64,000 bases of DNA from an uncultured Erythrobacter sp. Lineage in GTDB: Bacteria; Pseudomonadota; Alphaproteobacteria; Sphingomonadales; Sphingomonadaceae. The stretch lies in assembly GCF_947502395.1 (NCBI RefSeq), contig NZ_CANMZM010000001.1, positions 744,001 through 808,000 on the forward strand, in the 5' to 3' direction. The stretch's first letter is position 1. Each line of letters opens with the position of its first letter. The translations under genes were made by a program, and so were the position numbers. The notes beneath the pieces were generated by a model. It was not told the DNA's origin. It searched no databases and was given only the letters and a program-made list of their open reading frames with translations. Shown here one piece after another: positions 1-64,000 of this stretch.

Positions 1-1
1 C

Positions 2-1231
2 TTCGAAGAAGCAGAGGGTGGTCACTTCGCGACGTGGGGCATTGATGCCAAGGCAACCTTCGACCTGTCGAAAATGATGGGCGAAAAGACCAAAGCCGTA
101 GGCGAGCTCACCGGCGGCATCGAGTTTCTGTTCAAGAAGAACAAGGTGACGTGGCTCAAGGGCCTTGGCTCTTTCGAAGACGCGCATACGGTCAAAGTGG
201 GCGACGAAACCGTCACCGCAAAAGACATCGTGATCGCTACCGGCTCTTCGGTCACTCCCCTCCCCGGTGTCGAAGTCGACAACGCAGGTGGACGCATCGT
301 TGACAGCACAGGCGCGCTCGAGCTTTCCGAAGTGCCAGAACACCTAGTCGTCATCGGCGGCGGCGTGATTGGCCTTGAGCTTGGCAGCGTATGGCGTCGT
401 CTTGGCGCGAAGGTCACCGTGGTGGAATTCCTGCCGCAGATCCTCCCCGGCATGGATGAGGAAGTGCGCAAGGAATCGAACAAGATCTTCAAGAAGCAGG
501 GCATGGAAATGATGCTCGGCCATAAGGTCACTGGGGCCACTGTAAAAGGCAAGAAGGTCGCTCTCACTGTCGAGAAATCCGAAGGGGGTGATGAGCAGAC
601 AATCGATGCCAGCCATGTTCTGGTTGCGATTGGTCGCCGTCCTAACACCGAAGGGCTCGCGCTCGACAAGGCAGGGCTAAAGGTCAACAATCGCGGTCAG
701 ATAGAGATCAACCACGATTTCCGCACCGGCGTCGACAGCGTATGGGCAATCGGTGACGTAGCCCCCGGCCCGATGCTTGCCCACAAGGCCGAGGATGAAG
801 GCGTAGCAGTCGCTGAAAACATCGCTGGCGAAACCGGCATTGTGAACCACGATGTGATCCCAAGCGTCGTCTACACCACACCGGAAATCGCGGGCGTCGG
901 CCTTAGCCAAGAGCAAGCTATCGAAGCAGCTGGCGGCGACAAAAAGGCCGTCAAGGTCGGCAAGTTCCCGATGATGGCGAACAGTCGCGCCAAGGCAAAC
1001 CGCGACACCGATGGTTTTGTGAAGGTTATTGCTGATGCAGAGACCGACCGCGTTCTGGGCGTATGGATGATCAACAGCCTTGCTGGCACCATGATCGCAC
1101 AGGCAGCCCAAGCGATGGAATTTGGCGCAACGTCGGAAGACATCGCCTACACCTGTCACGCGCACCCCACCCACGCCGAAGCCTTCAAGGAAGCGGCCAT
1201 GGCAGTTCAGGGCAAGCCGATCCATATGTAA
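2..1231 (+). CDS. lpdA: Dihydrolipoyl dehydrogenase (E3), 5' end missing
   Basis: The frame is already open at base 2, so the N-terminal FAD-binding part with the redox-active disulfide lies outside the window. What remains is the NAD-binding domain (VIGGGVIGLELGSVW, the GxGxxG Rossmann motif), the second FAD motif (VWAIGDVAPGPMLAHKA) and the dimerisation domain ending in the HAHPTHAEAF signature, whose His-Glu pair is the catalytic base of the family. E3 reoxidises dihydrolipoamide of 2-oxoacid dehydrogenase complexes with NAD+ in the cytoplasm. No E2 gene is visible, so the complex it serves is unknown. The stop is 15 bases before the next gene, which suggests co-transcription. Confidence 0.96.
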   Translation, partial: FEEAEGGHFATWGIDAKATFDLSKMMGEKTKAVGELTGGIEFLFKKNKVTWLKGLGSFEDAHTVKVGDETVTAKDIVIATGSSVTPLPGVEVDNAGGRIVDSTGALELSEVPEHLVVIGGGVIGLELGSVWRRLGAKVTVVEFLPQILPGMDEEVRKESNKIFKKQGMEMMLGHKVTGATVKGKKVALTVEKSEGGDEQTIDASHVLVAIGRRPNTEGLALDKAGLKVNNRGQIEINHDFRTGVDSVWAIGDVAPGPMLAHKAEDEGVAVAENIAGETGIVNHDVIPSVVYTTPEIAGVGLSQEQAIEAAGGDKKAVKVGKFPMMANSRAKANRDTDGFVKVIADAETDRVLGVWMINSLAGTMIAQAAQAMEFGATSEDIAYTCHAHPTHAEAFKEAAMAVQGKPIHM

Positions 1232-1246
1232 GCTGGAGACGTTGAA

Positions 1247-2254
1247 TTGGCCCGTTCAGTCGCAATCATCGGAGCGGGCCAGATCGGCTATGCTGCTGGC
1301 TATGAATTTGCGTTCCATGATTGGGACGTAAGTATCTGCTCACGATCCAAGCCAGCTTGGCAGCTTCGGCCGGGTGAGCGCTTCATCGAGTACACTACCG
1401 GCCAAGATCGAGCACCGAAGGCCGATCTCGTTATCGACACGATCGCATTCGATGAAGATGATATTGTGCGTTACGATCCTGACGCGGTCGGGCGATTGAT
1501 TACGATCTCATCGGCGAGCGTATATTGTGACGATCAAGGCCGAACGCTCGATGAGGCAGCCGTAAATGGCTTTCCGGAATTCGACGCCCCCGTTGATGAG
1601 GAGCAATCGACCGTTCCCCCTGGCCCCCAAACATATTCAACGCGCAAAGTTCGAATGGAGAACAGAGCGCTCGATCTGTTTGGAGACCGAGCCACGGTGA
1701 TCCGTCCGTGCGCAATTTATGGTCCTCATGGGAAACACCCGCGCGAGTGGTGGTTTGTGAAACGGATTTTGGATGGCCGCACGAAAATTCCTCTCGCGTT
1801 TGCAGGCCGAAGTCAGTTTGACACTACAGACACTCAGGACATCGCCAAATTCTGCATCGAAGCAGACAATTTTGCGTGGGGCGGCGTGTATAACCTTGCC
1901 AGTGACGCACACGAAAGCGTCGCCCAAATCGGTCGTGAAATTGCCGAACTATGCGAGGCTCAAGTGGAACTCAAACTGTTCGAAGGCGCTCCAATAGGCT
2001 CTGTGGGCAGAACGCCGTGGTCCGTTCCGAGGTCGTTCAGAATCTCAAGCAACAAAAGCTGCGCGCTCGAGAATGGACAGGGTGATGCGTCTGGGTTTGG
2101 AGCGAGGTATGGTGGCCATTCGCTGAGCGCTCAGATCAAATGGTTCCGCCGAAATCCCCCCGCTGACTGGCGCGCCGCCTTCCCACAGCTCGCGGCCTAT
2201 CCATGGGACCTGTTCGACTACGCAGCAGAAGATCGGTTTCTGTCATCGCTTTGA
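1247..2254 (+). CDS. NAD(P)-dependent epimerase/reductase, extended SDR family
   Basis: The 335-residue protein starts at a TTG codon preceded by GGAGA about 8 bases upstream. Residues 9-14 (GAGQIG) form the Rossmann dinucleotide motif. A serine triplet near residues 88-91 and Tyr130-x3-Lys134 (YSTRK) match the SDR catalytic triad. The C-terminal half, with IYGPHG and the WWFVKRIL region, resembles sugar-nucleotide epimerases and isoflavone-reductase-like proteins that bind a substrate in a variable domain. The substrate cannot be told. It follows lpdA after 15 bases on the same strand, perhaps as a chance read-through partner. Confidence 0.8.
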   Translation: MARSVAIIGAGQIGYAAGYEFAFHDWDVSICSRSKPAWQLRPGERFIEYTTGQDRAPKADLVIDTIAFDEDDIVRYDPDAVGRLITISSASVYCDDQGRTLDEAAVNGFPEFDAPVDEEQSTVPPGPQTYSTRKVRMENRALDLFGDRATVIRPCAIYGPHGKHPREWWFVKRILDGRTKIPLAFAGRSQFDTTDTQDIAKFCIEADNFAWGGVYNLASDAHESVAQIGREIAELCEAQVELKLFEGAPIGSVGRTPWSVPRSFRISSNKSCALENGQGDASGFGARYGGHSLSAQIKWFRRNPPADWRAAFPQLAAYPWDLFDYAAEDRFLSSL

Positions 2255-2336
2255 CGCTCCTCTAAAAACATCTTGCGCAAAGTTCGTCTCGGTGTATTTG
2301 TGTATTATATATCCAACACACTATAAGGCCAACATC

Positions 2337-3428
2337 ATGCTTCGATCTCGCCAACTTGCACTCGCTTTCTCACCGCTTGCCCTAATGGTAAGCCAATTCC
2401 CGGCTCACGCTCAAGATACCGCTAGCATGGAACAGATCGTCGAAGCGGAGGCGGATTCCGGCGCGTTTATGGGGGCCGTGCTGGTTGCCAAGGATGGAGA
2501 GATTCTCGTCGACAAGGCATGGGGCTCGGCGGATCTCGAATGGAACATAGCAAACACATCCTCAACCAAGTTCAGAATTGGGTCTGTGACCAAGCAATTC
2601 ACGGCGGTCGCGATCCTTCTGCTGCAAGAGCGAGGTAAGCTGACGCTCGACGATCCCGTTGGCCAGCATCTCGAAAACGCACCAGCCGCATGGGAGGGCG
2701 TGACGCTGCGTCACTTGCTGCAACACACGTCTGGCGTACCCAGTGTGACCTCACTCGACGACTTCGGTACATTCAAGTTCCTTCCCACCACTCAGGATGA
2801 GTTGATTGCGCGCTTCACTGGCTTGCCACTAGAGTTTGAGCCCGGATCGCAGTGGAAATACTCCAATTCGGGATACGTTCTGCTGTCGCGCGTTGTCGAA
2901 AAGGTGAGCGGCAAGGATTACAACGCGTTCGTCCAAGCGAACCTGTTCAGCCCGCTGGGTATGGAGGATACCGGAATTGACCGGAGCCATGCTATTTTGC
3001 CCAATCGGGCCGCAGGATACTCGCCATCTAGCAACGGCGTGATCAACGCCGAATATGTGAATATGGCGATCCCGGCGGGCGCTGGTGCGCTCTATTCAAC
3101 CACAGGTGACCTGCTCAAATGGCAGCGCGGCGTGTTCGGTGGAGCGGTGCTATCGGCTGAGAGTCTTGCGCAATATGTCACGCCTACACCGTTTCCTGCG
3201 CGCGGCACCGATACCTATGGCCTCGGCATCCTGATCGAGGACGATGAGGACGGCAAAGCCTATTGGCACGGCGGGGGAATCGAAGGGTTCAATGCGTTTC
3301 TCGGCTACGACCCTGACGAGAATGCAACGGTCGTGGTTTTGGCAAACCTCAATGGCGGGTCTGCCTTTAAGCTTGGTGAGCAATTGATGACTCTCGCGCG
3401 CGGCGAAGAAATCGGTTCGCAGGAGTAG
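2337..3428 (+). CDS. Secreted class C beta-lactamase-like serine hydrolase
   Basis: The 363-residue protein begins at the ATG at 2337. An upstream in-frame GTG at 2292 would put 15 polar residues before the signal peptide and is less likely. Residues 1-26 form a signal peptide ending in AHA. The fold of serine beta-lactamases and DD-peptidases is shown by Ser83-Val-Thr-Lys86 (SxxK nucleophile), Tyr175-Ser-Asn177 (YxN) and His311-Gly-Gly (in place of KTG). It therefore probably hydrolyses a peptide, ester or beta-lactam in the periplasm, but members of this family have many substrates. Two further members occur in this window at 7941-9524 and 42541-44007. Confidence 0.87.
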   Translation: MLRSRQLALAFSPLALMVSQFPAHAQDTASMEQIVEAEADSGAFMGAVLVAKDGEILVDKAWGSADLEWNIANTSSTKFRIGSVTKQFTAVAILLLQERGKLTLDDPVGQHLENAPAAWEGVTLRHLLQHTSGVPSVTSLDDFGTFKFLPTTQDELIARFTGLPLEFEPGSQWKYSNSGYVLLSRVVEKVSGKDYNAFVQANLFSPLGMEDTGIDRSHAILPNRAAGYSPSSNGVINAEYVNMAIPAGAGALYSTTGDLLKWQRGVFGGAVLSAESLAQYVTPTPFPARGTDTYGLGILIEDDEDGKAYWHGGGIEGFNAFLGYDPDENATVVVLANLNGGSAFKLGEQLMTLARGEEIGSQE

Positions 3429-3495
3429 TCCTCCGCGGTGGATTGCTCTTGTCCCGAGCCTCGCATAGGAGTGAAGGCCTAGGGGAGCGAGACAA

Positions 3496-4854
3496 ATGGC
3501 CTATCCGCGACTGACCAACAAACCCGGCGCTCTGGAAACGGCGGTAGCGATCCGCGAAGGGCGGCTATCAGTTGCTGAGGCAGTGGACGCTGCGATCGCG
3601 CGGATCGAGCATCTCGATGCTGAGATTGACGCGCTTGCTGTTCCGGATTTTGAGCGCGCAGCAGAAACCGCCAAGGCCATGGATGCAAGTGGCCCTTCCG
3701 CTGACCAGCCGCTTTTCGGTGTGCCGATGACGGTCAAAGAGAGCTTTGACGTCGCAGGACTGCAAAGCTGTTGGGGACACAAGCGGCTCACCAGCTATGT
3801 GGCCACCAGCGACAGCGAACTGGTTCGCCGGCTCAAAGCGGCGGGCGCGGTGATCCTGGGCAAGACTAATGTGCCGGTCGACCTCACCGATTGGCAGAGC
3901 TTCAATCCAGTCTATGGACGGACCAACAATCCTCACAACACAGACCGATCACCCGGCGGCTCCTCTGGTGGAAGCGCGGCGGCGGTCGCCTCTGGAATGG
4001 TGCCGATTGAGTTTGGTACCGATATTGGCGGATCGGTCCGCGTGCCCGCCCATTTCTGCGGGGTTTGGGCGCATAAGCCGACCTGGGGCCTCATCTCCAA
4101 GCGTGGCCATGTGCATCCTCAAATGGCGCGCCGAAAGGACTTTGTCGCGGCCTATGATGGCGTTCTTTCGGTGGCAGGGCCGTTTGCGCGAAATGCAGAT
4201 GATCTCGGCATAATGATGCAAGTGGCAGGACAGTACCCTCTCGCCAGCTCGGGTAAACCGCTGAGGGATTGCCGCATCCTGGCGATCACGGAGTATCCCG
4301 GAGCGCCGGTTGATGCTTCTGTGGCCGAACCAACCCAGGCGGCGATTGAGGCGCTGATCAAGGCCGGCGTATCAGTCGACAGGACAAGTGATCTCATCCC
4401 AGATCTCGCGAAGCAGCAGGCAGACTATATGCTCATGCTCAATGTGGCGATGGCGCGCGGGGCACCTTCGCCCAATGGATCACAAGCAAGCGCGACCGAC
4501 TGGTTCGACCTGCTCGATGCGCAGGCCGCCAATCAAGCGCAATGGGCGGCACTGTTCGAGACCTATGACTTTGTCCTTGCGCCCCCTGCCCCTGTGTCGG
4601 CGATCCCTCATAGCGACAAGCGCGCCTTCGATCAGCCGATGCGTATCAATGGCGCGGATGTGCCGGGTGCCAATGGTCTTGCCTGGTCGGGCATCGCGAC
4701 CTTCCCGTGCTTGCCCTCGACGGTCCTCCCGATTGGTTCGGGAACCTATGAAGGCGCGGAGCTTCCGTGCGGGATGCAGGTCATGGGGCCGCTTATGAGC
4801 GATCTCGATTGCATTGAGGCTGCCCGTGCGATTGGGAATATCTTGCACAGTTGA
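3496..4854 (+). CDS. Amidase signature family hydrolase
   Basis: The 452-residue cytoplasmic protein starts at an ATG preceded by GGAG. It shows the complete Ser-cisSer-Lys triad of the amidase signature family: Lys81 in VPMTVKES, Ser156 in the GGSSGG loop and the nucleophile Ser180 in DIGGSVR. The 24-residue spacing of the two serines is as usual in the family. Such enzymes split amides to carboxylate and ammonia. It is not GatA, because no gatB or gatC lies nearby and the C-terminal half differs; the natural substrate is unknown. The next gene starts 25 bases downstream. A second, lipoprotein-type amidase lies at 9588-11216. Confidence 0.88.
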   Translation: MAYPRLTNKPGALETAVAIREGRLSVAEAVDAAIARIEHLDAEIDALAVPDFERAAETAKAMDASGPSADQPLFGVPMTVKESFDVAGLQSCWGHKRLTSYVATSDSELVRRLKAAGAVILGKTNVPVDLTDWQSFNPVYGRTNNPHNTDRSPGGSSGGSAAAVASGMVPIEFGTDIGGSVRVPAHFCGVWAHKPTWGLISKRGHVHPQMARRKDFVAAYDGVLSVAGPFARNADDLGIMMQVAGQYPLASSGKPLRDCRILAITEYPGAPVDASVAEPTQAAIEALIKAGVSVDRTSDLIPDLAKQQADYMLMLNVAMARGAPSPNGSQASATDWFDLLDAQAANQAQWAALFETYDFVLAPPAPVSAIPHSDKRAFDQPMRINGADVPGANGLAWSGIATFPCLPSTVLPIGSGTYEGAELPCGMQVMGPLMSDLDCIEAARAIGNILHS

Positions 4855-4879
4855 TCGGCCTTCGCCATGGGCGCTGCCT

Positions 4880-5578
4880 ATGGCTCAACAAAATGCAATG
4901 CAGCTCCTTGTCAAATGGCACATCTGGCTAGGCTGGCTGGTCGGCGTGCCTATCGTTATGTGGCTCGCAAGCGGGCTGTTCATGGTGATCAAACCTATCG
5001 AAGAAGTGCGCGGCGAGCATTTGCGCATATCTGTTGCCGAAGCTCCGCTGGTAATCGAAGACAGCGCTCTCGCGACCGAGGATGCCCAGCTCAAGGATAT
5101 GCGACTGACGATGCAAGAAGGGCGCGCAATTGCTATTCTTACGACGACCGATGGAGTTACCACGCGGGTTGACTATGCGACCGGGGAGGCCATCCCACCA
5201 GTCGATGCCGAAGGTGCGCGCGCAATTGCGGCGCAGCGAATTTTAGGCGGCAATGACGTGACATCGGTACGTTTCTTTGAAGCCGAAGAAGTGCCCTTCG
5301 ATTTCCGCCGCCCCCGCCCCGTTTGGCAAGTCTCTCTGGAAGACGGCACCAATGTCTACATCGGGCGCGATACAGGCGAGGTCGAAGCGGTGCGCACGCG
5401 ATGGTGGCGCTGGTTCGATTTTATGTGGGGTTTGCACATCATGGACCTCTCAGAGCGCGAGGACACCAGTCACCCGATCCTGATTGGTTTTGCAGCGCTG
5501 TCGCTCCTCGGAGCAATTATGGGCTGCATTCTGATGTTCCGCCGCCGCAAGACACGCGCGAAAACAGCCTCGTCATGA
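4880..5578 (+). CDS. PepSY domain-containing membrane protein
   Basis: The chosen start is the ATG at 4880, which gives 232 residues. An ATG at 4814 lies inside the amidase gene and would add 22 residues unlike the family. Residues around 10-35 (WLGWLVGVPIVMWLASGLF) form one membrane helix, and a second lies near the C-terminus (ILIGFAALSLLGAIMGCILM) before a basic tail. The stretch between is periplasmic and carries a PepSY-like segment with ALAAQRI-type and YIGRDTGEVEAVR motifs. Proteins of this type are often iron-uptake accessories or inhibitors of secreted peptidases; the role here is unknown. Its stop overlaps the start of the next gene by four bases (ATGA), so the two are translationally coupled. 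Confidence 0.72.
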   Translation: MAQQNAMQLLVKWHIWLGWLVGVPIVMWLASGLFMVIKPIEEVRGEHLRISVAEAPLVIEDSALATEDAQLKDMRLTMQEGRAIAILTTTDGVTTRVDYATGEAIPPVDAEGARAIAAQRILGGNDVTSVRFFEAEEVPFDFRRPRPVWQVSLEDGTNVYIGRDTGEVEAVRTRWWRWFDFMWGLHIMDLSEREDTSHPILIGFAALSLLGAIMGCILMFRRRKTRAKTASS

Positions 5579-6294
5579 ACGAGACAGTTCTCACCCCAAT
5601 CCTCGACTGGCTGGACATAGCCGGGATTGCGGTGTTCGCGCTTTCAGGCGCGCTTGTTGCTGCGCGTGAGCGGCAGACCTTTGTCACCATGGGCTTCTTC
5701 GCATTGGTCACGGGCGTTGGTGGGGGAACTGTGCGCGATCTGCTGATCGATGCGCCGGTTTTTTGGATGCAAGACCCCTGGGCCTCAACCGTGTGCCTTA
5801 TGACCGCGTTGATCGTGTGGTTTACCCCGGTACGTTGGTGGGATGGGAAATTGCTCGACTATGCGGATGCTCTGGGATTAGCCGCCTATGCTGTGCTTGG
5901 AAGCGCCAAGGCGCTCGCCTATGGCATTCCGCCCCTTCCAGCCGCGCTGATGGGAGTGATTACGGGCTGTGTTGGTGGGGTGATCCGCGATGTAGTCGCC
6001 GGACGGCCGTCGATCATTATTCGCCCAGAGCTTTATGTCACAGCAGCAGCCTTAAGCGCCGCGATCACCGTCATCGCAATGCAATTCGCAGGCGCTCTGG
6101 CCATCAACAATTGGGTGATCTGGATAGCGGCCTTCCTCGCAGGCTTTGCCATGCGCGCCGCCGCCATCCATTTTGAATTGGGCCTACCTAGCTATGGGGG
6201 GTCAAGCTATGGGAGAAAGCAAGAGCCCTCTCTCATAGCTGACACCAAGGATCACTCAGGCGATTCCTCGCCAGGTAGCGGGCCGCCCGGATAG
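5575..6294 (+). CDS. TRIC/YadS family channel protein (UPF0126, trimeric intracellular cation channel-like)
   Basis: The 239-residue membrane protein starts at the ATG at 5575, overlapping the preceding stop. A longer in-frame reading from 5323 runs antiparallel in logic to the PepSY gene and is rejected. It has two repeated halves, each with a glycine-rich hinge followed by Arg-Asp (TGVGGGTVRDLL near residue 45 and TGCVGGVIRDV near residue 130), the hallmark of the YadS/TRIC family, and about seven hydrophobic helices. Family members form trimeric cation-conducting channels; some bacterial ones are proposed glycine-linked transporters. The 3' end overlaps the convergent gene 6252-7085 by 43 bases. 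Confidence 0.88.
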   Translation: MNETVLTPILDWLDIAGIAVFALSGALVAARERQTFVTMGFFALVTGVGGGTVRDLLIDAPVFWMQDPWASTVCLMTALIVWFTPVRWWDGKLLDYADALGLAAYAVLGSAKALAYGIPPLPAALMGVITGCVGGVIRDVVAGRPSIIIRPELYVTAAALSAAITVIAMQFAGALAINNWVIWIAAFLAGFAMRAAAIHFELGLPSYGGSSYGRKQEPSLIADTKDHSGDSSPGSGPPG

Positions 6295-7085
6295 GCAGGC
6301 AGCCGCTCATCATTCGGATCAATCACAAGATCAGGCCGGGTGCCACCACCAACATCAGCACGCGCGTTGGCATAACGGTCATCCGACCATTGGCCCTCGG
6401 CACGAGCAAATGTTTGAGTGCTATCAAGCGATGACGTGCCGCCGCCGCGACCATAGTCAACTCCAGAGATCTGACCCGAATTGTCGATCTGGCATGAGAA
6501 GCCTGATCCATCGAAGAGCGATCCAGTCACGATCCACCCACTGCCGACGCGGCTTGCGCCATCGACGCTGTCGACACGGATGTCTTGCTCAATCTCATTG
6601 AGGCACATCGAAACAGCATTGTCGATGCCAGAGCCGCCGGTCGTTGAACGACGCGTGTTGCGGCGGTTCTCTGGGCGGTAATCATAGTCGCGGTCGCGCA
6701 CGCGGCGATCAACCACAACGACTTCGCGATCACGGCGACGGTTATTGTTGGCGGCGCTTGCGATGGCAGCAATGCCACCGATCACCAGTGCCCCGGCAAG
6801 AATGTCACCACCACGAATGCCCCGGCGACCGCGGTAACGGCGGCCACGCCAGCCTCGGCGCCAACCACGCCGCCATTCTTGAACGTTGTCAGAGCCCGGC
6901 AAGGCAATGGGAAAAGCGGAACCGTTCGGTGAGTTCAATGCGGTGCTTTGCGCCAAGAAGCCAGTCGCGTAACCGGCCGTACCGTGAGGTGCGGTTTCGG
7001 CAGCTTGAGCTTGTGCCGGGGTAAACGCGAGAGACGCCGCGGCAATAATGCCAGCGTAGCCTGCGATCCGTGATTGGTGAGCCAT
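6252..7085 (-). CDS. Secreted hypothetical protein, paralogue of the next gene
   Basis: The 277-residue protein starts at the ATG at 7085, which has a strong AGGAGG ribosome site; the ORF is open further upstream to 7145 but without such a site. Residues 1-30 form a signal peptide ending in AQAQAA. Then come an Arg/Gly-rich stretch (RRGWRRGWRGRRYRGRRG), a hydrophobic helix (DILAGALVIGGIAAIASAA), a basic linker and a C-terminal domain with CLNEIEQDIRV and FSCQIDNSGQISGV. The same order of parts is found in the neighbour at 7222-7785. No function is recognised. The mature protein is very basic in the middle and may bind an acidic surface or polymer in the envelope. Confidence 0.8.
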   Translation of the reverse strand: MAHQSRIAGYAGIIAAASLAFTPAQAQAAETAPHGTAGYATGFLAQSTALNSPNGSAFPIALPGSDNVQEWRRGWRRGWRGRRYRGRRGIRGGDILAGALVIGGIAAIASAANNNRRRDREVVVVDRRVRDRDYDYRPENRRNTRRSTTGGSGIDNAVSMCLNEIEQDIRVDSVDGASRVGSGWIVTGSLFDGSGFSCQIDNSGQISGVDYGRGGGTSSLDSTQTFARAEGQWSDDRYANARADVGGGTRPDLVIDPNDERLPAYPGGPLPGEESPE

Positions 7086-7221
7086 ATGCTCCCTCCTGTT
7101 TTTGTCATTCGGAAAGGGCACCCACCAAACGCCCCATATGGCCATAATAGGTAGGCGGCCCAGGCTTACGCAAGCCTGAACCGCCCGGTGGGGAAGAGTT
7201 TTGTGCTAATTCAGAGCCGGA

Positions 7222-7785
7222 TCAAAGACCGCGGATGCCGCGGAAGTCGATCTGTGGGCGGTTGCCCCGCTCAAAATAGCAGGTGAAGCGGCCTCGATCG
7301 AAACCTTGGTTACCATAGCCTCGGCCTTGAAGGCCCTCGACCTGGATGCGGCCCTTCACGCGGAAGCCATAGCGTGTGCGTTCAACGTCGCGAATTTGCG
7401 TCACATCAGCAAAGCGATAGCCTCCAAAACGGCGAGCCTGGCGTTCAGCCACGCGGATGCAGCGCTCAATGGCTCGCTGGCCTCCGCCTCGGTTATAGGC
7501 GCGTCCGTTGTTGTAGTGGCGGTTGTTGTTGTAATTGGTGCCGTGATAGCGCCGATCATTGTAATGCCCATCGCGGTAACGACGATCTTTCTTGCCATCA
7601 AAGGCTCCGGCAAGTGCGGCGATACCGCCAATAATAACAGCCCCTGCGATTACGTCGCCGGCGTCAACACCGCGGTCACGGTGGCGATCACCCGCCATAG
7701 CTGGAGTTGCGGACGCCAGGGCCATCGCGCCAGCCGCGACAGTCCCGAGCGTGCCCTTAGTGATCTTTTGGGTCAGTTTGGTCAT
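7222..7785 (-). CDS. Secreted hypothetical protein, glycine-zipper-like helix and conserved C-terminal domain
   Basis: The 187-residue protein has a signal peptide ending in AMA (about residue 31), a helix DVIAGAVIIGGIAALAGAF that nearly repeats the one in the downstream paralogue, an Arg/Tyr/Asn-rich linker with many HYN and RRY pieces, and a C-terminal domain (IERCIRVAERQARRFG, FRVKGRIQV, FTCYFERGN). The pair of genes, 136 bases apart on the same strand, looks like an old tandem duplication. Function is unknown. Upstream, at 7833-7922, lie two inverted repeats with TGTTCA/TGAACA arms that may control it. Confidence 0.8.
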   Translation of the reverse strand: MTKLTQKITKGTLGTVAAGAMALASATPAMAGDRHRDRGVDAGDVIAGAVIIGGIAALAGAFDGKKDRRYRDGHYNDRRYHGTNYNNNRHYNNGRAYNRGGGQRAIERCIRVAERQARRFGGYRFADVTQIRDVERTRYGFRVKGRIQVEGLQGRGYGNQGFDRGRFTCYFERGNRPQIDFRGIRGL

Positions 7786-7832
7786 TGGGGTTCATCCTCG
7801 GGTTTTCAGTGGTGGGGACCATTCCCGTTCAC

Positions 7833-7922
7833 TGTTCAGCCCTTTTAGATGAACAAATCTGAGATGATTCTGAGCAACCCTTGCAGGCGTTGTTCAGATA
7901 AACACCGACTTATATGAACAAC
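7833..7922. promoter_or_regulatory. Two TGTTCA/TGAACA inverted repeats upstream of the 7222-7785 gene
   Basis: TGTTCA at 7833-7838 pairs with TGAACA at 7850-7855 over an 11-base spacer, and GTTGTTCA at 7889-7896 pairs with TGAACAAC at 7915-7922 over an 18-base spacer. The two copies share the same arms but not the same spacing. They lie in the 155-base gap between the gene starting at 7785 and the stop of the serine hydrolase at 7941. They could be operators for a regulator with paired half-sites; this is inference from symmetry only. Confidence 0.35.
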
Positions 7923-7940
7923 GGTATCCTTTGCCGAAGT

Positions 7941-9524
7941 CTACTCGTCCAGCGCCGCCAGCACATCGCGAGTAAAGGCAGCGATGTCGAAACGCGTTCC
8001 AACCATGTCTTCACCCCTGCGCACAATCACGACATTGCGAGAGGGGACAACTACGACGTATTGCCCTCGGTTACCGCGTGCAGCGAAGGCATCGTCAGGG
8101 ATACCCTCAAAGGCGTTCCCTTCAGGACGCCGGAAGGTCCACCATCCCGCGCCATAACCCCACTGCGTGCCAGCAGGCTGCGGGCCGCTTGGGTCGGAGA
8201 CGTACTTTGCCCAACCCTCTGGCAGCACGCGAGTTCCATCTGGCAGTACGCCATCATTCAGATAAAGCTGGCCAAGCTTGGCCAAATCACGCGAAGTGGT
8301 CCACGCTTGGCTCGACAGGACGTAATTGCCTTGCCAGTCACTCTCGGCCACGGTGTGCCGCATTCCAACCAATTCGAAGAATTGCTGCGGAGGGTTTTCC
8401 TCAAGCCAGTCACGAAATGCCCAGATCGCCATCAGCGTATCATTGTTTGAATAGCGATATACTGTCCCGGGTTTGTGGACGATCGGCCAATTGGCAGCTC
8501 GCTCTGCTACAGTTGTCCCTCCCCAATAAAGCGGGTCGGTGCGATTGCCGGCTGTGTCCGAGTAACGTCCGGAGGCCATGCGCAAGAAATGGTCAACCGT
8601 AATTTCGCGACGGGGCTCAACGGCGGACGGTGTCCATGGCAGAACTAACCCTCTGTCCAACTGTGGCCAGCCCTGCTCTGCCAACTGCTCCTGGTCAGAA
8701 GAAATTGTCGTGATTGCCCCCGGTTCGTTTGCGCATTCAGGACACTGACGCAACACATAGCCAACAAGCGTGGCAGCCAAGCTTTTGGCAACCGACCACG
8801 TGCGCTGAGGCGTGCTTGGCCCGAACCCGTCAGCGTAGCGCTCAAACATGGATTGGTTTTCGTGCATGACCAATACAGCGGTTGTGCGAGAACCTTCCCC
8901 GTAGGTCTTGCCATCAAATGCAGCCGATCCAGCCTCAAGGCTTGGCATGGACGGTTCTTCGATTGGACTAAGCGGTTGCACATAGGGTTGTGTGGGAGGG
9001 ACATCCATTCCGGGATCCATCGTCGCAACCTTCCAGCCGATTGGCATCAACACACAGCCATTGCCCCAGTGATGGTTAGCTATGCGCGGTTCCATATCTT
9101 CGGCCCATTCAACTTTGACATAGCGTAGCCTGCTTGCATCAGTTGCAATGAACGCCGGGTCGAATTCCGCCAACTTCTCTTCAACCGACACTCCATCCCG
9201 CGCAGCAATGCGCGCTACGATGGTGCGCAAACGTTCTGGATTGGAACGCACGATCTCATAGGGCAAATCTCGGATGATTTCGTTGAGCGGCTCCTGAATG
9301 CCGCTCAGTTCCCACTGATGGATGCCTTCGGGAGTGCGCGTCGCACCGTTCAACTCTGCATTGGCCGTGGCACTGCAGAGAAACAGCGCCTTATACCCTG
9401 CTGCAAGCGCGCGGTCATAGCGCGCGTCGAGGCGTTCTTGGGCGCTTTGAGCAGAAACGCTCGTGGTGGCCGATATGGAGAGGGTGAGCGCAGCTGTGGC
9501 GAAGATGATTTTCATGCGTATCAT
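7941..9524 (-). CDS. Secreted serine hydrolase, class C beta-lactamase-like, large form
   Basis: The 527-residue protein (or 524 if the second ATG at 9515 is used; neither has a strong ribosome site) begins with a signal peptide ending in SVSAQ. A roughly 190-residue N-terminal region of unknown fold precedes the catalytic domain. That domain shows Ser244-Val-Ala-Lys247 (SxxK) and Tyr358-Ser-Asn360 (YxN), with GYGAGWWTFRR and the RGQYVVVVP strand near the end. The length and the motif order resemble the 6-aminohexanoate-dimer hydrolase/esterase EstB branch more than true beta-lactamases. The substrate is unknown. It is convergent to nothing and stands alone, 63 bases downstream of the amidase lipoprotein gene on the same strand. 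Confidence 0.83.
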   Translation of the reverse strand: MIRMKIIFATAALTLSISATTSVSAQSAQERLDARYDRALAAGYKALFLCSATANAELNGATRTPEGIHQWELSGIQEPLNEIIRDLPYEIVRSNPERLRTIVARIAARDGVSVEEKLAEFDPAFIATDASRLRYVKVEWAEDMEPRIANHHWGNGCVLMPIGWKVATMDPGMDVPPTQPYVQPLSPIEEPSMPSLEAGSAAFDGKTYGEGSRTTAVLVMHENQSMFERYADGFGPSTPQRTWSVAKSLAATLVGYVLRQCPECANEPGAITTISSDQEQLAEQGWPQLDRGLVLPWTPSAVEPRREITVDHFLRMASGRYSDTAGNRTDPLYWGGTTVAERAANWPIVHKPGTVYRYSNNDTLMAIWAFRDWLEENPPQQFFELVGMRHTVAESDWQGNYVLSSQAWTTSRDLAKLGQLYLNDGVLPDGTRVLPEGWAKYVSDPSGPQPAGTQWGYGAGWWTFRRPEGNAFEGIPDDAFAARGNRGQYVVVVPSRNVVIVRRGEDMVGTRFDIAAFTRDVLAALDE

Positions 9525-9587
9525 ACGTCGCTGTGTGCCACGCTCAGCTTTATAGTCAAACTCAAGCTAATGAGTCTGGCTTCTTGT

Positions 9588-11216
9588 TCACTCGCGAATT
9601 TCAATTTCCGCTCTCTCGGATCGGTCGGCTTTCAAAGCGTTATTCTGAGCTTGAGCAGTATTGATGTTTCTCTGGAGTACGATCCCAACATCTAACATCT
9701 GGTCCTGACTTGCGGGAGCGGTGAAGAGGCTAAGCCCTACCGGCATTCCATCTGCCATTCCCATTGGAATTGTCATATGGGGATATCCCGCCAATGAGGG
9801 AAGCCAGCCAGCTCCAATGGGGCGACCACGGGGCCTTTGGTTCCTTTCGGGATCTCGAAATCGTGGAGGGGGGCCAGATGGCATGACAATCAGCTCCACG
9901 GAGTTTGAGCTCAACAACGCGTCTATACCATCTTCACGTGCAGCTTTGAAAAGAGCATCGCGCATTGCAGCAGTTTCGCGATCGGAGGCGTCCGGTCGTT
10001 CTAACGCCGACAAGAATATCTCCTGACCGAATATGCTGAGTTCAATGTCAGCATTAGCGAGATTGAACTCAATAAGCTCCGCCAGGGTCTTTGGCCCGCC
10101 GCTCAATCGAGCCCCTTCCAAATACGAAGTGATTGATGACTTAAACTCCCATTCCATAACCGGCATACCGTCGCGCCAAAGGTTTGGAGACGGGTCAAAT
10201 TCTTCAATTTCGACCATCGACGCGCCAGCAGCCTTCAGCGCTTCCAAAAACCTGTTGAAATTGCTGGATATTTCAACATCATCACCTTCGGCCCAACGGA
10301 AAGCTCCAATCCTAAGTCCTTCAAGGCGTGCACGTGGTGGGGGCACATTGAGTTGATCACCACTGTCATCACCAATCACTGCGAGCACCAGACGCACATC
10401 GGAAGCGCGCCTTCCAATTGCCCCAACTGCATCGAAACTAGGCGCGAGCGGTACAACTCCCTCTGTCGGCACCGATCCGACCGCAGGCTTTGCACCTACC
10501 ACGCCGTTTGCCGCAGCAGGACAAATGATCGATCCATTGGTTTCTGTGCCAATCGCAATCGGAACAATCCCGGTTGCGACAGCCACTGCCGACCCAGAAG
10601 ATGAGCCGCAGGGGCTCCGCTCCTCGTCAATTGCATTGAGGGTTTGCCCGCCTACGGCGCTCCACCCGGCTGGCGCACGTCTCCCACGGAAGTTGGCCCA
10701 CTCGCTCATGTTGGCTTTGCCAATTATCAACGCCCCTGCGGCTCTGAGCCGGGCAACAACGGGAGAATCCTCGATTCTCATGTTACGAGCCAGAGCAAGC
10801 GATCCGGCTGTCGTCGGCATGCCCCGGACATCGATATTGTCCTTGATCAGCACAGGAACTCCGAGCAGCAGACCAGTTTTTGATCCAGCCTTGATCTGCT
10901 CATCCAGCAAACGTGCCTCGGCCATAAGGTTTGGATTGATTGCAAGGACTGCACGGTAAGACGGGCCGGATCTGTCGAGCTCTTGGATTCTTCGCACGAC
11001 CTGAGTTGCCATGGCCTCCGCACTGATCTCGCCTGTGCTGACCGAGCGGGCAATCGCTATTGCTGATCCATCCGCCAAGAGCTCAGCGGCAGACGTCGCC
11101 ATGGATCGCTCGAAGTTAGTCGGGCTCTGCTGCGAGTCTTCCGAAAGTGTGGGCGCACAGGCAGCGATCGCGCCAGCCAATACTGCCAAAAGTGTCTTCT
11201 TGCCTAGTTGCATCAA
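9588..11216 (-). CDS. Amidase family lipoprotein
   Basis: The 542-residue protein starts with a lipoprotein signal (AGAIAAC, acylated Cys20) and so is probably anchored in the envelope. The amidase signature is complete: Lys125 in VPVLIKDN, Ser205 in SPCGSSSGSA and nucleophile Ser229 in TETNGSI, again 24 residues apart. A periplasmic amidase may release ammonia or trim amide-bearing xenobiotics or peptides; the family gives no closer answer. It shares the amidase-next-to-beta-lactamase-like-hydrolase pairing with the genes at 2337-4854, though on the opposite strand and in another order. Confidence 0.88.
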   Translation of the reverse strand: MMQLGKKTLLAVLAGAIAACAPTLSEDSQQSPTNFERSMATSAAELLADGSAIAIARSVSTGEISAEAMATQVVRRIQELDRSGPSYRAVLAINPNLMAEARLLDEQIKAGSKTGLLLGVPVLIKDNIDVRGMPTTAGSLALARNMRIEDSPVVARLRAAGALIIGKANMSEWANFRGRRAPAGWSAVGGQTLNAIDEERSPCGSSSGSAVAVATGIVPIAIGTETNGSIICPAAANGVVGAKPAVGSVPTEGVVPLAPSFDAVGAIGRRASDVRLVLAVIGDDSGDQLNVPPPRARLEGLRIGAFRWAEGDDVEISSNFNRFLEALKAAGASMVEIEEFDPSPNLWRDGMPVMEWEFKSSITSYLEGARLSGGPKTLAELIEFNLANADIELSIFGQEIFLSALERPDASDRETAAMRDALFKAAREDGIDALLSSNSVELIVMPSGPPPRFRDPERNQRPRGRPIGAGWLPSLAGYPHMTIPMGMADGMPVGLSLFTAPASQDQMLDVGIVLQRNINTAQAQNNALKADRSERAEIEIRE

Positions 11217-11303
11217 TCGCCTCCCGATCCGACATAGATACAGACCAGACGATCGACTACAAGTGTAATCTTTGCAAAACTAGGGAAGTAATCCAACCAA
11301 ATG

Positions 11304-11334
11304 AAAAAGGGCCGGTGGATCGATCCACCGGCCC
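11304..11334 (-). terminator. Intrinsic terminator after rplQ
   Basis: Bases 11309-11334 form a perfect 26-base palindrome (arms GGGCCGGTGGATC). Read on the minus strand it is followed directly by TTTTT at 11308-11304. It lies 25 bases beyond the rplQ stop and so ends the rpsM-rpsK-rpoA-rplQ transcript. Confidence 0.9.
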
Positions 11335-11358
11335 CCACCTATCTGATCTACGAAGCGC

Positions 11359-11793
11359 TTAAGCAGCAGCTTCGGAATTGGCGTATTCATCAACCTGGCT
11401 CATATCGGGACCAGAATCCACGCCGCGGGCGTCTTCGTCGCGGTCGACGAATTCGATCACCGCCATTTCAGCCGCGTCACTGGCGCGCGGACCTGCTTTG
11501 ATAACGCGGGTGTAGCCGCCATCGCGGTCTTTGTAGCGCTCAGCCAAAACGTCGAAGAGTTTTTTCAATTGCGTTTCGTCCTGAAGGCGGCTCATCGCAA
11601 GGCGACGGTTTGAAAGGCCGCCGTGCTTTGCAAGTGTGATGAGCTTTTCAATGTAAGGACGAAGCTCCTTCGCCTTGGCGCGGGTCGTAACAATCTGCTC
11701 ATGCTTGATGAGGTTTGCCGACATATTGCGGAAAAGAGCCTTACGGTGGCCCGACTTACGCGAAAGCTTACGCTGTGAAATTCCGTGACGCAT
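11359..11793 (-). CDS. rplQ: 50S ribosomal protein L17
   Basis: The 144-residue protein opens with [17 protein letters not shown], the invariant start of bacterial L17, and continues with [20 protein letters not shown]17 sits near the exit of the peptide tunnel on the large subunit. The C-terminal 30 residues are acidic and Ala/Asp-rich ([14 protein letters not shown]), longer than in short L17 forms of about 120 residues but common in alphaproteobacteria. It is the last gene of the alpha operon, 103 bases after rpoA, and is followed by a perfect terminator hairpin. Confidence 0.98.
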
Positions 11794-11896
11794 TGTATTT
11801 CCTTTGTTCGTTAAGGGCCCGTATCAGGTAGCCCAAAGCAGGCGGCGCTTTTCCAAGTTGGAAGGCGCGCCGCCGATACCTGGATTAGCCCAAAGA

Positions 11897-12952
11897 CTAG
11901 CCAAGAAGCTCTTGCTCGAGCTTCTTAGCCATTTCTTCGATGTTTTCCGGCGGCCATCCGGGGATGTCCATGCCCAGACGCAGACCCATGCTTGAAAGCA
12001 CTTCTTTGATCTCGTTCAAAGATTTGCGGCCAAAGTTCGGGGTGCGGAGCATTTCGGCTTCGGTCTTTTGAACCAGATCGCCGATGTAGATGATGTTGTC
12101 GTTCTTGAGACAGTTTGCCGAACGCACTGAAAGCTCGAGCTCGTCGACTTTCTTGAGCAGGTAACGGTTGAGTTGGTTCGCGTCGTCCTCTTGCGGGGTC
12201 GCTGCTTGGCCAATCATCGCTGACTGTGGTTGCGGAATGCCATCCTCGAAGTGAACGAACAGAGTCAGTTGGTCCTGAAGAATGCGCGCGGCATAAGCCA
12301 CGGCGTCTTCTGGTGTCACTGTGCCGTCAGTTTCAACGGTAAGGCTCAGCTTATCGTAGTCGAGCTCTTGGCCAACACGAGCGTTCTCAACTTTGTAGCT
12401 CACCTGACGAACAGGCGAGTACAACGAGTCCACAGGTATAAGGCCAATCGGCGCGTCTGCTGGGCGGTTTGCAACAGCCGGCGCATAGCCTTTGCCTACG
12501 TCAGCGGTGAGCTCCATGTTGAGAGTCGCGCCTTCGTCGAGGTGACACAGAACGAGGTCCTTGTTCATCACTTCAATGTCGCCAGTGACAGCAATATCGC
12601 CGGCTTTCACTTCGGCAGGGCCCGTTACAGAAAGCTGCAGACGCTTTGGTCCCTCGCCTTCCATCTTGAGAGCAATCTGCTTCACGTTGAGAACGATATC
12701 GGTGATATCTTCACGCACACCTGCGAGCGACGAGAATTCGTGCAGTACGTTCTCAATCTTGATCGAGGTGATCGCCGCCCCTTGGAGCGACGAAAGAAGG
12801 ACACGGCGCAGTGCATTGCCCAATGTCAGACCAAAGCCGCGCTCAAGCGGTTCGGCGACGAAAGTGGTTTTGCGCTGCTTATCGCCACCTTCTTTGATTT
12901 CGAGAGCGTTGGGTTTCTTCAGTTCCTGCCAGTTCTTCATATTGACGGACAT
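11897..12952 (-). CDS. rpoA: DNA-directed RNA polymerase subunit alpha
   Basis: The 351-residue protein has the N-terminal assembly domain ([17 protein letters not shown], residues about 40-56, the dimer and beta contact) and, after a linker, the C-terminal domain with [14 protein letters not shown] and [12 protein letters not shown], the helix-hairpin-helix region that binds UP elements and activators. Length is slightly above the usual 330-340. Gene order rpsK-rpoA-rplQ is the classical alpha operon; rpsD, which lies before rpoA in gammaproteobacteria, is absent as in other alphaproteobacteria. A 140-base gap separates it from rpsK. Confidence 0.99.
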
Positions 12953-13092
12953 GGATTTCCCCTAATTCGCTTACGTTAGCGGGTTCGATTTTAAAGTTCG
13001 GGCCCAAAGCGCTCGTCAGCATCGTTGGACCCGTTGGTGAGGCTAGGTCGCGTTTGGCACAGCCCAACCTCCACAAACGGATCAGCGTCGGA

Positions 13093-13482
13093 TTAGACCC
13101 GGCGCCGTTTCGAAGGACGCACACCGTTGTGCGGGATCGGCGTCACATCGCGGATGGAAGTGATGTTGAAGCCAACCGCAGCGAGACCGCGCAGAGCGCT
13201 CTCACGGCCAGAGCCTGGGCCCTTAACTTCAACTTCCAGCGTGCGCACGCCGTGTTCAGCAGCCTTCTTGCCTGCATCATCCGCTGCAACCTGGGCCGCA
13301 TATGGAGTTGACTTACGGCTGCCTTTGAAGCCCATCATGCCAGCAGAGGACCAGCTTATAGCATTGCCCTGTGCATCGGTGATGGTGATCATGGTGTTGT
13401 TGAAGCTCGCGTTGATGTGAGCAACACCACTGGTGATGTTCTTTCTGTCGCGCTTCCTGACTTTTCCGGGTTCGCGTGCCAT
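13093..13482 (-). CDS. rpsK: 30S ribosomal protein S11
   Basis: The 129-residue protein carries the S11 core [19 protein letters not shown] and ends with the family signature [18 protein letters not shown], shortened here for quoting. S11 binds the 690 loop of 16S rRNA on the platform of the small subunit. It lies 57 bases after rpsM on the minus strand and 140 bases before rpoA. Length is as usual for the family. Confidence 0.99.
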
Positions 13483-13539
13483 TTCGTATATTCCTTTAAC
13501 TCGTCAGAAGATGCTTTGGACGCCAAGCGCCCAAAAGGC

Positions 13540-13908
13540 TTACTTCTTCTTGCCTGCAATCGGCTTCGCCTTACCCTTGCGGGTGCGGGCATTGGTGTGA
13601 GTGCGCTGTCCGCGAACGGGAAGCCCATTACGATGGCGAAGGCCACGGTAAGAACGCAGGTCCATTAGACGCTTGATGTTCATCGCGGTGTTGCGACGAA
13701 GGTCGCCTTCCACCGTATGATCAGCATCAATCGCCTCACGAATGCGAAGAACTTCCTCATCAGTGAGGTCTTGCACGCGAGCTGAGTGCGGAATGCCAAG
13801 CTTGTCAGCGATTTGGACGGCCGTTGTGCGGCCAATCCCGTGAATATAGGTCAGCGCGATGATTACACGCTTGTTTGTGGGGATGTTTACCCCGGCAATA
13901 CGAGCCAC
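13540..13908 (-). CDS. rpsM: 30S ribosomal protein S13
   Basis: The 122-residue protein starts [15 protein letters not shown] and ends in the basic [15 protein letters not shown] tail that reaches the decoding centre, both diagnostic of S13. It contacts the head of the small subunit and the P-site tRNA. It is the first gene of its transcription unit here: secY, adk and rpsM are normally adjacent, but 2.7 kb with two unrelated genes now lies between adk and rpsM, so a promoter must lie in the 416-base gap upstream. rpmJ, often placed before rpsM, was not found. Confidence 0.99.
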
Positions 13909-14324
13909 TTAATTCTCCATGCTCCACAGGGGTTTGGGTGATAAGACACCGCCCCTATCTCGACGCTAAAACACTCTGACAAACTCCAACCCAGCCTCAA
14001 ACGGGAAAAGCCCGGATTAGAGCGCCACACGAGACGGGCTCCTTGCCGGACTGGATTCGACTCTATCGAGTGAGTGGCGCGATTAGGGTGATTCCAAGCC
14101 TACGTCAACTGACAAAAGCAATGAACTGATTGTGCGGCCGTTTGTTGAAATGATGGAGAGATTTGACCGAGAGCAAAAATTACAACAACATACTTTGGAG
14201 ATGTGGACAAATTTTACTGAGAGAATGTCATTTTCTCATATTTTTCATTAAATTACAAAACACTCCGGAGTTGTGGCTGATTTTCATTTGAATTATTGAA
14301 ACGAGTTTAGACTATATCGGCCTT
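13909..14324. other. 416-base intergenic region between divergent rpsM and the DUF11 gene
   Basis: The rpsM-proximal half is GC-rich and must carry the promoter of rpsM-rpsK-rpoA-rplQ. The half near 14325 is markedly AT-rich compared with the surroundings. It holds an imperfect direct repeat: bases 14177-14214 and 14250-14286 share AAATTACAA, a central GGAG(A/T)TGTGG and an ATTTT end, with a period of 73. No tRNA or small RNA structure was recognised. Confidence 0.5.
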
Positions 14325-15806
14325 ATGAACGAATTCGTTCCATACACCGCTCTGCAAAAGATAGTTCGATGCGCAGCATTGATGCTTCCTTTGTTTGCGT
14401 CACTTTTCTGCTTAACACTTCCTGCTCAAGCAGGACGCGTTGAAGCTGGAACTTTTGTAGCGCATGATACTTTTGGTTCAAATATCACGCCTGATTTCGT
14501 CGCGTTCCAAGAACCCTTCGATCAAGTCCCCATTGTCATCGCCATTGCCAATTCAGCCGGCAACAATTCCGCCTCGATCCGGATCACCAATGTGACCACG
14601 ACCGGCTTTGATGAGCTTATCCTTGAGCCTGACAATTGGGACGGGCGGCACGTTGTACAGGATACGCAATATATCGCGGTGGAGCCTGGCCGCCATTTGC
14701 TTACGGATGGGACGATCATCGAAGCCGGTTTTGTGGACTTGAACAATGTTCAGTTTGGAAGCGGATTTTCTGGCGGGGTTGCCAGTTGGCGCAGTGTCAA
14801 CTTTGCTGCCCCCATGCTGGGCACGCCAATCGTTCTCCACCAACTCCAGACCGCCAACAGCGAAACCAGGAATGTCGCCAGTCAAAGTTCACGCCCGCAC
14901 ATCACATCCATTGTTCAAAACCCTTCAATCGGAGGTTTTGAGCTCGCAATTGAGCGTAGCCAAGCAAATAGCGGCCCCTTTCCGACAATCGAGCGTGTCG
15001 GATGGATTGTCATTCAAAGCGGGCTCAATGGCAGTTTCCCGAATCTTGCTGGTACAAACATCAATTGGAGCACTTGCACAAGCGGGTTGAATATCCGAGG
15101 CTGGGACAATGGATGCGTCAATGCTGGCCATGGCCTCACAGCCGCGGTCAATCCGGTGGTGATTGCTAAGAAGGTCACCCGCAGAAACAATGATGGTGGC
15201 TGGTTGCGATATTGTTCCATCAATTCAGTCAATATCGGCTTGCGGGTGGATGAAGACCGTGACCAAGACACCGAACGTTCAATTGCGGCCGGAGATGCAG
15301 AAAGCGCAGCGGTCATAGCCTTTTCTCAAAGCTTTCACGCCAACTTAAGGGCTGACTTGGAAGTCACAAAGGTCAACACCGGCGCAATCGACGCGGATGG
15401 AACGGATTTCTACATACCGGGCGCTACGGTCACATATCTCATCACAGTGCTCAATTCGGGCAATGCCCCTCCCGCCGAAGGAACGGTGTTCGTAACAGAG
15501 GAATTGCCAGGCCGTATGGCGCTTGTCCTGGCCGATTTTGGTAGTGCAGGATCTGGCCCGATTGAGTTTAGCGATGGCTCACCTGCAACCAACGTCACCT
15601 GCGTTTTTGCGAGCTTTAGCGCCACCGATGACTGTTACTCATTCTCGACCGATGGAAGCAATTTCACCTACGTGCCAAGCGATAGCGGCGATGGCACTGA
15701 TCCCAATGTTAGATTTATCCGTATCCGCCCGACCGGCGTGATGAGCGCGGAAACGGGAGTGGGGTCACCCAATTTCGAGTTGCGACTGAGCGCCAGGATC
15801 CGGTAG
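14325..15806 (+). CDS. Secreted protein with lectin-like N-terminal part and C-terminal DUF11 repeat
   Basis: The 493-residue protein has a signal peptide ending in LPAQA (about residue 36). Residues about 40-330 form two similar all-beta units (VPIVIAIANSAGNNSASIRITNV and a later HITSIVQNPSIGGFEL), reminiscent of H-type-lectin-like or agglutinin domains; this resemblance is weak. Residues about 345-440 match the DUF11 repeat (ADLEVTKVNTG, VTYLITVLNSGN), an Ig-like module found in surface proteins. A cysteine-containing end follows. It is likely a secreted or surface adhesin-like protein. It stands alone on the plus strand in the middle of the ribosomal cluster, and ends 15 bases before a convergent gene. 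Confidence 0.75.
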   Translation: MNEFVPYTALQKIVRCAALMLPLFASLFCLTLPAQAGRVEAGTFVAHDTFGSNITPDFVAFQEPFDQVPIVIAIANSAGNNSASIRITNVTTTGFDELILEPDNWDGRHVVQDTQYIAVEPGRHLLTDGTIIEAGFVDLNNVQFGSGFSGGVASWRSVNFAAPMLGTPIVLHQLQTANSETRNVASQSSRPHITSIVQNPSIGGFELAIERSQANSGPFPTIERVGWIVIQSGLNGSFPNLAGTNINWSTCTSGLNIRGWDNGCVNAGHGLTAAVNPVVIAKKVTRRNNDGGWLRYCSINSVNIGLRVDEDRDQDTERSIAAGDAESAAVIAFSQSFHANLRADLEVTKVNTGAIDADGTDFYIPGATVTYLITVLNSGNAPPAEGTVFVTEELPGRMALVLADFGSAGSGPIEFSDGSPATNVTCVFASFSATDDCYSFSTDGSNFTYVPSDSGDGTDPNVRFIRIRPTGVMSAETGVGSPNFELRLSARIR

Positions 15807-15821
15807 GCAATCCATCGAAGC

Positions 15822-16568
15822 TTACGAACCGTTCAAGTCCTCAAAAACTTCGTCGATGCTTTGCCTCGCCTCGTTTTCGATGACCTCGGCCGGTTGATCA
15901 GTCCCACCCTCCGCCTCGGCACTCAACGCTTCATCTTCGGTGCCTTCAGCTGACTCATCTGAGCTTTCATCACCAGCAGCAATTGGTTCGACGATCCCAA
16001 GAAGCTCCGCAAGCCGCGTCAGCTGCAACGTCATCACGCCATCGACCGCTCTCGAGATGTCTGGGATCGGATAACGCATCTTCCCACCAACATTATACTC
16101 CCACACAATCCGTGTGCGTGCAGAGCCATCTTCGCCTTCCTCCGCGTCGCTCAGAGCAATGGTAAGAACGCCAGACACCGGCTCGCTTTGAAGCGGCCCC
16201 AAAGCGCCGGACATACGAAGCGCAACTTCCGGATAGGCCTGGATCACCCGCATATGCTCAACGCTGCCTTCAAGCGTGATGCGGCCAGGTTCGTCGACCT
16301 CGGGAATGGTCTCGCAGAAACATCCGCCTGCTTGCGGGGTGAGTTTCAAGTTGGCAGAATCCGCAGACCATGTGTGTTCACTCGACCACCAACCCGCAGG
16401 GCTAATCAACGCGAGCCAAGTCTCCTTGGCGTTCGCTTCGACCACTGCTTCACTTCTAGTGATGAAATGATCTTCGTTTGCCTCGGCGACTTCGGCCAAG
16501 GCTGGCGATGCGCTCGCAGCCATAGCTGCGCCCGCTGTCGCCATGACAAATCGGTTGATACGGTGCAA
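15822..16568 (-). CDS. Secreted SRPBCC (START-like) domain protein
   Basis: A TTG start at 16568 preceded by GGGAGGAG gives 248 residues with a signal peptide ending in SPALA. The longer ATG-started frame to 16952 would run 128 residues into the adk coding region and is rejected. Residues about 35-200 fit the SRPBCC/Bet v1-like fold (TRSEAVVEANAKETWLAL, the usual first strand and helix, then WWSSEHTWSADSANL), a fold that binds hydrophobic ligands. The last 50 residues are acidic and Ala/Glu-rich. The ligand is unknown. It lies 79 bases downstream of adk on the same strand and may be read through from it. Confidence 0.75.
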   Translation of the reverse strand: MHRINRFVMATAGAAMAASASPALAEVAEANEDHFITRSEAVVEANAKETWLALISPAGWWSSEHTWSADSANLKLTPQAGGCFCETIPEVDEPGRITLEGSVEHMRVIQAYPEVALRMSGALGPLQSEPVSGVLTIALSDAEEGEDGSARTRIVWEYNVGGKMRYPIPDISRAVDGVMTLQLTRLAELLGIVEPIAAGDESSDESAEGTEDEALSAEAEGGTDQPAEVIENEARQSIDEVFEDLNGS

Positions 16569-16647
16569 TTCCAATCTCCTCCCGAAGTGCCTAGGGTTAA
16601 GAGATCGCAGCCGCGCTGAAAACCCCACTTGCGGGATATGCTGGGAT

Positions 16648-17295
16648 TTACACGGCAAGGATCGCGTCAATGTCCTTAGCCACGGCATTGATATCGGCCA
16701 TGCCGTCAACCCGCTTGACGATACCACGAGCTTCATAACCCGGAAGGATCGGCGCAGTTTTCTCTGCGTATTCTTTGTTTCGGGTGCGCACGGTCTCTTC
16801 ATTGTCGTCCGGACGACGCTTGAATTCGGTCGATCCGCAATTGTCGCACACGCCCTCTTTCGATGGCGGATTCGCCGTATCGTGGTAAAGCGCGCCGCAA
16901 TTGGCGCAGGAGAACCGACCGGTGATCCGCTCAACCAGAGCATCAATATCAACGCCCAGCTCGATCACGTGGTCAAGCTTGCGACCATGCTTGGCGAGAA
17001 GCGCATCAAGTTGCTCACCTTGAGCGGCTGTGCGTGGATAGCCATCGAAGATAGCCCCCTGCTCAACCGGCATGGTAGCGAGATTTTCGTCAATCAGGTT
17101 GGAGACGATTTCGTCCGAAACCAGCTCACCGCGGTCCATTACAGCCTTCGCCTCCAGTCCGACGGGGGTCTGCGCCTTGACCGCTGCGCGAAGCATATCG
17201 CCGGTGGACAACTGCTTCATGCCATGGCGTTCAACAAGTCCCGCACTCTGCGTGCCTTTTCCTGCACCTGGAGGACCAAGAAGAATGATGTTCAC
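16648..17295 (-). CDS. adk: Adenylate kinase
   Basis: The 215-residue enzyme (ATP + AMP = 2 ADP) has the P-loop GPPGAGKGTQ at residues 7-16, the AMP-binding QLSTGDMLRAA and DGYPRT motifs, and a long-form lid. The lid carries a four-cysteine zinc knuckle (CANC ... CDNC, about residues 130-153), as in Gram-positive and many alphaproteobacterial enzymes. It follows secY after 71 bases, the usual secY-adk pair of the spc operon. Confidence 0.98.
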   Translation of the reverse strand: MNIILLGPPGAGKGTQSAGLVERHGMKQLSTGDMLRAAVKAQTPVGLEAKAVMDRGELVSDEIVSNLIDENLATMPVEQGAIFDGYPRTAAQGEQLDALLAKHGRKLDHVIELGVDIDALVERITGRFSCANCGALYHDTANPPSKEGVCDNCGSTEFKRRPDDNEETVRTRNKEYAEKTAPILPGYEARGIVKRVDGMADINAVAKDIDAILAV

Positions 17296-17366
17296 AAACC
17301 GTCCCTTGCTCTCGCGCCCGCTACTAACGGAAGCGCTGTGATGTAACGTCGCAAGACCGCATTGCT

Positions 17367-18731
17367 CTAACGCATGCGGCCTTTCAACTTAGCCTTTTTG
17401 ATGAGGTCACCATATTGGTGCGCCAAGAGATGCGATTGGACCTGACTGATCGTATCGACCGTCACATTGACCACAATCAGCAGGCTCGTCCCGCCGAGGA
17501 ACAGCGGAATGCCTGTTTGCGCAATCATATACTCCGGCACCACGCAGACGAAAGTCAGATAGGCTGCACCCACAACCGTGATACGGGTGAGAACATATTC
17601 AAGATATTCTGCCGTGCGCTTGCCCGGACGGATACCTGGGATAAAGCCGCCATTCTTCTTGAGGTTCTCAGCATGCTCTTCCGGGTCGAAGACCACGGCA
17701 GTGTAGAAGAAGCAGAAGAAGATGATCCCAATCGCATACAGCGTCATGTAGAGCGGCTGTCCATGTTGAAGATACTGGAGCGTCGACTGTATCAGACTGC
17801 CTGACGTAGATGTGGTGTCTAGCGACTGTCCTGCAAACGAGCTGATGGTCAGCGGAAGCAATAGCAGCGAACTTGCGAAGATCGGCGGGATAACGCCGGC
17901 CGTATTGAGCTTCAATGGCATGTGAGAGCGATCTGCTTGCATCATGCCGCGCTGGGTTGCACGTTTTGGATATTGAATGAGGAGACGGCGCTGAGCCCGC
18001 TCAACCCATGAGATGAGTAAGATGAGGCCAATGACCATCACGATAAACGCGATGATGATGCCTGGCGCAATCGAGCCTGTACGGCCGCCCTCAAACATGT
18101 TCATGGCGAACACAGGGAACTGCGCCACAATGCCCGCCATAATGATCAGGGAAACGCCGTTACCAATTCCGCGCGAGGTGATCTGCTCACCCAGCCACAA
18201 AAGGAACATGGTGCCGCCGACAAGGCTGATCACGGCGCCAATGCGGAACATATAACCCGGCTCAACCACCGCTTGGATGCCCTGTTGGCCCGCATAGCTT
18301 TCAAGGCCCGTCGCCAAAAAATACCCTTGGATCGCGCACAGGAAGACCGTGCCGTAACGGGTATACTGATTCAGCTTCTGTCGCCCGGTCGCGCCCTCTT
18401 TCTTCAATGCCGCCAAGGTCGGGTGAAGCGCCGATGCCATCTGCACCACGATCGAGGCCGTAATGTAAGGCATCACACCGAGTGCAATCAGGCTCATATT
18501 GGCCAATGCGCCGCCGGTGAACATGTTGAACATGTCGAGGATCGTGCCCTGGTTCTGTTGAGCAAGCTGATCGAGCGCAAGCGGGTTGATCCCGGGCAGA
18601 GGTACAAAGCTCAAGAAACGGAACACAATCAGCGCACCGATGGTGAACCAGATGCGTTGGCGCAATTCGGTCGCCTGAGCAAAATTGCCGAGGTTCAAAT
18701 TGCTGGCGATATTATCGGCGCGTGAAGCCAT
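17367..18731 (-). CDS. secY: Preprotein translocase subunit SecY
   Basis: The 454-residue inner-membrane protein has ten hydrophobic helices and family motifs such as FVPLPGINP, LMPYITASI-type residues (VMPYITASIVVQM) in helix 2 and GIGNGVSLII. The cytosolic loops with RRLLIQYPKR and PGKRTAEYL contact the ribosome and SecA. It forms the protein-conducting channel with SecE and SecG. It lies 146 bases after rplO and 71 before adk. Length is in the range for alphaproteobacteria. Confidence 0.99.
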   Translation of the reverse strand: MASRADNIASNLNLGNFAQATELRQRIWFTIGALIVFRFLSFVPLPGINPLALDQLAQQNQGTILDMFNMFTGGALANMSLIALGVMPYITASIVVQMASALHPTLAALKKEGATGRQKLNQYTRYGTVFLCAIQGYFLATGLESYAGQQGIQAVVEPGYMFRIGAVISLVGGTMFLLWLGEQITSRGIGNGVSLIIMAGIVAQFPVFAMNMFEGGRTGSIAPGIIIAFIVMVIGLILLISWVERAQRRLLIQYPKRATQRGMMQADRSHMPLKLNTAGVIPPIFASSLLLLPLTISSFAGQSLDTTSTSGSLIQSTLQYLQHGQPLYMTLYAIGIIFFCFFYTAVVFDPEEHAENLKKNGGFIPGIRPGKRTAEYLEYVLTRITVVGAAYLTFVCVVPEYMIAQTGIPLFLGGTSLLIVVNVTVDTISQVQSHLLAHQYGDLIKKAKLKGRMR

Positions 18732-18877
18732 TTTTGGTGTCGATCCTATGGATGTCCCTCGGACATATCCGAGTGTGAGGGCCTAGATAGGAACCACTGG
18801 GCGACTTGTCGAACCCTGCGGTGTACTTTTCGTCATCCCAAGGCTTTTAGGTGCGGCCTTAGGACGACGAATAGCAA

Positions 18878-19363
18878 TTATTCTGCGTCGGCTTTCGCCT
18901 TGGCAGGAGCGGTTACTTCGACGCTGCCGCCAGCTTTTTCGACCGCTGCAATCGCGCCTTTTGTGGCGCCAGTCACGACGAACTTGGCTTTCGCTTTGAT
19001 TTCGCCCTTGCCGAGGAGACGCACACCGTCTTTGCCACCGCGGGCAAGACCGGTTTCACGAAGGACTTCTTCGGTGATGTCTTTTTTGGCGTCGATTTTC
19101 TTGGCATCGATCCATTTCTGAACCATGCCAATGTTCACTTCTGCGTGATCTTTGCCAAACGGGTTGTTGAAGCCACGCTTTGGCAGACGCATGTGAAGCG
19201 GCATCTGACCACCGCCAAAGCCTTTGATCGCCACACCAGAACGGGATTTTTGACCCTTTTGACCGCGTGCAGCAGTTTTGCCTTTGCCAGAACCGATACC
19301 ACGGCCCACACGCATACGTCCCTTGCGGGCACCATCATTGTCACGGATGTCGTTGAGTTTCAT
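18878..19363 (-). CDS. rplO: 50S ribosomal protein L15
   Basis: The start is the ATG at 19363 ([16 protein letters not shown]), the conserved beginning of L15; an upstream in-frame extension to 19432 has no family match. The 161-residue protein shows the [20 protein letters not shown] rRNA-binding stretch and the [13 protein letters not shown] motif. The last residues ([13 protein letters not shown]) are a short charged tail. In other bacteria rplO directly follows rpmD; here 2.3 kb separates them, so it needs its own promoter or read-through from the inserted genes. Confidence 0.99.
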
Positions 19364-19485
19364 CGTTGCACTCGCTTTCGCTTTCAGTACGGCCCCACCA
19401 TGGGGCAACGCGCTATTTGGAAGGCGGGCCATTAGCGGAGTGTGAGAGCGGGTGCAAGGGGGAATGGGGTGGGCGTACGCAATTC

Positions 19486-19995
19486 TTAGTTGTGATTGGC
19501 TACCTTGCTGCCAAGGGCCATAATCATTCTATTCATCAAGCCGACCATTTCCATCCTACAATCTAGTCCAGCATGTGATTGGCTAAGGTCAATACTCTGT
19601 GAAGTATAGACTACGTCCGCGATCGGCTTGCTGCTTTGCATGGTCGCTTCAAACTCATCTGAATAACGGACTGCTCTTGCCAAATGCACACCATGCGCGG
19701 CAGAATTTCGTATATGCCTAAAGGCGTTGAGACGCATCCGATCAGGTTTCTCTATAAGTTCGTTTACTGTATTCCAATCGACATGATGCTCCCATATCGC
19801 GAAAAGGTGTACCACCATAAGTCCCTGAACTGTGTGATCTAATTCACTTTGAACAGCTTCTCTAACTTCCTGGTCAGCATGACTAATGCAATTGCGAGTC
19901 CTAGAGTAGATTTGCCCATAAGTCCTTTGCAAGCCACCATCCACAGTAGCTTGAAACGGTATCATTTTTTGAAGCTTGTCTTGATTTGACTGCAT
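19486..19995 (-). CDS. Hypothetical protein with a HEPN-like RNxxxH motif
   Basis: The 169-residue protein has no signal peptide and is mostly alpha-helical with Gln, His and Met in plenty. Its base composition is lower in GC and its codon choice less biased than the ribosomal genes on either side, which points to recent arrival. Residues 96-101 read RNSAAH, fitting the R-x4-6-H signature of HEPN ribonucleases, in the helix [15 protein letters not shown]; a hydrophobic helix with His and Trp precedes it. HEPN proteins are often toxin, antiphage or RNA-processing nucleases. No antitoxin-like partner of the MNT type is next to it. The assignment is by motif only. The ribosome site is weak. Confidence 0.6.
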
Positions 19996-20186
19996 GAAAG
20001 TGCGCCCCGGCTGGAGTTTTTATTCTTCATTGCCTTACTCTGCAATTCGGTTGGATCACACAGCGAACTGTCTCAATTCAGTGCTTATGATCACCACCTC
20101 AGAGCCCAGCTTCAAATCAAGCGACAGGCCAGTTAGCGTCGATAGAGTTCACAAAAAAACAGGTCACATAACCACTGCTCCAGCGC

Positions 20187-20275
20187 TTACTGCCGATAAA
20201 CCCCCACCACATATCGGCGCGGCTCGATATCAAACTGAGCCATCTCGAAGCAAGAGATCGCCGCCGCGTGCTACT
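20187..20275 (-). pseudogene. Decayed fragment of a paralogue of the 21111-21563 lipoprotein
   Basis: Read on the minus strand, the last 25 or so codons before a TAA at 20187-20189 spell a C-terminus ending FDIEPRRYVVGVYRQ. This lines up with the end of the lipoprotein encoded at 21111-21563 (CDLQPCRYGVGVYGE). The shared pattern includes D-hydrophobic-x-P-x-R-Y-x-V-G-V-Y and the position of the stop. No start or upstream half is present; the frame is closed by the TGA of the gene at 20282. It is best seen as the remnant of a second copy, and suggests duplication within the block inserted between rpmD and rplO. Confidence 0.55.
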
Positions 20276-20281
20276 TGGCCC

Positions 20282-20506
20282 TCAACCCTCGCCAGCTTCG
20301 GCCTGCGCTTCAGCCTCGCGGCGGGCGGCTTTCTCGCGCTCTAGTTTTTCGCGGTCATGCGCAGCTTTGCGCGACTGGTTGGCAAGCGCTCGCCACGTCT
20401 TTTCGGCGCGAAGGTTACGCTCCCTCACATTGTCGAGCGTGGCCTCTTTGGCCGCGGCTGCAGCTTCATTGGCTCTTGCATCATAAAACTCAAATGTCGC
20501 GGCCAT
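20282..20506 (-). CDS. Small charged coiled-coil protein
   Basis: The 74-residue protein is read from the ATG at 20506 (MAATFEFYDARANE); the open frame reaches 20578 but the extra residues are Pro-rich and unlike the rest. It is rich in Ala, Glu, Arg and Lys with a heptad-like pattern and no hydrophobic segment, so a single long helix or coiled coil is expected. Function is unknown. Small proteins of this type are common in Sphingomonadales. It lies between the cold-shock gene and a pseudogene remnant, all on the minus strand. Confidence 0.6.
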   Translation of the reverse strand: MAATFEFYDARANEAAAAAKEATLDNVRERNLRAEKTWRALANQSRKAAHDREKLEREKAARREAEAQAEAGEG

Positions 20507-20599
20507 GACATGCCTCGCAATCTTGGTTTGGGTAGGAGGGGTTGGTAATTCTCCCGCGCCGCAGTTCAAATGGGGCACGGGAGAATTTCGTATCGTAGC

Positions 20600-20812
20600 T
20601 TAGTCAGCAGCCGACAGGTTCACGGCGCTTTCTTTGCCGTTTTTGCCGGTTTCAACTTCATAGTTGAGGCGTTGCTCTTTATCGAGCGTCTGCATGCCAG
20701 CGGCTTGTACAGCGCTAATGTGCACGAAGCTGTCGTTTGAACCGTCGTCAGGCTGGATAAAGCCATAGCCTTTGTCGGTGTTGAAGAACTTTACGGTTCC
20801 AGTCTTGCTCAT
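20600..20812 (-). CDS. Cold-shock protein (CspA family)
   Basis: The 70-residue protein starts at the ATG at 20812 (MSKTGTVKFFNTDKGYGF); the open frame upstream to 20857 is the leader. Both RNA-binding motifs of the cold-shock domain are present: KGYGFIQP (RNP1) and DSFVHISAV (RNP2). It binds single-stranded nucleic acid and acts as an RNA chaperone. It is a single-domain form. The upstream leader contains a short inverted repeat (GCCGCAAGG / CCCTGCGGT near 20836-20865), as leader structure is common for csp mRNA. Confidence 0.96.
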   Translation of the reverse strand: MSKTGTVKFFNTDKGYGFIQPDDGSNDSFVHISAVQAAGMQTLDKEQRLNYEVETGKNGKESAVNLSAAD

Positions 20813-21110
20813 ATCGGTTCCTTTCAAGAACACTTGAGAGTTGCCGCAAGGCGACATGCCCTGCGGTCGTGCGTCAAATCGTTAGATGAAAGGAAGTCGT
20901 CGTCTTCTGCGCCGGGGCTCCTAAAAACCATCGGCGGTCGTCAAAAATTCGAAGTCCGTCGCAAATTTCGACGTCAGCGAAAGTGCGGTACCACCAAATG
21001 AGCAAATCACCGAGCCAAAAATTGCGAGCCACAGGCCATGGAAAGAAAATGTGTGCAGTCCACTCGGAAGAAGCCACAATGCGGCGGTCCAGAAACCACC
21101 GCTCGCCTGC
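20813..21110. other. Intergenic region between the cold-shock gene and the lipoprotein gene
   Basis: About 300 bases hold the csp leader and promoter. A minus-strand open frame at 20921-21157 could encode 78 residues with two hydrophobic stretches starting at GTG, but it overlaps the end of the lipoprotein gene and has no ribosome site, so it is not called. Nothing else was recognised. Confidence 0.4.
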
Positions 21111-21563
21111 CTACTCCCCGTAAACCCCCACACCATACCGGCACGGTTGCAAATCACAGCGGATCATCTTGAGGCGAAAGATAGCGATGCCATCTTTCTC
21201 GGGATTAAGCTCGGTAATCGGGATCGCATCTTCCATCGTGTCGCTACCAATCTCGAAGCCATCCTTGTCGAACACGCCAAGGTCAATGTCCTTGCACTGC
21301 TCATCGCACAAACCAATGGCAATATAGCGCTCGCTGCCCTTGAGGGTGAAGCGAAGTGTGCCGGTCTCGCGTTCCGCGAGCGAGCCGCCATTGAAAACCT
21401 GCGAGCCGTCATAGCCCCGCCCCATCGCGATGGCCCTTGCCTCGCGCTGAAGGTCCTCCACCACCTGAGCCGAAGTCTTGGGCGCGCCTGTGCTCACACA
21501 GCCCACAAGGCTAATGCTCAATGGCGCACAGGCAAGCGTCCCCAAGACCCTAGAAAGCTTCAA
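21111..21563 (-). CDS. Hypothetical lipoprotein
   Basis: The 150-residue protein starts with a lipoprotein signal (SISLVGC, acylated Cys22). The rest is a small beta-rich domain with TLKGSERYIAIGLCDEQCKDIDLGVFD, a Cys-x3-Cys pair and a C-terminal CDLQPCRYGVGVYGE with a second pair, so two disulfides are likely in the envelope. No known function is recognised. It stands 128 bases downstream of rpmD on the same strand, behind a terminator hairpin, and has a degraded paralogue at 20187-20275. Confidence 0.78.
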   Translation of the reverse strand: MKLSRVLGTLACAPLSISLVGCVSTGAPKTSAQVVEDLQREARAIAMGRGYDGSQVFNGGSLAERETGTLRFTLKGSERYIAIGLCDEQCKDIDLGVFDKDGFEIGSDTMEDAIPITELNPEKDGIAIFRLKMIRCDLQPCRYGVGVYGE

Positions 21564-21630
21564 ATTTTCAGTCCCTCAGTCGCTCAAACAGCGACCACCT
21601 GAGACTAGCGCCCTGCCCTCTAAACGCAAG

Positions 21631-21665
21631 CGGGCCCGCCATGCGGCAATCGCATGACGGGCCCG
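21631..21665 (-). terminator. Terminator-like hairpin after rpmD
   Basis: CGGGCCCGCCATGCG (21631-21645) pairs with CGCATGACGGGCCCG (21651-21665) around a 5-base loop, a 15-base stem with one mismatch. It lies 26 bases beyond the rpmD stop on the minus strand. The T-run after it is poor, so termination may be partial. It would end the S10-spc transcript before the inserted genes. Confidence 0.7.
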
Positions 21666-21691
21666 TCTTGAATGTCAGTGTAGACTAAAAC

Positions 21692-21868
21692 TTAGTCGAC
21701 AACAGTCACCAGATGCGGGATCTTGGCGATCGCGCCGCGAACTTCAGGGGTGTCCTGACGTGTCACGACTTTGTGCATCTTGTTGAGGCCAAGACCGATA
21801 AGGATCTTGCGCTGGCTCTCTGGGCGACGGATCGGCGAACCGATCTGCTTGATTTTGATGGTAGCCAT
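21692..21868 (-). CDS. rpmD: 50S ribosomal protein L30
   Basis: A 58-residue frame from the ATG at 21868 to the TAA at 21692-21694 reads [15 protein letters not shown] and goes on with [11 protein letters not shown] and TPEVRGAI, the full short L30 of bacteria (about 60 residues). It binds domain II of 23S rRNA on the large subunit. It lies 6 bases after rpsE, as in the classical spc operon. The next gene should be rplO, but a hairpin terminator and about 2.3 kb of unrelated genes follow instead. Confidence 0.97.
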
Positions 21869-21874
21869 TATGGA

Positions 21875-22681
21875 TTACTCCGCAATTGCAGCAGCTTCGA
21901 CAGCTGCTTCTGCTTCGCTGGCACCGCCACGACCCAAAAGGTCGGCAACTTTCTTACCGCGACGCTGAGCAACTGACTTCGGCGAAGTCTGGTCGCTAAG
22001 CGCTGCGAAAGTTGCGCGGATCATGTTGTATGGGTTCGACGTACCGACCGATTTGGTCACAACGTCAGCAACGCCAAGGCTCTCAAACACAGCACGCATC
22101 GGACCACCGGCGATGATACCGGTACCCGGAGGCGCTGTACGAACGGTGACCTTGCCAGCGCCGAAACGGCCATTGCCGTCGTGGTGCAGCGTGCGACCTT
22201 CTTTCAAAGGAACGCGGATCATCTTCTTGCGAGCAGCGGCCGTTGCCTTTGTGATCGCCTCTGGCACTTCGCGGGCTTTGCCGTGACCAAAGCCGACACG
22301 GCCCTGACCATCGCCAACCACTACGAGAGCTGCAAAACCAAAGCGCTTACCACCTTTAACCGTCTTAGAGACACGGTTGATGTGGACGAGCTTCTCGATG
22401 ATGCCATCATCTTCTTCTTCGCGCTTGTTGTCGCGACCACGGCCACGACCACGGCCACGACCGCCGCCATCACGGTTTCCACCGCGACCACGACCACCAC
22501 GGCCGCGTTGTTCTTGGGGCTGCCCTTCAGCAGGAGCCGCCGGGGCTGCCTCAGCTGTAGATGCCTCTGCCACAGGCGCCGCTTCAGCAGCAGGAGCTGC
22601 TTCTGCAGGTGCCGCTTCTGGAGCCGCAGTTGCTTCGGCCGGAGCGCCTTCAGTTTCTGGTGTCTTGTTTTCGTCAGCCAT
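21875..22681 (-). CDS. rpsE: 30S ribosomal protein S5 with a long N-terminal extension
   Basis: The 268-residue protein is about 100 residues longer than usual S5. The family part starts near residue 93 ([19 protein letters not shown]) and is complete to RGKKVADLL. Before it come an Ala/Pro/Glu-rich stretch (residues 1-57), an RGG-type Arg/Gly stretch (about 59-84) and a short acid patch (REEEDD). S5 helps decoding accuracy and mRNA unwinding on the small subunit, and the RG part could add RNA contacts at the mRNA entry side. The start is fixed by its place 2 bases after rplR. No internal ATG precedes the S5 core, so the extension is translated. Confidence 0.98.
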
Positions 22682-22683
22682 CG

Positions 22684-23028
22684 TTAGAACTCCAGCCCGC
22701 CTTCACGAGCGGCATCGGCCAGCGCTTTCACGCGGCCATGAAACAGGAACCCGCCGCGATCGAACACGACAGTGGTAATGCCAGCCTTCTTGGCTGCTGC
22801 TGCGATATCCTTACCCACTTGGGTAGCGGCATCGACATTGGCGCCTGATGTCTTCGCACCAAGGGTCGAAGCGGCTGCAACGGTTTTACCCGCGGCATCA
22901 TCGATAACCTGTGCGTAGATGTGGCGACCTGTGCGGTGCACGGAGAGACGCGGCTTGCCACCAGAGCGAGCCCGCAGAGCGGTACGCACACGGCGACGAC
23001 GACGTTCAAAGAGAGATAGTTTTGCCAT
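22684..23028 (-). CDS. rplR: 50S ribosomal protein L18
   Basis: The start is the ATG at 23028 ([15 protein letters not shown]), one base after the rplF stop; an open frame reaching 23250 inside rplF is only a shadow. The 114-residue protein has the L18 core ([40 protein letters not shown], here in parts) that binds 5S rRNA in the central protuberance. Length is usual. It is followed by rpsE after 2 bases. Confidence 0.98.
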
Positions 23029-23029
23029 C

Positions 23030-23563
23030 TTACTTCTTCTTCCCTTCCTTGCGGAAGACATACTCGCCGCGATACTTGATACCCTTACCCTTGTAAGGCT
23101 CAGGCTTGCGCCACTTGCGGATTTCAGCAGCAAACTGACCAACGGCCTGTTTGTCGATGCCGGAAACCTCGACAGTGGTCTGATCGGGCGTCTTGACTTC
23201 AAGACCTTCTGGGACAGCAAGGTCGACATCGTGGCTGAAACCAAGTTCAAGCTTCAATGTCTTACCTTGTGCCTTCGCACGGTAACCAACACCGGAAATC
23301 TCCAGAGTTTTGGAGAAACCGTCGGTTACGCCTTCAACCAGGTTCGAGACCAGCGTGCGTTGCATGCCCCAGAAGGCGCGTGCTTGCTTGCTGTCGTTCG
23401 CCGGATTTACAGCGATCTCACCGTCTTCAACTTTATAGCTGATCAGGTCAGACATACCCATCGAAAGCGACCCCTTCGGGCCCTTCACGGTGAGTGTGCC
23501 ATTATCGATTGTGGCCGTAACCCCGCCAGGGATTGCTACAGCCTTTTTACCAATGCGGCTCAT
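23030..23563 (-). CDS. rplF: 50S ribosomal protein L6
   Basis: The 177-residue protein starts [15 protein letters not shown] and ends in [18 protein letters not shown], the conserved L6 C-terminal signature. L6 lies at the base of the factor-binding stalk on the large subunit and touches helix 97. Its start overlaps the rpsH stop, and rplR begins one base after its end, so the genes are translationally coupled. Length is usual. Confidence 0.99.
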
Positions 23564-23958
23564 CAGAAGACCTCCGCAAGCACTTCGCCGCCGACCTTGT
23601 TTTCGCGGGCTTCGTTGTCCGAAAGGACACCGCGCGGGGTCGAGACGATGGTGATGCCAAGGCCATTGCGAACAGTCGGAAGTTCCTGCGAACCCGAATA
23701 GACGCGACGGCCCGGCTTGGATACGCGAGCAACGTGCTTAATCGCAGGCTCGCCTTCGAAATACTTCAGCTCAATGCGCAGCTGTGGGTGCTTGCCCGAA
23801 GCATCATCGGAATAGCCACGGATGTAGCCTTCACGGGTAAGCACTTCGAGAACGTTCGCACGCAGCTTGGAAGCAGGAGAGACAACGCTGTCCTTCTTCG
23901 CACGCTGGCCGTTGCGGATGCGGGTGAGCATATCACCCAGTGGATCGGTCATAGCCAT
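23563..23958 (-). CDS. rpsH: 30S ribosomal protein S8
   Basis: The 131-residue protein reads [14 protein letters not shown] near the start and [16 protein letters not shown] at the end, both S8 hallmarks. S8 binds helix 21 of 16S rRNA early in assembly, and in gammaproteobacteria it also represses its own spc operon by binding the rplE region. Whether that regulation exists here cannot be told. It lies 11 bases after rpsN and overlaps rplF by one base. Confidence 0.99.
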
Positions 23959-23969
23959 CTGTTAATTCC

Positions 23970-24275
23970 TCACCAGCTCGACTTGGTCAGACCCGGGATC
24001 ATGCCCCGGTTGCCGAGATTACGAAGCTCAATACGGTTGATACCGAACTTGCGATAATAGCCGCGTGGACGGCCGGTGGTGGCGCAGCGATTGCGCACGC
24101 GAGTTGGATTCCCGTTGCGGGGAATCTCAGCCATTTTCAGGCGAGCCATAAGGCGCTCACCTTCATCAAGGCTCTCGTCATTCGCAATAGCCTTCAGCTT
24201 CTCGTACTTCGCTGCATACTTCTTGACGAGTGCCTTACGCTTCTCGTTCTTATTGATCGAACTCAGTTTCGCCAT
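23970..24275 (-). CDS. rpsN: 30S ribosomal protein S14 (zinc-free long form)
   Basis: The 101-residue protein is the long C-minus form: it has no CxxC zinc knuckle pair but keeps [18 protein letters not shown] and the end [12 protein letters not shown]14 sits in the head of the small subunit near the A site. It follows rplE after 45 bases and precedes rpsH by 11. Confidence 0.99.
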
Positions 24276-24320
24276 TGGACTTAAGCTCTCTTTCTAAAGT
24301 GTCTTTGTCATGAGGAGCGC

Positions 24321-24899
24321 TTACGCAGCCTCTTGCTGTTCCTCGGCTTGGCCCTCAAACGGGAAGCCGAAGAGACGCAGAAGCTCGCGAGCTTCTTCGT
24401 CGGTCTTAGCGGTGGTGGTCACGATGATGTCCATGCCCCGGACCTTGTCGATCTTATCGTATGAGATCTCTGGAAAGATGATCTGCTCTTTGATGCCCAT
24501 GGCGTAGTTGCCACGGCCGTCAAACGACTTGGGGTTGAGACCACGAAAGTCACGAATACGAGGCATCGCGATGGTCACGAGACGATCGAGGAATTCATAC
24601 ATGCGGGCACGGCGAAGGTTTACCTTACAACCGATTGGCATGCCGTCGCGCAGCTTGAACTGAGCGATAGACTTCTTCGCGCGGGTGATAACCGGCTTTT
24701 GACCAGCGATCAGAGCCATTTCTTCAGCAGCCGTCTGGATCTTTTTCTTATCCTGGCTTGCCTCGCCAACACCCATATTGAGCGTGATTTTCTCGATTGA
24801 CGGGACCTGAAGACGGTTGGTGTACCCGAACTTCTCGGTCATCGCCTTGACGATTTCGTCCTCATATTTGGACTTAAGGCGTGGTGTGTACTCAGCCAT
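24321..24899 (-). CDS. rplE: 50S ribosomal protein L5
   Basis: The 192-residue protein starts at the ATG at 24899 ([12 protein letters not shown]), overlapping the rplX stop by 8 bases; the ATG-like extension to 24914 has no family match. Motifs include [11 protein letters not shown] and [19 protein letters not shown] of the 5S-rRNA-binding L5 fold and the C-terminal [19 protein letters not shown]5 also contacts the P-site tRNA. A short Gln/Glu/Ala tail ([11 protein letters not shown]) closes it. Confidence 0.98.
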
Positions 24900-25212
24900 C
24901 GATGGCCTCCCCACTCTTCACGGCAACACGCACCTTCTTGCCGTCCTTCTCTTCGAAACGGACGCGGGTGGGTGAGCCATCCTTTGGATCAGCCACAGCA
25001 ACCTTCGAGATGTCCATCGGTGCCGGGAAACGGTCGATACCACCTTGCGGGTTCACTTGGCTTGGCTTGCGGTGGCGGGTAGCCACGTTCACACCTTCAA
25101 CGACAACTTTGCCATCTTTTGGTGAGACTGACTGGACAGTGCCTTTGCGGCCCTTGTCCTTGCCCGACAGTACGACGACTTCGTCGCCCTTTTTGATCTT
25201 TGCAGCACCCAT
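24892..25212 (-). CDS. rplX: 50S ribosomal protein L24
   Basis: The 106-residue protein is read from the ATG at 25212 ([21 protein letters not shown]), one base after the rplN stop. It has the KOW motif ([16 protein letters not shown]) that binds the 5' region of 23S rRNA and starts large-subunit assembly. The open frame upstream to 25233 lies within rplN. It overlaps rplE by 8 bases. Confidence 0.98.
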
Positions 25213-25213
25213 T

Positions 25214-25582
25214 TTAGAGCACCTCCGGAGCAAGTGAAATGATCTTCATAAAGCCGCGGCCACGAAGTTCACGAACCACTGGGCCAAAGATACGAGTGCC
25301 AATAGGCTCTTCGCTCTTGTTGACCAGAACAGCAGCGTTGCTGTCGAAGCGGATCACGCTGCCGTCTTTGCGACGAACGTCTTTGCGGGTGCGCACGATG
25401 ACGGCGCGATGTACGTCGCCCTTTTTCACCTTTGCGCGCGGCTGGGCCTCTTTAACCGAGACCACGATCACGTCGCCAACGGAGGCAAACCGGCGCTTAG
25501 AGCCGCCCAGTACTTTAATGCACTGGACGCGCTTAGCGCCGCTATTGTCCGCGACGTCGAGATTGGATTGCATCTGGATCAT
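25214..25582 (-). CDS. rplN: 50S ribosomal protein L14
   Basis: The 122-residue protein starts [19 protein letters not shown] and carries the L14 signature [15 protein letters not shown] and SNAAVLVN. It lies at the subunit interface, part of bridge B8, and binds the silencing factor RsfS. It starts 71 bases after rpsQ, a longer gap than elsewhere in the operon, in which nothing was recognised. Confidence 0.99.
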
Positions 25583-25653
25583 GGATCCGTTTCCTTCTCT
25601 TGGCTTGCCAAGTCACCCGATACCAACCGGGGCCTGGCAGTTCCTACGTCAAA

Positions 25654-25944
25654 TTACTGTCCAGCTGCCTCGACATCGAGATCAGCTTCAACCGCTTGAA
25701 CTCCGCCGGCCACAACACGGTCTTTCACAACCCATGTCTTGGTTTTGGAGATCGGCTTGGTCTCTTCAATCCGCACGATGTCACCAATGGTGTACTCATT
25801 GGTTTCGTCATGCGCGTGATACTTCTTTGAGCGACGGATGATCTTCCCATAGAGGGGGTGCTTCACCTTACGCTCAACCAGAACGGTCACGGTCTTGTCG
25901 GTTTTGTCAGAGCTGACAGTACCGGTAAGAATACGCTTTGGCAT
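25654..25944 (-). CDS. rpsQ: 30S ribosomal protein S17
   Basis: The 96-residue protein opens with [19 protein letters not shown] and has [20 protein letters not shown], the OB-fold S17 signature. It binds helices 7 and 11 of 16S rRNA. The C-terminus ([15 protein letters not shown]) is a short acidic addition to the usual 80-85 residues. It follows rpmC by 12 bases. Confidence 0.99.
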
Positions 25945-25956
25945 TGTCTTTTGCTC

Positions 25957-26160
25957 CTATGCTTTCGCGGCCACTGCACGCTCACCTTGGAGCGTTTTGA
26001 TCTGAGCGATCGTGCGGCGCACTTCTTTGATGCGAGAAGGCTTCTCAAGCTGGTTAGTAGCCGCTTGGAAACGCAGGTTATACTGCTCACGCTTAAGCTC
26101 AGTCAGTTCAGCCGAAAGCTGATCATCGGTCTTGGCGCGGAGATCTTCTGTGGAAGCCAT
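25957..26160 (-). CDS. rpmC: 50S ribosomal protein L29
   Basis: The 67-residue two-helix protein has LRAKTDDQLSAELTELKREQ and QLEKPSRIKEVRRTIAQIKT, diagnostic of L29. It sits at the tunnel exit beside L23 and helps dock trigger factor and SRP. Its start shares one base with the rplP stop (TAATG), a sign of coupling. Confidence 0.98.
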   Translation of the reverse strand: MASTEDLRAKTDDQLSAELTELKREQYNLRFQAATNQLEKPSRIKEVRRTIAQIKTLQGERAVAAKA

Positions 26161-26597
26161 TACTTGTCACCTCCCAGGTGCGAGGTGTCACCCAGACGGG
26201 CAACAACCTTCGTCTTGATCGGCAGTTTCATCGCAGCACGCTCGAAAGCGAGCGCAGCAACGGGGCCTGGCACGCCATCAAGTTCGAACATGATGCGGCC
26301 TGGTTTCACGCGGGCTGCCCAGTATTCAACTGAGCCCTTACCCTTACCCTGACGAACTTCAGCAGGTTTCTTCGAAACCGGAACATCTGGGAATACGCGG
26401 ATCCAGAGGCGACCTTGACGCTTCATCGCACGGGTGATCGCACGGCGAGCCGCTTCGATCTGACGCGCAGTGATCCGCTCAGGCTCCAAAGCCTTCAAGC
26501 CATACGAACCGAAGTTCAAAGTCGTTCCGCCCTTGGCGTCGCCTTTGATCTTGCCTTTGAAGGCCTTGCGGTATTTGGTTTTCTTTGGTTGCAGCAT
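26160..26597 (-). CDS. rplP: 50S ribosomal protein L16
   Basis: The 145-residue protein starts [19 protein letters not shown] and shows the L16 signatures [16 protein letters not shown] and RMGKGKG-like [15 protein letters not shown]16 orders the A-site region of the large subunit and is a target of orthosomycin antibiotics. It lies 11 bases after rpsC. The C-terminus is a few residues longer than in E. coli. Confidence 0.99.
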
Positions 26598-26608
26598 TTT
26601 CAGTTACC

Positions 26609-27304
26609 TCAACGAGCCGGACGCACGCCGGAAGTTTGCGCTTCCATCATGAGACGATCCTGCGCGGTTGGATCATGACCAAGAATTTCTCCTTTGAAGA
26701 CCCAAACCTTGATGCCAATGATGCCGTAGGCGGTAAGCGCCTCGGTTTCAGCATAGTCAATGTTCGCACGCAGAGTGTGGAGCGGTACTCGGCCTTCGCG
26801 ATACTGCTCAACGCGGGCGATTTCAGCACCGCCAAGACGGCCACCGCAAACGATCTTGATACCTTCAGCACCCAAACGCATCGCGGATTGCATCGCACGT
26901 TTCATCGCACGGCGGAAAGCCACACGACGAATAAGCTGGTCCGCAATGCCTTGAGCGACAAGCTTAGCGTCGATTTCCGGCTTGCGGATCTCAACAATGT
27001 TCAGCTTCACTTCGCTCGAAGTCATCGAGGACAACTTAGCGCGCAGCTTTTCGATATCTGCGCCCTTCTTGCCGATGATCACACCGGGACGAGCCGCATA
27101 GATTGAAACGCGGCAAAGCTTCGCTGGACGCTCAATCACAACTTTGGAGATCGCTGCCTGAGGCAGGTTCTTCATGATGTACTTACGGATCGTGATGTCT
27201 TCTTTGAGAAGCCCAGCATAGTCACGCCCTTCGGCGTACCAGCGGCTATCCCAAGTGCGGTTGATCTGAAGACGCAGACCAATTGGATTACTCTTCTGAC
27301 CCAT
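26609..27304 (-). CDS. rpsC: 30S ribosomal protein S3
   Basis: The 231-residue protein begins [16 protein letters not shown], holds the KH domain with [14 protein letters not shown] (GxxG loop) and the C-terminal domain with [13 protein letters not shown]3 forms part of the mRNA entry helicase of the small subunit with S4 and S5. In this genome S5 has a long RG-rich extension that might lie near it. It starts 3 bases after rplV. Confidence 0.99.
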
Positions 27305-27307
27305 GGT

Positions 27308-27685
27308 TTATGCCTCTTCCTGTTCGCGAACAACGATGCGCAGCTTGCTGAATGGCTTGAGAATGCGGGTAGACTTACCACGACCGCGCGTATGGAAACG
27401 CTTCATCGTGATCGATTTACCAACACTAGCCTCAGCAACGACAAGCGCGTCGACGTCGAGATCGTGGTTGTTTTCAGCATTGGCAACAGCCGAAGCGAGC
27501 ACTTTGCTAGCGTCGCGTGCCATTGCCTTCTTCGAAAAGCTGAGGATGTTCAGAGCTTCCTCAACCTTCTTGCCGCGAATGAGCTCTGCAACGAGGTTTA
27601 GCTTTTGCGCAGACCCGCGAATTTGCGTGCCTACTGCGAGCGCCTCATTGTCAGCTACGCGCCGGGGAGACTTTGCCTTACCCAT
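27308..27685 (-). CDS. rplV: 50S ribosomal protein L22
   Basis: The 125-residue protein has the L22 core ([22 protein letters not shown]) and the beta-hairpin [17 protein letters not shown], which reaches into the peptide exit tunnel where macrolide-resistance changes occur. The start shares one base with the rpsS stop. Length is slightly above the E. coli protein at both ends. Confidence 0.99.
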
Positions 27686-27960
27686 TATCGCTTGCCCTTC
27701 TTGTCAGCCGCGTGACCGGGGAAGCTGCGCGTAGGCGCAAATTCACCGAGCTTGTGACCAACCATTTCTTCCGAAACGGCCACAGGAATAAACTTGTGAC
27801 CGTTATAGACGTTGAATGTGAGCCCAACGAACTGCGGGAGAATTGTCGAACGACGCGACCAGGTTTTGATCGGCTTCGAGTTTCCAGCGTCCTGTGCTGT
27901 TTCTGCTTTTTTCAGCAGGCTGAGCTCGACAAACGGACCTTTCCAGACGGAACGTGCCAT
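27685..27960 (-). CDS. rpsS: 30S ribosomal protein S19
   Basis: The 91-residue protein starts [18 protein letters not shown] and has [25 protein letters not shown] and [12 protein letters not shown], all S19 hallmarks. It lies in the head of the small subunit and forms bridge B1a. It follows rplB by 6 bases and overlaps rplV by one. Confidence 0.99.
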
Positions 27961-27966
27961 CGTGTC

Positions 27967-28803
27967 TTACCTCTTCTTCTTGGCGTGACGCGAACGGATA
28001 ATCATCTTGTCCGTCTGCTTATTCTTACGAGTGCGTGCACCCTTGGTCGGCTTGCCCCATGGTGTCACTGGGTGACGACCACCGGATGTCCGGCCTTCAC
28101 CACCACCGTGGGGGTGATCAACAGGGTTCTTCGCAACACCACGTGTGAGAGGGCGACGGCCCTTCCAACGGGTGCGGCCAGCTTTGCCGAAGTTCTGGTT
28201 CTGGTTGTCAGGGTTCGAAACCGCGCCAACCGTGCCCATGCAATCGCTGCGAAGGTAACGCTGCTCACCTGAGTTCAGGCGAACGATTACCATGCCGCGG
28301 TCACGACCAACGATCTGGACATAAGCACCGGCAGAGCGAGCAATTTGACCACCCTTGCCTGGCTTCATCTCCACATTGTGGCAGATGGTACCAACTGGCA
28401 TTTGGCCCAGAAGCATGGCGTTGCCAGGCTTAGTGTCGACCTTTTCGCCAGCAATTACGCTATCACCAACGGCGAGGCGTTGTGGAGCGATGATGTAAGC
28501 GAGCGTGCCGTCTTCGTACTTCAGAAGCGCGATGAAGGCGGTGCGGTTAGGATCGTATTCGATACGCTCCACAGTTGCTGCCATATCCCACTTGCGACGC
28601 TTGAAGTCGATGATGCGATACTTCTGCTTGTGACCACCAGCGATACCGCGTGATGTCACATGGCCTTTGTTGTTGCGGCCACCGGTCTTGCGCTTGCCTT
28701 CGCTGAGAGACTTAACTGGACCACCTTTGTGGAGACCAGTTTTGTCAACCAGAATAAGACCACGGCGCGCCGGGCTGGTTGGGTTGTAATTCTTAAGTGC
28801 CAT
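27967..28803 (-). CDS. rplB: 50S ribosomal protein L2
   Basis: The 278-residue protein carries [18 protein letters not shown] near residue 42 and the universally conserved [20 protein letters not shown] region with the histidine (in DHPHGGG) needed for peptidyl transfer. L2 binds domain IV of 23S rRNA and forms bridge B7b. Its start overlaps the rplW stop by one base. Length is usual. Confidence 0.99.
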
Positions 28804-29114
28804 TAGCCGACCTGCTCAGTGATATCGATCATTTCACCTTCGGCGAGACGAACCACTGCTTTCTTGAAATCGGAACGCTTGTAGGGCTTGCCCTTCCAGC
28901 GCTTGGTTTTGCCTTTGGTCAGGATGGTGTTCACCGATACGACTTTCGTCGAATAGATGGCTTCCACCGCCTCCTTGATCTGCGGCTTGGTCGCGTCATT
29001 CGCCACCTTAAACACCACGGCATTCGCCTCAGAAGCCATTGTCGACTTCTCAGTGATGTGAGGAGCAACGATCACGCCATAGTGCCGCGCGTCAATTGCG
29101 TCTTTCTTAGCCAT
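28803..29114 (-). CDS. rplW: 50S ribosomal protein L23
   Basis: The 103-residue protein shows [20 protein letters not shown] and the loop [20 protein letters not shown], as usual for L23, which sits at the tunnel exit and is the main dock for trigger factor. It overlaps rplD by 8 bases. Residues 1-12 ([12 protein letters not shown]) are the alphaproteobacterial-style start. Confidence 0.99.
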
Positions 29115-29730
29115 TGAAACGCGCCTCCAGCTTAGCGACAGCGTCCTTGGTCAGGACCAGCGTGTCGTGGTTGAGAATGTCGTAGACGTTCGCGCCAGCG
29201 GCAGGCATCACATTGACACCCTTGAGATTGCCAGCAGCCTGAGCAAAACCAGCATCCACTGCCTCACCGTCAATCACGAGGACCTTGCCAGCAAAGCCGT
29301 GCTTGTCGAGGTGACCCTTGAGGGCCTGTGTCTTGGCGTCCTTCAGAGCCAGACTGTCAACGACAACGAGACCGTCTTTGGCTTTGGTTGAAAGAGCCAT
29401 CTTCAGACCAAGCGCGCGAACTTTCTTGTTGAGCGACTGATTGAAGTCACGCTTGCGTGCACCGTGAGCCTTACCACCACCGATAAAGATCGGAGCACCA
29501 CGGTCACCGTGACGAGCGCCGCCCGAGCCTTTTTGGCGGCCGAACTTGGCGCCAGTGCGAGCCACATCCGAACGCTCACGCGTTGGACGCGCTGTGCCAC
29601 GGCGATTTTCGAGCTGCCAGGTGACAACGCGGTGCAGAATGTCAGCGCGGGGCTCTACACCGAACACATCATCATTGAGTTCGATATCGCCCGAGGCTTT
29701 CCCGTCGATTTTTTGGACCTTCACCTTCAT
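29107..29730 (-). CDS. rplD: 50S ribosomal protein L4
   Basis: The 207-residue protein has the L4 signature [18 protein letters not shown] with the arginine-rich loop [19 protein letters not shown] that lines the exit tunnel. In gammaproteobacteria L4 also represses the S10 operon; no S10 leader is placed before rpsJ in an obvious way here. It begins 3 bases after rplC and overlaps rplW by 8. Confidence 0.99.
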
Positions 29731-29733
29731 GGC

Positions 29734-30504
29734 TTAGCCCTCCTTGTTTTCGTCAGCTGCAGGAGCATCGGCGACAGGCGCCTCAGCTTCTGGAGCAGGT
29801 GCGACTTCTTCGACAACCGGAGCAGCCGCCTCGACAACAGCGCCCGGGAACGGGAGGTCGTCAGAGTGCTTCAGCTTCACAGCATCACGAACGAGCAGCC
29901 AGCCATTCTTAGAACCAGGGACCGAACCCTTGATGAAGAGAAGGCCACGATCAGCGTCGGTGCGAACCACTTCGAGGTTCTGCTGCGTGCGCTGACGGTC
30001 ACCCATGTGACCAGCCATCTTCTTACCCTTAAACACACGGCCCGGATCCTGACGGTTACCGGTTGAACCGTGTGAACGGTGAGAGATCGAAACACCGTGG
30101 GTTGCGCGAAGACCGCCGAAACCCCAGCGCTTCATCGCACCTGCAAAACCCTTACCTTGGGTGTGCCCGGTGATGTCGACCTTTTGGCCGCTCACAAAGT
30201 GCTCTGCACTGATAAGCGCGCCGACAGGTACGAGACCGTCTTCGCCTTCCACGCGGAACTCAGCCATGCGGGCTTTGAGACCAACGCCGGCTTTCGCGAA
30301 ATGCTCGCGCTGCGGCTTGTTTACGTTCTTTTGTTTTGCTTCGCCTGCACCAAGCTGAACTGCATAATAGCCGTCCGTGTCTTGAGTGCGGTGGGAAACG
30401 ACCTGACAATCTTCCAGCGAAAGCACAGTCACGGGTACGTGCTGTCCATCCTCCTGGAAGAGGCGGGTCATCCCAACCTTTTTCGCGATCACGCCAGTGC
30501 GCAT
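29734..30504 (-). CDS. rplC: 50S ribosomal protein L3 with an acidic C-terminal tail
   Basis: The 256-residue protein starts [16 protein letters not shown] and has [19 protein letters not shown] and the [18 protein letters not shown] loop, diagnostic of L3, which organises the peptidyl-transferase centre. The family part ends near residue 220. The last 30 or so residues ([19 protein letters not shown] and so on) are an Ala/Pro/Glu/Asp tail like the one found at the N-terminus of S5 in this operon. It is separated from rpsJ by 250 bases. Confidence 0.98.
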
Positions 30505-30754
30505 CGTCTTTACTCCTTACAGAGGCACCCAGAGGACCATCCCCAAGGTGCATGCCAACCCAATTTTGTATCTGAGCCCCGTCTGGGCTGATGCCGCCCC
30601 TCCCCTATTGGAGTGGTTTGGCGAGACGGAGGACTCAGCCCGGTAACAACCGGCGGTATCCATATGTCTTGCCGAAGTTTCCTTCAGCAGGCCCAATGGA
30701 GGGCCAAATTCTCGGTCACTTTAACGCCTTACCGATGGGCGGTGAGATCGCCTC

Positions 30755-31066
30755 TTAAGCGAGTTTGATCTCAACATTCACGCCAGCAGCAAGGTCGAGC
30801 TTCATCAGCGCGTCAACTGTCTGGGCGTTCGGCTGCACGATATCGAGCAGACGTTTGTATGTGCGAACTTCGAACTGCTCACGCGACTTTTTGTCGATGT
30901 GCGGTCCGCGGTTCACAGTGAATTTCTCAATGCGCGTTGGCATAGGAATGGGGCCGCGAATAAGAGCACCGGTACGACGAGCTGTGTCTGCGATTTCGCC
31001 AGTTGCCTGGTCGAGAACGCGGTGGTCGAACGCCTTAAGGCGAATACGGATATTCTGTGCTTCCAT
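30755..31066 (-). CDS. rpsJ: 30S ribosomal protein S10 (NusE)
   Basis: The 103-residue protein has [19 protein letters not shown] and [19 protein letters not shown], the S10 signatures. It lies in the head of the small subunit and, as NusE, links ribosome and NusG/NusB in antitermination. Gaps of 250 bases on both sides are unusual for this operon: downstream lies rplC, upstream a small unknown gene. A promoter in the 253-base upstream gap is likely but was not identified. Confidence 0.99.
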
Positions 31067-31319
31067 TACCTACTACCAATGCGAAAGAGCCAAGGAACGC
31101 GCTCCGGGGGAAACCCGCTCCCAAAAAGTAAAAGGCCCGCCCTGCCCCGCTCCATCAGAAGTCTGGATGGTCCGGAATGGGAGGCCCCATGAATTTCGTT
31201 TCAACGGCAACGAGTCACCGTTGGAGATGGCGCGCATATATCGGGGGAGTAGGATTCTGGCAACCCCGAACCGACAGGAATTTTGTTCGCCCTAGTTCTA
31301 GCTCGAAGAGCGCTCGTTA

Positions 31320-31601
31320 CTAGAGGTCTGATTGATTCCGAATTCCGTTGCCATCAATCCGGCAACACCACTTCACATGCTCTGCCCAACCTTTCGCGAG
31401 ATTTCGTTCAACGACGCCCGAGGCAATCAGATCATCAGGCTGTCCTCGTTCGTCTAGGTCATCCATGTAGATCGAAATTTCCATGCCTTCGCGAAGCGGG
31501 GTGTCCACCTCATCGCGAGTGGCCTTGGAATCTGTTGCTGACAAAAGAACCAAATCAGCCTCAAGCATCTCGTTGAAGTCGACATAGAACGTAGGACGCA
31601 A
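31320..31601 (-). CDS. Hypothetical protein between tuf and rpsJ
   Basis: The 93-residue protein is read from a TTG at 31601 with GGGGA 7 bases upstream; a later ATG at 31568 would drop the motif FYVDFNEM. The sequence is acidic (DLVLLSATDS, EGMEISIYMDDLDERG) with a Cys-Cys pair near the end (HVKWCCRIDGNGI). It looks like a compact beta-rich cytoplasmic protein; no function is recognised. It sits 75 bases behind tuf, after a hairpin, so its expression may be tied to tuf read-through. Confidence 0.72.
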   Translation of the reverse strand: MRPTFYVDFNEMLEADLVLLSATDSKATRDEVDTPLREGMEISIYMDDLDERGQPDDLIASGVVERNLAKGWAEHVKWCCRIDGNGIRNQSDL

Positions 31602-31625
31602 AACAAATCCCCGAAAAGAATGGGG

Positions 31626-31647
31626 CTGCCTCTCTTTTGAGAGACAG
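31626..31647 (-). terminator. Hairpin after tuf, possible partial terminator
   Basis: CTGCCTCTC (31626-31634) pairs with GAGAGACAG (31639-31647) around TTTT, with one wobble. On the minus strand a second short stem (CCCC/GGGG) with a T-rich loop follows at about 31609-31625. It lies 30 bases past the tuf stop and before the small gene at 31320-31601, so it may reduce read-through from the highly expressed tuf gene. Confidence 0.5.
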
Positions 31648-31676
31648 GCCCGAATTCCTTAACATAGATCGCCGAA

Positions 31677-32852
31677 TTAGGCGGTGATCTTCGCCACAAC
31701 GCCTGAACCAACGGTACGGCCACCTTCACGGATAGCGAAGCGGAGACCTTCGTCCATAGCGATCGGTGCGATCAGCTTAACGCCGATGGTCACGTTGTCG
31801 CCAGGCATAACCATCTCGGTGCCCTCTGGGAGGATCACTTCGCCGGTTACATCGGTGGTGCGGAAGTAGAACTGCGGACGATAGTTCGCGAAGAATGGCG
31901 TGTGACGGCCACCCTCGTCCTTCGAAAGGACGTAAACTTCTGCAGAGAACTCGGTGTGCGGGCTAACCGAACCAGGCTTACAAAGAACCTGGCCACGTTC
32001 AACGTCTTCACGGCCAACGCCACGGATGAGAGCGCCGATGTTATCGCCAGCTTCACCGCTGTCGAGAAGCTTACGGAACATTTCAACGCCGGTAACGGTC
32101 GTCTTGGTGGTGTCCTTGATGCCAACGATTTCAACTTCGTCGCCAACGTTCACAACGCCGGTCTCAACACGGCCGGTAACAACCGTACCGCGACCAGAAA
32201 TCGAGAACACGTCTTCGATCGGCATGAGGAAGTCTTTGTCAACCGGACGGTCGGGCTGTGGAATGTAGGTGTCTACTGCTTCCATCAGTTCCTTGATCGA
32301 GTTTTCGCCGATTTCAGGATCACGACCCTCAAGAGCAGCAAGAGCTGAACCTTTGACGATTGGAATATCGTCGCCGTCAAAGCCGTACTCGCTGAGGAGT
32401 TCACGAACTTCGAGCTCAACCAGCTCGAGGATTTCTTCGTCATCGACCTGATCGACCTTGTTCATGTACACAACAAGCTGTGGAACGCCGACCTGACGCG
32501 CAAGCAGGATGTGCTCACGAGTTTGTGGCATAGGTCCGTCAGCTGCGTTCACAACGAGGATAGCGCCGTCCATCTGAGCAGCACCGGTGATCATGTTTTT
32601 CACATAGTCAGCGTGCCCAGGGCAGTCGACGTGCGCGTAGTGACGTGCGTCAGTTTCATACTCAACGTGTGCGGTTGAGATGGTGATGCCGCGCTCGCGC
32701 TCTTCAGGAGCCTTGTCGATGTTACCGAAGTCAACAGCAGCGCCCTGAACCTTGGTGATTGCCGCGGTCAGAGTGGTTTTACCGTGGTCAACGTGACCGA
32801 TGGTGCCGACGTTTACGTGCGGCTTATTACGCTCAAACTTTTCCTTCGCCAT
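31677..32852 (-). CDS. tuf: Elongation factor Tu, slightly shortened after the P-loop helix
   Basis: The 391-residue GTPase brings aminoacyl-tRNA to the ribosome. The G motifs are GHVDHGKT (residues 19-26), DCPGHADY and NKVD, and the C-terminal two beta-barrel domains are complete to [15 protein letters not shown]. Between AAITKV and NIDKAPEER, just before switch I, only about nine residues are present where E. coli EF-Tu has some five more. The gene lies 92 bases after fusA, as in the str operon. Confidence 0.99.
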
Positions 32853-32944
32853 GTCTCTTATAACCTTCTTACTGAATTTGAATTTAGCGGGGAGAAAGCG
32901 GCGCCCGCATCAATGTGGCGCCGCCCATAGATTGTGTTGCTCGC

Positions 32945-35074
32945 TTAAGCAAGCTTCTCCTTAACGTCCTGAGCAACGCTCGCAGGCACTTCGTCGTAGT
33001 GCGAGAACTGCATGGAGTATTGTGCACGGCCCTGTGTGAATGAGCGAAGCTCGTTCACGTAACCAAACATGTTGGCCAGTGGGACCATAGCTTCAACAGC
33101 TTGGGCGTTACCTCGGCTGTCTGTGCCTTGGATTTGACCACGACGGCTGTTGAGATCGCCGATTACATCGCCGAGGTAGTCCTCAGGAGTGACAACTTCA
33201 ACCTTCATGACAGGCTCAAGCAGCTTGATACCGCCACGTTCAGCCGCTTCGCGCATTGCACCCTTACCGCAGATTTCAAACGCCACGGTGGACGAGTCGA
33301 CGTCGTGGAAGGCACCATCCGTGAGGTGGATTGTGAAGTCGATGATCGGGAAGCCGATGAGATAACCGCTATCAGCTTGCTCACGGATACCTTTTTCGAG
33401 GCTCGGGATGTATTCCTTCGGAATGTTACCGCCTTTGATGGAGTCTTCAAAGACGATGCCCTGACCGCGCTCACCCGGTGTGAAGGTCGCTTTGGCGCGG
33501 GCAAACTGACCCGTACCACCCGATTGCTTCTTGTGAGTGTAGTCAACGTTGATCTCACGGCCCAGCGATTCGCGGTATGCCACCTGAGGCGCACCAACGT
33601 TTGCTTCAACCTTGAACTCACGCTTCATCCGGTCGACGAGAATGTCGAGGTGAAGCTCGCCCATGCCTTTGATGATAGTCTGACCGCTTTCGTGGTCAGT
33701 CGTCACGCGGAATGAGGGATCTTCAGCAGCCAAGCGGTTGAGGGCAACACCCATCTTCTCTTGGTCAGCTTTCGTCTTAGGTTCAACCGACAGTTCGATC
33801 ACGGGATCTGGGAATTCCATCCGCTCAAGAATGATCGGATTGGCTGGATCACAAAGCGTGTCACCGGTGGTGGTCGCCTTCATACCTGCCAATGCCACGA
33901 TATCGCCAGCAAACGCCTCTTCAATGTCCTTACGGTCATTAGAGTGCATTTCGAGGATGCGGCCGATCTTTTCCTTCTTGCCCTTCACAGAGTTCAAGAC
34001 GGTGCCCTTGGTGAGTTCACCAGAGTAGATGCGAGTAAAGGTAAGCGAGCCCACGAACGGATCGTTCATGACCTTAAATGCGAGAGCCGCGAATGGCACT
34101 GCATCGTCAGAAGCACGTGAATCTTCTTCATCGCTGTCAGGCTTAACACCTTTAATCGCGTCCACGTCGAGCGGGCTCGGCATGTAGTCGACAACCGCGT
34201 CAAGCAGCGGCTGAACGCCTTTGTTCTTAAACGCAGAACCGCAAAGCACAGGAACGAAGCTTTGGTTGAGCGTACCCTTACGGATAAGACCCTTAAGCGT
34301 CGCCGCATCAGGCTCTTCACCTTCAAGGTATGCTTCCATCACATCGTCGTCTTGCTCAACAGCAAGCTCGATCAGCTTCTCACGGTATTCAGCCGCTTCG
34401 CCAGCCATATCCGCAGGGATATCGCCGTAAACGTACTCAGCGCCCAGGTCTTCGTTCTTCCAGGTGATCGAACGCTGGTTCACGAGGTCAACAAGACCGG
34501 TGAGACTGCTTTCGATGCCGATTGGGAGATAGAGAACCGCAGGAGTTGCACCAAGGCGCTCGATGATTGAGTTCACGCAGTACTTAAAGTCTGCGCCTGT
34601 GCGATCTAACTTATTGATAAAGCACATTCTTGGCACTTTATACTTGTCCGCCTGACGCCATACGGTTTCTGACTGAGGTTCAACGCCAGCAACGCCGTCA
34701 AAACATGCAACCGCGCCGTCGAGCACGCGAAGCGAACGCTCAACTTCAATTGTGAAATCAACGTGGCCTGGAGTGTCGATGATGTTGATGCGGTGCTCTG
34801 GCGTTTGACGCAGCGCTTTTGGATCACCTTTTGGATCCATGCTTGGATCTTCTGGATTCCAGAAACAGGTTGTAGCCGCGGAAGTGATTGTAATTCCACG
34901 CTCTTGCTCCTGCTCCATCCAGTCCATCGTCGCTGCACCATCGTGCACTTCGCCGATTTTGTAGGATTTCCCGGTGTAATACAGAATACGCTCAGTCGTG
35001 GTGGTTTTACCAGCATCGATGTGCGCCATGATGCCGATGTTGCGATAGCGCTCCAGCGGATATTCGCGGGCCAT
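32945..35074 (-). CDS. fusA: Elongation factor G
   Basis: The 709-residue translocase starts at the ATG at 35074 ([20 protein letters not shown]); a TTG two codons upstream is open but not needed. G1 is [13 protein letters not shown]3 is DTPGHVDF, G4 NKLDRTGA. Domain IV has [10 protein letters not shown] and the domain V end has [22 protein letters not shown], all as expected. It moves tRNAs and mRNA after peptide transfer and acts in recycling. It lies between rpsG (108 bases) and tuf (92 bases). Confidence 0.99.
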
Positions 35075-35182
35075 TTGCAAATTCCTTAAATAATGTGGGA
35101 GCCGCCGTTTATGCGGTCAGCGCCCCATATAGTTACGAATGTGACAACCCCAAGACGGACCCCAGAGCTGTCCACATACATC

Positions 35183-35653
35183 TTACCAGCGGTAGTGCGA
35201 GAATGCGCGGTTGGCGTCTGCCATGCGGTGCGTGTCTTCACGCTTCTTCACAGCATTACCGCGGTTGTTCGCTGCATCCATCAGCTCGCCTGAAAGACGT
35301 GCGCTCATGGTGGTCTCTGGACGCGAACGCGCCGCACCAATCAACCAACGAATGGCAAGTGCCTGTGCACGCTCATCACGAACCTCAACAGGAACCTGAT
35401 AGGTAGCACCACCCACACGGCGTGAGCGAACTTCAACCTGTGGCTTCACATTGCCCAATGCATCATGGAACAGCTGAACCGGATCGGTCTTGGCCTTCGC
35501 CTCAACCGCATCAAGAGCCGAATACACAATGCCTTCTGCAACGGCTTTCTTACCGTCGAGCATAAGGTTGTTCATGAACTTCGACAGAACCTGATCACCA
35601 AACTTGGGATCGGGAAGAATAACCCGCTTTTCGGGCCTACGACGACGTGACAT
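35183..35653 (-). CDS. rpsG: 30S ribosomal protein S7
   Basis: The 156-residue protein begins at the ATG at 35653 ([20 protein letters not shown]); the open frame to 35683 lies upstream of the ribosome site. Motifs [13 protein letters not shown] and [15 protein letters not shown] are diagnostic of S7, which starts assembly of the small-subunit head and contacts the E-site tRNA. In gammaproteobacteria S7 represses the str operon at the rpsL-rpsG gap; here that gap holds a long inverted repeat. Confidence 0.99.
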
Positions 35654-35707
35654 GTTTAAAACTCCTTTGGAGTGGCCGCTCACATCCGTGAACGTCCTTG
35701 CTGCGCC

Positions 35708-35772
35708 GGCCCTCTCCCCCGCCCTTCCACCCGGAATTGTACCGGTATGGTAGAAGGGCGAGGGAGAGGCCC
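35708..35772. repeat. Long imperfect inverted repeat between rpsL and rpsG
   Basis: About 24 bases of arm (GGCCCTCTCCCCCGCCCTT and on, from 35708) pair with the reverse complement ending at 35772, with three or four mismatches, around a loop that itself holds CCGG/CCGG. There is no T-run on either strand, so it is not an ordinary terminator. It could be a dispersed repeat unit or a leader structure used to tune rpsG-fusA-tuf. Confidence 0.65.
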
Positions 35773-35787
35773 GTCACAGCGCCTCAA

Positions 35788-36159
35788 TTATTTCGGACGC
35801 TTGGCGCCGTACTTCGAGCGGGATTGCTTGCGGTCCTTGACCCCTTGCGTATCGAGAACGCCGCGAAGGACGTGGTAACGAACGCCGGGAAGGTCGCGAA
35901 CACGGCCACCGCGGATCAGCACAACAGAGTGCTCTTGCAGGTTGTGGCCTTCGCCCGGAATGTAAGAGATGACCTCACGGCTGTTGGTGAGGCGAACCTT
36001 GGCCACTTTACGCAAAGCGGAGTTCGGCTTTTTAGGGGTCGTCGTATAGACGCGTGTGCAAACGCCGCGCTTCTGCGGGTTCTGCTCCATAGCAGGGACC
36101 TTAGACTTGGCCTTCTGCGGAGTGCGGCCCTTGCGGACCAGCTGGTTGATAGTTGGCAT
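35788..36159 (-). CDS. rpsL: 30S ribosomal protein S12
   Basis: The 123-residue protein starts [12 protein letters not shown] and has [19 protein letters not shown] with the lysine (PKKPNSA) at which streptomycin-resistance changes arise; the wild-type lysine is present. [18 protein letters not shown] ends it. S12 monitors decoding at the A site. It is the first gene of the str operon here, with a predicted promoter about 260 bases upstream. Confidence 0.99.
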
Positions 36160-36227
36160 ATGTACTCTTCACCTAAATTGGCGCTGTTGGAATTCGATGA
36201 AGAGAAAAAGGACTGTGCAAGAGAACC

Positions 36228-36257
36228 GTTCGTCCTGAGCTTGTCAAAGGATGAACC
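36228..36257. repeat. REP-like inverted repeat
   Basis: GTTCGTCCTGAG at 36228-36239 and the complementary AGGATGAAC ending at 36257 form an imperfect hairpin around CTTGTCAA. Elements with a TTCG-TCCTGAGCTTGTC core are widespread dispersed repeats in proteobacterial genomes. It lies in the leader of the str operon, 69 bases or more before rpsL. Confidence 0.6.
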
Positions 36258-36422
36258 TTCAGCCAGGGAATGGTCTTGCCACAAGCCTGAAACACTCCAC
36301 CCAAAAGCCAAAAGCCCCGGATTACTTTGCCAGCCGCATTACCCATTCAGGTAATTTGGGCTGCCAATGTTCAGCTCTGTAAAGGGCGCGGACTCGAGAC
36401 GAGCCTCACCCGAACGAGCGCG

Positions 36423-36451
36423 CCATTAGCGGGGGGCTAACAAAGGGTCAA
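36423..36451 (-). promoter_or_regulatory. Predicted promoter of the str operon
   Basis: On the minus strand TTGACC (36451-36446) and TAATGG (36428-36423) are spaced by exactly 17 bases. The -35 box is near perfect, the -10 box weak. It points to rpsL and would give a leader of about 255 bases. Confidence 0.45.
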
Positions 36452-36627
36452 GGCAATTCACACACCAGTGATGAAAGTTCGCTGGCACCTAGCCAATTTC
36501 CACACCATACCATTGGACGCATTGCGCTGAGACCGACAATCAAAATGCAAGCCCGGCCCCGAGTTATTGAAAACCAGAAATATTAAATAGAAGCAAAGTC
36601 GGCGCTTCCCACACTAACTATCGCCTG

Positions 36628-36656
36628 TTGGTAAAAATGCTCAGAGCTGTTATAAA
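36628..36656 (+). promoter_or_regulatory. Predicted promoter of the tectonin-repeat gene
   Basis: TTGGTA (36628-36633) and TATAAA (36651-36656) are spaced by 17 bases in AT-rich DNA. The start of transcription would fall about 25 bases before the start codon, and a GGGGG ribosome site lies at 36676-36680. Confidence 0.55.
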
Positions 36657-36688
36657 TTACAAGCGACAATTACTTGGGGGAAGAAATA

Positions 36689-38695
36689 ATGAATTTTGAG
36701 GGACCGGGCGAAGGCCAATGGAAAGTACTTCCAGGTGGCGGATCAAGCATCGCGATCAATGATGAAGACGCAATCTGGATTGTCGGCGGCGAAGGAAAAC
36801 CGCATTACTGGGAGAATCTTCCTGATGGCAGCGGCGATTGGCCGGTGCCGCCCGAAACCAGTCTCGTCAATCTTATCAGCATCGCTGTAGAGCCAAATGG
36901 TCTCGCTTGGGCCATCAATACTGAAGGGACGATCTTCCGCCGCACGGGCGACGGCATTCCGGGAGAAAGCTGGGAGACGATGCCCGGTGGTGGCACCGAT
37001 ATTGCAATTGGCGCAGGCGGGCATGTTTGGACAATTGGTGGTGACGGGGTCCCGCATTACTGGGAGAATCTTCCGGGTGGAAGCGGCGATTGGCCGGTCC
37101 CTCCTGGCATCGAAATCACCGGTGCGAAAAAGATTGCTGTAGGAGAAGATGGCCTCCCTTGGATCATAACCAGTTCCAACACCATTATGCGCAGGGAAGG
37201 CACATCATTTCCTGGCTCCAGTTGGGTTACTGTGGAGGGAACCGCCTCTGACATTGCGATCGGCGCAAACGGTGCAGTCTGGATACTCGACGCCGCAGGA
37301 CACCCCCAATATTGGAACGGCACCTCATGGATCACGCTGGACGAGATCGTTCTCGTCAGCATCGCTGTTGACGCAAAGGGCTCACCAATTGGCGTGAGAG
37401 ATACGACAGAGATTTTGCGATGGAGCCGTTCTGACGAGCACAAGAAAGGTATGACGGGTATCACCCAAGCTTGGTGGCCTTCTGCGGATGCTTCGTCACT
37501 TGCTGTGTTCGCAGGTGGGTTGGTGTTCCAGTGCTCATCGCTCACGCAATTGTCTAAAGGTGCGCCACCTTGGTTCGTAAGCGACCTTCTCGCGCGATCC
37601 GGCACGCCAAATATGCTCGGAGACATGACCGCAATCAGTGACCTGCCCGATGGCCGCGTCATTGCTTTCTTCTCCGATCAATTTGTGATCTTCACGCCTA
37701 ACCCTAGCGGTGACACCAATCTGCAGTTCGCGGAAAAAGGCAATCTTTCAGACATTACCCAGAGCATCAACGGCGTAGATTTCGCCTTCTTGGAAAATGG
37801 CCGAACCTGCTTCGTTCAAGGCAGTTTATCTGTGACGATCGAATGGAGCGGCAGTGGCTGGAGTGTTTCTGCTGTCACCCCTGCCCCATTTACGGGCAAA
37901 GCACCTGCGAGTTGGGCAAAGGTAGATGCCATGTGGCTCGACCAGCCTGGTACGCCAAACGCGACCTACTACGCGTTTTCTGATGACCAGTTTGTATCCT
38001 GGCCCGCCAGCGGATCTGGACCAGTTTCCACGCCCGAACATATCGTTGCCCTGTTCGATTGGATACCGAACGGGCGTAAGCGGAGCGCGCCGCCAGGCTT
38101 TAACCAAACGGAGTTCGAAGAAGAGTACAAAGCGTCTTTGCGCTCTGCCCACTCGTTGGCGACACAAGCCGATGCCGAATTGCGCAGCTCTATAGACGAT
38201 CTGGGATGGTATTCTGGGCCATCAACAGCCTTACAACACCGTCTCAGTCATGTGGTGCGTACCAACACGGAAATCGCCACAGGTATGGAAAGCGCCAATA
38301 ATTTCGGCTGCAGTTATCTTTATGTCGGCAATTCCTATTCGGTGTCTTTCATCGGTGCCATCACTTGGGGAGTAGGGCTCTTCATTTCTACCGACGGAAA
38401 CCACTCGATGGCATCCGCATCCTTGGGTGGAGGCGCGGGGCTGACAATCGGAGGCGGGGCAAGTCTAACATTCGGGTACTTCTGGCGCCCTGTGGAGGCT
38501 CTTGTTGGCGCCAACTTTGTCATGGACATTCAGATGGAGATTATCGCTGGGTTCGGTGCACAGCTCTATTTCGATTCTCAAGGCTTAGCAGGCTTTACGG
38601 TCTCGGGCAGCAAAGGGGCAGGTGTTTCGTTCCTGACCCTTGAGGGCGCGCACACTTGGGACATGGCGCAGTGGGACAATCCGCCAGATGCTTGA
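36689..38695 (+). CDS. Large tectonin-repeat (beta-propeller) protein with unknown C-terminal domain
   Basis: The ATG at 36689, 8 bases after GGGGG, gives 668 residues; a TTG at 36674 overlaps that site. No signal peptide is seen. Three units with an 84-residue period start at Trp11, Trp95 and Trp179, each with two tectonin-type blades (SWETMPGGGTDIAIG, VWTIGGDGVPHYWENLP), so a six-bladed propeller is likely. Residues about 250-480 hold hemopexin-like pieces (VDAMWLDQPG, YYAFSDDQFVSW). The last 150 residues are Gly-rich amphipathic strands (GGGAGLTIGGGASLTFGYF), perhaps membrane-inserting. Tectonin proteins bind sugars such as lipopolysaccharide or methylated glycans. Export route and target are unknown. 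It stands alone in accessory DNA beside the str operon. Confidence 0.78.
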   Translation: MNFEGPGEGQWKVLPGGGSSIAINDEDAIWIVGGEGKPHYWENLPDGSGDWPVPPETSLVNLISIAVEPNGLAWAINTEGTIFRRTGDGIPGESWETMPGGGTDIAIGAGGHVWTIGGDGVPHYWENLPGGSGDWPVPPGIEITGAKKIAVGEDGLPWIITSSNTIMRREGTSFPGSSWVTVEGTASDIAIGANGAVWILDAAGHPQYWNGTSWITLDEIVLVSIAVDAKGSPIGVRDTTEILRWSRSDEHKKGMTGITQAWWPSADASSLAVFAGGLVFQCSSLTQLSKGAPPWFVSDLLARSGTPNMLGDMTAISDLPDGRVIAFFSDQFVIFTPNPSGDTNLQFAEKGNLSDITQSINGVDFAFLENGRTCFVQGSLSVTIEWSGSGWSVSAVTPAPFTGKAPASWAKVDAMWLDQPGTPNATYYAFSDDQFVSWPASGSGPVSTPEHIVALFDWIPNGRKRSAPPGFNQTEFEEEYKASLRSAHSLATQADAELRSSIDDLGWYSGPSTALQHRLSHVVRTNTEIATGMESANNFGCSYLYVGNSYSVSFIGAITWGVGLFISTDGNHSMASASLGGGAGLTIGGGASLTFGYFWRPVEALVGANFVMDIQMEIIAGFGAQLYFDSQGLAGFTVSGSKGAGVSFLTLEGAHTWDMAQWDNPPDA

Positions 38696-39414
38696 TTAGC
38701 GCAAAAACAACGCATGCCAGCCAAGGCGGTGCTCGCGCATTTCAGCGCGCAGGGGTGGATGATGAATGTCCCGGGGGACTAGCATCTCTATGGCTGCAAT
38801 TGCGGACAAGATGCCTCTCAGGTCGAGACGATGGATTAGGTTGTTTTCCTACACACCAATAATCTGCAATATCCCCCAGTCCTTAGTTTGTTTTCGCCCT
38901 CAAGCGCCGGGCGCGTCGCATCCGCGCCTCTTGGCTACGCCGCATAAGCGGCGACGCGCAGTCGCGCTTGCGGTCGGCTAACGCCGACCGAGCTTACGCT
39001 AACCTCCCGGGAAGCGCTGATCTCCCCTCCCGCTTGCGGGAGGGGCAGTGAGACTTGCAAGCTTGCTTGCTAGTCGCAGCGGGGTGGGCCTTCTCAAGGT
39101 CGATGTGGTTCTTAAACGCGCGCGCCGGGTTTGCCTCACCCACCCCTAACCGCTGGCTTGCAAGCAAGCCCTCTTCGAGTCCCCGCAGGCGGTAGGGAAA
39201 CTAAGTAGCACTCTAACGGCGCGCGGCGCCGCGAGGGCGGAGTCGTAGCCAAAGGCGCAGACGGCCGTAGGCCACCTGCAAGGCCGCCCGCAGCGGGGCC
39301 GGAGCGTAGCGCAGGCCGTCTAGCGAGGGAGTCGAAGACGGGCGAAGCCCACCCTCGCCCGGATGGGCAAGCATGAAACAAGGACTCACTCCCCGTTTTC
39401 CTACACACCAATAA
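38696..39414. other. 719-base gene-free region rich in repeats
   Basis: The region holds both copies of a 42-bp direct repeat, a CCCCTCCCGC/GCGGGAGGGG stem near 39026-39046, a pair of GCTTGCTTGC/GCAAGCAAGC arms with adjoining GTGGG/CCCAC (about 39061-39090 against 39133-39170), and a GC-rich 130-base stretch at about 39218-39350 made of short inverted units. Open frames on it lack start sites and conserved pieces. It looks like a pile-up of dispersed intergenic repeats. Confidence 0.55.
38843..38884 (+). repeat. 42-bp direct repeat, copy 1
   Basis: This 42-base sequence, starting GTTTTCCTACACACC, occurs again without any change at 39395-39436. The copies are 552 bases apart, start to start. 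No coding function is seen in copy 1. Confidence 0.95.
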
Positions 39415-39436
39415 TCTGCAATATCCCCCAGTCCTT
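39395..39436 (+). repeat. 42-bp direct repeat, copy 2
   Basis: Identical to 38843-38884. It ends where the sequence coding for the following helix-turn-helix-like protein begins, and it includes the in-frame TAA (39412-39414) that closes that frame upstream. Confidence 0.95.
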
Positions 39437-39981
39437 GCTCACCGCCAAAGGACCGCCGCATCTCCGACCTTATCAACCTTCGCGCCACTGCTCGCCAAGC
39501 GACCAGCGCGGTTGCTTATGAAGGGCCTCCGCCCGATGAGGACGACCCGCTGCTGCAATTCAAGCCCGTCCCCCACAAGCAACTGCGCCGCAACTCCATC
39601 ACGCCCGATCTTCAGCGCGAATTTATTGCGCATCTTGCCGCAACTGGCATCGTGACCGCCGCTGCAAAACACATCGGCAAAAGCATGGAGGCGATCTACA
39701 AATTGCGGCAGCGTCCCGGTGCCGAAGAATTCAACGCAGCGTGGGAGGAGGCCCTGCAATGGGGCGTCGAAAGGCTGGAGCACTGCGCGATTGAGCGGGT
39801 GCTCGCACAAGGGCTTTATGACCTGCGGGCAAACTCCCTGCTCGCCTATGTCCTAAGCTATCGCCGCGCCGAATGGGTCGATGTCAGCAACCTTGAGCCG
39901 GGGCATCCCGTTTATGACGCTATACGGCGTGAGGTTTTGGAAGAGTTAGGGCGAGAGCCTGATCCGGCATCCGGGGATTAG
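39415..39981 (+). CDS. Small DNA-binding-like protein, start codon not found
   Basis: The frame is open from 39415 to the stop at 39981. Coding character is clear from about residue 20 of it (PPPDEDDPLLQFKPVPHKQL, RRNSITPDLQREFIAHLA), but no ATG, GTG or TTG occurs before the GTG at 39652, which would cut the middle of the helical domain (TGIVTAAAKHIGKSMEAIYKLRQRPGA, a helix-turn-helix-like pattern). A 109-residue product from 39652 is the conservative call. Either a rare start codon is used, or the 5' end was lost when the 42-bp repeat was placed there. Related small proteins with this helix-turn-helix occur across Sphingomonadales as far as I recall; their role is unknown. Confidence 0.6.
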   Translation, partial: SAISPSPCSPPKDRRISDLINLRATARQATSAVAYEGPPPDEDDPLLQFKPVPHKQLRRNSITPDLQREFIAHLAATGIVTAAAKHIGKSMEAIYKLRQRPGAEEFNAAWEEALQWGVERLEHCAIERVLAQGLYDLRANSLLAYVLSYRRAEWVDVSNLEPGHPVYDAIRREVLEELGREPDPASGD

Positions 39982-40002
39982 AGCGCAGGATTAGAACGCG
40001 CG

Positions 40003-40470
40003 TCAGCTTTGCGCATCATCCTCAAACACCGCCAATTCGTGCGGCTGGAGGTTGCCCATAATGCCATAGGGACCGGTCTTGATATTGCTCTTGAGCACCT
40101 TGGCCGGGTTGCCACCGACGACGCTGCGCGAGGGCACGTCGGCTGTGACCACGCTACCTGCGGCGATCACGCAGTGGTCTCCAATAGTCACTCCGGGCAG
40201 GATGATGGAGCCCGCTCCCAGAAAGCAGTTGGAGCCGATATATGTGCTGACATGGACGCGTCTTACAAAGTCGTGGGTGAAGATGTGCACGCCGGGGGTT
40301 ACGATGGTGTATTCGCCAATGTGCACGCCCTTGGGGTGGGTGTAATCGAGATTGGCCTTGCGAGAGATGCGCACGCCCTCGCCAATCGTCATCCCCCACA
40401 CACGCCTCAGCCATGTGCGGTAAAACACCTGCCGTGCCACGTACAATTGGGTCCGGATTCTCGCGAGCAT
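40003..40470 (-). CDS. Left-handed beta-helix acyltransferase (WcaF/CysE-like)
   Basis: The 155-residue protein has the hexapeptide repeats of the left-handed beta-helix fold (IGEYTIVTPGVHI, IGSNCFLGAGSIILPGVTIGDHCVIAAGSVV) and the end NPAKVLKS typical of sugar O-acetyltransferases. His in FTHDF is the probable catalytic base. It should transfer acetyl groups from acetyl-CoA to a sugar of a surface polymer; the acceptor is unknown. It ends 21 bases from the convergent small gene and starts 38 bases after a GNAT gene. Confidence 0.86.
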   Translation of the reverse strand: MLARIRTQLYVARQVFYRTWLRRVWGMTIGEGVRISRKANLDYTHPKGVHIGEYTIVTPGVHIFTHDFVRRVHVSTYIGSNCFLGAGSIILPGVTIGDHCVIAAGSVVTADVPSRSVVGGNPAKVLKSNIKTGPYGIMGNLQPHELAVFEDDAQS

Positions 40471-40508
40471 GGCTTTGTGTGATCCCCTAACCCAAGCCGA
40501 CTCCGGCC

Positions 40509-41036
40509 TTATTCAGAGCGCAATTTGCCGTACCAGTAAACATCACACATACCGATATGGGTCGCGTCATGTTCGCGGAAATGCGCCTCTCTGGTGAAGC
40601 CGAGGCTTTCGAGAAGGCGGACGGAGGGCGTGTTGCGAGTGTCGACTTCGGCGGTGATTTTGCGTGCGCCCTCGGTCCAGAGGTGAGCGATAAGGGCTTC
40701 GGAGCATTCCCGTGCGATGCCCTCTCCCTGGCGGTGCATCACCACGATATAGCCGATCTCGAACACCGGACCGTGGGTGTCATCGCCGCCATGCCCTGGC
40801 CCTGCGACGAAACGGCCCGCGACCTCCCCACTTGCATCCATCGCGATCCATGTGCGGCCCGGCCAATCGGGCGCCGCGAACCAGCCCCAAAGCTCCTCTT
40901 CGCTCTCAAACTTGGGGCGGGTGAGATACAAGCTCTGCTGCTCATCCGCCATGGTGGGGAACATTGCCGTCTCGTCCCCGCGCCTGAGCGAACGCATGGT
41001 GAAACGCTCCGTTGTCAGCGTGGGAACCTCAACCAT
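40509..41036 (-). CDS. GNAT family N-acetyltransferase (RimJ/RimL-like)
   Basis: The 175-residue protein has the opening LTTERFTMRSLRRGDETAMFP, the usual start of RimJ/RimL-type enzymes, the central strand FEIGYIVVMHRQGEGIARECSEAL with a Q/RxxG/A-type acetyl-CoA loop, and ARKITAEVDTRNTPSVRLLESLGF at the end. It transfers an acetyl group to an amine of a protein or small molecule. Its start overlaps the stop of the LysR gene by 8 bases, so the two are co-translated. Confidence 0.88.
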   Translation of the reverse strand: MVEVPTLTTERFTMRSLRRGDETAMFPTMADEQQSLYLTRPKFESEEELWGWFAAPDWPGRTWIAMDASGEVAGRFVAGPGHGGDDTHGPVFEIGYIVVMHRQGEGIARECSEALIAHLWTEGARKITAEVDTRNTPSVRLLESLGFTREAHFREHDATHIGMCDVYWYGKLRSE

Positions 41037-41820
41037 CGGTCAGGAACTTGACCAGCGCCTTGACCTTCTTGCTCCGCCATTGCGGCACCGGGGCGACCAA
41101 CCAATATGCACGCTTGGCTTCGACCGGCTCGTCAAGCTTTTCCAACCGTCCATCCGCCAGCGCACGCTCAACCAAAGCAAGCGGAAGGACCGTTCGTCCC
41201 ATGCCGGCCAGCGCAGAGCTCATCGCCTGACCAGCGCTCGCCGTCTTGACGCAGGCTTTGACACCTTCGGGCAGACCCGCCTCAGGCCAATCGATCCAGG
41301 CATCGCGCGCACCGGGCGCAGCAACAGCCACTTGCAATGCAGGCGCGAGCTGCACGCCTTCGAGCTCTCCCGGCCCGGCAATAAAGCGGATCGCAATGTC
41401 GAGATTGGCCTCGGTAAAGTCGGACGCTTCATCGGGCGCAAGGATATATTGCACCCCCGGTGTCTGCGCCTGAAACGGAGCAATCCGCGGAGCAAGCCAG
41501 GAGGCGTAAAATTCGCGCGGAGCGGCAATTGTATAACGGTCACTCGATTGACCAGCCTGCATCGCCGCGACGCTTTCCTCGAACTGCAAGAAACCCTCAC
41601 GTAAGGGATCTAGCCCGGCCTCACCCTCAGGCGTCAGCTCCAAGCCTTTGGAAGTACGACGAAAAAGCACGACCCCAAGGTGATCCTCTAGGGCACGAAT
41701 CTGCTGACCCACCGCTGCCGGTGTAACCGCAAGCTCATCGGCTGCCCGTGTGAAAGACAAATGCCTTGCGGCGGCGTCGTAAACGCGCAGGGCGTTTAGG
41801 GGGAGATGCGTGCGTTTCAC
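41029..41820 (-). CDS. LysR family transcriptional regulator (GcvA-like)
   Basis: The 263-residue protein has the winged helix at residues 7-66 (LNALRVYDAAARHLSFTRAADEL, VTPAAVGQQIRALEDHLG) as in GcvA, followed by a shortened effector-binding domain (usual length is near 300 in total). It probably responds to an amino acid or similar ligand. It overlaps the GNAT gene downstream, which may be one of its targets, since LysR genes often lie beside what they regulate. No divergent partner gene is adjacent. Confidence 0.9.
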   Translation of the reverse strand: MKRTHLPLNALRVYDAAARHLSFTRAADELAVTPAAVGQQIRALEDHLGVVLFRRTSKGLELTPEGEAGLDPLREGFLQFEESVAAMQAGQSSDRYTIAAPREFYASWLAPRIAPFQAQTPGVQYILAPDEASDFTEANLDIAIRFIAGPGELEGVQLAPALQVAVAAPGARDAWIDWPEAGLPEGVKACVKTASAGQAMSSALAGMGRTVLPLALVERALADGRLEKLDEPVEAKRAYWLVAPVPQWRSKKVKALVKFLTDG

Positions 41821-41916
41821 AAAAAGCGACTTAGGTCGCCAATCGGCTCACTGCAAGATCACAGATGCGTACGCGCCACAAAGCCGCGCCCATCCAGAGC
41901 CTTAGTAGTCAGGCGC

Positions 41917-42321
41917 TTAACGCCCGTCAGCCGTCTCAGGCGCGGCGAGTGGGAAGAATGGGATGCGCACTTCCATCGACGCGCCATCGGGCTTTGCGAA
42001 AGTGTAAAAGCCTTCCATCGAGCCATGCATCGTCGTCAGCGGACAGCCGGAAACGTAATCATGGCTTTCGCCCGGCGAGAGAAGCGGCTGCTCCCCTACA
42101 ACACCTTCTCCATCGACATGGTTCACCATACCACGTGCATCGGTGATGCGCCAATGGCGGGTGAGAAGCTTCACCTCTTCGTGCGAGCCGTTTTCGATGC
42201 GGATATGATAGACCCAAAACCACTTACCCGCCTCAGGATGAGACTGTTCAGGCAAGAAATTGACCGCGACCCGCACGGTGATGCCGTCAGTGGTTGCAGC
42301 GTGTTGGAAGAGTTCTTTCAT
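41917..42321 (-). CDS. apaG: ApaG family protein
   Basis: The ATG at 42321 with AGGGA before it gives 134 residues, the usual length of ApaG (about 125); the open frame to 42405 is the leader. The fibronectin-III-like fold is shown by VNFLPEQSHPEAGKWFWVYHI, LLTRHWRITDA and SPGESHDYVSGCPLTTMHGSMEG. ApaG is linked to Co2+/Mg2+ homeostasis by genetics in enterobacteria; its molecular task is not settled. It stands alone between the LysR gene and a plus-strand hydrolase gene. Confidence 0.96.
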   Translation of the reverse strand: MKELFQHAATTDGITVRVAVNFLPEQSHPEAGKWFWVYHIRIENGSHEEVKLLTRHWRITDARGMVNHVDGEGVVGEQPLLSPGESHDYVSGCPLTTMHGSMEGFYTFAKPDGASMEVRIPFFPLAAPETADGR

Positions 42322-42540
42322 ATTGTCCCTAAGGTAACGATTTGATGATTGCTCGCAAGAGCCCAGTTTTGGGTAACTAACGATGAACTGCCCTACTTGT
42401 TTCACACGATTTTTCGCGCAGTTTCATGCAGGATGAAATTGTCATGCAAATCAGGATTATAAGAGCTGAACCCTGGACCTACTTGACCGCCTATATTTCT
42501 CCAGATACCAACGACTACACTCGTAGTTGAAAGGCCCACT

Positions 42541-44007
42541 TTGAAGATTTTCCACTCGCACATCGTTGTCTTTGGGTTGGCTCTCGCTGCCTTGTTTCTC
42601 AGTCCCGCCTTCGCCCAACCTTCGCAAGAAGAGCTTCGCGCCGTTGTCGAGCAATATGTCGAGAAGCGAGATTTCAGCGGGACTGTCCTTATAGCGCGGC
42701 AGGGCGAGGTTATCTTGGAGGAGGCCTACGGTGAGGCTGACCTCGAGTGGGGGGTCAAGAATACTGTCGATGCGCGCTATCGCATCGGATCACTGAGCAA
42801 ACCCTTCCTTGCGACTTTGGTAATGAAATTGGTTGAGCAAGGCGCGGTGTCGCTTGACGGAACGCTCGGTCTGTATCTTCCTGAACTCTACGCAGACACC
42901 GGCGCGGCCCGGGTTACAGTCGCACAATTGCTAAGCCACACATCCGGGCTCAAAGATGTGCCAAATAACTTCAATGACCCGTGGTATCACACAACCGCGC
43001 GCCTGACATTTGAGCCGGCACAATTTGCATCCGAATGGATCAAGCCCGAACTCATCGAAGAACCGGGTTCGAAGTGGCGGTACAACAATGCGGGATTCAT
43101 CCTGCTTGGCCTGATTGTGGAAGCAGCGACAGGTCAATCCTATGCCGCCAACCTAAAAGAGCATTTGTTTGCGCCAGCCAATATGAGATACAGCGGTGTG
43201 TATTCGGAAGACTCCGTGCTTCCACGCCTCGCGCAAGGCTATGCCAGAGGGCCAGACGGGAGCCTAATCCAGCCGTTAAAGGTTGATGCGAGCGTCTTCT
43301 TCTCCGCGGCAGGCATCTACTCCAACGCTCACGATATTTTCCGGTTCGACAGCGCTCTCTACAATCCCAGCTTCCTTTCTGCTGATGCTCGCGCGTTGAT
43401 GCACACAAAGAAAACCGGCTTTCCTTATGGTTTTGGCTGGGGCGTTGAGGAATGGCCGCTTGGCAATGATCGCACATTGAGCGTTGCACACCACACAGGG
43501 AGTATTCCCGGCTATCAAAGCTTCTACATCCGATCCGAGGAAAACCGCGATGCGGTGATTGTCTTGAACAACACCAACAACGGTTCCGCCGTGATCGAAA
43601 TGGGCCGCAATTTGATGATCATGCTGAACAATGGTGGTGTGCCACAGGTCAAGCGCCAGCTCGATGAATACCTGTCTCCTATTGCTTTCTCCGGTGGATT
43701 GGAGGCGCTCGAGAAGGCCATTGACAGCTTCGGTGAAGAGCTATCCGAATATGATACACGTGAGAGGACCCTCAATCGCCTTGGATATAAGTACCTGCGG
43801 CAAGAAAAAGCTGATGATGCCGTTGTGATCTTCAAGTGGGCAGTGCAGCTCTACCCAGAATCGGCGAACCTTCATGATAGCCTAGGCGAAGGATACCGCG
43901 CCGCTGGAAATACGCAGGCTTCGATCGAAAGCTATGAACGTGCTCTGGCCTTGGACCCAACGGCAGAATCCGCCAGGCAAGCTTTGAAAGAACTTGGCGG
44001 CGACTAG
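42541..44007 (+). CDS. Secreted class C beta-lactamase-like hydrolase with C-terminal TPR
   Basis: A TTG start at 42541 after GAAAGG gives 488 residues with a signal peptide ending in PAFAQ. The catalytic domain shows Ser84-Leu-Ser-Lys87, Tyr181-Asn-Asn183 and HHTGSIPGY near residue 320. Residues about 400-488 form tetratricopeptide repeats (LNRLGYKYLRQEKADDAVVIF, LHDSLGEGYRAAGNTQASIESY), a protein-contact module rarely found on this fold. It is likely a periplasmic peptidase or esterase held in a complex. The first 90 residues are similar to those of the protein at 2337-3428, so the two are paralogues. Confidence 0.86.
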   Translation: MKIFHSHIVVFGLALAALFLSPAFAQPSQEELRAVVEQYVEKRDFSGTVLIARQGEVILEEAYGEADLEWGVKNTVDARYRIGSLSKPFLATLVMKLVEQGAVSLDGTLGLYLPELYADTGAARVTVAQLLSHTSGLKDVPNNFNDPWYHTTARLTFEPAQFASEWIKPELIEEPGSKWRYNNAGFILLGLIVEAATGQSYAANLKEHLFAPANMRYSGVYSEDSVLPRLAQGYARGPDGSLIQPLKVDASVFFSAAGIYSNAHDIFRFDSALYNPSFLSADARALMHTKKTGFPYGFGWGVEEWPLGNDRTLSVAHHTGSIPGYQSFYIRSEENRDAVIVLNNTNNGSAVIEMGRNLMIMLNNGGVPQVKRQLDEYLSPIAFSGGLEALEKAIDSFGEELSEYDTRERTLNRLGYKYLRQEKADDAVVIFKWAVQLYPESANLHDSLGEGYRAAGNTQASIESYERALALDPTAESARQALKELGGD

Positions 44008-45086
44008 ATCCCCTCGATCTCCAAAGGCGTGTAAGGCCCAAGGATCAGCTGCTCGAACACACCAACACCCTTGGCAGTACCGCCTGTATTCTCGATGCGG
44101 CAGATCATCTGGACATGGCGGTTGTCGAGTTGCACCGGGTCGATAGCGCTTAAGTCAAAATCCTCGCGCTCGACCTTAAGCGGGCCGTGATGAAGGCCAT
44201 GCCCCCACACCGGATGAGTGTAGCCCAGGCCCTTCATTTGAAAACGTTCGATTGCGACTAGGCTCAGCTCTTGCGGTGCGCCTAGAGCGGTTATCCCGGA
44301 TAGCGTACCGCTAGCTGGCCAGCGGCTGCCTTCCTGAGTCTCGCTGGAGAGCGTCGCTCCGCCTTCGAAAATGCCGCTCGCGCCCACGCCATCGGGCGCA
44401 AAAGCCGCCCGCGTGTTCCACGCATTGCCATGCGCATCCGCGTTGATGTGGAAAAAGAGCGACGCATCTTCGAGGTTGATCGGCGTCCATTGCCAGAAAA
44501 ATTGTAGCGCCTCCTGCCCCGGGTTGGGCTGCATATCGCGGGCACCTACGGGGCGAATACCCCAGCTGCGGTCGCGTGTTCCCATGGTGCCTTGCGCCAT
44601 CTCCTCGCGTACACCATCGCAGGAAATCCAACCGGTGTAGTGCCCATTCTGAGTCATTCGCGTGTAGTCCATGAAGGCTCGCGGGCCGATGCGGCGGACA
44701 AAGCGCGGCTCTTCGATCGGAAAAGAGCGGCCTGTGAATTCGAACTCACCTGAAATGCCATCAGTCTCCGCAATGCAAACACGCAGGCGCTGGAGCGGTT
44801 CGATCACCTCAATGCTGATCGGGCCGACCTCAAGCGACATACGCTCCATACCAAGTTCGCATGAGGCATGGAGGCAATACTGCTTGCCGTCGCGGATAAA
44901 GCTGAAATGCGCATCGGCCACATCGAGATGCGGATACACGCCGAAGGCGAGCGCAAAAAAGCCGCCACCATCGGGTGCATAGCCATTGAAGAAATAGCGA
45001 TCATAGAAATTGCGATCCGTGCCCGCAAAGGCGATGGGGTCCGGCGTTTGGTGGATCGGAAAGTCATCACCATGAGAAAGTGTCAT
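44004..45086 (-). CDS. Hypothetical protein of the DUF7064/7065 type
   Basis: The 360-residue protein has no signal peptide. It is beta-rich with FFNGYAPDGGGFFALAFGVYP, SWGIRPVG and WQWTPINLEDASLFFH, matching, as far as I recall, the tandem DUF7065-DUF7064 proteins found beside steroid and aromatic degradation genes in sphingomonads and actinobacteria. The function is unknown; lipocalin-like binding of hydrophobic compounds is possible. It is the last gene of an isomerase-phosphotransferase-DUF operon, overlapping the phosphotransferase stop by four bases. Confidence 0.75.
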   Translation of the reverse strand: MTLSHGDDFPIHQTPDPIAFAGTDRNFYDRYFFNGYAPDGGGFFALAFGVYPHLDVADAHFSFIRDGKQYCLHASCELGMERMSLEVGPISIEVIEPLQRLRVCIAETDGISGEFEFTGRSFPIEEPRFVRRIGPRAFMDYTRMTQNGHYTGWISCDGVREEMAQGTMGTRDRSWGIRPVGARDMQPNPGQEALQFFWQWTPINLEDASLFFHINADAHGNAWNTRAAFAPDGVGASGIFEGGATLSSETQEGSRWPASGTLSGITALGAPQELSLVAIERFQMKGLGYTHPVWGHGLHHGPLKVEREDFDLSAIDPVQLDNRHVQMICRIENTGGTAKGVGVFEQLILGPYTPLEIEGI

Positions 45087-46162
45087 TGGCCGCTGGCCTC
45101 CCTAAGAGCTTCAACCGAGCCATGATCCAGCGCGAGCCCGCAAGCTCCTCGTACCATGGACAGAAAATTAGCATCGCCTCGATCGGTGCGTTCGACAAAT
45201 GCAGCGCTAAAAACACTGGTCGCAAGACCGCTCAGCGCACCGATCCGATAGTCGTCCCAGATGTCATCGCGGGTCAGTAACACACCGCGTGCAGCCATGG
45301 CGCTGAGATACAGCTCAAGAAGCTCGTCCTCGTGTGCTCGGCGAAGATCATTTCCGATACCGGTGCCAAGGAAATAGCCGATATCCGTCATCGCCTTGCC
45401 GCTGGTCACTGTTTGCCAGTCAAGAATGGCGATGGGCTCTGCCCCGCCCTTTACATCAAACAACATATTGTCGAGCCGAAAGTCGCCATGAACAAGACAT
45501 TGGGGCGGCTTTGAATGCGCGCTCAAGGCATCGAAATGAGGAGCAAACTGTTCGCACAAATCCATATATCCGGGCTCAAGCACATCAGCGTAGCGTTCAG
45601 CAAAGATGGTCTGCGCGTGGGCGTACATCCCTCCAATTTGCGCGGCGATCGCTTCGGGGGTTTTGAGCCAGTCCTTGCCGATCAGCTCTTCTCGCTGCCA
45701 GCTGGGCGCGTGGACCGAAGCGGCCTGAAGAATGGCATGCCGCGCATCCGCAATGTCGCAGCCCGCAATCTGGTTTCCGCCGCGCGCAGGGCCTAGATCT
45801 TCGAACAACAGGAGGCAAGTCGCCCCACCTTCGCCGACCTCGCTGGCGAAAGTTCGTGGCAAGCGACAGGCCAGATCAGGGGCAATTTCATTGTAAAAAC
45901 GCACCTCTTTTTCATAGAGGCGCATCATCTGGGCGGTGCCACGGCTGGTCGAATCCTCAGCGGCAAACTTGGCCGCAAGAGTGGAGGTTTCTCCACTCTC
46001 GTGGGTCAGCTCGAAACGAACACTGTCACCAACTTGGCCAGTCCCAATCGGCCGCCAAGCGACCGAGGTTACCGCACCCGCGTCGAGCGCATTTGTACCT
46101 TCCAGCACATCACACAGCCATTCGGGCGTGACATGATCTGGGTGCGTTGGAAATTCGCTCAT
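45083..46162 (-). CDS. Phosphotransferase family protein (aminoglycoside-phosphotransferase fold)
   Basis: The ATG at 46162 gives 359 residues; a TTG two codons upstream is also open. The kinase-like fold is shown by the catalytic loop HGDFRLDN (Asp227) and the metal-binding DWQ (Asp248 in ILDWQTV). The N-terminal VRFELTHESGETSTLAAKFA holds the likely ATP-binding lysine. Such enzymes in catabolic clusters are thought to act on small hydroxylated substrates or acyl-CoA pathway intermediates, not on antibiotics. It follows the isomerase gene by 11 bases. Confidence 0.85.
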   Translation of the reverse strand: MSEFPTHPDHVTPEWLCDVLEGTNALDAGAVTSVAWRPIGTGQVGDSVRFELTHESGETSTLAAKFAAEDSTSRGTAQMMRLYEKEVRFYNEIAPDLACRLPRTFASEVGEGGATCLLLFEDLGPARGGNQIAGCDIADARHAILQAASVHAPSWQREELIGKDWLKTPEAIAAQIGGMYAHAQTIFAERYADVLEPGYMDLCEQFAPHFDALSAHSKPPQCLVHGDFRLDNMLFDVKGGAEPIAILDWQTVTSGKAMTDIGYFLGTGIGNDLRRAHEDELLELYLSAMAARGVLLTRDDIWDDYRIGALSGLATSVFSAAFVERTDRGDANFLSMVRGACGLALDHGSVEALREASGQ

Positions 46163-46173
46163 GGCCAAAGGGT

Positions 46174-46794
46174 TTAACCCTTCGCCAATTCCTCTTCAAT
46201 CTGCGCTAGACGCTCTTTGCCAAAGAACATCTCGCCCTTCTCGCCTTTGGGTCCGACATACATGGTCGGAATGCCAAAGGCCCCGCGTTCAACCGCATCG
46301 GCGGTGTTCGCCACTAGAGCATCTTTGACTTCTTGCGTTTGGCTACGCTCGAACAGGTCTCTTGCATCGAAGCCTGCCGCCTGAACCGCTGCGCCGAGCG
46401 CTTCGGGATCAGTAACATCCAAGCCGTCTTCCCAGATATTGCTGGTCATGGCTTCGACAAATTGAACCGCACGCCCGTCTTGCTCAGCAGCCAAGAGCAT
46501 CCGCTGCAAGGTGATGGAATTGAACGGGAACTTGGGGTGCATTTTGAATTTTGAGAGGCTGTGCTTGGCGATAAAACGCTGCATTTCGATCATCGAATAC
46601 TCGAGCTTGCCCTTCACATCTGCGTCACGGATCATTGGTGGAGCATTGCCAGTGAGCTTGTGCATGCCGCCCAGAAACACCGGCGTCACGTCAAGTTCAG
46701 CTCCGGTTCGAGCAACAACCTCTCGCAATGGCCACCAGATCAGGTAGGCGTTGGGGCTAACAAAATCGAAAATAAGCTCAACGCGGTTGGCCAT
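46174..46794 (-). CDS. 2-hydroxychromene-2-carboxylate isomerase family protein (DsbA/GST-kappa fold)
   Basis: The 206-residue protein starts ELIFDFVSPNAYLIW, where Ser13 stands at the active-site position of the NahD/GST-kappa group in place of a CxxC. The thioredoxin-like fold is closed by AFGIPTMYVGPKGEKGEMFFGKERL. Family members use glutathione to isomerise ring-cleavage products of naphthalene-like compounds. First gene of a three-gene minus-strand operon with a phosphotransferase and a DUF protein, which points to breakdown of an aromatic or polycyclic compound. Confidence 0.88.
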   Translation of the reverse strand: MANRVELIFDFVSPNAYLIWWPLREVVARTGAELDVTPVFLGGMHKLTGNAPPMIRDADVKGKLEYSMIEMQRFIAKHSLSKFKMHPKFPFNSITLQRMLLAAEQDGRAVQFVEAMTSNIWEDGLDVTDPEALGAAVQAAGFDARDLFERSQTQEVKDALVANTADAVERGAFGIPTMYVGPKGEKGEMFFGKERLAQIEEELAKG

Positions 46795-47115
46795 AACTGT
46801 TCTCTCCCGGGGTTCATTGCATCAACGCTCGCATGAGAGAGCCAACTTGGCAAGTCTGGAACACAGACGAAATGAGAATCATCGCGTCGGCTTTGACCAA
46901 CGTGGTGAAATTCGCGTTAAGTCCGTTTCTACCAGTTTCCTTAGAAACCAATTGCAAAATGGCGTGCGTGCCGCCGATGGGGGTACAGGCTGTAAGGCCA
47001 CAATTGGTCGTTCCAAACGCCCTTCAGTTGCTGTCAATGAGGGCGGATGTGCTTGGGAGCCGGGACACTGTGCGAAAGCACGGCGTTTCGGCTCTTGGCG
47101 TTTGCGTTCACTCAA
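46795..47115. other. 321-base intergenic region
   Basis: It separates the isomerase start from the SulP stop, so it must carry the isomerase operon promoter. A short GCTCTC/GAGAGC-type symmetry near 46802-46842 is visible. An open frame on the minus strand (46879-47115) lacks a ribosome site and conserved residues. Nothing else was recognised. Confidence 0.4.
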
Positions 47116-48630
47116 TTAGTGAGGCGCAAGACCCAGTTCGAGCCCGGTGCGATCCTCCAGTGCAAATCTGTCAAACAGATCGGCGCTCGCAGCGTTCAGG
47201 CCGACCACGCGCGTGTGTCGACCATTGCGCCGCATGCGCTCGACCACTTTTTCCAACGCGCCAATCGCTGAAATATCCCAGAAATGCGCTTTGGAGACAT
47301 CGATCACCACATTGTGAGCCGCGTCCTCATATTGACTTTCGGGCCCAAGCAAATCCTGAAACTTCTCGACGCTGGCAAAGAATATCTCACCGGTGACGAC
47401 ATAAACCGCACTATGAGGGCGACGCACACGCTCGACAGTGAACAGACCTTTGACCTTATTGGCGAAGAAAATGCCGGAGAGCAGCACGCCAACGAGCACG
47501 CCCATGGCAAGATCATGGGTCCAAACCACCACCACAACAGTAGCGAGCATGACGATCGAGCTGCTTGACGGATGGCGGCGAAGGTTAGGGATTGAGTTCC
47601 AGCTGAAGGTTCCGATGCTCACCATGATCATCACCGCGACCAGCGCAGGCATGGGCACCTGCCCGACATACGGCCCGAGCACAGTCAACAAGAAGAGCAG
47701 AAACGCGCCAGCGGTGAAGGTCGACAAGCGCCCTCGCCCGCCTGAGGCCACGTTTATGACCGACTGTCCGATCATCGCGCAACCACCCATGCCGCCGAAG
47801 AATGCCGCAACAATATTGGCGATGCCTTGCCCTGCCCCCTCACGCTGCTTGTCGCTGTCGGTGTGGGTCATGTCGTCGACGATCTGTGCTGTGAGGAAGC
47901 TCTCAAGCAAGCCCACAGCTGCCATGGTTGCCGAATACGGCGCGATGATCCGCAAAGTCTCCCAGGTGAGCGGGACATCCGGCAATGCAAATGTCGGCAG
48001 GCCGCTCGGAAGCTCGCCTTCGCCCGCGACATTGTTGACCGGTAGACCCCAGTACATTGTCGCGGCTGTGAGCAAGACAATCGCCACCAACGGGCTTGGT
48101 ACAACCTTGGTGATGCGAGGAAAGCCGTAAATGACGGCAAGGCCAACAAGCACCATTGCCCAAGTCCAAGGTCCGACGCCTTCATTGCCCGGCATAAGTT
48201 GAGGCACCTGTGCCATGAATATCAAGATCGCGAGCGCGTTGACGAACCCCGTGATTACACTTCGCGAGACGAACTGCATCAGGAGATTGAGTCGCAAGAG
48301 CGCCGCAATCCCCTGGAAAACGCCCATCAAAATGGTGGCCGCAAACAGGTATTCGACGCCGTAGTCCCGCACCAAGGGGATCACGACGACCGCCACAGCA
48401 GCCGTGGCCGCCGAGATCATGCCGGGACGTCCGCCTGTAAAGGCGATCACCATCGCTATCGCAACACTTGCATAGAGACCAACGCTGGGATCGACCCCTG
48501 CGATCAAAGCGAAACCAATCGCCTCCGGGATCAACGCCAGTGCGACGACAATACCAGCGAGGATGTCTGCACGCGGTTGCGCCAACCAGTCATGGCGAAG
48601 CGTTTCCGCGAACGAGCGGGTGGTGGTCAT
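47116..48630 (-). CDS. SulP family inorganic anion transporter with STAS domain
   Basis: The ATG at 48630 gives 504 residues; the open frame to 48678 lies upstream of it. About ten to twelve helices carry SulP signatures ([23 protein letters not shown], a PQ-less variant, and [23 protein letters not shown]). A cytoplasmic STAS domain follows near residues 400-500 ([37 protein letters not shown]). It moves sulfate, bicarbonate or another anion, probably with Na+ or H+; no cysteine-pathway or carbonic anhydrase gene is adjacent to decide which. Confidence 0.92.
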
Positions 48631-48863
48631 GGGATGAAGTGTCCTGAATTCATATCGCGGGATTGAGCGCGACATCACTTGGAGAGTGAAGAAGCGCCTA
48701 GTCGCTTATGCTGCAATGCACAAGGCGGGGATTCAACGGAGACTACCGCGAGCTGGCGAGGATTCTCCTCGTCAAAGCCATTTGGGAGAGTGACCTCTGC
48801 CATTTTCTCGCAATGACAGCTCCCTAATCTTTGAGACCAGCCTGCTTCGTTGCTTTACCCGCT

Positions 48864-49553
48864 CTATCCTGAGCCAAGTGTATCCAGAACAGACTGTGCT
48901 GCCGCCTCCGAAGAGGCTGGATTCTGTCCGGTAATCAGATTGCCATCCCGTGTTGCATAGGGTTCGAAATCGCCCTTCTTCGTGTATTTTCCGCCCCTCG
49001 CAATGAGCGTATCTTCCACCAGGACGGGAACGACATCGGTAAGCTGAACCGCATCTTCTTCGGAATTGGTGAACCCGGTCACATTGCGGCCCTTCACAAT
49101 GTACTCGCCATCTTTGTCGCGCGCGTTGGCAAAGGCAATCGACGCATGGCAAACGGCGCTTATGACCTTGTCCTGTGCCCAAAAGTCCTCGACCAATTTG
49201 ATCGAGTTCTCATTCTCAAACAGGTCCCATAGCGGGCCGTGGCCTCCCGGATAGAAAACCGCGTCAAAGTCGTTTGCATTGACCTCAGAAAGGCGCTTGG
49301 TTTCAGCCAGCTGGGCTTTGGCGTCATCATCAGCTTCAAACCGATGCGTTGCTGCGGTTTGAAAGTCTGGCTCGTTCGATTTGGGATCAAGCGGCGGTTG
49401 CCCGCCCAGCGGCGACGCGAGTGTGATTTGCGCGCCGGCATCCTTGAACACGTAATATGGCGCCGCAAACTCCTCCAGCCAGAATCCTGTCTTCTCGCCC
49501 GTCTCACCAAGCTGATCATGCGATGTCAGAACTATCAGCACTCTATTACTCAT
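48864..49553 (-). CDS. DJ-1/PfpI family protein (type 1 glutamine amidotransferase domain, Hsp31-like)
   Basis: The 229-residue protein has the nucleophile elbow AVCHAS with Cys135, a glutamate pair at 27-28 (FWLEEFAAPYY) and GGHGPLWDL. The NVTGFTNSEEDAVQL stretch is as in the YDR533c/Hsp31 and plant-type branch. Such proteins act as glutathione-independent glyoxalases (methylglyoxal to lactate) or as stress chaperones. The start is the ATG at 49553. It lies 26 bases downstream of an NTF2-like gene on the same strand. Confidence 0.92.
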   Translation of the reverse strand: MSNRVLIVLTSHDQLGETGEKTGFWLEEFAAPYYVFKDAGAQITLASPLGGQPPLDPKSNEPDFQTAATHRFEADDDAKAQLAETKRLSEVNANDFDAVFYPGGHGPLWDLFENENSIKLVEDFWAQDKVISAVCHASIAFANARDKDGEYIVKGRNVTGFTNSEEDAVQLTDVVPVLVEDTLIARGGKYTKKGDFEPYATRDGNLITGQNPASSEAAAQSVLDTLGSG

Positions 49554-49579
49554 CGATGCAATTCTCCTTCATCGCGAAC

Positions 49580-49996
49580 TCAGTCATCAAGATCGGTCTT
49601 GCCGAGCTGGCGATACCATTGTGCGTTGTCCCAAAAGCAGGTGAGATGTCTAATCTTTCCTTCGGGATTAATCTCGAAGATGAAAAAGTGCCTCACCTTG
49701 TATGACCTCCCGAGACTGGGCACCCCGAACGCTTCCTGCTCTTGCGTGCCGGAGATGTCGACATCGACGAAGGCAAACTGACCTCCTTCTCGGATCGACC
49801 GCACAGAATTGCTCAGGTCTGGAAAGGAGGCAATCAAAACGCCCCAACTGCCCGGACCGACTTCCTCAACCGGTCCTTTCAGATCGAACGGGACATATTC
49901 GACCGTGCCTTCCTGCTCGAACATCGCCACCATAGCTGGGACGTCCTGCGCATTGTATTTGTCAAAGAAAGTTTGAGCGATTTCAGTTTGCGACAT
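49580..49996 (-). CDS. NTF2-like (SnoaL-type) protein
   Basis: The ATG at 49996, eight bases after GGAGA, gives 138 residues; ATG at 50008 (four residues earlier) and a much longer open frame to 50533 lack such support. The cone-shaped NTF2 fold is shown by AQTFFDKYNAQDVPAMVAMFEQ at the start, and GSYKVRHFFIFEI-like strands with the end FWDNAQWYRQLG. Family members are isomerases, dehydratases or ligand-binding proteins. Its neighbour downstream is a DJ-1 protein, which suggests a small stress or detoxification operon. Confidence 0.82.
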   Translation of the reverse strand: MSQTEIAQTFFDKYNAQDVPAMVAMFEQEGTVEYVPFDLKGPVEEVGPGSWGVLIASFPDLSNSVRSIREGGQFAFVDVDISGTQEQEAFGVPSLGRSYKVRHFFIFEINPEGKIRHLTCFWDNAQWYRQLGKTDLDD

Positions 49997-50396
49997 CAGA
50001 TTCTCCATCGGAACGTTGGCATCTGGGGAGAGCGTGGCGTGCCTGCGGGCGAGTGCAATTCTCCCGCAAGGCGACTTCGGTCTGAACAGTGAGTGTGGCG
50101 ATCCCGAACGTACAGAAGTCACTATCACGATTGTCTCGTCGCTTTTAGCCGGGTGCGCTGAAGCAAGTCTTCCGAATAAAAGTGCAAAGTATCGAATTCC
50201 GCTCCCGGAGGTTTGGTCGCATCCCCTAGCGTCATCGCGGGCATGTGGCAAGTGAGGTTTGGGCTGGAGAGATGTCGAGCCCGTTGCTGCGCCGTTCGGT
50301 GAGCGGTCCTCGATGGTCCAACAGCCGGTGGTACACCGGGCACAAGCGGTTTGCCGCAAACGGAGGGTGAGTTGAAGGGACTCCCATTTCGAGCGG
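49997..50396. other. 400-base intergenic region
   Basis: It lies between the start of the NTF2-like gene and the stop of the response regulator, so it holds the promoter of the NTF2-DJ-1 pair. Open frames through it (such as the one to 50533) show no conserved residues. CCGGTGGTACACCGG at 50330-50344 is a short palindrome. No RNA gene was recognised. Confidence 0.45.
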
Positions 50397-50807
50397 TCAA
50401 GCCGATAAGAGAGCTCGACACTCGGTGATCGCTTCACGCAATTGGCCGAGACTAAAGGGCTTTGCCAGGAACTTGGCAGCCCCAAAGTCAACTGCGGCCT
50501 TTGCAAAATAGCTGTTCGAGACGTCTCGCTCACCTCCCAGGGTTTTCCCTCCTCCGGACATAGCGAGGATGGGAACGTCTCTGAACGCGCTATTTTGTAC
50601 CATCCGAATGATGCTCAGACCTTCGACCTTAGGCATGAACACGTCGGTCATTATTACATCGGGTTTGCTACCAGCCCGTATCATGGCTTCCATTTGCGTG
50701 CTTTCAACGCAGACAGCTTCATGGCCAAGGCACGATATCATCTTGACCAGCGTGTCGACTATCCGATCGTCGTCATCAATCACGAGAATGATCAGCGGTC
50801 TTGCCAT
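50397..50807 (-). CDS. Single-domain response regulator
   Basis: The 136-residue protein is a bare receiver domain: acidic pocket Asp11-Asp13 (VIDDDDR), phosphoacceptor Asp55 (DVIMTDVFMPK), Ser/Thr position Ser84 (AMSGGG) and Lys116 (AKPF). No output domain is present, so it acts by protein contact or as a phosphate sink. It shares one base with the stop of the FixJ-type regulator upstream and is the third gene of a kinase-regulator-regulator operon. Confidence 0.93.
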   Translation of the reverse strand: MARPLIILVIDDDDRIVDTLVKMISCLGHEAVCVESTQMEAMIRAGSKPDVIMTDVFMPKVEGLSIIRMVQNSAFRDVPILAMSGGGKTLGGERDVSNSYFAKAAVDFGAAKFLAKPFSLGQLREAITECRALLSA

Positions 50808-51430
50808 CAGATCGCACCCGCAAGCTGGAACATCCGGACAATGTTAGGAAGGTCATTCACGCCAAGTTTTTTGATCGCGCTGTAACGGTGGGCATCGATC
50901 GTTCTTGGGCTCAGAGCAAGCCGATTTGCAATCTGCTTGCTGCGGAAGCCTTCGCAAACGAGCATCATCACCTCATTTTCCCGCGCAGACAGGGTCTTCA
51001 CCAGCGATCTCGCGCCGCCAGCCATATCTGCATTACGGCTCCTAACGGACGATGACACGGTAAACCCTTCGATTGTTTTTGCTATCTCGGCAATTGAAGC
51101 AGGCTTCTCGATAAAGTCTCGCGCGCCTAACTTCATGGCATCCACTGCGATCGATACATCGGCATATGAAGTGAAGAAAATGACTGGAATGTAGCGCTTT
51201 TGAGACGGAATTCGCCTCAAGGTTTGCATTCCGTCCAGATCCGGCATTCGCAGATCAAGCAATACGCAATCAAACGACAGGTATGACAGGCCCTCAAGAA
51301 AATCCTCGCCGCACGCAAAGGGATGGCACCGCATCCCATGCTTGGTCAGACCGCGACAAATCGAAGTTCGGATCTGCCTGTTGTCGTCTACCAAAGCGAC
51401 AGCGGGGCCAACATTGAACGCGATTGTCAT
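50807..51430 (-). CDS. Response regulator, FixJ/NarL type with LuxR helix-turn-helix
   Basis: The 207-residue protein has a receiver domain (Asp15-Asp16, phosphoacceptor Asp59 in LLDLRMPDLDG, Lys at FIEKP) and a LuxR-type helix-turn-helix (LSARENEVMMLVCEGFRSKQIANRLALSPRTIDAH, shown in parts here by position about 150-190). It is a DNA-binding transcription factor activated by phosphorylation, closest to FixJ. It lies 48 bases after the kinase gene and overlaps the single-domain regulator downstream. Confidence 0.93.
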   Translation of the reverse strand: MTIAFNVGPAVALVDDNRQIRTSICRGLTKHGMRCHPFACGEDFLEGLSYLSFDCVLLDLRMPDLDGMQTLRRIPSQKRYIPVIFFTSYADVSIAVDAMKLGARDFIEKPASIAEIAKTIEGFTVSSSVRSRNADMAGGARSLVKTLSARENEVMMLVCEGFRSKQIANRLALSPRTIDAHRYSAIKKLGVNDLPNIVRMFQLAGAI

Positions 51431-51478
51431 AATTCGTTACTCGCACTCCTTTGCATTGGTAGAGCGTATCAAGCGCCC

Positions 51479-52381
51479 TCAATTCGTCCGTGGCAGATAA
51501 AGGCTGATCGTTGTGCCCGTTCCAACTTGCGAATTCGCACGGACAAATCCGCCGCTCGCTTCAACAAACTTGGCGACTGAAAACAATCCCAGCCCGATGC
51601 CCTCGCCGAATGGCTTTGTGGTAAAGTAAGGATCGAAGATTTTCGCGATGTCCGTCCCTTCAATCCCATCACCATGGTCCACTACATCGAGTTGGACGAA
51701 CGCTCCCGGTTCAATGTATTTAGGCAGCAATGCGGATGCTCCTCTCATAACAACGTTGCGAGAGACAAAAGACAGCTTACCGCCCGACGACATCGCATCT
51801 TGCGCATTCACCACAAGGTTTAGTAGCGCGTCGACCAATTGGCTTTCATCGACTCTAATCGACCACAATTCAGCATCCGATTCCCACTCTATCTCGGTTC
51901 GTTGATCAACGATCAGACGAAAGCGTTCCGCCAATTCGGGAATCAGATCTGTCAGATTCAAGGTCTTTGCCGTCGCCTCGATCTTATCTGTCGGCGCAAG
52001 CAAACGTCGGGTTAGTTTCTTGCTTTGATCCACCGCATTCAAGATCGCTTCGACGGTTTCATCCCGGCAATCCTCACCTGCGGCAATTAACTCAATCGAT
52101 CCGCTAATAATCATCAGCTGATTATTGAGATCGTGCGCCGCGCTTGATATCTTGATTTCATTGTTTTGAAGCTCGCTCCTGGGGTGTGCTGGCAGCTTTC
52201 GAGACGTACCCTGCGGTTTCTTCTGACAGTCGCAAGAAGGCTCAAAAGGCTTGCTCAGATACTTGAATTCCGCAATCCCCCGCAGTGGCTTGCCGGTATC
52301 AATCTCCAATAATTCGCGGCGCATTACTCGAGAATCAAGACCAGGCAACAATTTCACTGCACCAATAGGCTGAATAACCAT
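51479..52381 (-). CDS. Soluble sensor histidine kinase
   Basis: The ATG at 52381 gives 300 residues (a TTG at 52393 is also open). No membrane helix is present. Residues 1-60 have no recognised sensor fold but include a Cys-Asp-Cys (SCDCQKK) that could bind metal. The H box is SSAAHDLNNQL with His83, then come the N box (LLNLVVNAQDAM), G1 (DHGDGIE), F (FDPYFTTK) and G2 (GEGIGLGL). The dimerisation part is short, as in HWE/NtrB-like kinases of the HDLNNQL type. It heads an operon with two response regulators. Confidence 0.92.
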   Translation of the reverse strand: MVIQPIGAVKLLPGLDSRVMRRELLEIDTGKPLRGIAEFKYLSKPFEPSCDCQKKPQGTSRKLPAHPRSELQNNEIKISSAAHDLNNQLMIISGSIELIAAGEDCRDETVEAILNAVDQSKKLTRRLLAPTDKIEATAKTLNLTDLIPELAERFRLIVDQRTEIEWESDAELWSIRVDESQLVDALLNLVVNAQDAMSSGGKLSFVSRNVVMRGASALLPKYIEPGAFVQLDVVDHGDGIEGTDIAKIFDPYFTTKPFGEGIGLGLFSVAKFVEASGGFVRANSQVGTGTTISLYLPRTN

Positions 52382-52767
52382 CGAACACCCCAAATATCAT
52401 CACGCCAAATTGCAAATAATCTCAAAACTTGCGCAATCTTCGCAATGTAAGTATCATCCATATATTGGTTATATTACCTCATTATGCCTAATAATAAACG
52501 TATATTTGTATCAGAATGCGTGGATTTTTTTCAAAATATGCTGCCCCAAAATCTGCATCGATCAAAAAGCGAAAGTTCTCAGCTTATGCATCCAATGCCC
52601 GAACACTGGTTTAGATCGCATCGGCTTTCCAGGAGCGAAGCAGTATTTTCCTTAGTGTTTTATAACACTGTTGCATCACGCCAACCCGATGACTGTCCGA
52701 CATGCAAGAGTAGTGTTGGCTTACGAACCCAATATTCGCCGCCGTCATGAAGAGAAGTTGAGGACGG
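52382..52767. other. AT-rich region between the divergent kinase and convergent metZ
   Basis: About 390 bases, AT-rich for this genome, carry the promoter of the kinase operon on the minus strand. A plus-strand open frame at 52484-52750 is listed separately. Short TAATAATAAACG and TATATTGGTTATATT stretches suggest promoter or protein-binding DNA; no clear boxes were assigned. Confidence 0.4.
52484..52750 (+). CDS. Possible small protein, doubtful
   Basis: An 88-residue frame starts with ATG and ends shortly before the metZ stop. It reads MPNNKRIFVSECVDFF, contains a Cys-Pro-x-Cys pair (CPTC) near the end and is rich in His, Ser and Phe. There is no good ribosome site (CTCATT precedes it) and the base composition is AT-rich. 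It could be a recently acquired gene or chance. It is included with low confidence because the frame is long for AT-rich DNA. Confidence 0.25.
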   Translation: MPNNKRIFVSECVDFFQNMLPQNLHRSKSESSQLMHPMPEHWFRSHRLSRSEAVFSLVFYNTVASRQPDDCPTCKSSVGLRTQYSPPS

Positions 52768-53985
52768 TTAGACCCCAGCGTTCGTCAGCGCCTGATCAAT
52801 ATCTTCAGTAAGGTCCTGGATATCCTCCAGCCCCACATTGATCCGTAAAAGTCCCTCGGTAACGCCCATCTCAGCGCGTCCATCCTCGCTCATATTGGCG
52901 TGAGTGGTGCTGGCCGGGTGGCACATCAAACTGCGCGCATCACCGATATTGTTGGAGATATCGATCAATTCGAGCGCGTTGAGGATTTGGAACGCCCTCT
53001 CCCGTGTGCCCACATCGAAAGCGAAGATCGGACCGGTTGCATCCATCTGCTCCATCGCCAGCTCATGGCGCGGGTGGCTGGCAAGCCCCGGGTGCCGCAT
53101 ATGTCCGCCCGCCGCCACAATGCGCGGCTCCAGAAACGCGCCAAGGGTCACCGCGCTAAGACTTTGCTGATGCGCGCGGAGCGACAGCGTCTCAAGACCC
53201 TTGTGCACAACCCAGGCGTTGAAAGGCGAAATGTTGGGTCCGGTGTTGCGCTGGAAGGGGAGCAACGTCTCGTTGATCCATTCCTCGCTGCCACAGACCG
53301 CACCTGCCAGCACCCTGCCCTGCCCGTCCATCAGTTTGGTCGCGCTGTAGGCGACGACATCCGCACCAAATTCCATCGGGCGCTGGAGCACCGGCGATGC
53401 AAAGGCATTGTCGACAACGGTGATGATGCCGTGCGCCCTCGCGAGGTCACACACATATTGCAGATCCACCACATCGAGCGTCGGATTCGCGGGACTCTCG
53501 AAGAAAAACACCTTGGTATTTGGCCGGATCGCCGCTTCCCATTGCGCATTGTCGGCGCTGTCGATGACGCTTGTTTCAACCCCAAATCGCGGAAGCAGAT
53601 GATCGACCAGCCAACGGCATGATCCAAAGGCTGCACGCGCCGCCACCACATGATCACCTGCCGAGACTTGGCACAAAAGCGCTGCCGTCATCGCCGCCAT
53701 GCCGCTGGCCTGTGCGCGGCACGCTTCGGCCCCTTCCATCAGTGCAATCCGCTCCTCCAGCATCGACACAGTCGGATTCTGTAGGCGGGAATAGGTCATG
53801 CCGTCGGCGTCGCCTGCAAAGCGATCCGCAACCGTCTGCGCATCATCATAGGTGTAGCCCGAGGTAAGGAACAAAGCCTCGCTCGTCTCTCCATGCTCGC
53901 TGCGCCAGGTGCCGCCACGAACCGCTTGTGTCTGTGGTCGCCATTTGCGCGTCGCCGCGCGGTCCATTCCAGTGGTCTTTTTCAT
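52768..53985 (-). CDS. metZ: O-succinylhomoserine sulfhydrylase
   Basis: The 405-residue PLP enzyme belongs to the Cys/Met metabolism family: YSRLQNPTVSMLEERIALMEG near residue 65, the aspartate of VVDNAFASPVL and the PLP lysine Lys217 in VAYSATKLMDGQG. It converts O-succinylhomoserine and sulfide to homocysteine in methionine synthesis (direct sulfhydrylation). The VLAGAVCGS and EWINETLLPFQRNTGP stretches are typical of MetZ more than of cystathionine gamma-synthase. It starts 12 bases after the TetR stop, thus in one transcript. Confidence 0.93.
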   Translation of the reverse strand: MKKTTGMDRAATRKWRPQTQAVRGGTWRSEHGETSEALFLTSGYTYDDAQTVADRFAGDADGMTYSRLQNPTVSMLEERIALMEGAEACRAQASGMAAMTAALLCQVSAGDHVVAARAAFGSCRWLVDHLLPRFGVETSVIDSADNAQWEAAIRPNTKVFFFESPANPTLDVVDLQYVCDLARAHGIITVVDNAFASPVLQRPMEFGADVVAYSATKLMDGQGRVLAGAVCGSEEWINETLLPFQRNTGPNISPFNAWVVHKGLETLSLRAHQQSLSAVTLGAFLEPRIVAAGGHMRHPGLASHPRHELAMEQMDATGPIFAFDVGTRERAFQILNALELIDISNNIGDARSLMCHPASTTHANMSEDGRAEMGVTEGLLRINVGLEDIQDLTEDIDQALTNAGV

Positions 53986-53997
53986 ATCAAGCGCCGC

Positions 53998-54552
53998 TTA
54001 GTCCTCAGCCATGTTGCTCGCAAGCAGTCCTTCACGCGCTGTGTCCGCGTGACCGATTACGCCAAGCATCAGAGTGCCTTCGAGCAGCGTCAGCAAATAG
54101 CGCGCACCTCCTGCCGGGTCAGGATCGTCTTCAGGCATTTGGGATTGCAGCCAATCAAGCTGTTTTGTGATCATCTCTTCTGCGGCTTCCGCATAACCAG
54201 GCAGCCCACGCGCGGAGCCTGCGACAATCTCCCACCATAAGACCATAAATGGCTGCATCATCGGCTGTTTGCCTTGCGCCAGAACGCGGTCGAAGCATTC
54301 CTGCCGGGTCAAAGGCCGCGTATCGCGAAGCGCCATATCAAGCGCGGCCGAATAGACCCCGGCAATATAAGCGAGCAATTCGCGGATCAGCGTCTCCTTG
54401 TTGCCGAAATGGTAAAGGAGCATCCGATCGCTTGTCTGCGCCGCCTTGGCCAAAGGACGAAGGCTTGCCCCACCTAACCCATGTTCAAGCACATGGGCGG
54501 CCAGCTTGGGCAGCAGCGTTTCCTTGGACATTTGAGTTTTGGTCTCGGGCAT
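53998..54552 (-). CDS. TetR family transcriptional regulator
   Basis: The 184-residue protein has the N-terminal helix-turn-helix (VLEHGLGGASLRPLAKAAQTSDRMLLYHFGNKETLI, about residues 18-52) and an alpha-helical ligand-binding C-terminal part with VLWWEIVAGSARG. It is likely a repressor that leaves DNA when a small molecule binds. Two matching palindromes of ATGTAGCnnnnGCTACAT form lie directly upstream, at 54564-54579 and 54595-54612, between it and the divergent membrane gene, so it should control itself, metZ behind it, and that gene. Confidence 0.93.
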   Translation of the reverse strand: MPETKTQMSKETLLPKLAAHVLEHGLGGASLRPLAKAAQTSDRMLLYHFGNKETLIRELLAYIAGVYSAALDMALRDTRPLTRQECFDRVLAQGKQPMMQPFMVLWWEIVAGSARGLPGYAEAAEEMITKQLDWLQSQMPEDDPDPAGGARYLLTLLEGTLMLGVIGHADTAREGLLASNMAED

Positions 54553-54563
54553 AACTTTCGACT

Positions 54564-54579
54564 TGTAGCATTCGCTACA
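54564..54579. promoter_or_regulatory. TetR operator 1
   Basis: TGTAGC-ATTC-GCTACA, a perfect 6-base inverted repeat around four bases. It lies 12 bases before the TetR gene start and repeats the pattern of the site at 54595-54612. Confidence 0.75.
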
Positions 54580-54594
54580 TTAGAATAAAGAGTC

Positions 54595-54612
54595 ATGTAG
54601 CAACCGCTACAT
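54595..54612. promoter_or_regulatory. TetR operator 2
   Basis: ATGTAGC-AACC-GCTACAT, a perfect 7-base inverted repeat around four bases, with the same arms as operator 1. The centres are 32 bases apart, three helical turns, so two dimers could bind one DNA face. It lies 16 bases before the divergent gene at 54629. Confidence 0.78.
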
Positions 54613-54628
54613 ATACGGAGTATGATCA

Positions 54629-55051
54629 ATGGACTATCTGCAAATCCTGTTCTTCCTCGTTTTTGCCGCAACCGCTCTTGCAGGCGTTTACCTCCTCATC
54701 GCCAAGCCCACAAATGGCAACCCTTTGCTGGCTGCCTGTCTTTGCGGATTGTTCTTCGGCTACACCGTAGTCCAGCTCTGGCAAGAAGGCGCGATGATGT
54801 TCTTCACCAACCATTCCGCCAATCTCACTGGAATTCAAGTGTGGTGGGATCTGGTCATGTCAGTTTTGATCGCGCTATTCTTCATCCTTCCGCGTGCTCG
54901 AAAAGTGGGTATGAATGTTGTGCCTTGGGCGCTGTTTGTGGGAACAACCGCCAGCATCGGCCTGCTTGCGATGATCGCACGCCTGTTCTGGCTTGAGAAC
55001 ACCGCCAGGCGCGCTGACACCCCAAGCACGAAGGCACACGCCGTAGCATAA
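54629..55051 (+). CDS. Small four-helix membrane protein, divergent from TetR
   Basis: The 140-residue protein starts at the ATG at 54629 after CGGAG. It has four hydrophobic helices (ILFFLVFAATALAGVYLLIA, LLAACLCGLFFGYTVVQLW, LVMSVLIALFFILPRA, ALFVGTTASIGLLAMIAR) with short loops and a polar tail. No family is recognised with certainty. The twin operators between it and the TetR gene suggest it is the regulated target, perhaps a stress or transport factor for the regulator's ligand. Confidence 0.8.
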   Translation: MDYLQILFFLVFAATALAGVYLLIAKPTNGNPLLAACLCGLFFGYTVVQLWQEGAMMFFTNHSANLTGIQVWWDLVMSVLIALFFILPRARKVGMNVVPWALFVGTTASIGLLAMIARLFWLENTARRADTPSTKAHAVA

Positions 55052-55106
55052 CGACCAACAACCCTCTTGCCCGTCGCCGGGGGCTTCCCCTAAGTCTCCG
55101 GCTGCA

Positions 55107-56456
55107 ATGGTTGAGGCATTTCCCCCTGAAAATCTGAGCCCTGAGGAAGGTGTCTTGGCGGGTGCTCCTGCGCATCCGAACGACCCTTGGGGTTGGTGCT
55201 TGCTTGTGTCTGCCTTGTTCACAGCTCTCGCAAGTATCCGCCTAACCACCCCTGGCATCCCTTACTTCGATGAAATTCACTACCTTCCAGCCGCGCGCGA
55301 TTTGCTGAGCGTCTGGGAGGGTGGCGAGGCCGCTTATCGCAACCGCGAGCATCCGCTACTCGGAAAGACCCTGATTGCGTTCGGCATCCACGTGTTCGGG
55401 GACAATCCGCTTGGTTGGCGGATCATGTCACTCTTGGCAGGTACGTTGGCTATCGGTGCCTCAATGCGCGCGATGTGGCATGCAAGCTGTGACCGCTTCG
55501 CGACGGTTGCATTCGGCGGGCTGCTTGTTACCGGGTTCCACCTCCTCGTCCATACCCGCATTGCGATGCTCGACATCTTCATGGTGAGCTTTCTCAGCAT
55601 GGCAGCCTGGCAATTCGCCGCTGCAATTCGCGAGCCAGAGACTGGGCGCTGGCGACTAGCGCTCACGGGCATTGCGATCGGCTTGTCCTTGGGTTCCAAG
55701 TGGAATGCCGTGCCGCTGGCGATGGTGTTTGGGCTCACCTTTCTTGCCGCGCGTCTCTCAGCAGGAAGACGACGCTTGGTGCTCAGCCGCCGTGGCGCGC
55801 CGGTACCAGGGGTCAGCCTTTTGGAAGCCTTCCTTTGGCTGGGGGCACTACCATTAGCGGTCTATGCGTTGACCTTTGCACCGGGATATTGGCTGGGTAC
55901 TGAGTTGCAGCCTTCGCCGCTGGTCCAGCAAGGAATTGTCGCCTTCCATGCAGAGATACTTGAACTGCAAAGCCAAGTTCTGAGCCCGCACACCTATCAA
56001 AGCACTTGGCAACAATGGACGCTCAACCTGCGCGGCATCTGGTATCTTTACGAAGAGGTCGATGGAGCGCAGCGCGGGGTTCTTTTGATCGGCAATCCCC
56101 TCACCATGCTATTGGGTTTGCCAGCGCTGGTGTGGTGCCTTGTAGTCGGGCTCTTCCGCAATGATTGGGCGCGGCTGGCGATGGTGGTGGGGTACGGTGT
56201 GAGCCTTGGGTTTTGGTTGATCGCACCCAAGCCGGTGCAATTCTATTACCACTATGTGATCCCCAGCGTTTTTTTGCTGGGAGCCTTGGCACTATCGCTC
56301 AGCGATCTGCGTGAGGCCGGATGGGCCAAACTGAGCTACGGCGTGCTGGCAGGAAGCGGAGTGTTGTTTGCGGTGTTTTTCCCGATCCTGACCGCCGCTG
56401 CATTGGCTGACCCGGTGAGCTTCAGCAATTGGACCTGGATCGATGGATGGCGGTGA
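55107..56456 (+). CDS. Protein/lipid glycosyltransferase of the PMT (GT39) family
   Basis: The 449-residue membrane protein has the GT39 opening with the Asp-Glu pair (GIPYFDEIHYLPAARDLL), the HPLLGKTLIAFGIHVFGDNPLGWR motif typical of dolichyl-phosphate-mannose-dependent mannosyltransferases, and some ten to twelve helices. It should move a sugar from a polyprenyl-phosphate carrier to a protein or lipid A at the outer face of the inner membrane. The convergent neighbour at 56493 encodes a polyprenyl-phosphate sugar synthase-like fusion that could make its donor. Confidence 0.88.
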   Translation: MVEAFPPENLSPEEGVLAGAPAHPNDPWGWCLLVSALFTALASIRLTTPGIPYFDEIHYLPAARDLLSVWEGGEAAYRNREHPLLGKTLIAFGIHVFGDNPLGWRIMSLLAGTLAIGASMRAMWHASCDRFATVAFGGLLVTGFHLLVHTRIAMLDIFMVSFLSMAAWQFAAAIREPETGRWRLALTGIAIGLSLGSKWNAVPLAMVFGLTFLAARLSAGRRRLVLSRRGAPVPGVSLLEAFLWLGALPLAVYALTFAPGYWLGTELQPSPLVQQGIVAFHAEILELQSQVLSPHTYQSTWQQWTLNLRGIWYLYEEVDGAQRGVLLIGNPLTMLLGLPALVWCLVVGLFRNDWARLAMVVGYGVSLGFWLIAPKPVQFYYHYVIPSVFLLGALALSLSDLREAGWAKLSYGVLAGSGVLFAVFFPILTAAALADPVSFSNWTWIDGWR

Positions 56457-56492
56457 GTGGCCAGTCGCGAAAACAGCCGCAATGACGACTGC

Positions 56493-57584
56493 CTAAAATC
56501 TCCCCCAAACAAATCGGCTGGATAGCGCGTAGTTCCACACCGATCCAACGAGGATACCAGCCAGCGCAGCGGCGATCCAGAACACGCCCTGCTGCTCCAA
56601 CAATGCCGCCACCGCCACATTGGCCAGCGCGCCGACCGCGCAAGTCGCGCAAAAACCGATCCAGCCGCGCACAAACTCCGCCCAACCCTTGAGACGCCGA
56701 TCCCGGTAAGTCAGCCAGTTGTTGAGCCAGAAGTTGAAACTCATTGCAGTAAGCACCGCGATGGCATGTGAGAATGCGAACCCCTCCCCGACAGCGAGGT
56801 ATAGCGCGGCAAGCACCGCGACATGAACCACTACGCCGAGCGCGCCGACAGTACCAAAAAGGGCAAAGCGCGTGGGAATCACTCGCCCTAAAGTCTTGTC
56901 ATAGAGCCCTGCCAAAAAGTCGAACAGAACCGCTCGATCGAGCTTGCTCGCGCCTTCGCGGCGCGCGACAAATGACAGGGGGAACTCTTTAACCTCTAAC
57001 AGTCGATCAGAGGTCGCCAGTAGATCGAGCAGGATCTTGAAACCAATCCCAGACAGCTTGGGAGCCAAAGCTCGAGCGGTCGCGGTGGGGAGCATGAAAT
57101 AGCCGCTCATCGGGTCCGTCAGCTGCACGCCAGTGATCCACCGCGCTACCTTATTGGCAAAGCCGGACAGCCGCTCACGCTCGGGATCTTTCCAGCCCGC
57201 CGTGCTCGCGCCTTCCAAAAAACGGCTCGCGACACACAAATGCGCTTCACCCGCTTTAAGAACCTCGAGCATCTGTGCAAGCAGCGCCGGATCATGCTGA
57301 TGATCTGCGTCCATTACAGCCACAAAAGGCGCTGCGGTGGCGCACATGCCCTCAATCGCAGCGCTCGCAAGCCCGCGCCTGCCAATCCTTTGGATCACGC
57401 GAACGCGCGCGTCGTTCAGCGCCAGTTTGCGCGCTTCGTCAGCAGTCCCATCATCGCTATCATCATCGACGATTACGACTTCCCAGCCGCCTTCTCCCAG
57501 TGCCGTTTCAATCCGCTCAATCAGCGGAACCAGATTGCCACTCTCATTGAGCGTGGGGAGTATGATCGCAAGCTCTAGGGGCAT
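56493..57584 (-). CDS. GT2 polyprenyl-phosphate glycosyltransferase fused to a GtrA domain
   Basis: The 363-residue protein is a fusion. Residues 1-230 are a DPM1-type GT2 domain (ILPTLNESGNLVPLIERI, VVIVDDDSDDGT with DxD-like acids, and AVMDADHQHDP). Residues about 240-363 are a four-helix GtrA domain (FALFGTVGALGVVVHVAVLAA and so on), thought to flip polyprenyl-phosphate sugars. The product is likely polyprenyl-phosphate mannose or similar, which the convergent PMT-family enzyme at 55107 could use. It lies 15 bases behind leuB on the same strand. Confidence 0.9.
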   Translation of the reverse strand: MPLELAIILPTLNESGNLVPLIERIETALGEGGWEVVIVDDDSDDGTADEARKLALNDARVRVIQRIGRRGLASAAIEGMCATAAPFVAVMDADHQHDPALLAQMLEVLKAGEAHLCVASRFLEGASTAGWKDPERERLSGFANKVARWITGVQLTDPMSGYFMLPTATARALAPKLSGIGFKILLDLLATSDRLLEVKEFPLSFVARREGASKLDRAVLFDFLAGLYDKTLGRVIPTRFALFGTVGALGVVVHVAVLAALYLAVGEGFAFSHAIAVLTAMSFNFWLNNWLTYRDRRLKGWAEFVRGWIGFCATCAVGALANVAVAALLEQQGVFWIAAALAGILVGSVWNYALSSRFVWGRF

Positions 57585-57599
57585 CGCCGCCGAACCTAT

Positions 57600-58664
57600 C
57601 TACAGCCGCTCGCGCACGGCCTCGCCAATCGCCTGAGTGCCGTAGTCCCCACCCAGATCTCCACCATGAACTCCATCGGCAAGAGCGTCAGCGACTGCCT
57701 TCTCAATCCGCGCCGCTTCCCCTTCAAGGCCGAACGAGTGGCGCAGCATCATGGCTGCGGAGAGGATTGTTGCCATGGGGTTGGCTTTGCCCTCGCCCGC
57801 GATGTCGGGAGCACTGCCATGGATCGGCTCATACAGGCCAAACAGGCCATGCTCGGTCTCGCGTTCTCCCATGGAGGCGCTGGCCAGTAATCCGATCGAG
57901 CCTACCGCGGCACTTGCCAGATCGGAAAGGATGTCACCAAAGAGATTACCGGTCAGGATCACGCCAAAAGCACCCGGATTGCTGATGATCTGCATGGCAG
58001 CATTGTCGACATACATGTGGCTGAGTTCGATATCTGGATGCGATCCCGCCGCTGCGATCACCGTATCGCGCCAGACTTGGCTGGTCTCGAGCACATTGGC
58101 CTTGTCGACGCTCGTCACCCGGTTCTTGTCAGCCCCGCCGCGGGCTGTGCGGAATGCGACCTGCGCAATTCGGGTCACCTCTTTTTCGGAATAGGACATC
58201 ATATCCCATCCTTCGCGCAAGCCATCATTGCGCATGCGCGTGCCCTTCTCACCGAAATAGACATCACCTGTTAGTTCACGCACAAACATCATGTCGATCT
58301 GGGAGGCAATCTCAGAATTCAGCGGTGAGAGATGCTCAAGACCGGGAAAGACCTTCGCCGGGCGCAGGTTTGCAAACAACTCTAGTTCTTTGCGCAGACC
58401 AAGGATGGCTTGCTCAGGACGCAGCGACCGCTCAAGCCCATCGCATTCTGGATCACCTACCGCTCCGAATAGCACCGCATCGCATTCGCGCGCCATCGTC
58501 AGCGTTTCAGGCGGAAGCGGATGCCCGTGCCGCTTACAAGCCACACCACCCACATCGCCTTCAAACAGGATCAGCCCCGGTAGCGCCAGCGCTTCGAGCA
58601 CTTTGACCGCTTCAGCGGTGACCTCCGGTCCAATCCCATCTCCGGGCAAAACGGCTATCTTCAT
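57600..58664 (-). CDS. leuB: 3-isopropylmalate dehydrogenase
   Basis: The 354-residue enzyme starts MKIAVLPGDGIGPEVTAEAVKVLEAL and has FANLRPAKVFPGLE, VRELTGDVYFGEKG and the NAD-binding GDILSDLASAAVGSIGLLASASM and EPIHGSAPDIAGEGKANPMAT stretches (quoted in part). It decarboxylates 3-isopropylmalate with NAD+ in leucine synthesis. Length is usual. It lies between recO (13 bases) and the GT2-GtrA gene (15 bases) on the minus strand; leuC and leuD are not in the window. Confidence 0.98.
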   Translation of the reverse strand: MKIAVLPGDGIGPEVTAEAVKVLEALALPGLILFEGDVGGVACKRHGHPLPPETLTMARECDAVLFGAVGDPECDGLERSLRPEQAILGLRKELELFANLRPAKVFPGLEHLSPLNSEIASQIDMMFVRELTGDVYFGEKGTRMRNDGLREGWDMMSYSEKEVTRIAQVAFRTARGGADKNRVTSVDKANVLETSQVWRDTVIAAAGSHPDIELSHMYVDNAAMQIISNPGAFGVILTGNLFGDILSDLASAAVGSIGLLASASMGERETEHGLFGLYEPIHGSAPDIAGEGKANPMATILSAAMMLRHSFGLEGEAARIEKAVADALADGVHGGDLGGDYGTQAIGEAVRERL

Positions 58665-58677
58665 AGGAGCTACCCCT

Positions 58678-59280
58678 TCATTCGATCATGCGCTTCAACC
58701 GCTCACCCAAAGCGGTGCGCGCAGCCATAACATCGCGATCCGACCCTGCAAGAAGGTAGTCCCGAATAGGGCGGTGAAGCCCACGGAAAGCTTCGAATTG
58801 TTTACTGAGTTGCGCAGTTAGGTCAGGTTTGACCCCGCCATAACCAAGCTCGCGCAACAGCACTGCTTCATAGGCCACCATCGCCGCGAGCCAACCGCGC
58901 GCGCTGGGAGCCGAACAAATCGCTTCAAGCAGAGCGTCAAGCGCTGTGTAAAGCGAGGGATAGGGATTGCGCTCTGGCAGAGTGCTCGCGGTGAGCGCGC
59001 AAGCCCAGGCAATCGCTGCTGCTGGAAGCGGCTCGGTCATCCACGGCGCGCGGCTCTTGGCGAGCTCAAGCCGCGCGAAAGGCAATTGTGTGTCCGATTT
59101 AGAGCGCAGTTCGACCGCGACCGCATTGCCCGGAATCATCACCGGCCCCATGCGTTTGCCCCGCCCGCCCGGCACATAGCCCGCAACAAGGCCATGATCC
59201 TCAGTCAAAAGCCTGCCGATGCTCGCATTCTCACCATGCGGGCGGCTGGCGATAAGGATGGCCGGGGCACTTAAGTTCAT
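58678..59280 (-). CDS. recO: DNA repair protein RecO
   Basis: The 200-residue protein has the OB-fold opening (APAILIASRPHGENASIGRLLTEDHGLVAGYVPGG, in parts) and the helical C-terminal domain with YPSLYTALDALLEAI. RecO helps load RecA on SSB-coated single strands in the RecFOR path. It is short (240 is usual) and lacks the zinc-binding cysteines, as often in alphaproteobacteria. Its start overlaps the S9 peptidase stop by four bases. Confidence 0.93.
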   Translation of the reverse strand: MNLSAPAILIASRPHGENASIGRLLTEDHGLVAGYVPGGRGKRMGPVMIPGNAVAVELRSKSDTQLPFARLELAKSRAPWMTEPLPAAAIAWACALTASTLPERNPYPSLYTALDALLEAICSAPSARGWLAAMVAYEAVLLRELGYGGVKPDLTAQLSKQFEAFRGLHRPIRDYLLAGSDRDVMAARTALGERLKRMIE

Positions 59281-61262
59281 TCGGGCTCGGCCAGACCCAA
59301 CTGTGCTTCCAAAAACTCTGCCTGTTTGCGGAAATAGAACAGCTGGTTGGAAAGTTTGCGCCAGCCATGTCCTTCATCGGGGATGCGTACGAAAGGCGCC
59401 TCTACGCCGTTGGAGCGCAAGGTCTTCACCATCACTTCGGTTTCGTAAATGTCGATGCGTGGGTCCTTCACGCCGTGCGAATAGAGCACCGGCACAGTGA
59501 TCTGGTCGGCTTTGCGAATGGGTGAATTGACTTGGTAGAAATCGCGCCAGCGCTGCTCAGTGATGTCGCCATACTCGATCCTGTCCGCGGCCTTCAAAGC
59601 CGGTGAAGCAATCTCAAGTGCTGTGATCCAATCGGCGACGCCGAAGAGTGAGACACCGGCAACAAACTCTCCCGGATACTCGGCCAGCACAGCATTGACG
59701 GCATAGCCGCCATAAGAGCCGCCCATAACCGCTGCGCGCTCCCCATCGATCAGGCCATCGGTCGCAAGCGCTTGTTTCAAGTCGACAAGGTCGCGCACGG
59801 AATCGAGGCGCTTTTCCCGATCATCGAGGGTCGAATAGGTGCGTCCAAGCCCAGTAGAACCACGGACATTGGGCTCAAACACCGCGACCCCGCGCGCGAC
59901 GTGATACTGTGCCACCGCATCAAAAGTCGCCTGAGACTGGGCAGATGGTCCACCATGGACCGAGAATACGACCGGTGGCGCATTTTCCCCTTTTTCAGCA
60001 CCTACTGGAAGGTAAAGCAGACCCTGCAACTCCACGCCATCGCGCGCGGTGTAACGCACAACTTGCGGGCGGATCAGACGGCTTGCATCAAGCCCCGCAA
60101 GGTTTGCCGCGAAGATCTTTTCACCGGTGCCAGCAATCGGATCGACCATCCACAACTCGCCGGGCGTTTGCCAGCCATTGACCCGAACCAAAAGCTTGGG
60201 TTCGGTGCTCCCTTCACAATCAAGTGAATAGTTGCCTTCCGGAAGCTGTGGCACAATGCGGTCGCTCCCGTCCCTTGCGGTGCGGATGCGCAAAGTATCA
60301 AAGCCGTCGCGGTTCTCCGTGTAGATGACGACCTCACTCTGACCCTCGCCGCACACTTCGAGATTCTCGATATCGGCATCGGTCGCCTCAACCGTACGCC
60401 ACTCGCCGCGCGCAACAGAATAACTGGCGAGTGCACCATATTCGCGGTTCACATTGGTTGAAAAACCGAAGCTGTCTGAATCAGGGCGCCATTCGAACCC
60501 TGCAAGAGTGTGGCTTGCACGCCGCTCTACCGGAGGTTCGGAAATCTCTTTCATTTCGCGCGTCATCAGGTCGAGGAGAAAGAGATTATTGCCATCCTCA
60601 CCCACCGTCTCGGTCACGACGGCATATTTGCCATCAGGTGAGATCGACCGCGCTGAAAGTCCGAGCTCGGACTCAATGATCATCTCGGACTGCCCGCCCA
60701 TTGTCCCGCGGTAGATATCAAATACGCCGGCACCGCGAGCGGTCGAAGCGTAGATGTAACTTCCGTCTTGGGCAAAACCACCAAAGATGCGGAAGTCGCC
60801 GCGTTTGGCTGGCAATATCTCAGTCTCAGTCATGCCATCGGGGGAGAGCATGAAATAGCCTGGTTGCTCATTTCCGTCGCGATCGGCGGAATAAAACAAT
60901 CCCTTGCTATCGGGCGTCCAGATCGGAGAACGCACCCCGGTTTGATAAGTGATTTGCTTGGGAACGCCGCCACTTGCTGGCATTACCCAAAGCTCAGGCT
61001 GGCCCGTGACATCCCACGAGAATGCGATGGTCTCGCCGTCAGGGGATAGGTTCGCATTTCCGGGTCCGTTGGCGAGCAAATAGCGCGCAATGTCCGCTGG
61101 ATACTCCCCTGCGCGGCCCGAGCTCACATCCGATCCGTCGGGTTCCATCGCTTCGATTGAAAGGTCAGCGCCCTTGGCTCCACCAAAGGTTTCTTGTGCC
61201 TGCAAAGGAACGGCAACAGCCGTAATGGCGACTGCGCTTGCGAGTAATGTTGAGCGGATCAT
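59277..61262 (-). CDS. Secreted S9 family prolyl-oligopeptidase-like peptidase
   Basis: The 661-residue protein has a signal peptide ending in LQAQE. Residues about 60-400 form a WD40-like beta-propeller (LSPDGETIAFSWDVTGQPELW, ISPDGKYAVVTETVGEDG). The alpha/beta-hydrolase domain at the end shows Ser516 in GGSYGG, Asp600 in GVKDPRID and His632 in DEGHGW, the full catalytic triad. It is close to acylaminoacyl-peptidases and dipeptidyl peptidases of the periplasm, cutting short peptides. It overlaps recO by four bases and starts 78 bases after ubiK. Confidence 0.94.
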   Translation of the reverse strand: MIRSTLLASAVAITAVAVPLQAQETFGGAKGADLSIEAMEPDGSDVSSGRAGEYPADIARYLLANGPGNANLSPDGETIAFSWDVTGQPELWVMPASGGVPKQITYQTGVRSPIWTPDSKGLFYSADRDGNEQPGYFMLSPDGMTETEILPAKRGDFRIFGGFAQDGSYIYASTARGAGVFDIYRGTMGGQSEMIIESELGLSARSISPDGKYAVVTETVGEDGNNLFLLDLMTREMKEISEPPVERRASHTLAGFEWRPDSDSFGFSTNVNREYGALASYSVARGEWRTVEATDADIENLEVCGEGQSEVVIYTENRDGFDTLRIRTARDGSDRIVPQLPEGNYSLDCEGSTEPKLLVRVNGWQTPGELWMVDPIAGTGEKIFAANLAGLDASRLIRPQVVRYTARDGVELQGLLYLPVGAEKGENAPPVVFSVHGGPSAQSQATFDAVAQYHVARGVAVFEPNVRGSTGLGRTYSTLDDREKRLDSVRDLVDLKQALATDGLIDGERAAVMGGSYGGYAVNAVLAEYPGEFVAGVSLFGVADWITALEIASPALKAADRIEYGDITEQRWRDFYQVNSPIRKADQITVPVLYSHGVKDPRIDIYETEVMVKTLRSNGVEAPFVRIPDEGHGWRKLSNQLFYFRKQAEFLEAQLGLAEPE

Positions 61263-61340
61263 CGGAGTTCTTTCTAGCCTGCGGTTCGATCAGCAGACTA
61301 GAGGATCGCCCCCTTCGCGCAATGTCAAATTGCGGTCGAA

Positions 61341-61592
61341 TTACTTCCCTGAAAGCTTCGCTTCGAGTTCTGCCACTTTGGCTTCGAGAGCATCGGCTTG
61401 CTCGCGTGCCTTTTGCGCCATCGCCTTGACCGTATCAAACTCTTCCCTGCTGACAAAATCCATTCCGCCCAGTGTTTCGCGCAAACGTTCGCGCGCGTTC
61501 TCTCGCGCCTCCCGCGACATGCCAGCGACGGTGCCAGCGGCACCGTTTGCGAGTTTCACAAGATCGGCGAGCAATGGGTTTTGGCTTTGCAT
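61341..61592 (-). CDS. ubiK: UbiK/BMFP family ubiquinone biosynthesis accessory factor
   Basis: The 83-residue protein is read from the ATG at 61592 (MQSQNPLLADLVKLANGAAG); an ATG three codons earlier is possible. The N-terminal helix matches the BMFP domain and the C-terminal part is a heptad coiled coil (EQADALEAKVAELEAKLSGK region). Such proteins form membrane-associated trimers; UbiK helps ubiquinone synthesis under oxygen. It is a short gene between tspO and the S9 peptidase gene, with 48 bases to the next gene. Confidence 0.88.
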   Translation of the reverse strand: MQSQNPLLADLVKLANGAAGTVAGMSREARENARERLRETLGGMDFVSREEFDTVKAMAQKAREQADALEAKVAELEAKLSGK

Positions 61593-61647
61593 AAGGACCA
61601 TTTGGCGACGCTACACTCAAAGGGCAAGAGGTTTGCCCAATGCTTGC

Positions 61648-62199
61648 CTAGAACTCCACCCGTTCCACGGCGCCCGCTTCACCTCCAGTCGCACCGCCAT
61701 TCGGATTCTCGACGAGAAACTGCCAATTCAGCACGCTCGCAAATGCCACCCATGCCAAATACGGCAGAAGGACAATCGCGGCGAGGCGCCGAACCCGCCA
61801 GAATAGCCAAAGCACCACCAGCAGCGTCAACGTCGTAAAGATCAAGATGCCCAACCCTGCTGTCATATTTTGCATCCCGAAGAAGGCGAAGGTCCAAGCC
61901 AGATTGCCTACAAAATGGATCGCAAAGGCAATGATTGCGATACCTCGTCCATGCGCACCCCATGCGCTCGCCACCAGCGCAACCGACAGGCCGATCATTA
62001 CATAGAGAATGGTCCACACGATGCCGAACGCTGCGGGAGGCGGGAAAATCGCGGGCTTAGCAAGGCTTTGAAACCACACCGTGTCAGGGCTGCCCAACTG
62101 CCCACCCAAAAAGCCGAGCAGGACTATAAGCGGAACCATAAAGAGCGACCAGCGTGCAAAACTTGCCCGCAATTGCGCTTTGGAAGCCAGAAAGTTCAT
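61648..62199 (-). CDS. tspO: TspO/MBR family tryptophan-rich sensory protein
   Basis: The ATG at 62199 after AGGAG gives 183 residues with five helices; the open frame to 62370 reaches into the leader. Family signatures are WFQSLAKPAIFPPPAAFGIVWTILYVMIG, the Trp/Asn-rich NLAWTFAFFGMQNM and YLAWVAFASVLNWQF (each quoted in part). TspO binds tetrapyrroles and in alphaproteobacteria tunes photosynthesis or stress genes by export of porphyrin intermediates. The tail after the last helix (NGGATGGEAGAVERVEF) is polar. It lies upstream of ubiK on the same strand. Confidence 0.93.
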   Translation of the reverse strand: MNFLASKAQLRASFARWSLFMVPLIVLLGFLGGQLGSPDTVWFQSLAKPAIFPPPAAFGIVWTILYVMIGLSVALVASAWGAHGRGIAIIAFAIHFVGNLAWTFAFFGMQNMTAGLGILIFTTLTLLVVLWLFWRVRRLAAIVLLPYLAWVAFASVLNWQFLVENPNGGATGGEAGAVERVEF

Positions 62200-62497
62200 C
62201 GCGTCTCCTGAGGACTTGGTCGCTGTGCGATTCGCCCTGTTTTCCCGTTGTTGACCGCGATACACGAGCCGCATTCTCGTGCAAATCGCTAGGCACACCT
62301 GCCGTGCAAGTGTCTCGCTTGGCCGAACTTTTGTGACGTTTTTGAGAAAGACCGTTCGCGCTTTCGCCACATTGTGTTAGCGTTGCCACATTCTTGCCGT
62401 GATTCGGGGCGCTGCGGCCGGAATTATCCTCGCGCTCCAGGTACCAACTGGGACAGACCACCTAGGGGTCCCACGTCCCATTTGAGGGGAACATTTG
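62200..62497. other. 298-base region between divergent tspO and the cysteine-repeat gene
   Basis: It carries both promoters. Near the plus-strand gene the leader has overlapping symmetry: TGGGAC at 62449-62454 can pair with GTCCCA at 62468-62473 or at 62475-62480, so two alternative stems are possible just before the ribosome site AGGGGA at 62485-62490. Nothing else was recognised. Confidence 0.4.
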
Positions 62498-62773
62498 ATG
62501 AAAAAGACCAACTTTGCTTCAATGCTCGCTGTTTCTGGCGGTCTTGCGCTCGCAACTGCCGCTTGCTCAGCTCCTGCTGAAGAAGCAGATACTGCAGCTG
62601 ACGAAACTTCGGTTGAAGCTGTAGCTTGCTGTGCTGCTGGCTGCTGTGCTGCTGGCTGCTGTGCTGCTGCATGCGAAGGTGGCTGCTGTGCTGCTGGTTG
62701 CTGTGCTGCTGGCTGCTGTGCTGCTGCATGCGAAGGCGGCTGCTGTGGCGCTGCTTGCTGCGCCGCTGCGTAA
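62498..62773 (+). CDS. Small cysteine-repeat lipoprotein
   Basis: The ATG at 62498 after AGGGGA gives 91 residues. Residues 1-22 are a signal with a weak lipobox (ATAAC, Cys23). Residues 24-43 are an acidic Ala/Glu/Asp/Thr linker. From Cys44 on the protein is built of Cys-Cys-Ala-Ala-Gly units: a 19-residue block (CCAAG, CCAAG, CCAAA, CEGG) is present twice (62627-62683 and 62684-62740), followed by CCGAACCAAA. There are 18 cysteines in 48 residues and no Tyr, Trp or His there. It is likely an envelope metal-binding or redox-buffer protein. No known family is recognised. A terminator follows at 62805-62840. Confidence 0.82.
   Translation: MKKTNFASMLAVSGGLALATAACSAPAEEADTAADETSVEAVACCAAGCCAAGCCAAACEGGCCAAGCCAAGCCAAACEGGCCGAACCAAA
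62627..62740 (+). repeat. Two 57-bp tandem repeats within the cysteine-repeat gene
   Basis: Two in-frame 57-base units encode the same 19 residues. Within each are shorter 15-base units of TGCTGTGCTGCTGGC type. The copies differ only at a few third-codon positions (for instance GGT/GGC), so they are not a fresh duplication or read error. Confidence 0.9.
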
Positions 62774-62804
62774 GCTCAAGCAACGCGAACCACGCGTTAC
62801 AATT

Positions 62805-62840
62805 CGACCGGTGGCAACGAAGGTTGCCGCCGGTCGTTTT
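62805..62840 (+). terminator. Intrinsic terminator after the cysteine-repeat gene
   Basis: CGACCGGTGGCAAC (62805-62818) pairs with GTTGCCGCCGGTCG (62823-62836) around GAAG, a 14-base stem with one G-U pair, then TTTT. It ends the single-gene transcript 31 bases after the stop. Confidence 0.88.
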
Positions 62841-62926
62841 GCATCTGGATTTGACGCCGCTCAAATCCACGAATGCCGCGATATTGTAGCTGTAACTTTC
62901 CAATCGGATCGTTAGAAAGACAGACT

Positions 62927-63613
62927 ATGACGACAGAAGCCGCGACCAAACAGCCGATGACCCAGATTGAAGCTGCCCATACGGTGATTGAGACAATCAC
63001 TGAGATGGCGCAGGAGCAAAAACCACTGATGCTGAGGGTTGTCCCCGAAGATGGCGCTACCTTCTGGACCCACTACCCAAAGAACGACGCGCGCGACAAA
63101 TTCTGCAAGTCTCGCTGGTATTATCACGTTCATGCACCCGGCAGCCGCGACACGGACGAGCACGGGCACTTTCACCTTTTCCTTCACCGCACGCAGCTGC
63201 CCGAGGGACTGGAGCCCAAAGTGTGGCCGCCGCAAGGCGAGGATGCCCGTGCGCATGTTACCCACCTGATCACGCTGTCGATTGACACAAATGGCATTCC
63301 ACGCAGCTGGTTCACGGTGAACCGGTTTGTGACCAATGAGTTCCTCTATCCGGCCGACGTGATGATTGAGCACCTGCCAGACTTTAACGTCGATCACACC
63401 AACCAGGACGACCTCGTCAACCGCTTTGTTACCGCGATGGTTGCGCTATATCGGGATGAGATTGCGGTGCTCTTGAAAGAGCGCGACATGCGTCACGCGG
63501 AACTTGAAGCCGAGTTCGGCGAAGATGCTTACAACAAGAAAAGCGGTGTCGAGGTTTTAAGCCAGATTCCCATCGATCTCGACACCAAGCTGAGCTCACT
63601 TGATCTAGAGTAG
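62927..63613 (+). CDS. Hypothetical cytoplasmic protein of the DUF6969 type
   Basis: The 228-residue protein starts at the ATG at 62927 (MTTEAATKQPMTQIEAAHTV) with GAAAGA upstream. It has no signal or membrane helix. Conserved-looking pieces are WTHYPKNDARDKFCKSRWYYHVHAPGSR, DEHGHFHLFLHRTQLPEGL (His-rich) and RSWFTVNRFVTNEFLYPAD. The HGHFHLF stretch may bind metal. As far as I recall it matches a DUF6969-like family of proteobacteria without known function. It follows the terminator of the cysteine-repeat gene and ends 3 bases before the convergent tlyA. Confidence 0.75.
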   Translation: MTTEAATKQPMTQIEAAHTVIETITEMAQEQKPLMLRVVPEDGATFWTHYPKNDARDKFCKSRWYYHVHAPGSRDTDEHGHFHLFLHRTQLPEGLEPKVWPPQGEDARAHVTHLITLSIDTNGIPRSWFTVNRFVTNEFLYPADVMIEHLPDFNVDHTNQDDLVNRFVTAMVALYRDEIAVLLKERDMRHAELEAEFGEDAYNKKSGVEVLSQIPIDLDTKLSSLDLE

Positions 63614-63616
63614 GCG

Positions 63617-64000
63617 TCAACCGCGCACCGCTGAAATCAAGAACTCCACATTGCCCTGCGGGCCAGTGATAGGACTTTGCACAACCCCTTCAATGTGCCA
63701 GCCAAGCTCTTCTAACCACGCGCGAAATTCATCACAAACGCGTTCGTGCAGAGCCGCGTCGCGCACCACACCACCTTTTCCAACTTCGTGCTTTTCCACT
63801 TCGAATTGAGGTTTGATCAGAGCGACCAGACGACATTTGCCAGCCGCCAGTTCGAGCGGTCGCTCAAGCACCTTGGCAAGCCCGATAAAGCTCGCGTCGC
63901 ACACTACAAGATTGCAGTCCTGTGTAATGTGATCGCGAGTGAGAATGCGCGCACTCGTTTGCTCAAGCACCGTCACACGTTCGTCCTGACGAAGTTTCCA
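63617..64000 (-). CDS. tlyA: TlyA family rRNA methyltransferase, C-terminal part
   Basis: The frame is open to the window edge, so the N-terminal S4 domain and part of the Rossmann domain are missing. What is seen (KLRQDERVTVLEQTSAR, VVCDASFIGLAKVLERPL, ALIKPQFEVEKHEVGKGGVVRD, SPITGPQGNVEFL, shown in pieces) is typical of TlyA, a 2'-O-methyltransferase acting on cytidines of 16S and 23S rRNA, and of related hemolysin-A proteins. The lysine of LIKPQFE belongs to the catalytic tetrad of the family. It converges on the DUF6969 gene. Confidence 0.95.
   Translation of the reverse strand, partial: WKLRQDERVTVLEQTSARILTRDHITQDCNLVVCDASFIGLAKVLERPLELAAGKCRLVALIKPQFEVEKHEVGKGGVVRDAALHERVCDEFRAWLEELGWHIEGVVQSPITGPQGNVEFLISAVRG

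Follow-up and report, generated by a model that had tools for sequence, protein, structure and literature searches.

A tail-swapping Erythrobacter lipoprotein is probably part of an undescribed extracytoplasmic holding system for copper or other soft metals

What might a tiny exported protein do whose tail carries 18 cysteines? Such a protein is encoded on the plus strand at positions 62498..62773 of the window, that is, the whole 64,000-nucleotide stretch of Erythrobacter DNA that was analysed. The frame, with an ATG at 62498, a stop at 62773 and 91 codons, is a real gene, and its 91-aa product returned no family match in Pfam (E up to 1), NCBIfam or PHROGs. Judged by eye, the N-terminus (MKKTNFASMLAVSGGLALATAAC) comprises an n-region, a hydrophobic stretch and the lipobox ATAAC, which supplies one of 19 cysteines in total (Cys23); an acidic linker follows, and then the tail with the other 18, mostly CC pairs at a spacing of three residues. 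By these visual features the product would count as a bacterial lipoprotein anchored in the envelope, and it is probably abundant in the cell. A 19-residue block (CCAAGCCAAGCCAAACEGG) stands in two tandem copies within the tail (62627..62740, plus strand; 57-bp copies at 62627-62683 and 62684-62740). The window has 665 stretches that run for 50 codons or more without a stop; the two richest of them reach 18 and 17 cysteines per 50 residues, the second presumably being this repeat read in a different frame, and the third reaches 9. A preliminary description of this DNA had already noted the cysteine repeat, its doubled block and the lipobox-like end of the signal, and all three stand. It had also read third-position differences between the two repeat copies as a sign of selection for the protein; both differences do fall on third positions, but two in 57 bases are too few to carry that argument.

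The lipoprotein was found in 22 of 61 genomes searched, all 22 from one genus, for which a set of 37 genomes was used (Erythrobacter including Porphyrobacter). A profile of the N-terminus, run on the stretches adjoining tspO and DUF6969, recovered 37 lipoprotein genes in 33 of these genomes, all sharing a cysteine at the lipobox position; beside the two anchor genes it found none in G007, G008 and G033, and a G012 match (167 aa, E 0.38) was left out of the count. Orthology is anchored by the divergent neighbour tspO (61648..62199, minus strand; TspO/MBR, Pfam E 1.2e-34), whose best match reaches at least 60% identity in all 36 other genomes of the genus (in G005 and G014 the match is cut short by the end of a contig). 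The relatives that the preliminary description had proposed to look for, next to tspO and with a variable number of repeat units, do exist. None of the window neighbours with a Pfam match (TspO, BMFP, S9 peptidase, DUF6969) is a known copper gene. In another genus of the same family, G106 holds a cousin with a similar N-terminus and CAAC repeats that adjoins DUF6969. At the tspO locus of G025 (L049), two family lipoproteins stand in tandem, one Met-rich and one ETPAA-type. The genome of the window also encodes, on contig C2, another small Ala/Asp/Glu-rich lipoprotein-like ORF (L089:1740-2051), near a weak match, on the opposite strand, to the leader described below.

Comparison across the genus revealed a conserved N-terminus and a tail exchanged between Cys forms (CCAAG- or CEAACEGAECG-type), Met forms (EGEMA-, EGDAMA- or EEGMT-type) and a third, ETPAA-type form with few sulphur residues. 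Classed by at least six Cys or at least six Met after residue 28, the 48 sequences on a tspO tree comprised 18 Cys, 5 Met and 25 other tails (48 of 53 rows; L109, L119, L135, L136 and the Met-tailed L144 have too little tspO and were omitted). The Cys group needs two changes on this tree and the Met group five, no fewer than with shuffled labels, implying either that Met-rich tails arose repeatedly or that the threshold cuts a continuum. The window sequence and E. longus, both Cys-tailed, form a clade with the Met-tailed S6317L1 (G024, locus L134; support 99/93). Both G024 and G020 keep tspO and DUF6969 on the two sides of the gene, yet have Met tails, with 10 (G020) and 7 (G024) Met beyond the signal sequence and 0 and 2 tail Cys, respectively. 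Tails with no Cys and few Met (one Met in G016 and G017, for example) retain the same leader and position, so that metal binding, judging from these relatives, cannot be the only function of the lipoprotein.

Where the tail is of the Cys form, its codons point to constraint on the protein. The 60 most similar pairs include 11 Cys-tailed pairs, and in all 11 the tail differences are most frequent at the third codon position: by positions 1/2/3, 0/0/15 for L100 versus L128, 0/1/6 for L100 versus L120, 1/2/11 for L128 versus L137 and, in the weakest case, 3/5/9 for L105 versus L133. Close relatives thus show the pattern of purifying selection on the Cys tail and bear out what had been claimed from the two repeats.

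Upstream alignments uncovered a TGnTA element conserved among relatives. On this reading, TGTTAGCGT (62375..62383, plus strand) is a probable extended -10 element, from which transcription would start at about 62389; a sigma-70-type promoter scan gave 0 sites in support of an extended -10 at this place. At the other end, an intrinsic terminator (62805..62846, plus strand) separates the lipoprotein gene from DUF6969, with a 14-pair stem and T run at 62805-62836. A consensus scan was uninformative by itself (one terminator found against 1.0 expected in shuffles); the hairpin has a calculated folding energy of -32.7 kcal/mol (z -7.2 versus shuffled sequence), and a hairpin followed by T's lies between the lipoprotein gene and the next gene at 18 of 18 loci, a count made without a shuffled control. 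The gene's own terminator, as first described, is thereby upheld. Upstream of tspO, CGATTCG and GATACAC elements are conserved in most of 14 aligned relatives (window 62200-62330), and this block is perhaps the tspO promoter.

Just 3' of the TGnTA element, the same alignments contain a conserved block (62385..62437, plus strand) that is predicted, from an alignment of 28 leaders and their covariation, to be an H-type pseudoknot of two helices, P1 (62391-62399/62415-62423, with one mismatch in the window) and P2 (62407-62412/62432-62437). From 36 of the 37 genes considered (one of the two tandem G025 genes was omitted), the 28 leaders kept were those holding the core ATTCYTGCCGYGATTCG, and the conservation of the P1 5' strand and of GATTCG among them is partly due to this selection. 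The eight genes lacking the core are the Cys forms next to tspO in G002, G006 and G015, the gene of G005, and the DUF6969-linked copies of G014, G029, G034 and G035. In P1, 94.8% of cells are paired and one pair has changed on both sides; as many doubly changed pairs occurred in 477 of 500 shuffles, and P1 alone gives little covariation evidence because it hardly varies. In P2, 83.5% of cells are paired, seven of nine pairs have changed on both sides, and the covariation score of 0.376 was matched by none of 500 shuffles (0.247, sd 0.021), while slid versions of the helix scored at most 0.178. Conservation is poor for the outer pairs of P2, where columns 31-33 are unpaired in 9, 10 and 14 of the 28 leaders. 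RNAalifold, a program unable to represent pseudoknots, predicted P1 with a small inner hairpin and left P2 out, and single-sequence folding of three leaders with a program that ignores pseudoknots gave z values of +1.3, -1.3 and -0.3, so that none stands out by its stability. A further 29 leaders, outside the alignment but related to the aligned ones, were chosen by the 5' core and so provide a free test for the other strands only: all have seven to nine of the nine P1 pairs and at least six contiguous P2 pairs, 21 of the 29 beat shuffles at p<0.05, and the 5' strands pair better with their own 3' strands (18.8) than with the 3' strands of other leaders (15.0). The leader with alternative stems of the preliminary description is thus structured, its stems being better described as a conserved H-type pseudoknot.

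The GATTCG of the core resembles what we take to be a cell-cycle (GcrA/CcrM) site. A promoter reading of this kind was considered and set aside, as the covarying helices around the motif and its place 3' of the -10 favour an RNA element; it may have an additional role in the DNA. In the 28 leaders of the alignment, which were selected for holding it, the pseudoknot encloses GATTC (62401-62405), a GANTC methylation site that could give the DNA a second, cell-cycle role.

The leader looks specific to the genus and tied to the lipoprotein gene, whatever the tail. Its exact core occurs in 52 named-genome loci, from Erythrobacter, Porphyrobacter, records named only at higher rank and one Qipengyuania; a family lipoprotein lies behind it in 52 of 52, at 64-126 nt from the core start in 51 of them and, once the sequence stretch was extended, also in the 52nd, E. 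longus. A covariance model was run on 296 genomes sampled across the order, 24 of which are listed for the genus; it matched 18 of these 24 (six of the 18 had been used in building it). Its four weak matches elsewhere in the family, in other genera (E 0.004-0.008 in this set of 296), are at chance level, with no small lipoprotein seen beside them. There was no sign of a leader regulon, the genome of the window having one strong site. Rfam returned 10 matches up to E 10 on 62300-62900, all below gathering score (best 18.3 of 40 bits), none up to E 10 over 62385-62437, and none up to E 1 for the leaders of five relatives. Three loci beginning near tspO contain, in similar places, sub-threshold Rfam matches to the Caulobacter sRNA CC2171 (L026:2619-2786, L041:2706-2885 and L050:2624-2801; 54.3, 42.0 and 28.7 bits, gathering 75).

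The downstream neighbour, which the preliminary description had missed, encodes a 228-aa DUF6969 protein (62927..63613, plus strand; PF22308, E 3.6e-64, 216.5 bits with a cut-off of 27). It begins 153 bp downstream of the lipoprotein gene if the start at 62927 is chosen; an earlier in-frame ATG lies at 62873. No signal peptide is visible, and a His-rich motif, YHxH...EHGHxH, stands out: across 14 divergent proteins of the family, Y66, H67, H69, E78, H79, H81, H83 and H113 never vary, and they form a probable metal site. A Foldseek search of the PDB with a DUF6969 model gave no significant match, so no activity could be read from the fold. A pattern scan for DUF6969 in loci of named genomes located 17. 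Within the genus, 17 of 19 lipoprotein genes adjacent to DUF6969 have at least six tail Cys, the other two being the Met-tailed genes of G020 and G024, versus 0 of 18 non-adjacent genes with any tail Cys, counts that ignore phylogeny; G029, G034 and G035 hold one gene of each kind per genome. As all 18 genes away from DUF6969 have no tail cysteine, cysteines are not essential to the lipoprotein as such, a point that the preliminary description had also missed.

The association extends beyond the genus. We scored ORFs with a signal-like N-terminus, at least six Cys in 40 residues and low complexity, a criterion set after seeing examples. Outside the main locus of the genus, DUF6969 had such an ORF no more than 2 kb away at 15 of the 30 loci, amounting to 17 ORFs in 136 kb near versus 0 in 107 kb far; among the positives, that of L145 is a larger protein resembling a cytochrome, and the count leaves out a Cys-repeat ORF of L203 that falls below the threshold. 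With the criterion fixed, 13 of 40 new loci, hand-picked from the DUF6969 match list with neighbours unseen and several sharing a genus, were positive, giving 13 ORFs in 182 kb near versus 3 in 301 kb far; L263 is doubtful (it looks spurious), the positives of L284 and L285 are again larger proteins resembling cytochromes, and L261, counted among the far matches, lies just beyond 2 kb. The remaining 15 of 30 and 27 of 40 loci have DUF6969 with no such neighbour. Sampling 385 genomes of its class turned up DUF6969 in 90. Neither DUF6969 nor the repeat motifs CNPCAAK, NPCAAKN, KCNPCAA and CCAAEGCC were mentioned in the literature searched, which excluded subscription journals.

The company that DUF6969 keeps elsewhere recalls a known copper-related system. 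In L207, a DUF6969/Cys-repeat pair directly follows a bufferin operon, DUF2282-MNIO-DUF2063-DoxX. Other pairs adjoin FGE-sulfatase, cytochrome c domains fused to NPCAAK tails or cytochrome P460, and in L196 and L199 SoxA/TsdA-type cytochrome domains are fused to Cys repeats near DUF6969. Bufferins (Buf1/DUF2282, Buf2, Buf_EGKCG) are described as small Sec-exported Cys-rich proteins associated with MNIO (PF05114) and having cytoplasmic partners; some are lipoproteins, and a few are fused to cytochrome c or to FGE, the latter with a copper rationale (PMC12452194). DUF6969 also occurs beside rhodanese, sulphur-transport, ArsR-type, cytochrome b561 and TRAP-type genes, neighbours that fit sulphur chemistry as well as copper. 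Rhodanese lies beside it in L204 and L206 (Pfam) and L205 (by likeness), L204 also having Sulf_transp and an ArsR-type regulator; none of these three loci has a Cys-repeat protein by the above definition, and a separate sulphur role for their DUF6969 is possible. In Erythrobacter G005 and G027 the order, read by eye, is YHS-like, Cys-repeat (CNPCAA or NPCAA), DUF6969, DUF4329-like, and the genome of the window has the same YHS-like/Cys-repeat/DUF4329-like block without DUF6969. The second exported Cys-repeat protein of this genome (L002:744-1638; G000:C1:257620-257919; 100 aa, 20 Cys) lies 3' of a YHS-domain protein, and YHS/Cys-repeat pairs recur, by eye, in E. longus, G009, G018, G005 and G027. 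Just before DUF6969 in G050 stands an exported Ala/Lys repeat ORF (L152:1658-2050), possibly a Cys repeat read out of frame.

Where a Cys-repeat protein that has a promoter, a leader and a terminator to itself stands beside a signal-less His-rich protein, the arrangement resembles a precursor with its maturase. We tentatively favour the reading that the Cys-tailed lipoprotein is a bufferin-like soft-metal sink and DUF6969 its cytoplasmic loader or modifier; metal binding is something we infer. The lipoprotein gene would form its own transcription unit, of extended -10 promoter, pseudoknot leader, gene and terminator, and the leader would probably tune translation or mRNA stability; given the terminator between the two genes, co-expression with DUF6969 would not be required. 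The tail could act as a flexible, repeat-built ligand arm, Sec-exported and anchored in the envelope, whose paired Cys (Met in two DUF6969-linked relatives) would bind soft metal ions, of which Cu(I) is the likeliest, and keep them outside the cytoplasm. Before export, the Cys tail may be loaded, protected or modified by the cytoplasmic, His-rich and probably metal-binding DUF6969 protein, or in concert with it, in a manner likened to the action of MNIO enzymes on bufferins. Replacement of Cys by Met with acidic residues kept fits soft-metal ligation, copper first. The preliminary description had proposed soft-metal binding too; the Cys/Met exchange and the bufferin-like neighbourhoods of DUF6969 lend this support. 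Its wider picture of a selected envelope lipoprotein with terminator and leader has survived, now with DUF6969 and the pseudoknot added.

The same tails could instead be a thiol/thioether redox buffer, sacrificial oxidant scavengers in the envelope of an aerobe that are recycled by periplasmic reductases. Both Cys and Met can be oxidised, and they replace one another at one locus; the divergent neighbour is TspO, a protein linked to oxidative stress in other bacteria. We nevertheless consider this explanation unlikely: the Cys-to-Met replacement fits oxidant scavenging less fully than soft-metal ligation, many tails have no Cys and scarce Met, and both the adjacency to a signal-less His-rich DUF6969 protein and the bufferin operon in L207 would go unexplained.

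Neighbouring sulphur genes keep a persulfide role in play, in which Cys repeats accept or store sulfane sulphur and DUF6969 is a metal-dependent persulfide enzyme. The rhodanese genes of L204 and L206, the Sulf_transp and ArsR-type regulator genes of L204, the DoxX of L207 and the SoxA/TsdA-type fusions of L196 and L199 would all suit such a role. It seems improbable here, since the rhodanese/Sulf_transp loci L204-L206 hold no Cys-repeat protein as defined above, Met tails are left unexplained, and none of those sulphur genes was found by Pfam among the tested neighbours of the window gene. Equally improbable is a tail that serves as a structural spacer or acidic brush, its Cys content having arisen through repeat slippage and doing little in itself: the high lability of the tail, its short tandem repeats, the several chemistries serving at one locus and the Met labels scattered on the tree no less than shuffled ones would suit it, but in close Cys-tailed pairs most tail differences fall on third codon positions, and Cys content tracks DUF6969 (17/19 versus 0/18).

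A bolder extension of the metal-sink reading, which we offer as a doubtful possibility, would make DUF6969 a new class of cytoplasmic metal-dependent maturase, unrelated to MNIO, that modifies or metal-loads exported Cys-repeat proteins across Pseudomonadota; the tail-swapping Erythrobacter lipoprotein would be one member, its synthesis set by a new pseudoknot riboregulator that possibly senses the tail ligand. Work on exported Cys-rich metal sinks is young and has so far centred on MNIO enzymes; DUF6969 points to a second partner family. If DUF6969 does modify or load Cys repeats, many unannotated low-complexity genes would gain a function. The genus itself offers a natural experiment, with three tail chemistries at one locus under one promoter and leader, and the leader, a compact, covarying pseudoknot without an Rfam match, is open to direct probing.

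How does this system compare with those already known? SAM-II, preQ1 and others are H-type pseudoknot riboswitches, and the leader shares with them two interleaved helices near the inferred mRNA 5' end; it differs in having no Rfam match even at permissive thresholds, and in its single strong site in the genome and its constant place before the lipoprotein gene (all 52 named loci). Like the lipoprotein, metallothioneins and Csp copper-storage proteins are Cys-rich. By its motif, however, the lipoprotein would be exported and lipid-anchored, and it matches no NCBIfam family; having no CxC and no Pfam match, it would not be classed as a metallothionein. The C-x3-C spacing known from Csp proteins is formally present in its CCAAGCC, and Pfam returned no match to the Csp family. 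Bufferins come closer: in both cases a small Sec-exported Cys-rich protein goes with a cytoplasmic partner, which is predicted here from the genes. The window lipoprotein has a CC-x3 repeat, however, instead of EGKCG, a motif absent from its sequence, or four or six fixed Cys; it has no Pfam match to DUF2282 (Buf1) at E up to 1, its partner is DUF6969 and not MNIO, and its tail can be Met. An MNIO partner was considered and rejected. No MNIO gene lies beside the window gene, the single PF05114 place in its genome being C3:147768 and the window contig C1, and PF05114, present in 22 of 41 relatives, does not track Cys tails: it is absent from the Cys-tailed G002 and the Met-tailed G020, each of which has DUF6969, and present in G001, which lacks a Cys tail. 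The KCNPCAAKK, NPCAAK and KCGAK repeat proteins are Lys/Asn/Pro-rich where the window lipoprotein is Ala/Gly/Glu-rich, mostly lack a lipobox (by eye), and in an unsystematic look showed no tspO or pseudoknot leader; like the lipoprotein, they are exported and of low complexity, with a Cys-repeat tail and a DUF6969 gene within 2 kb.
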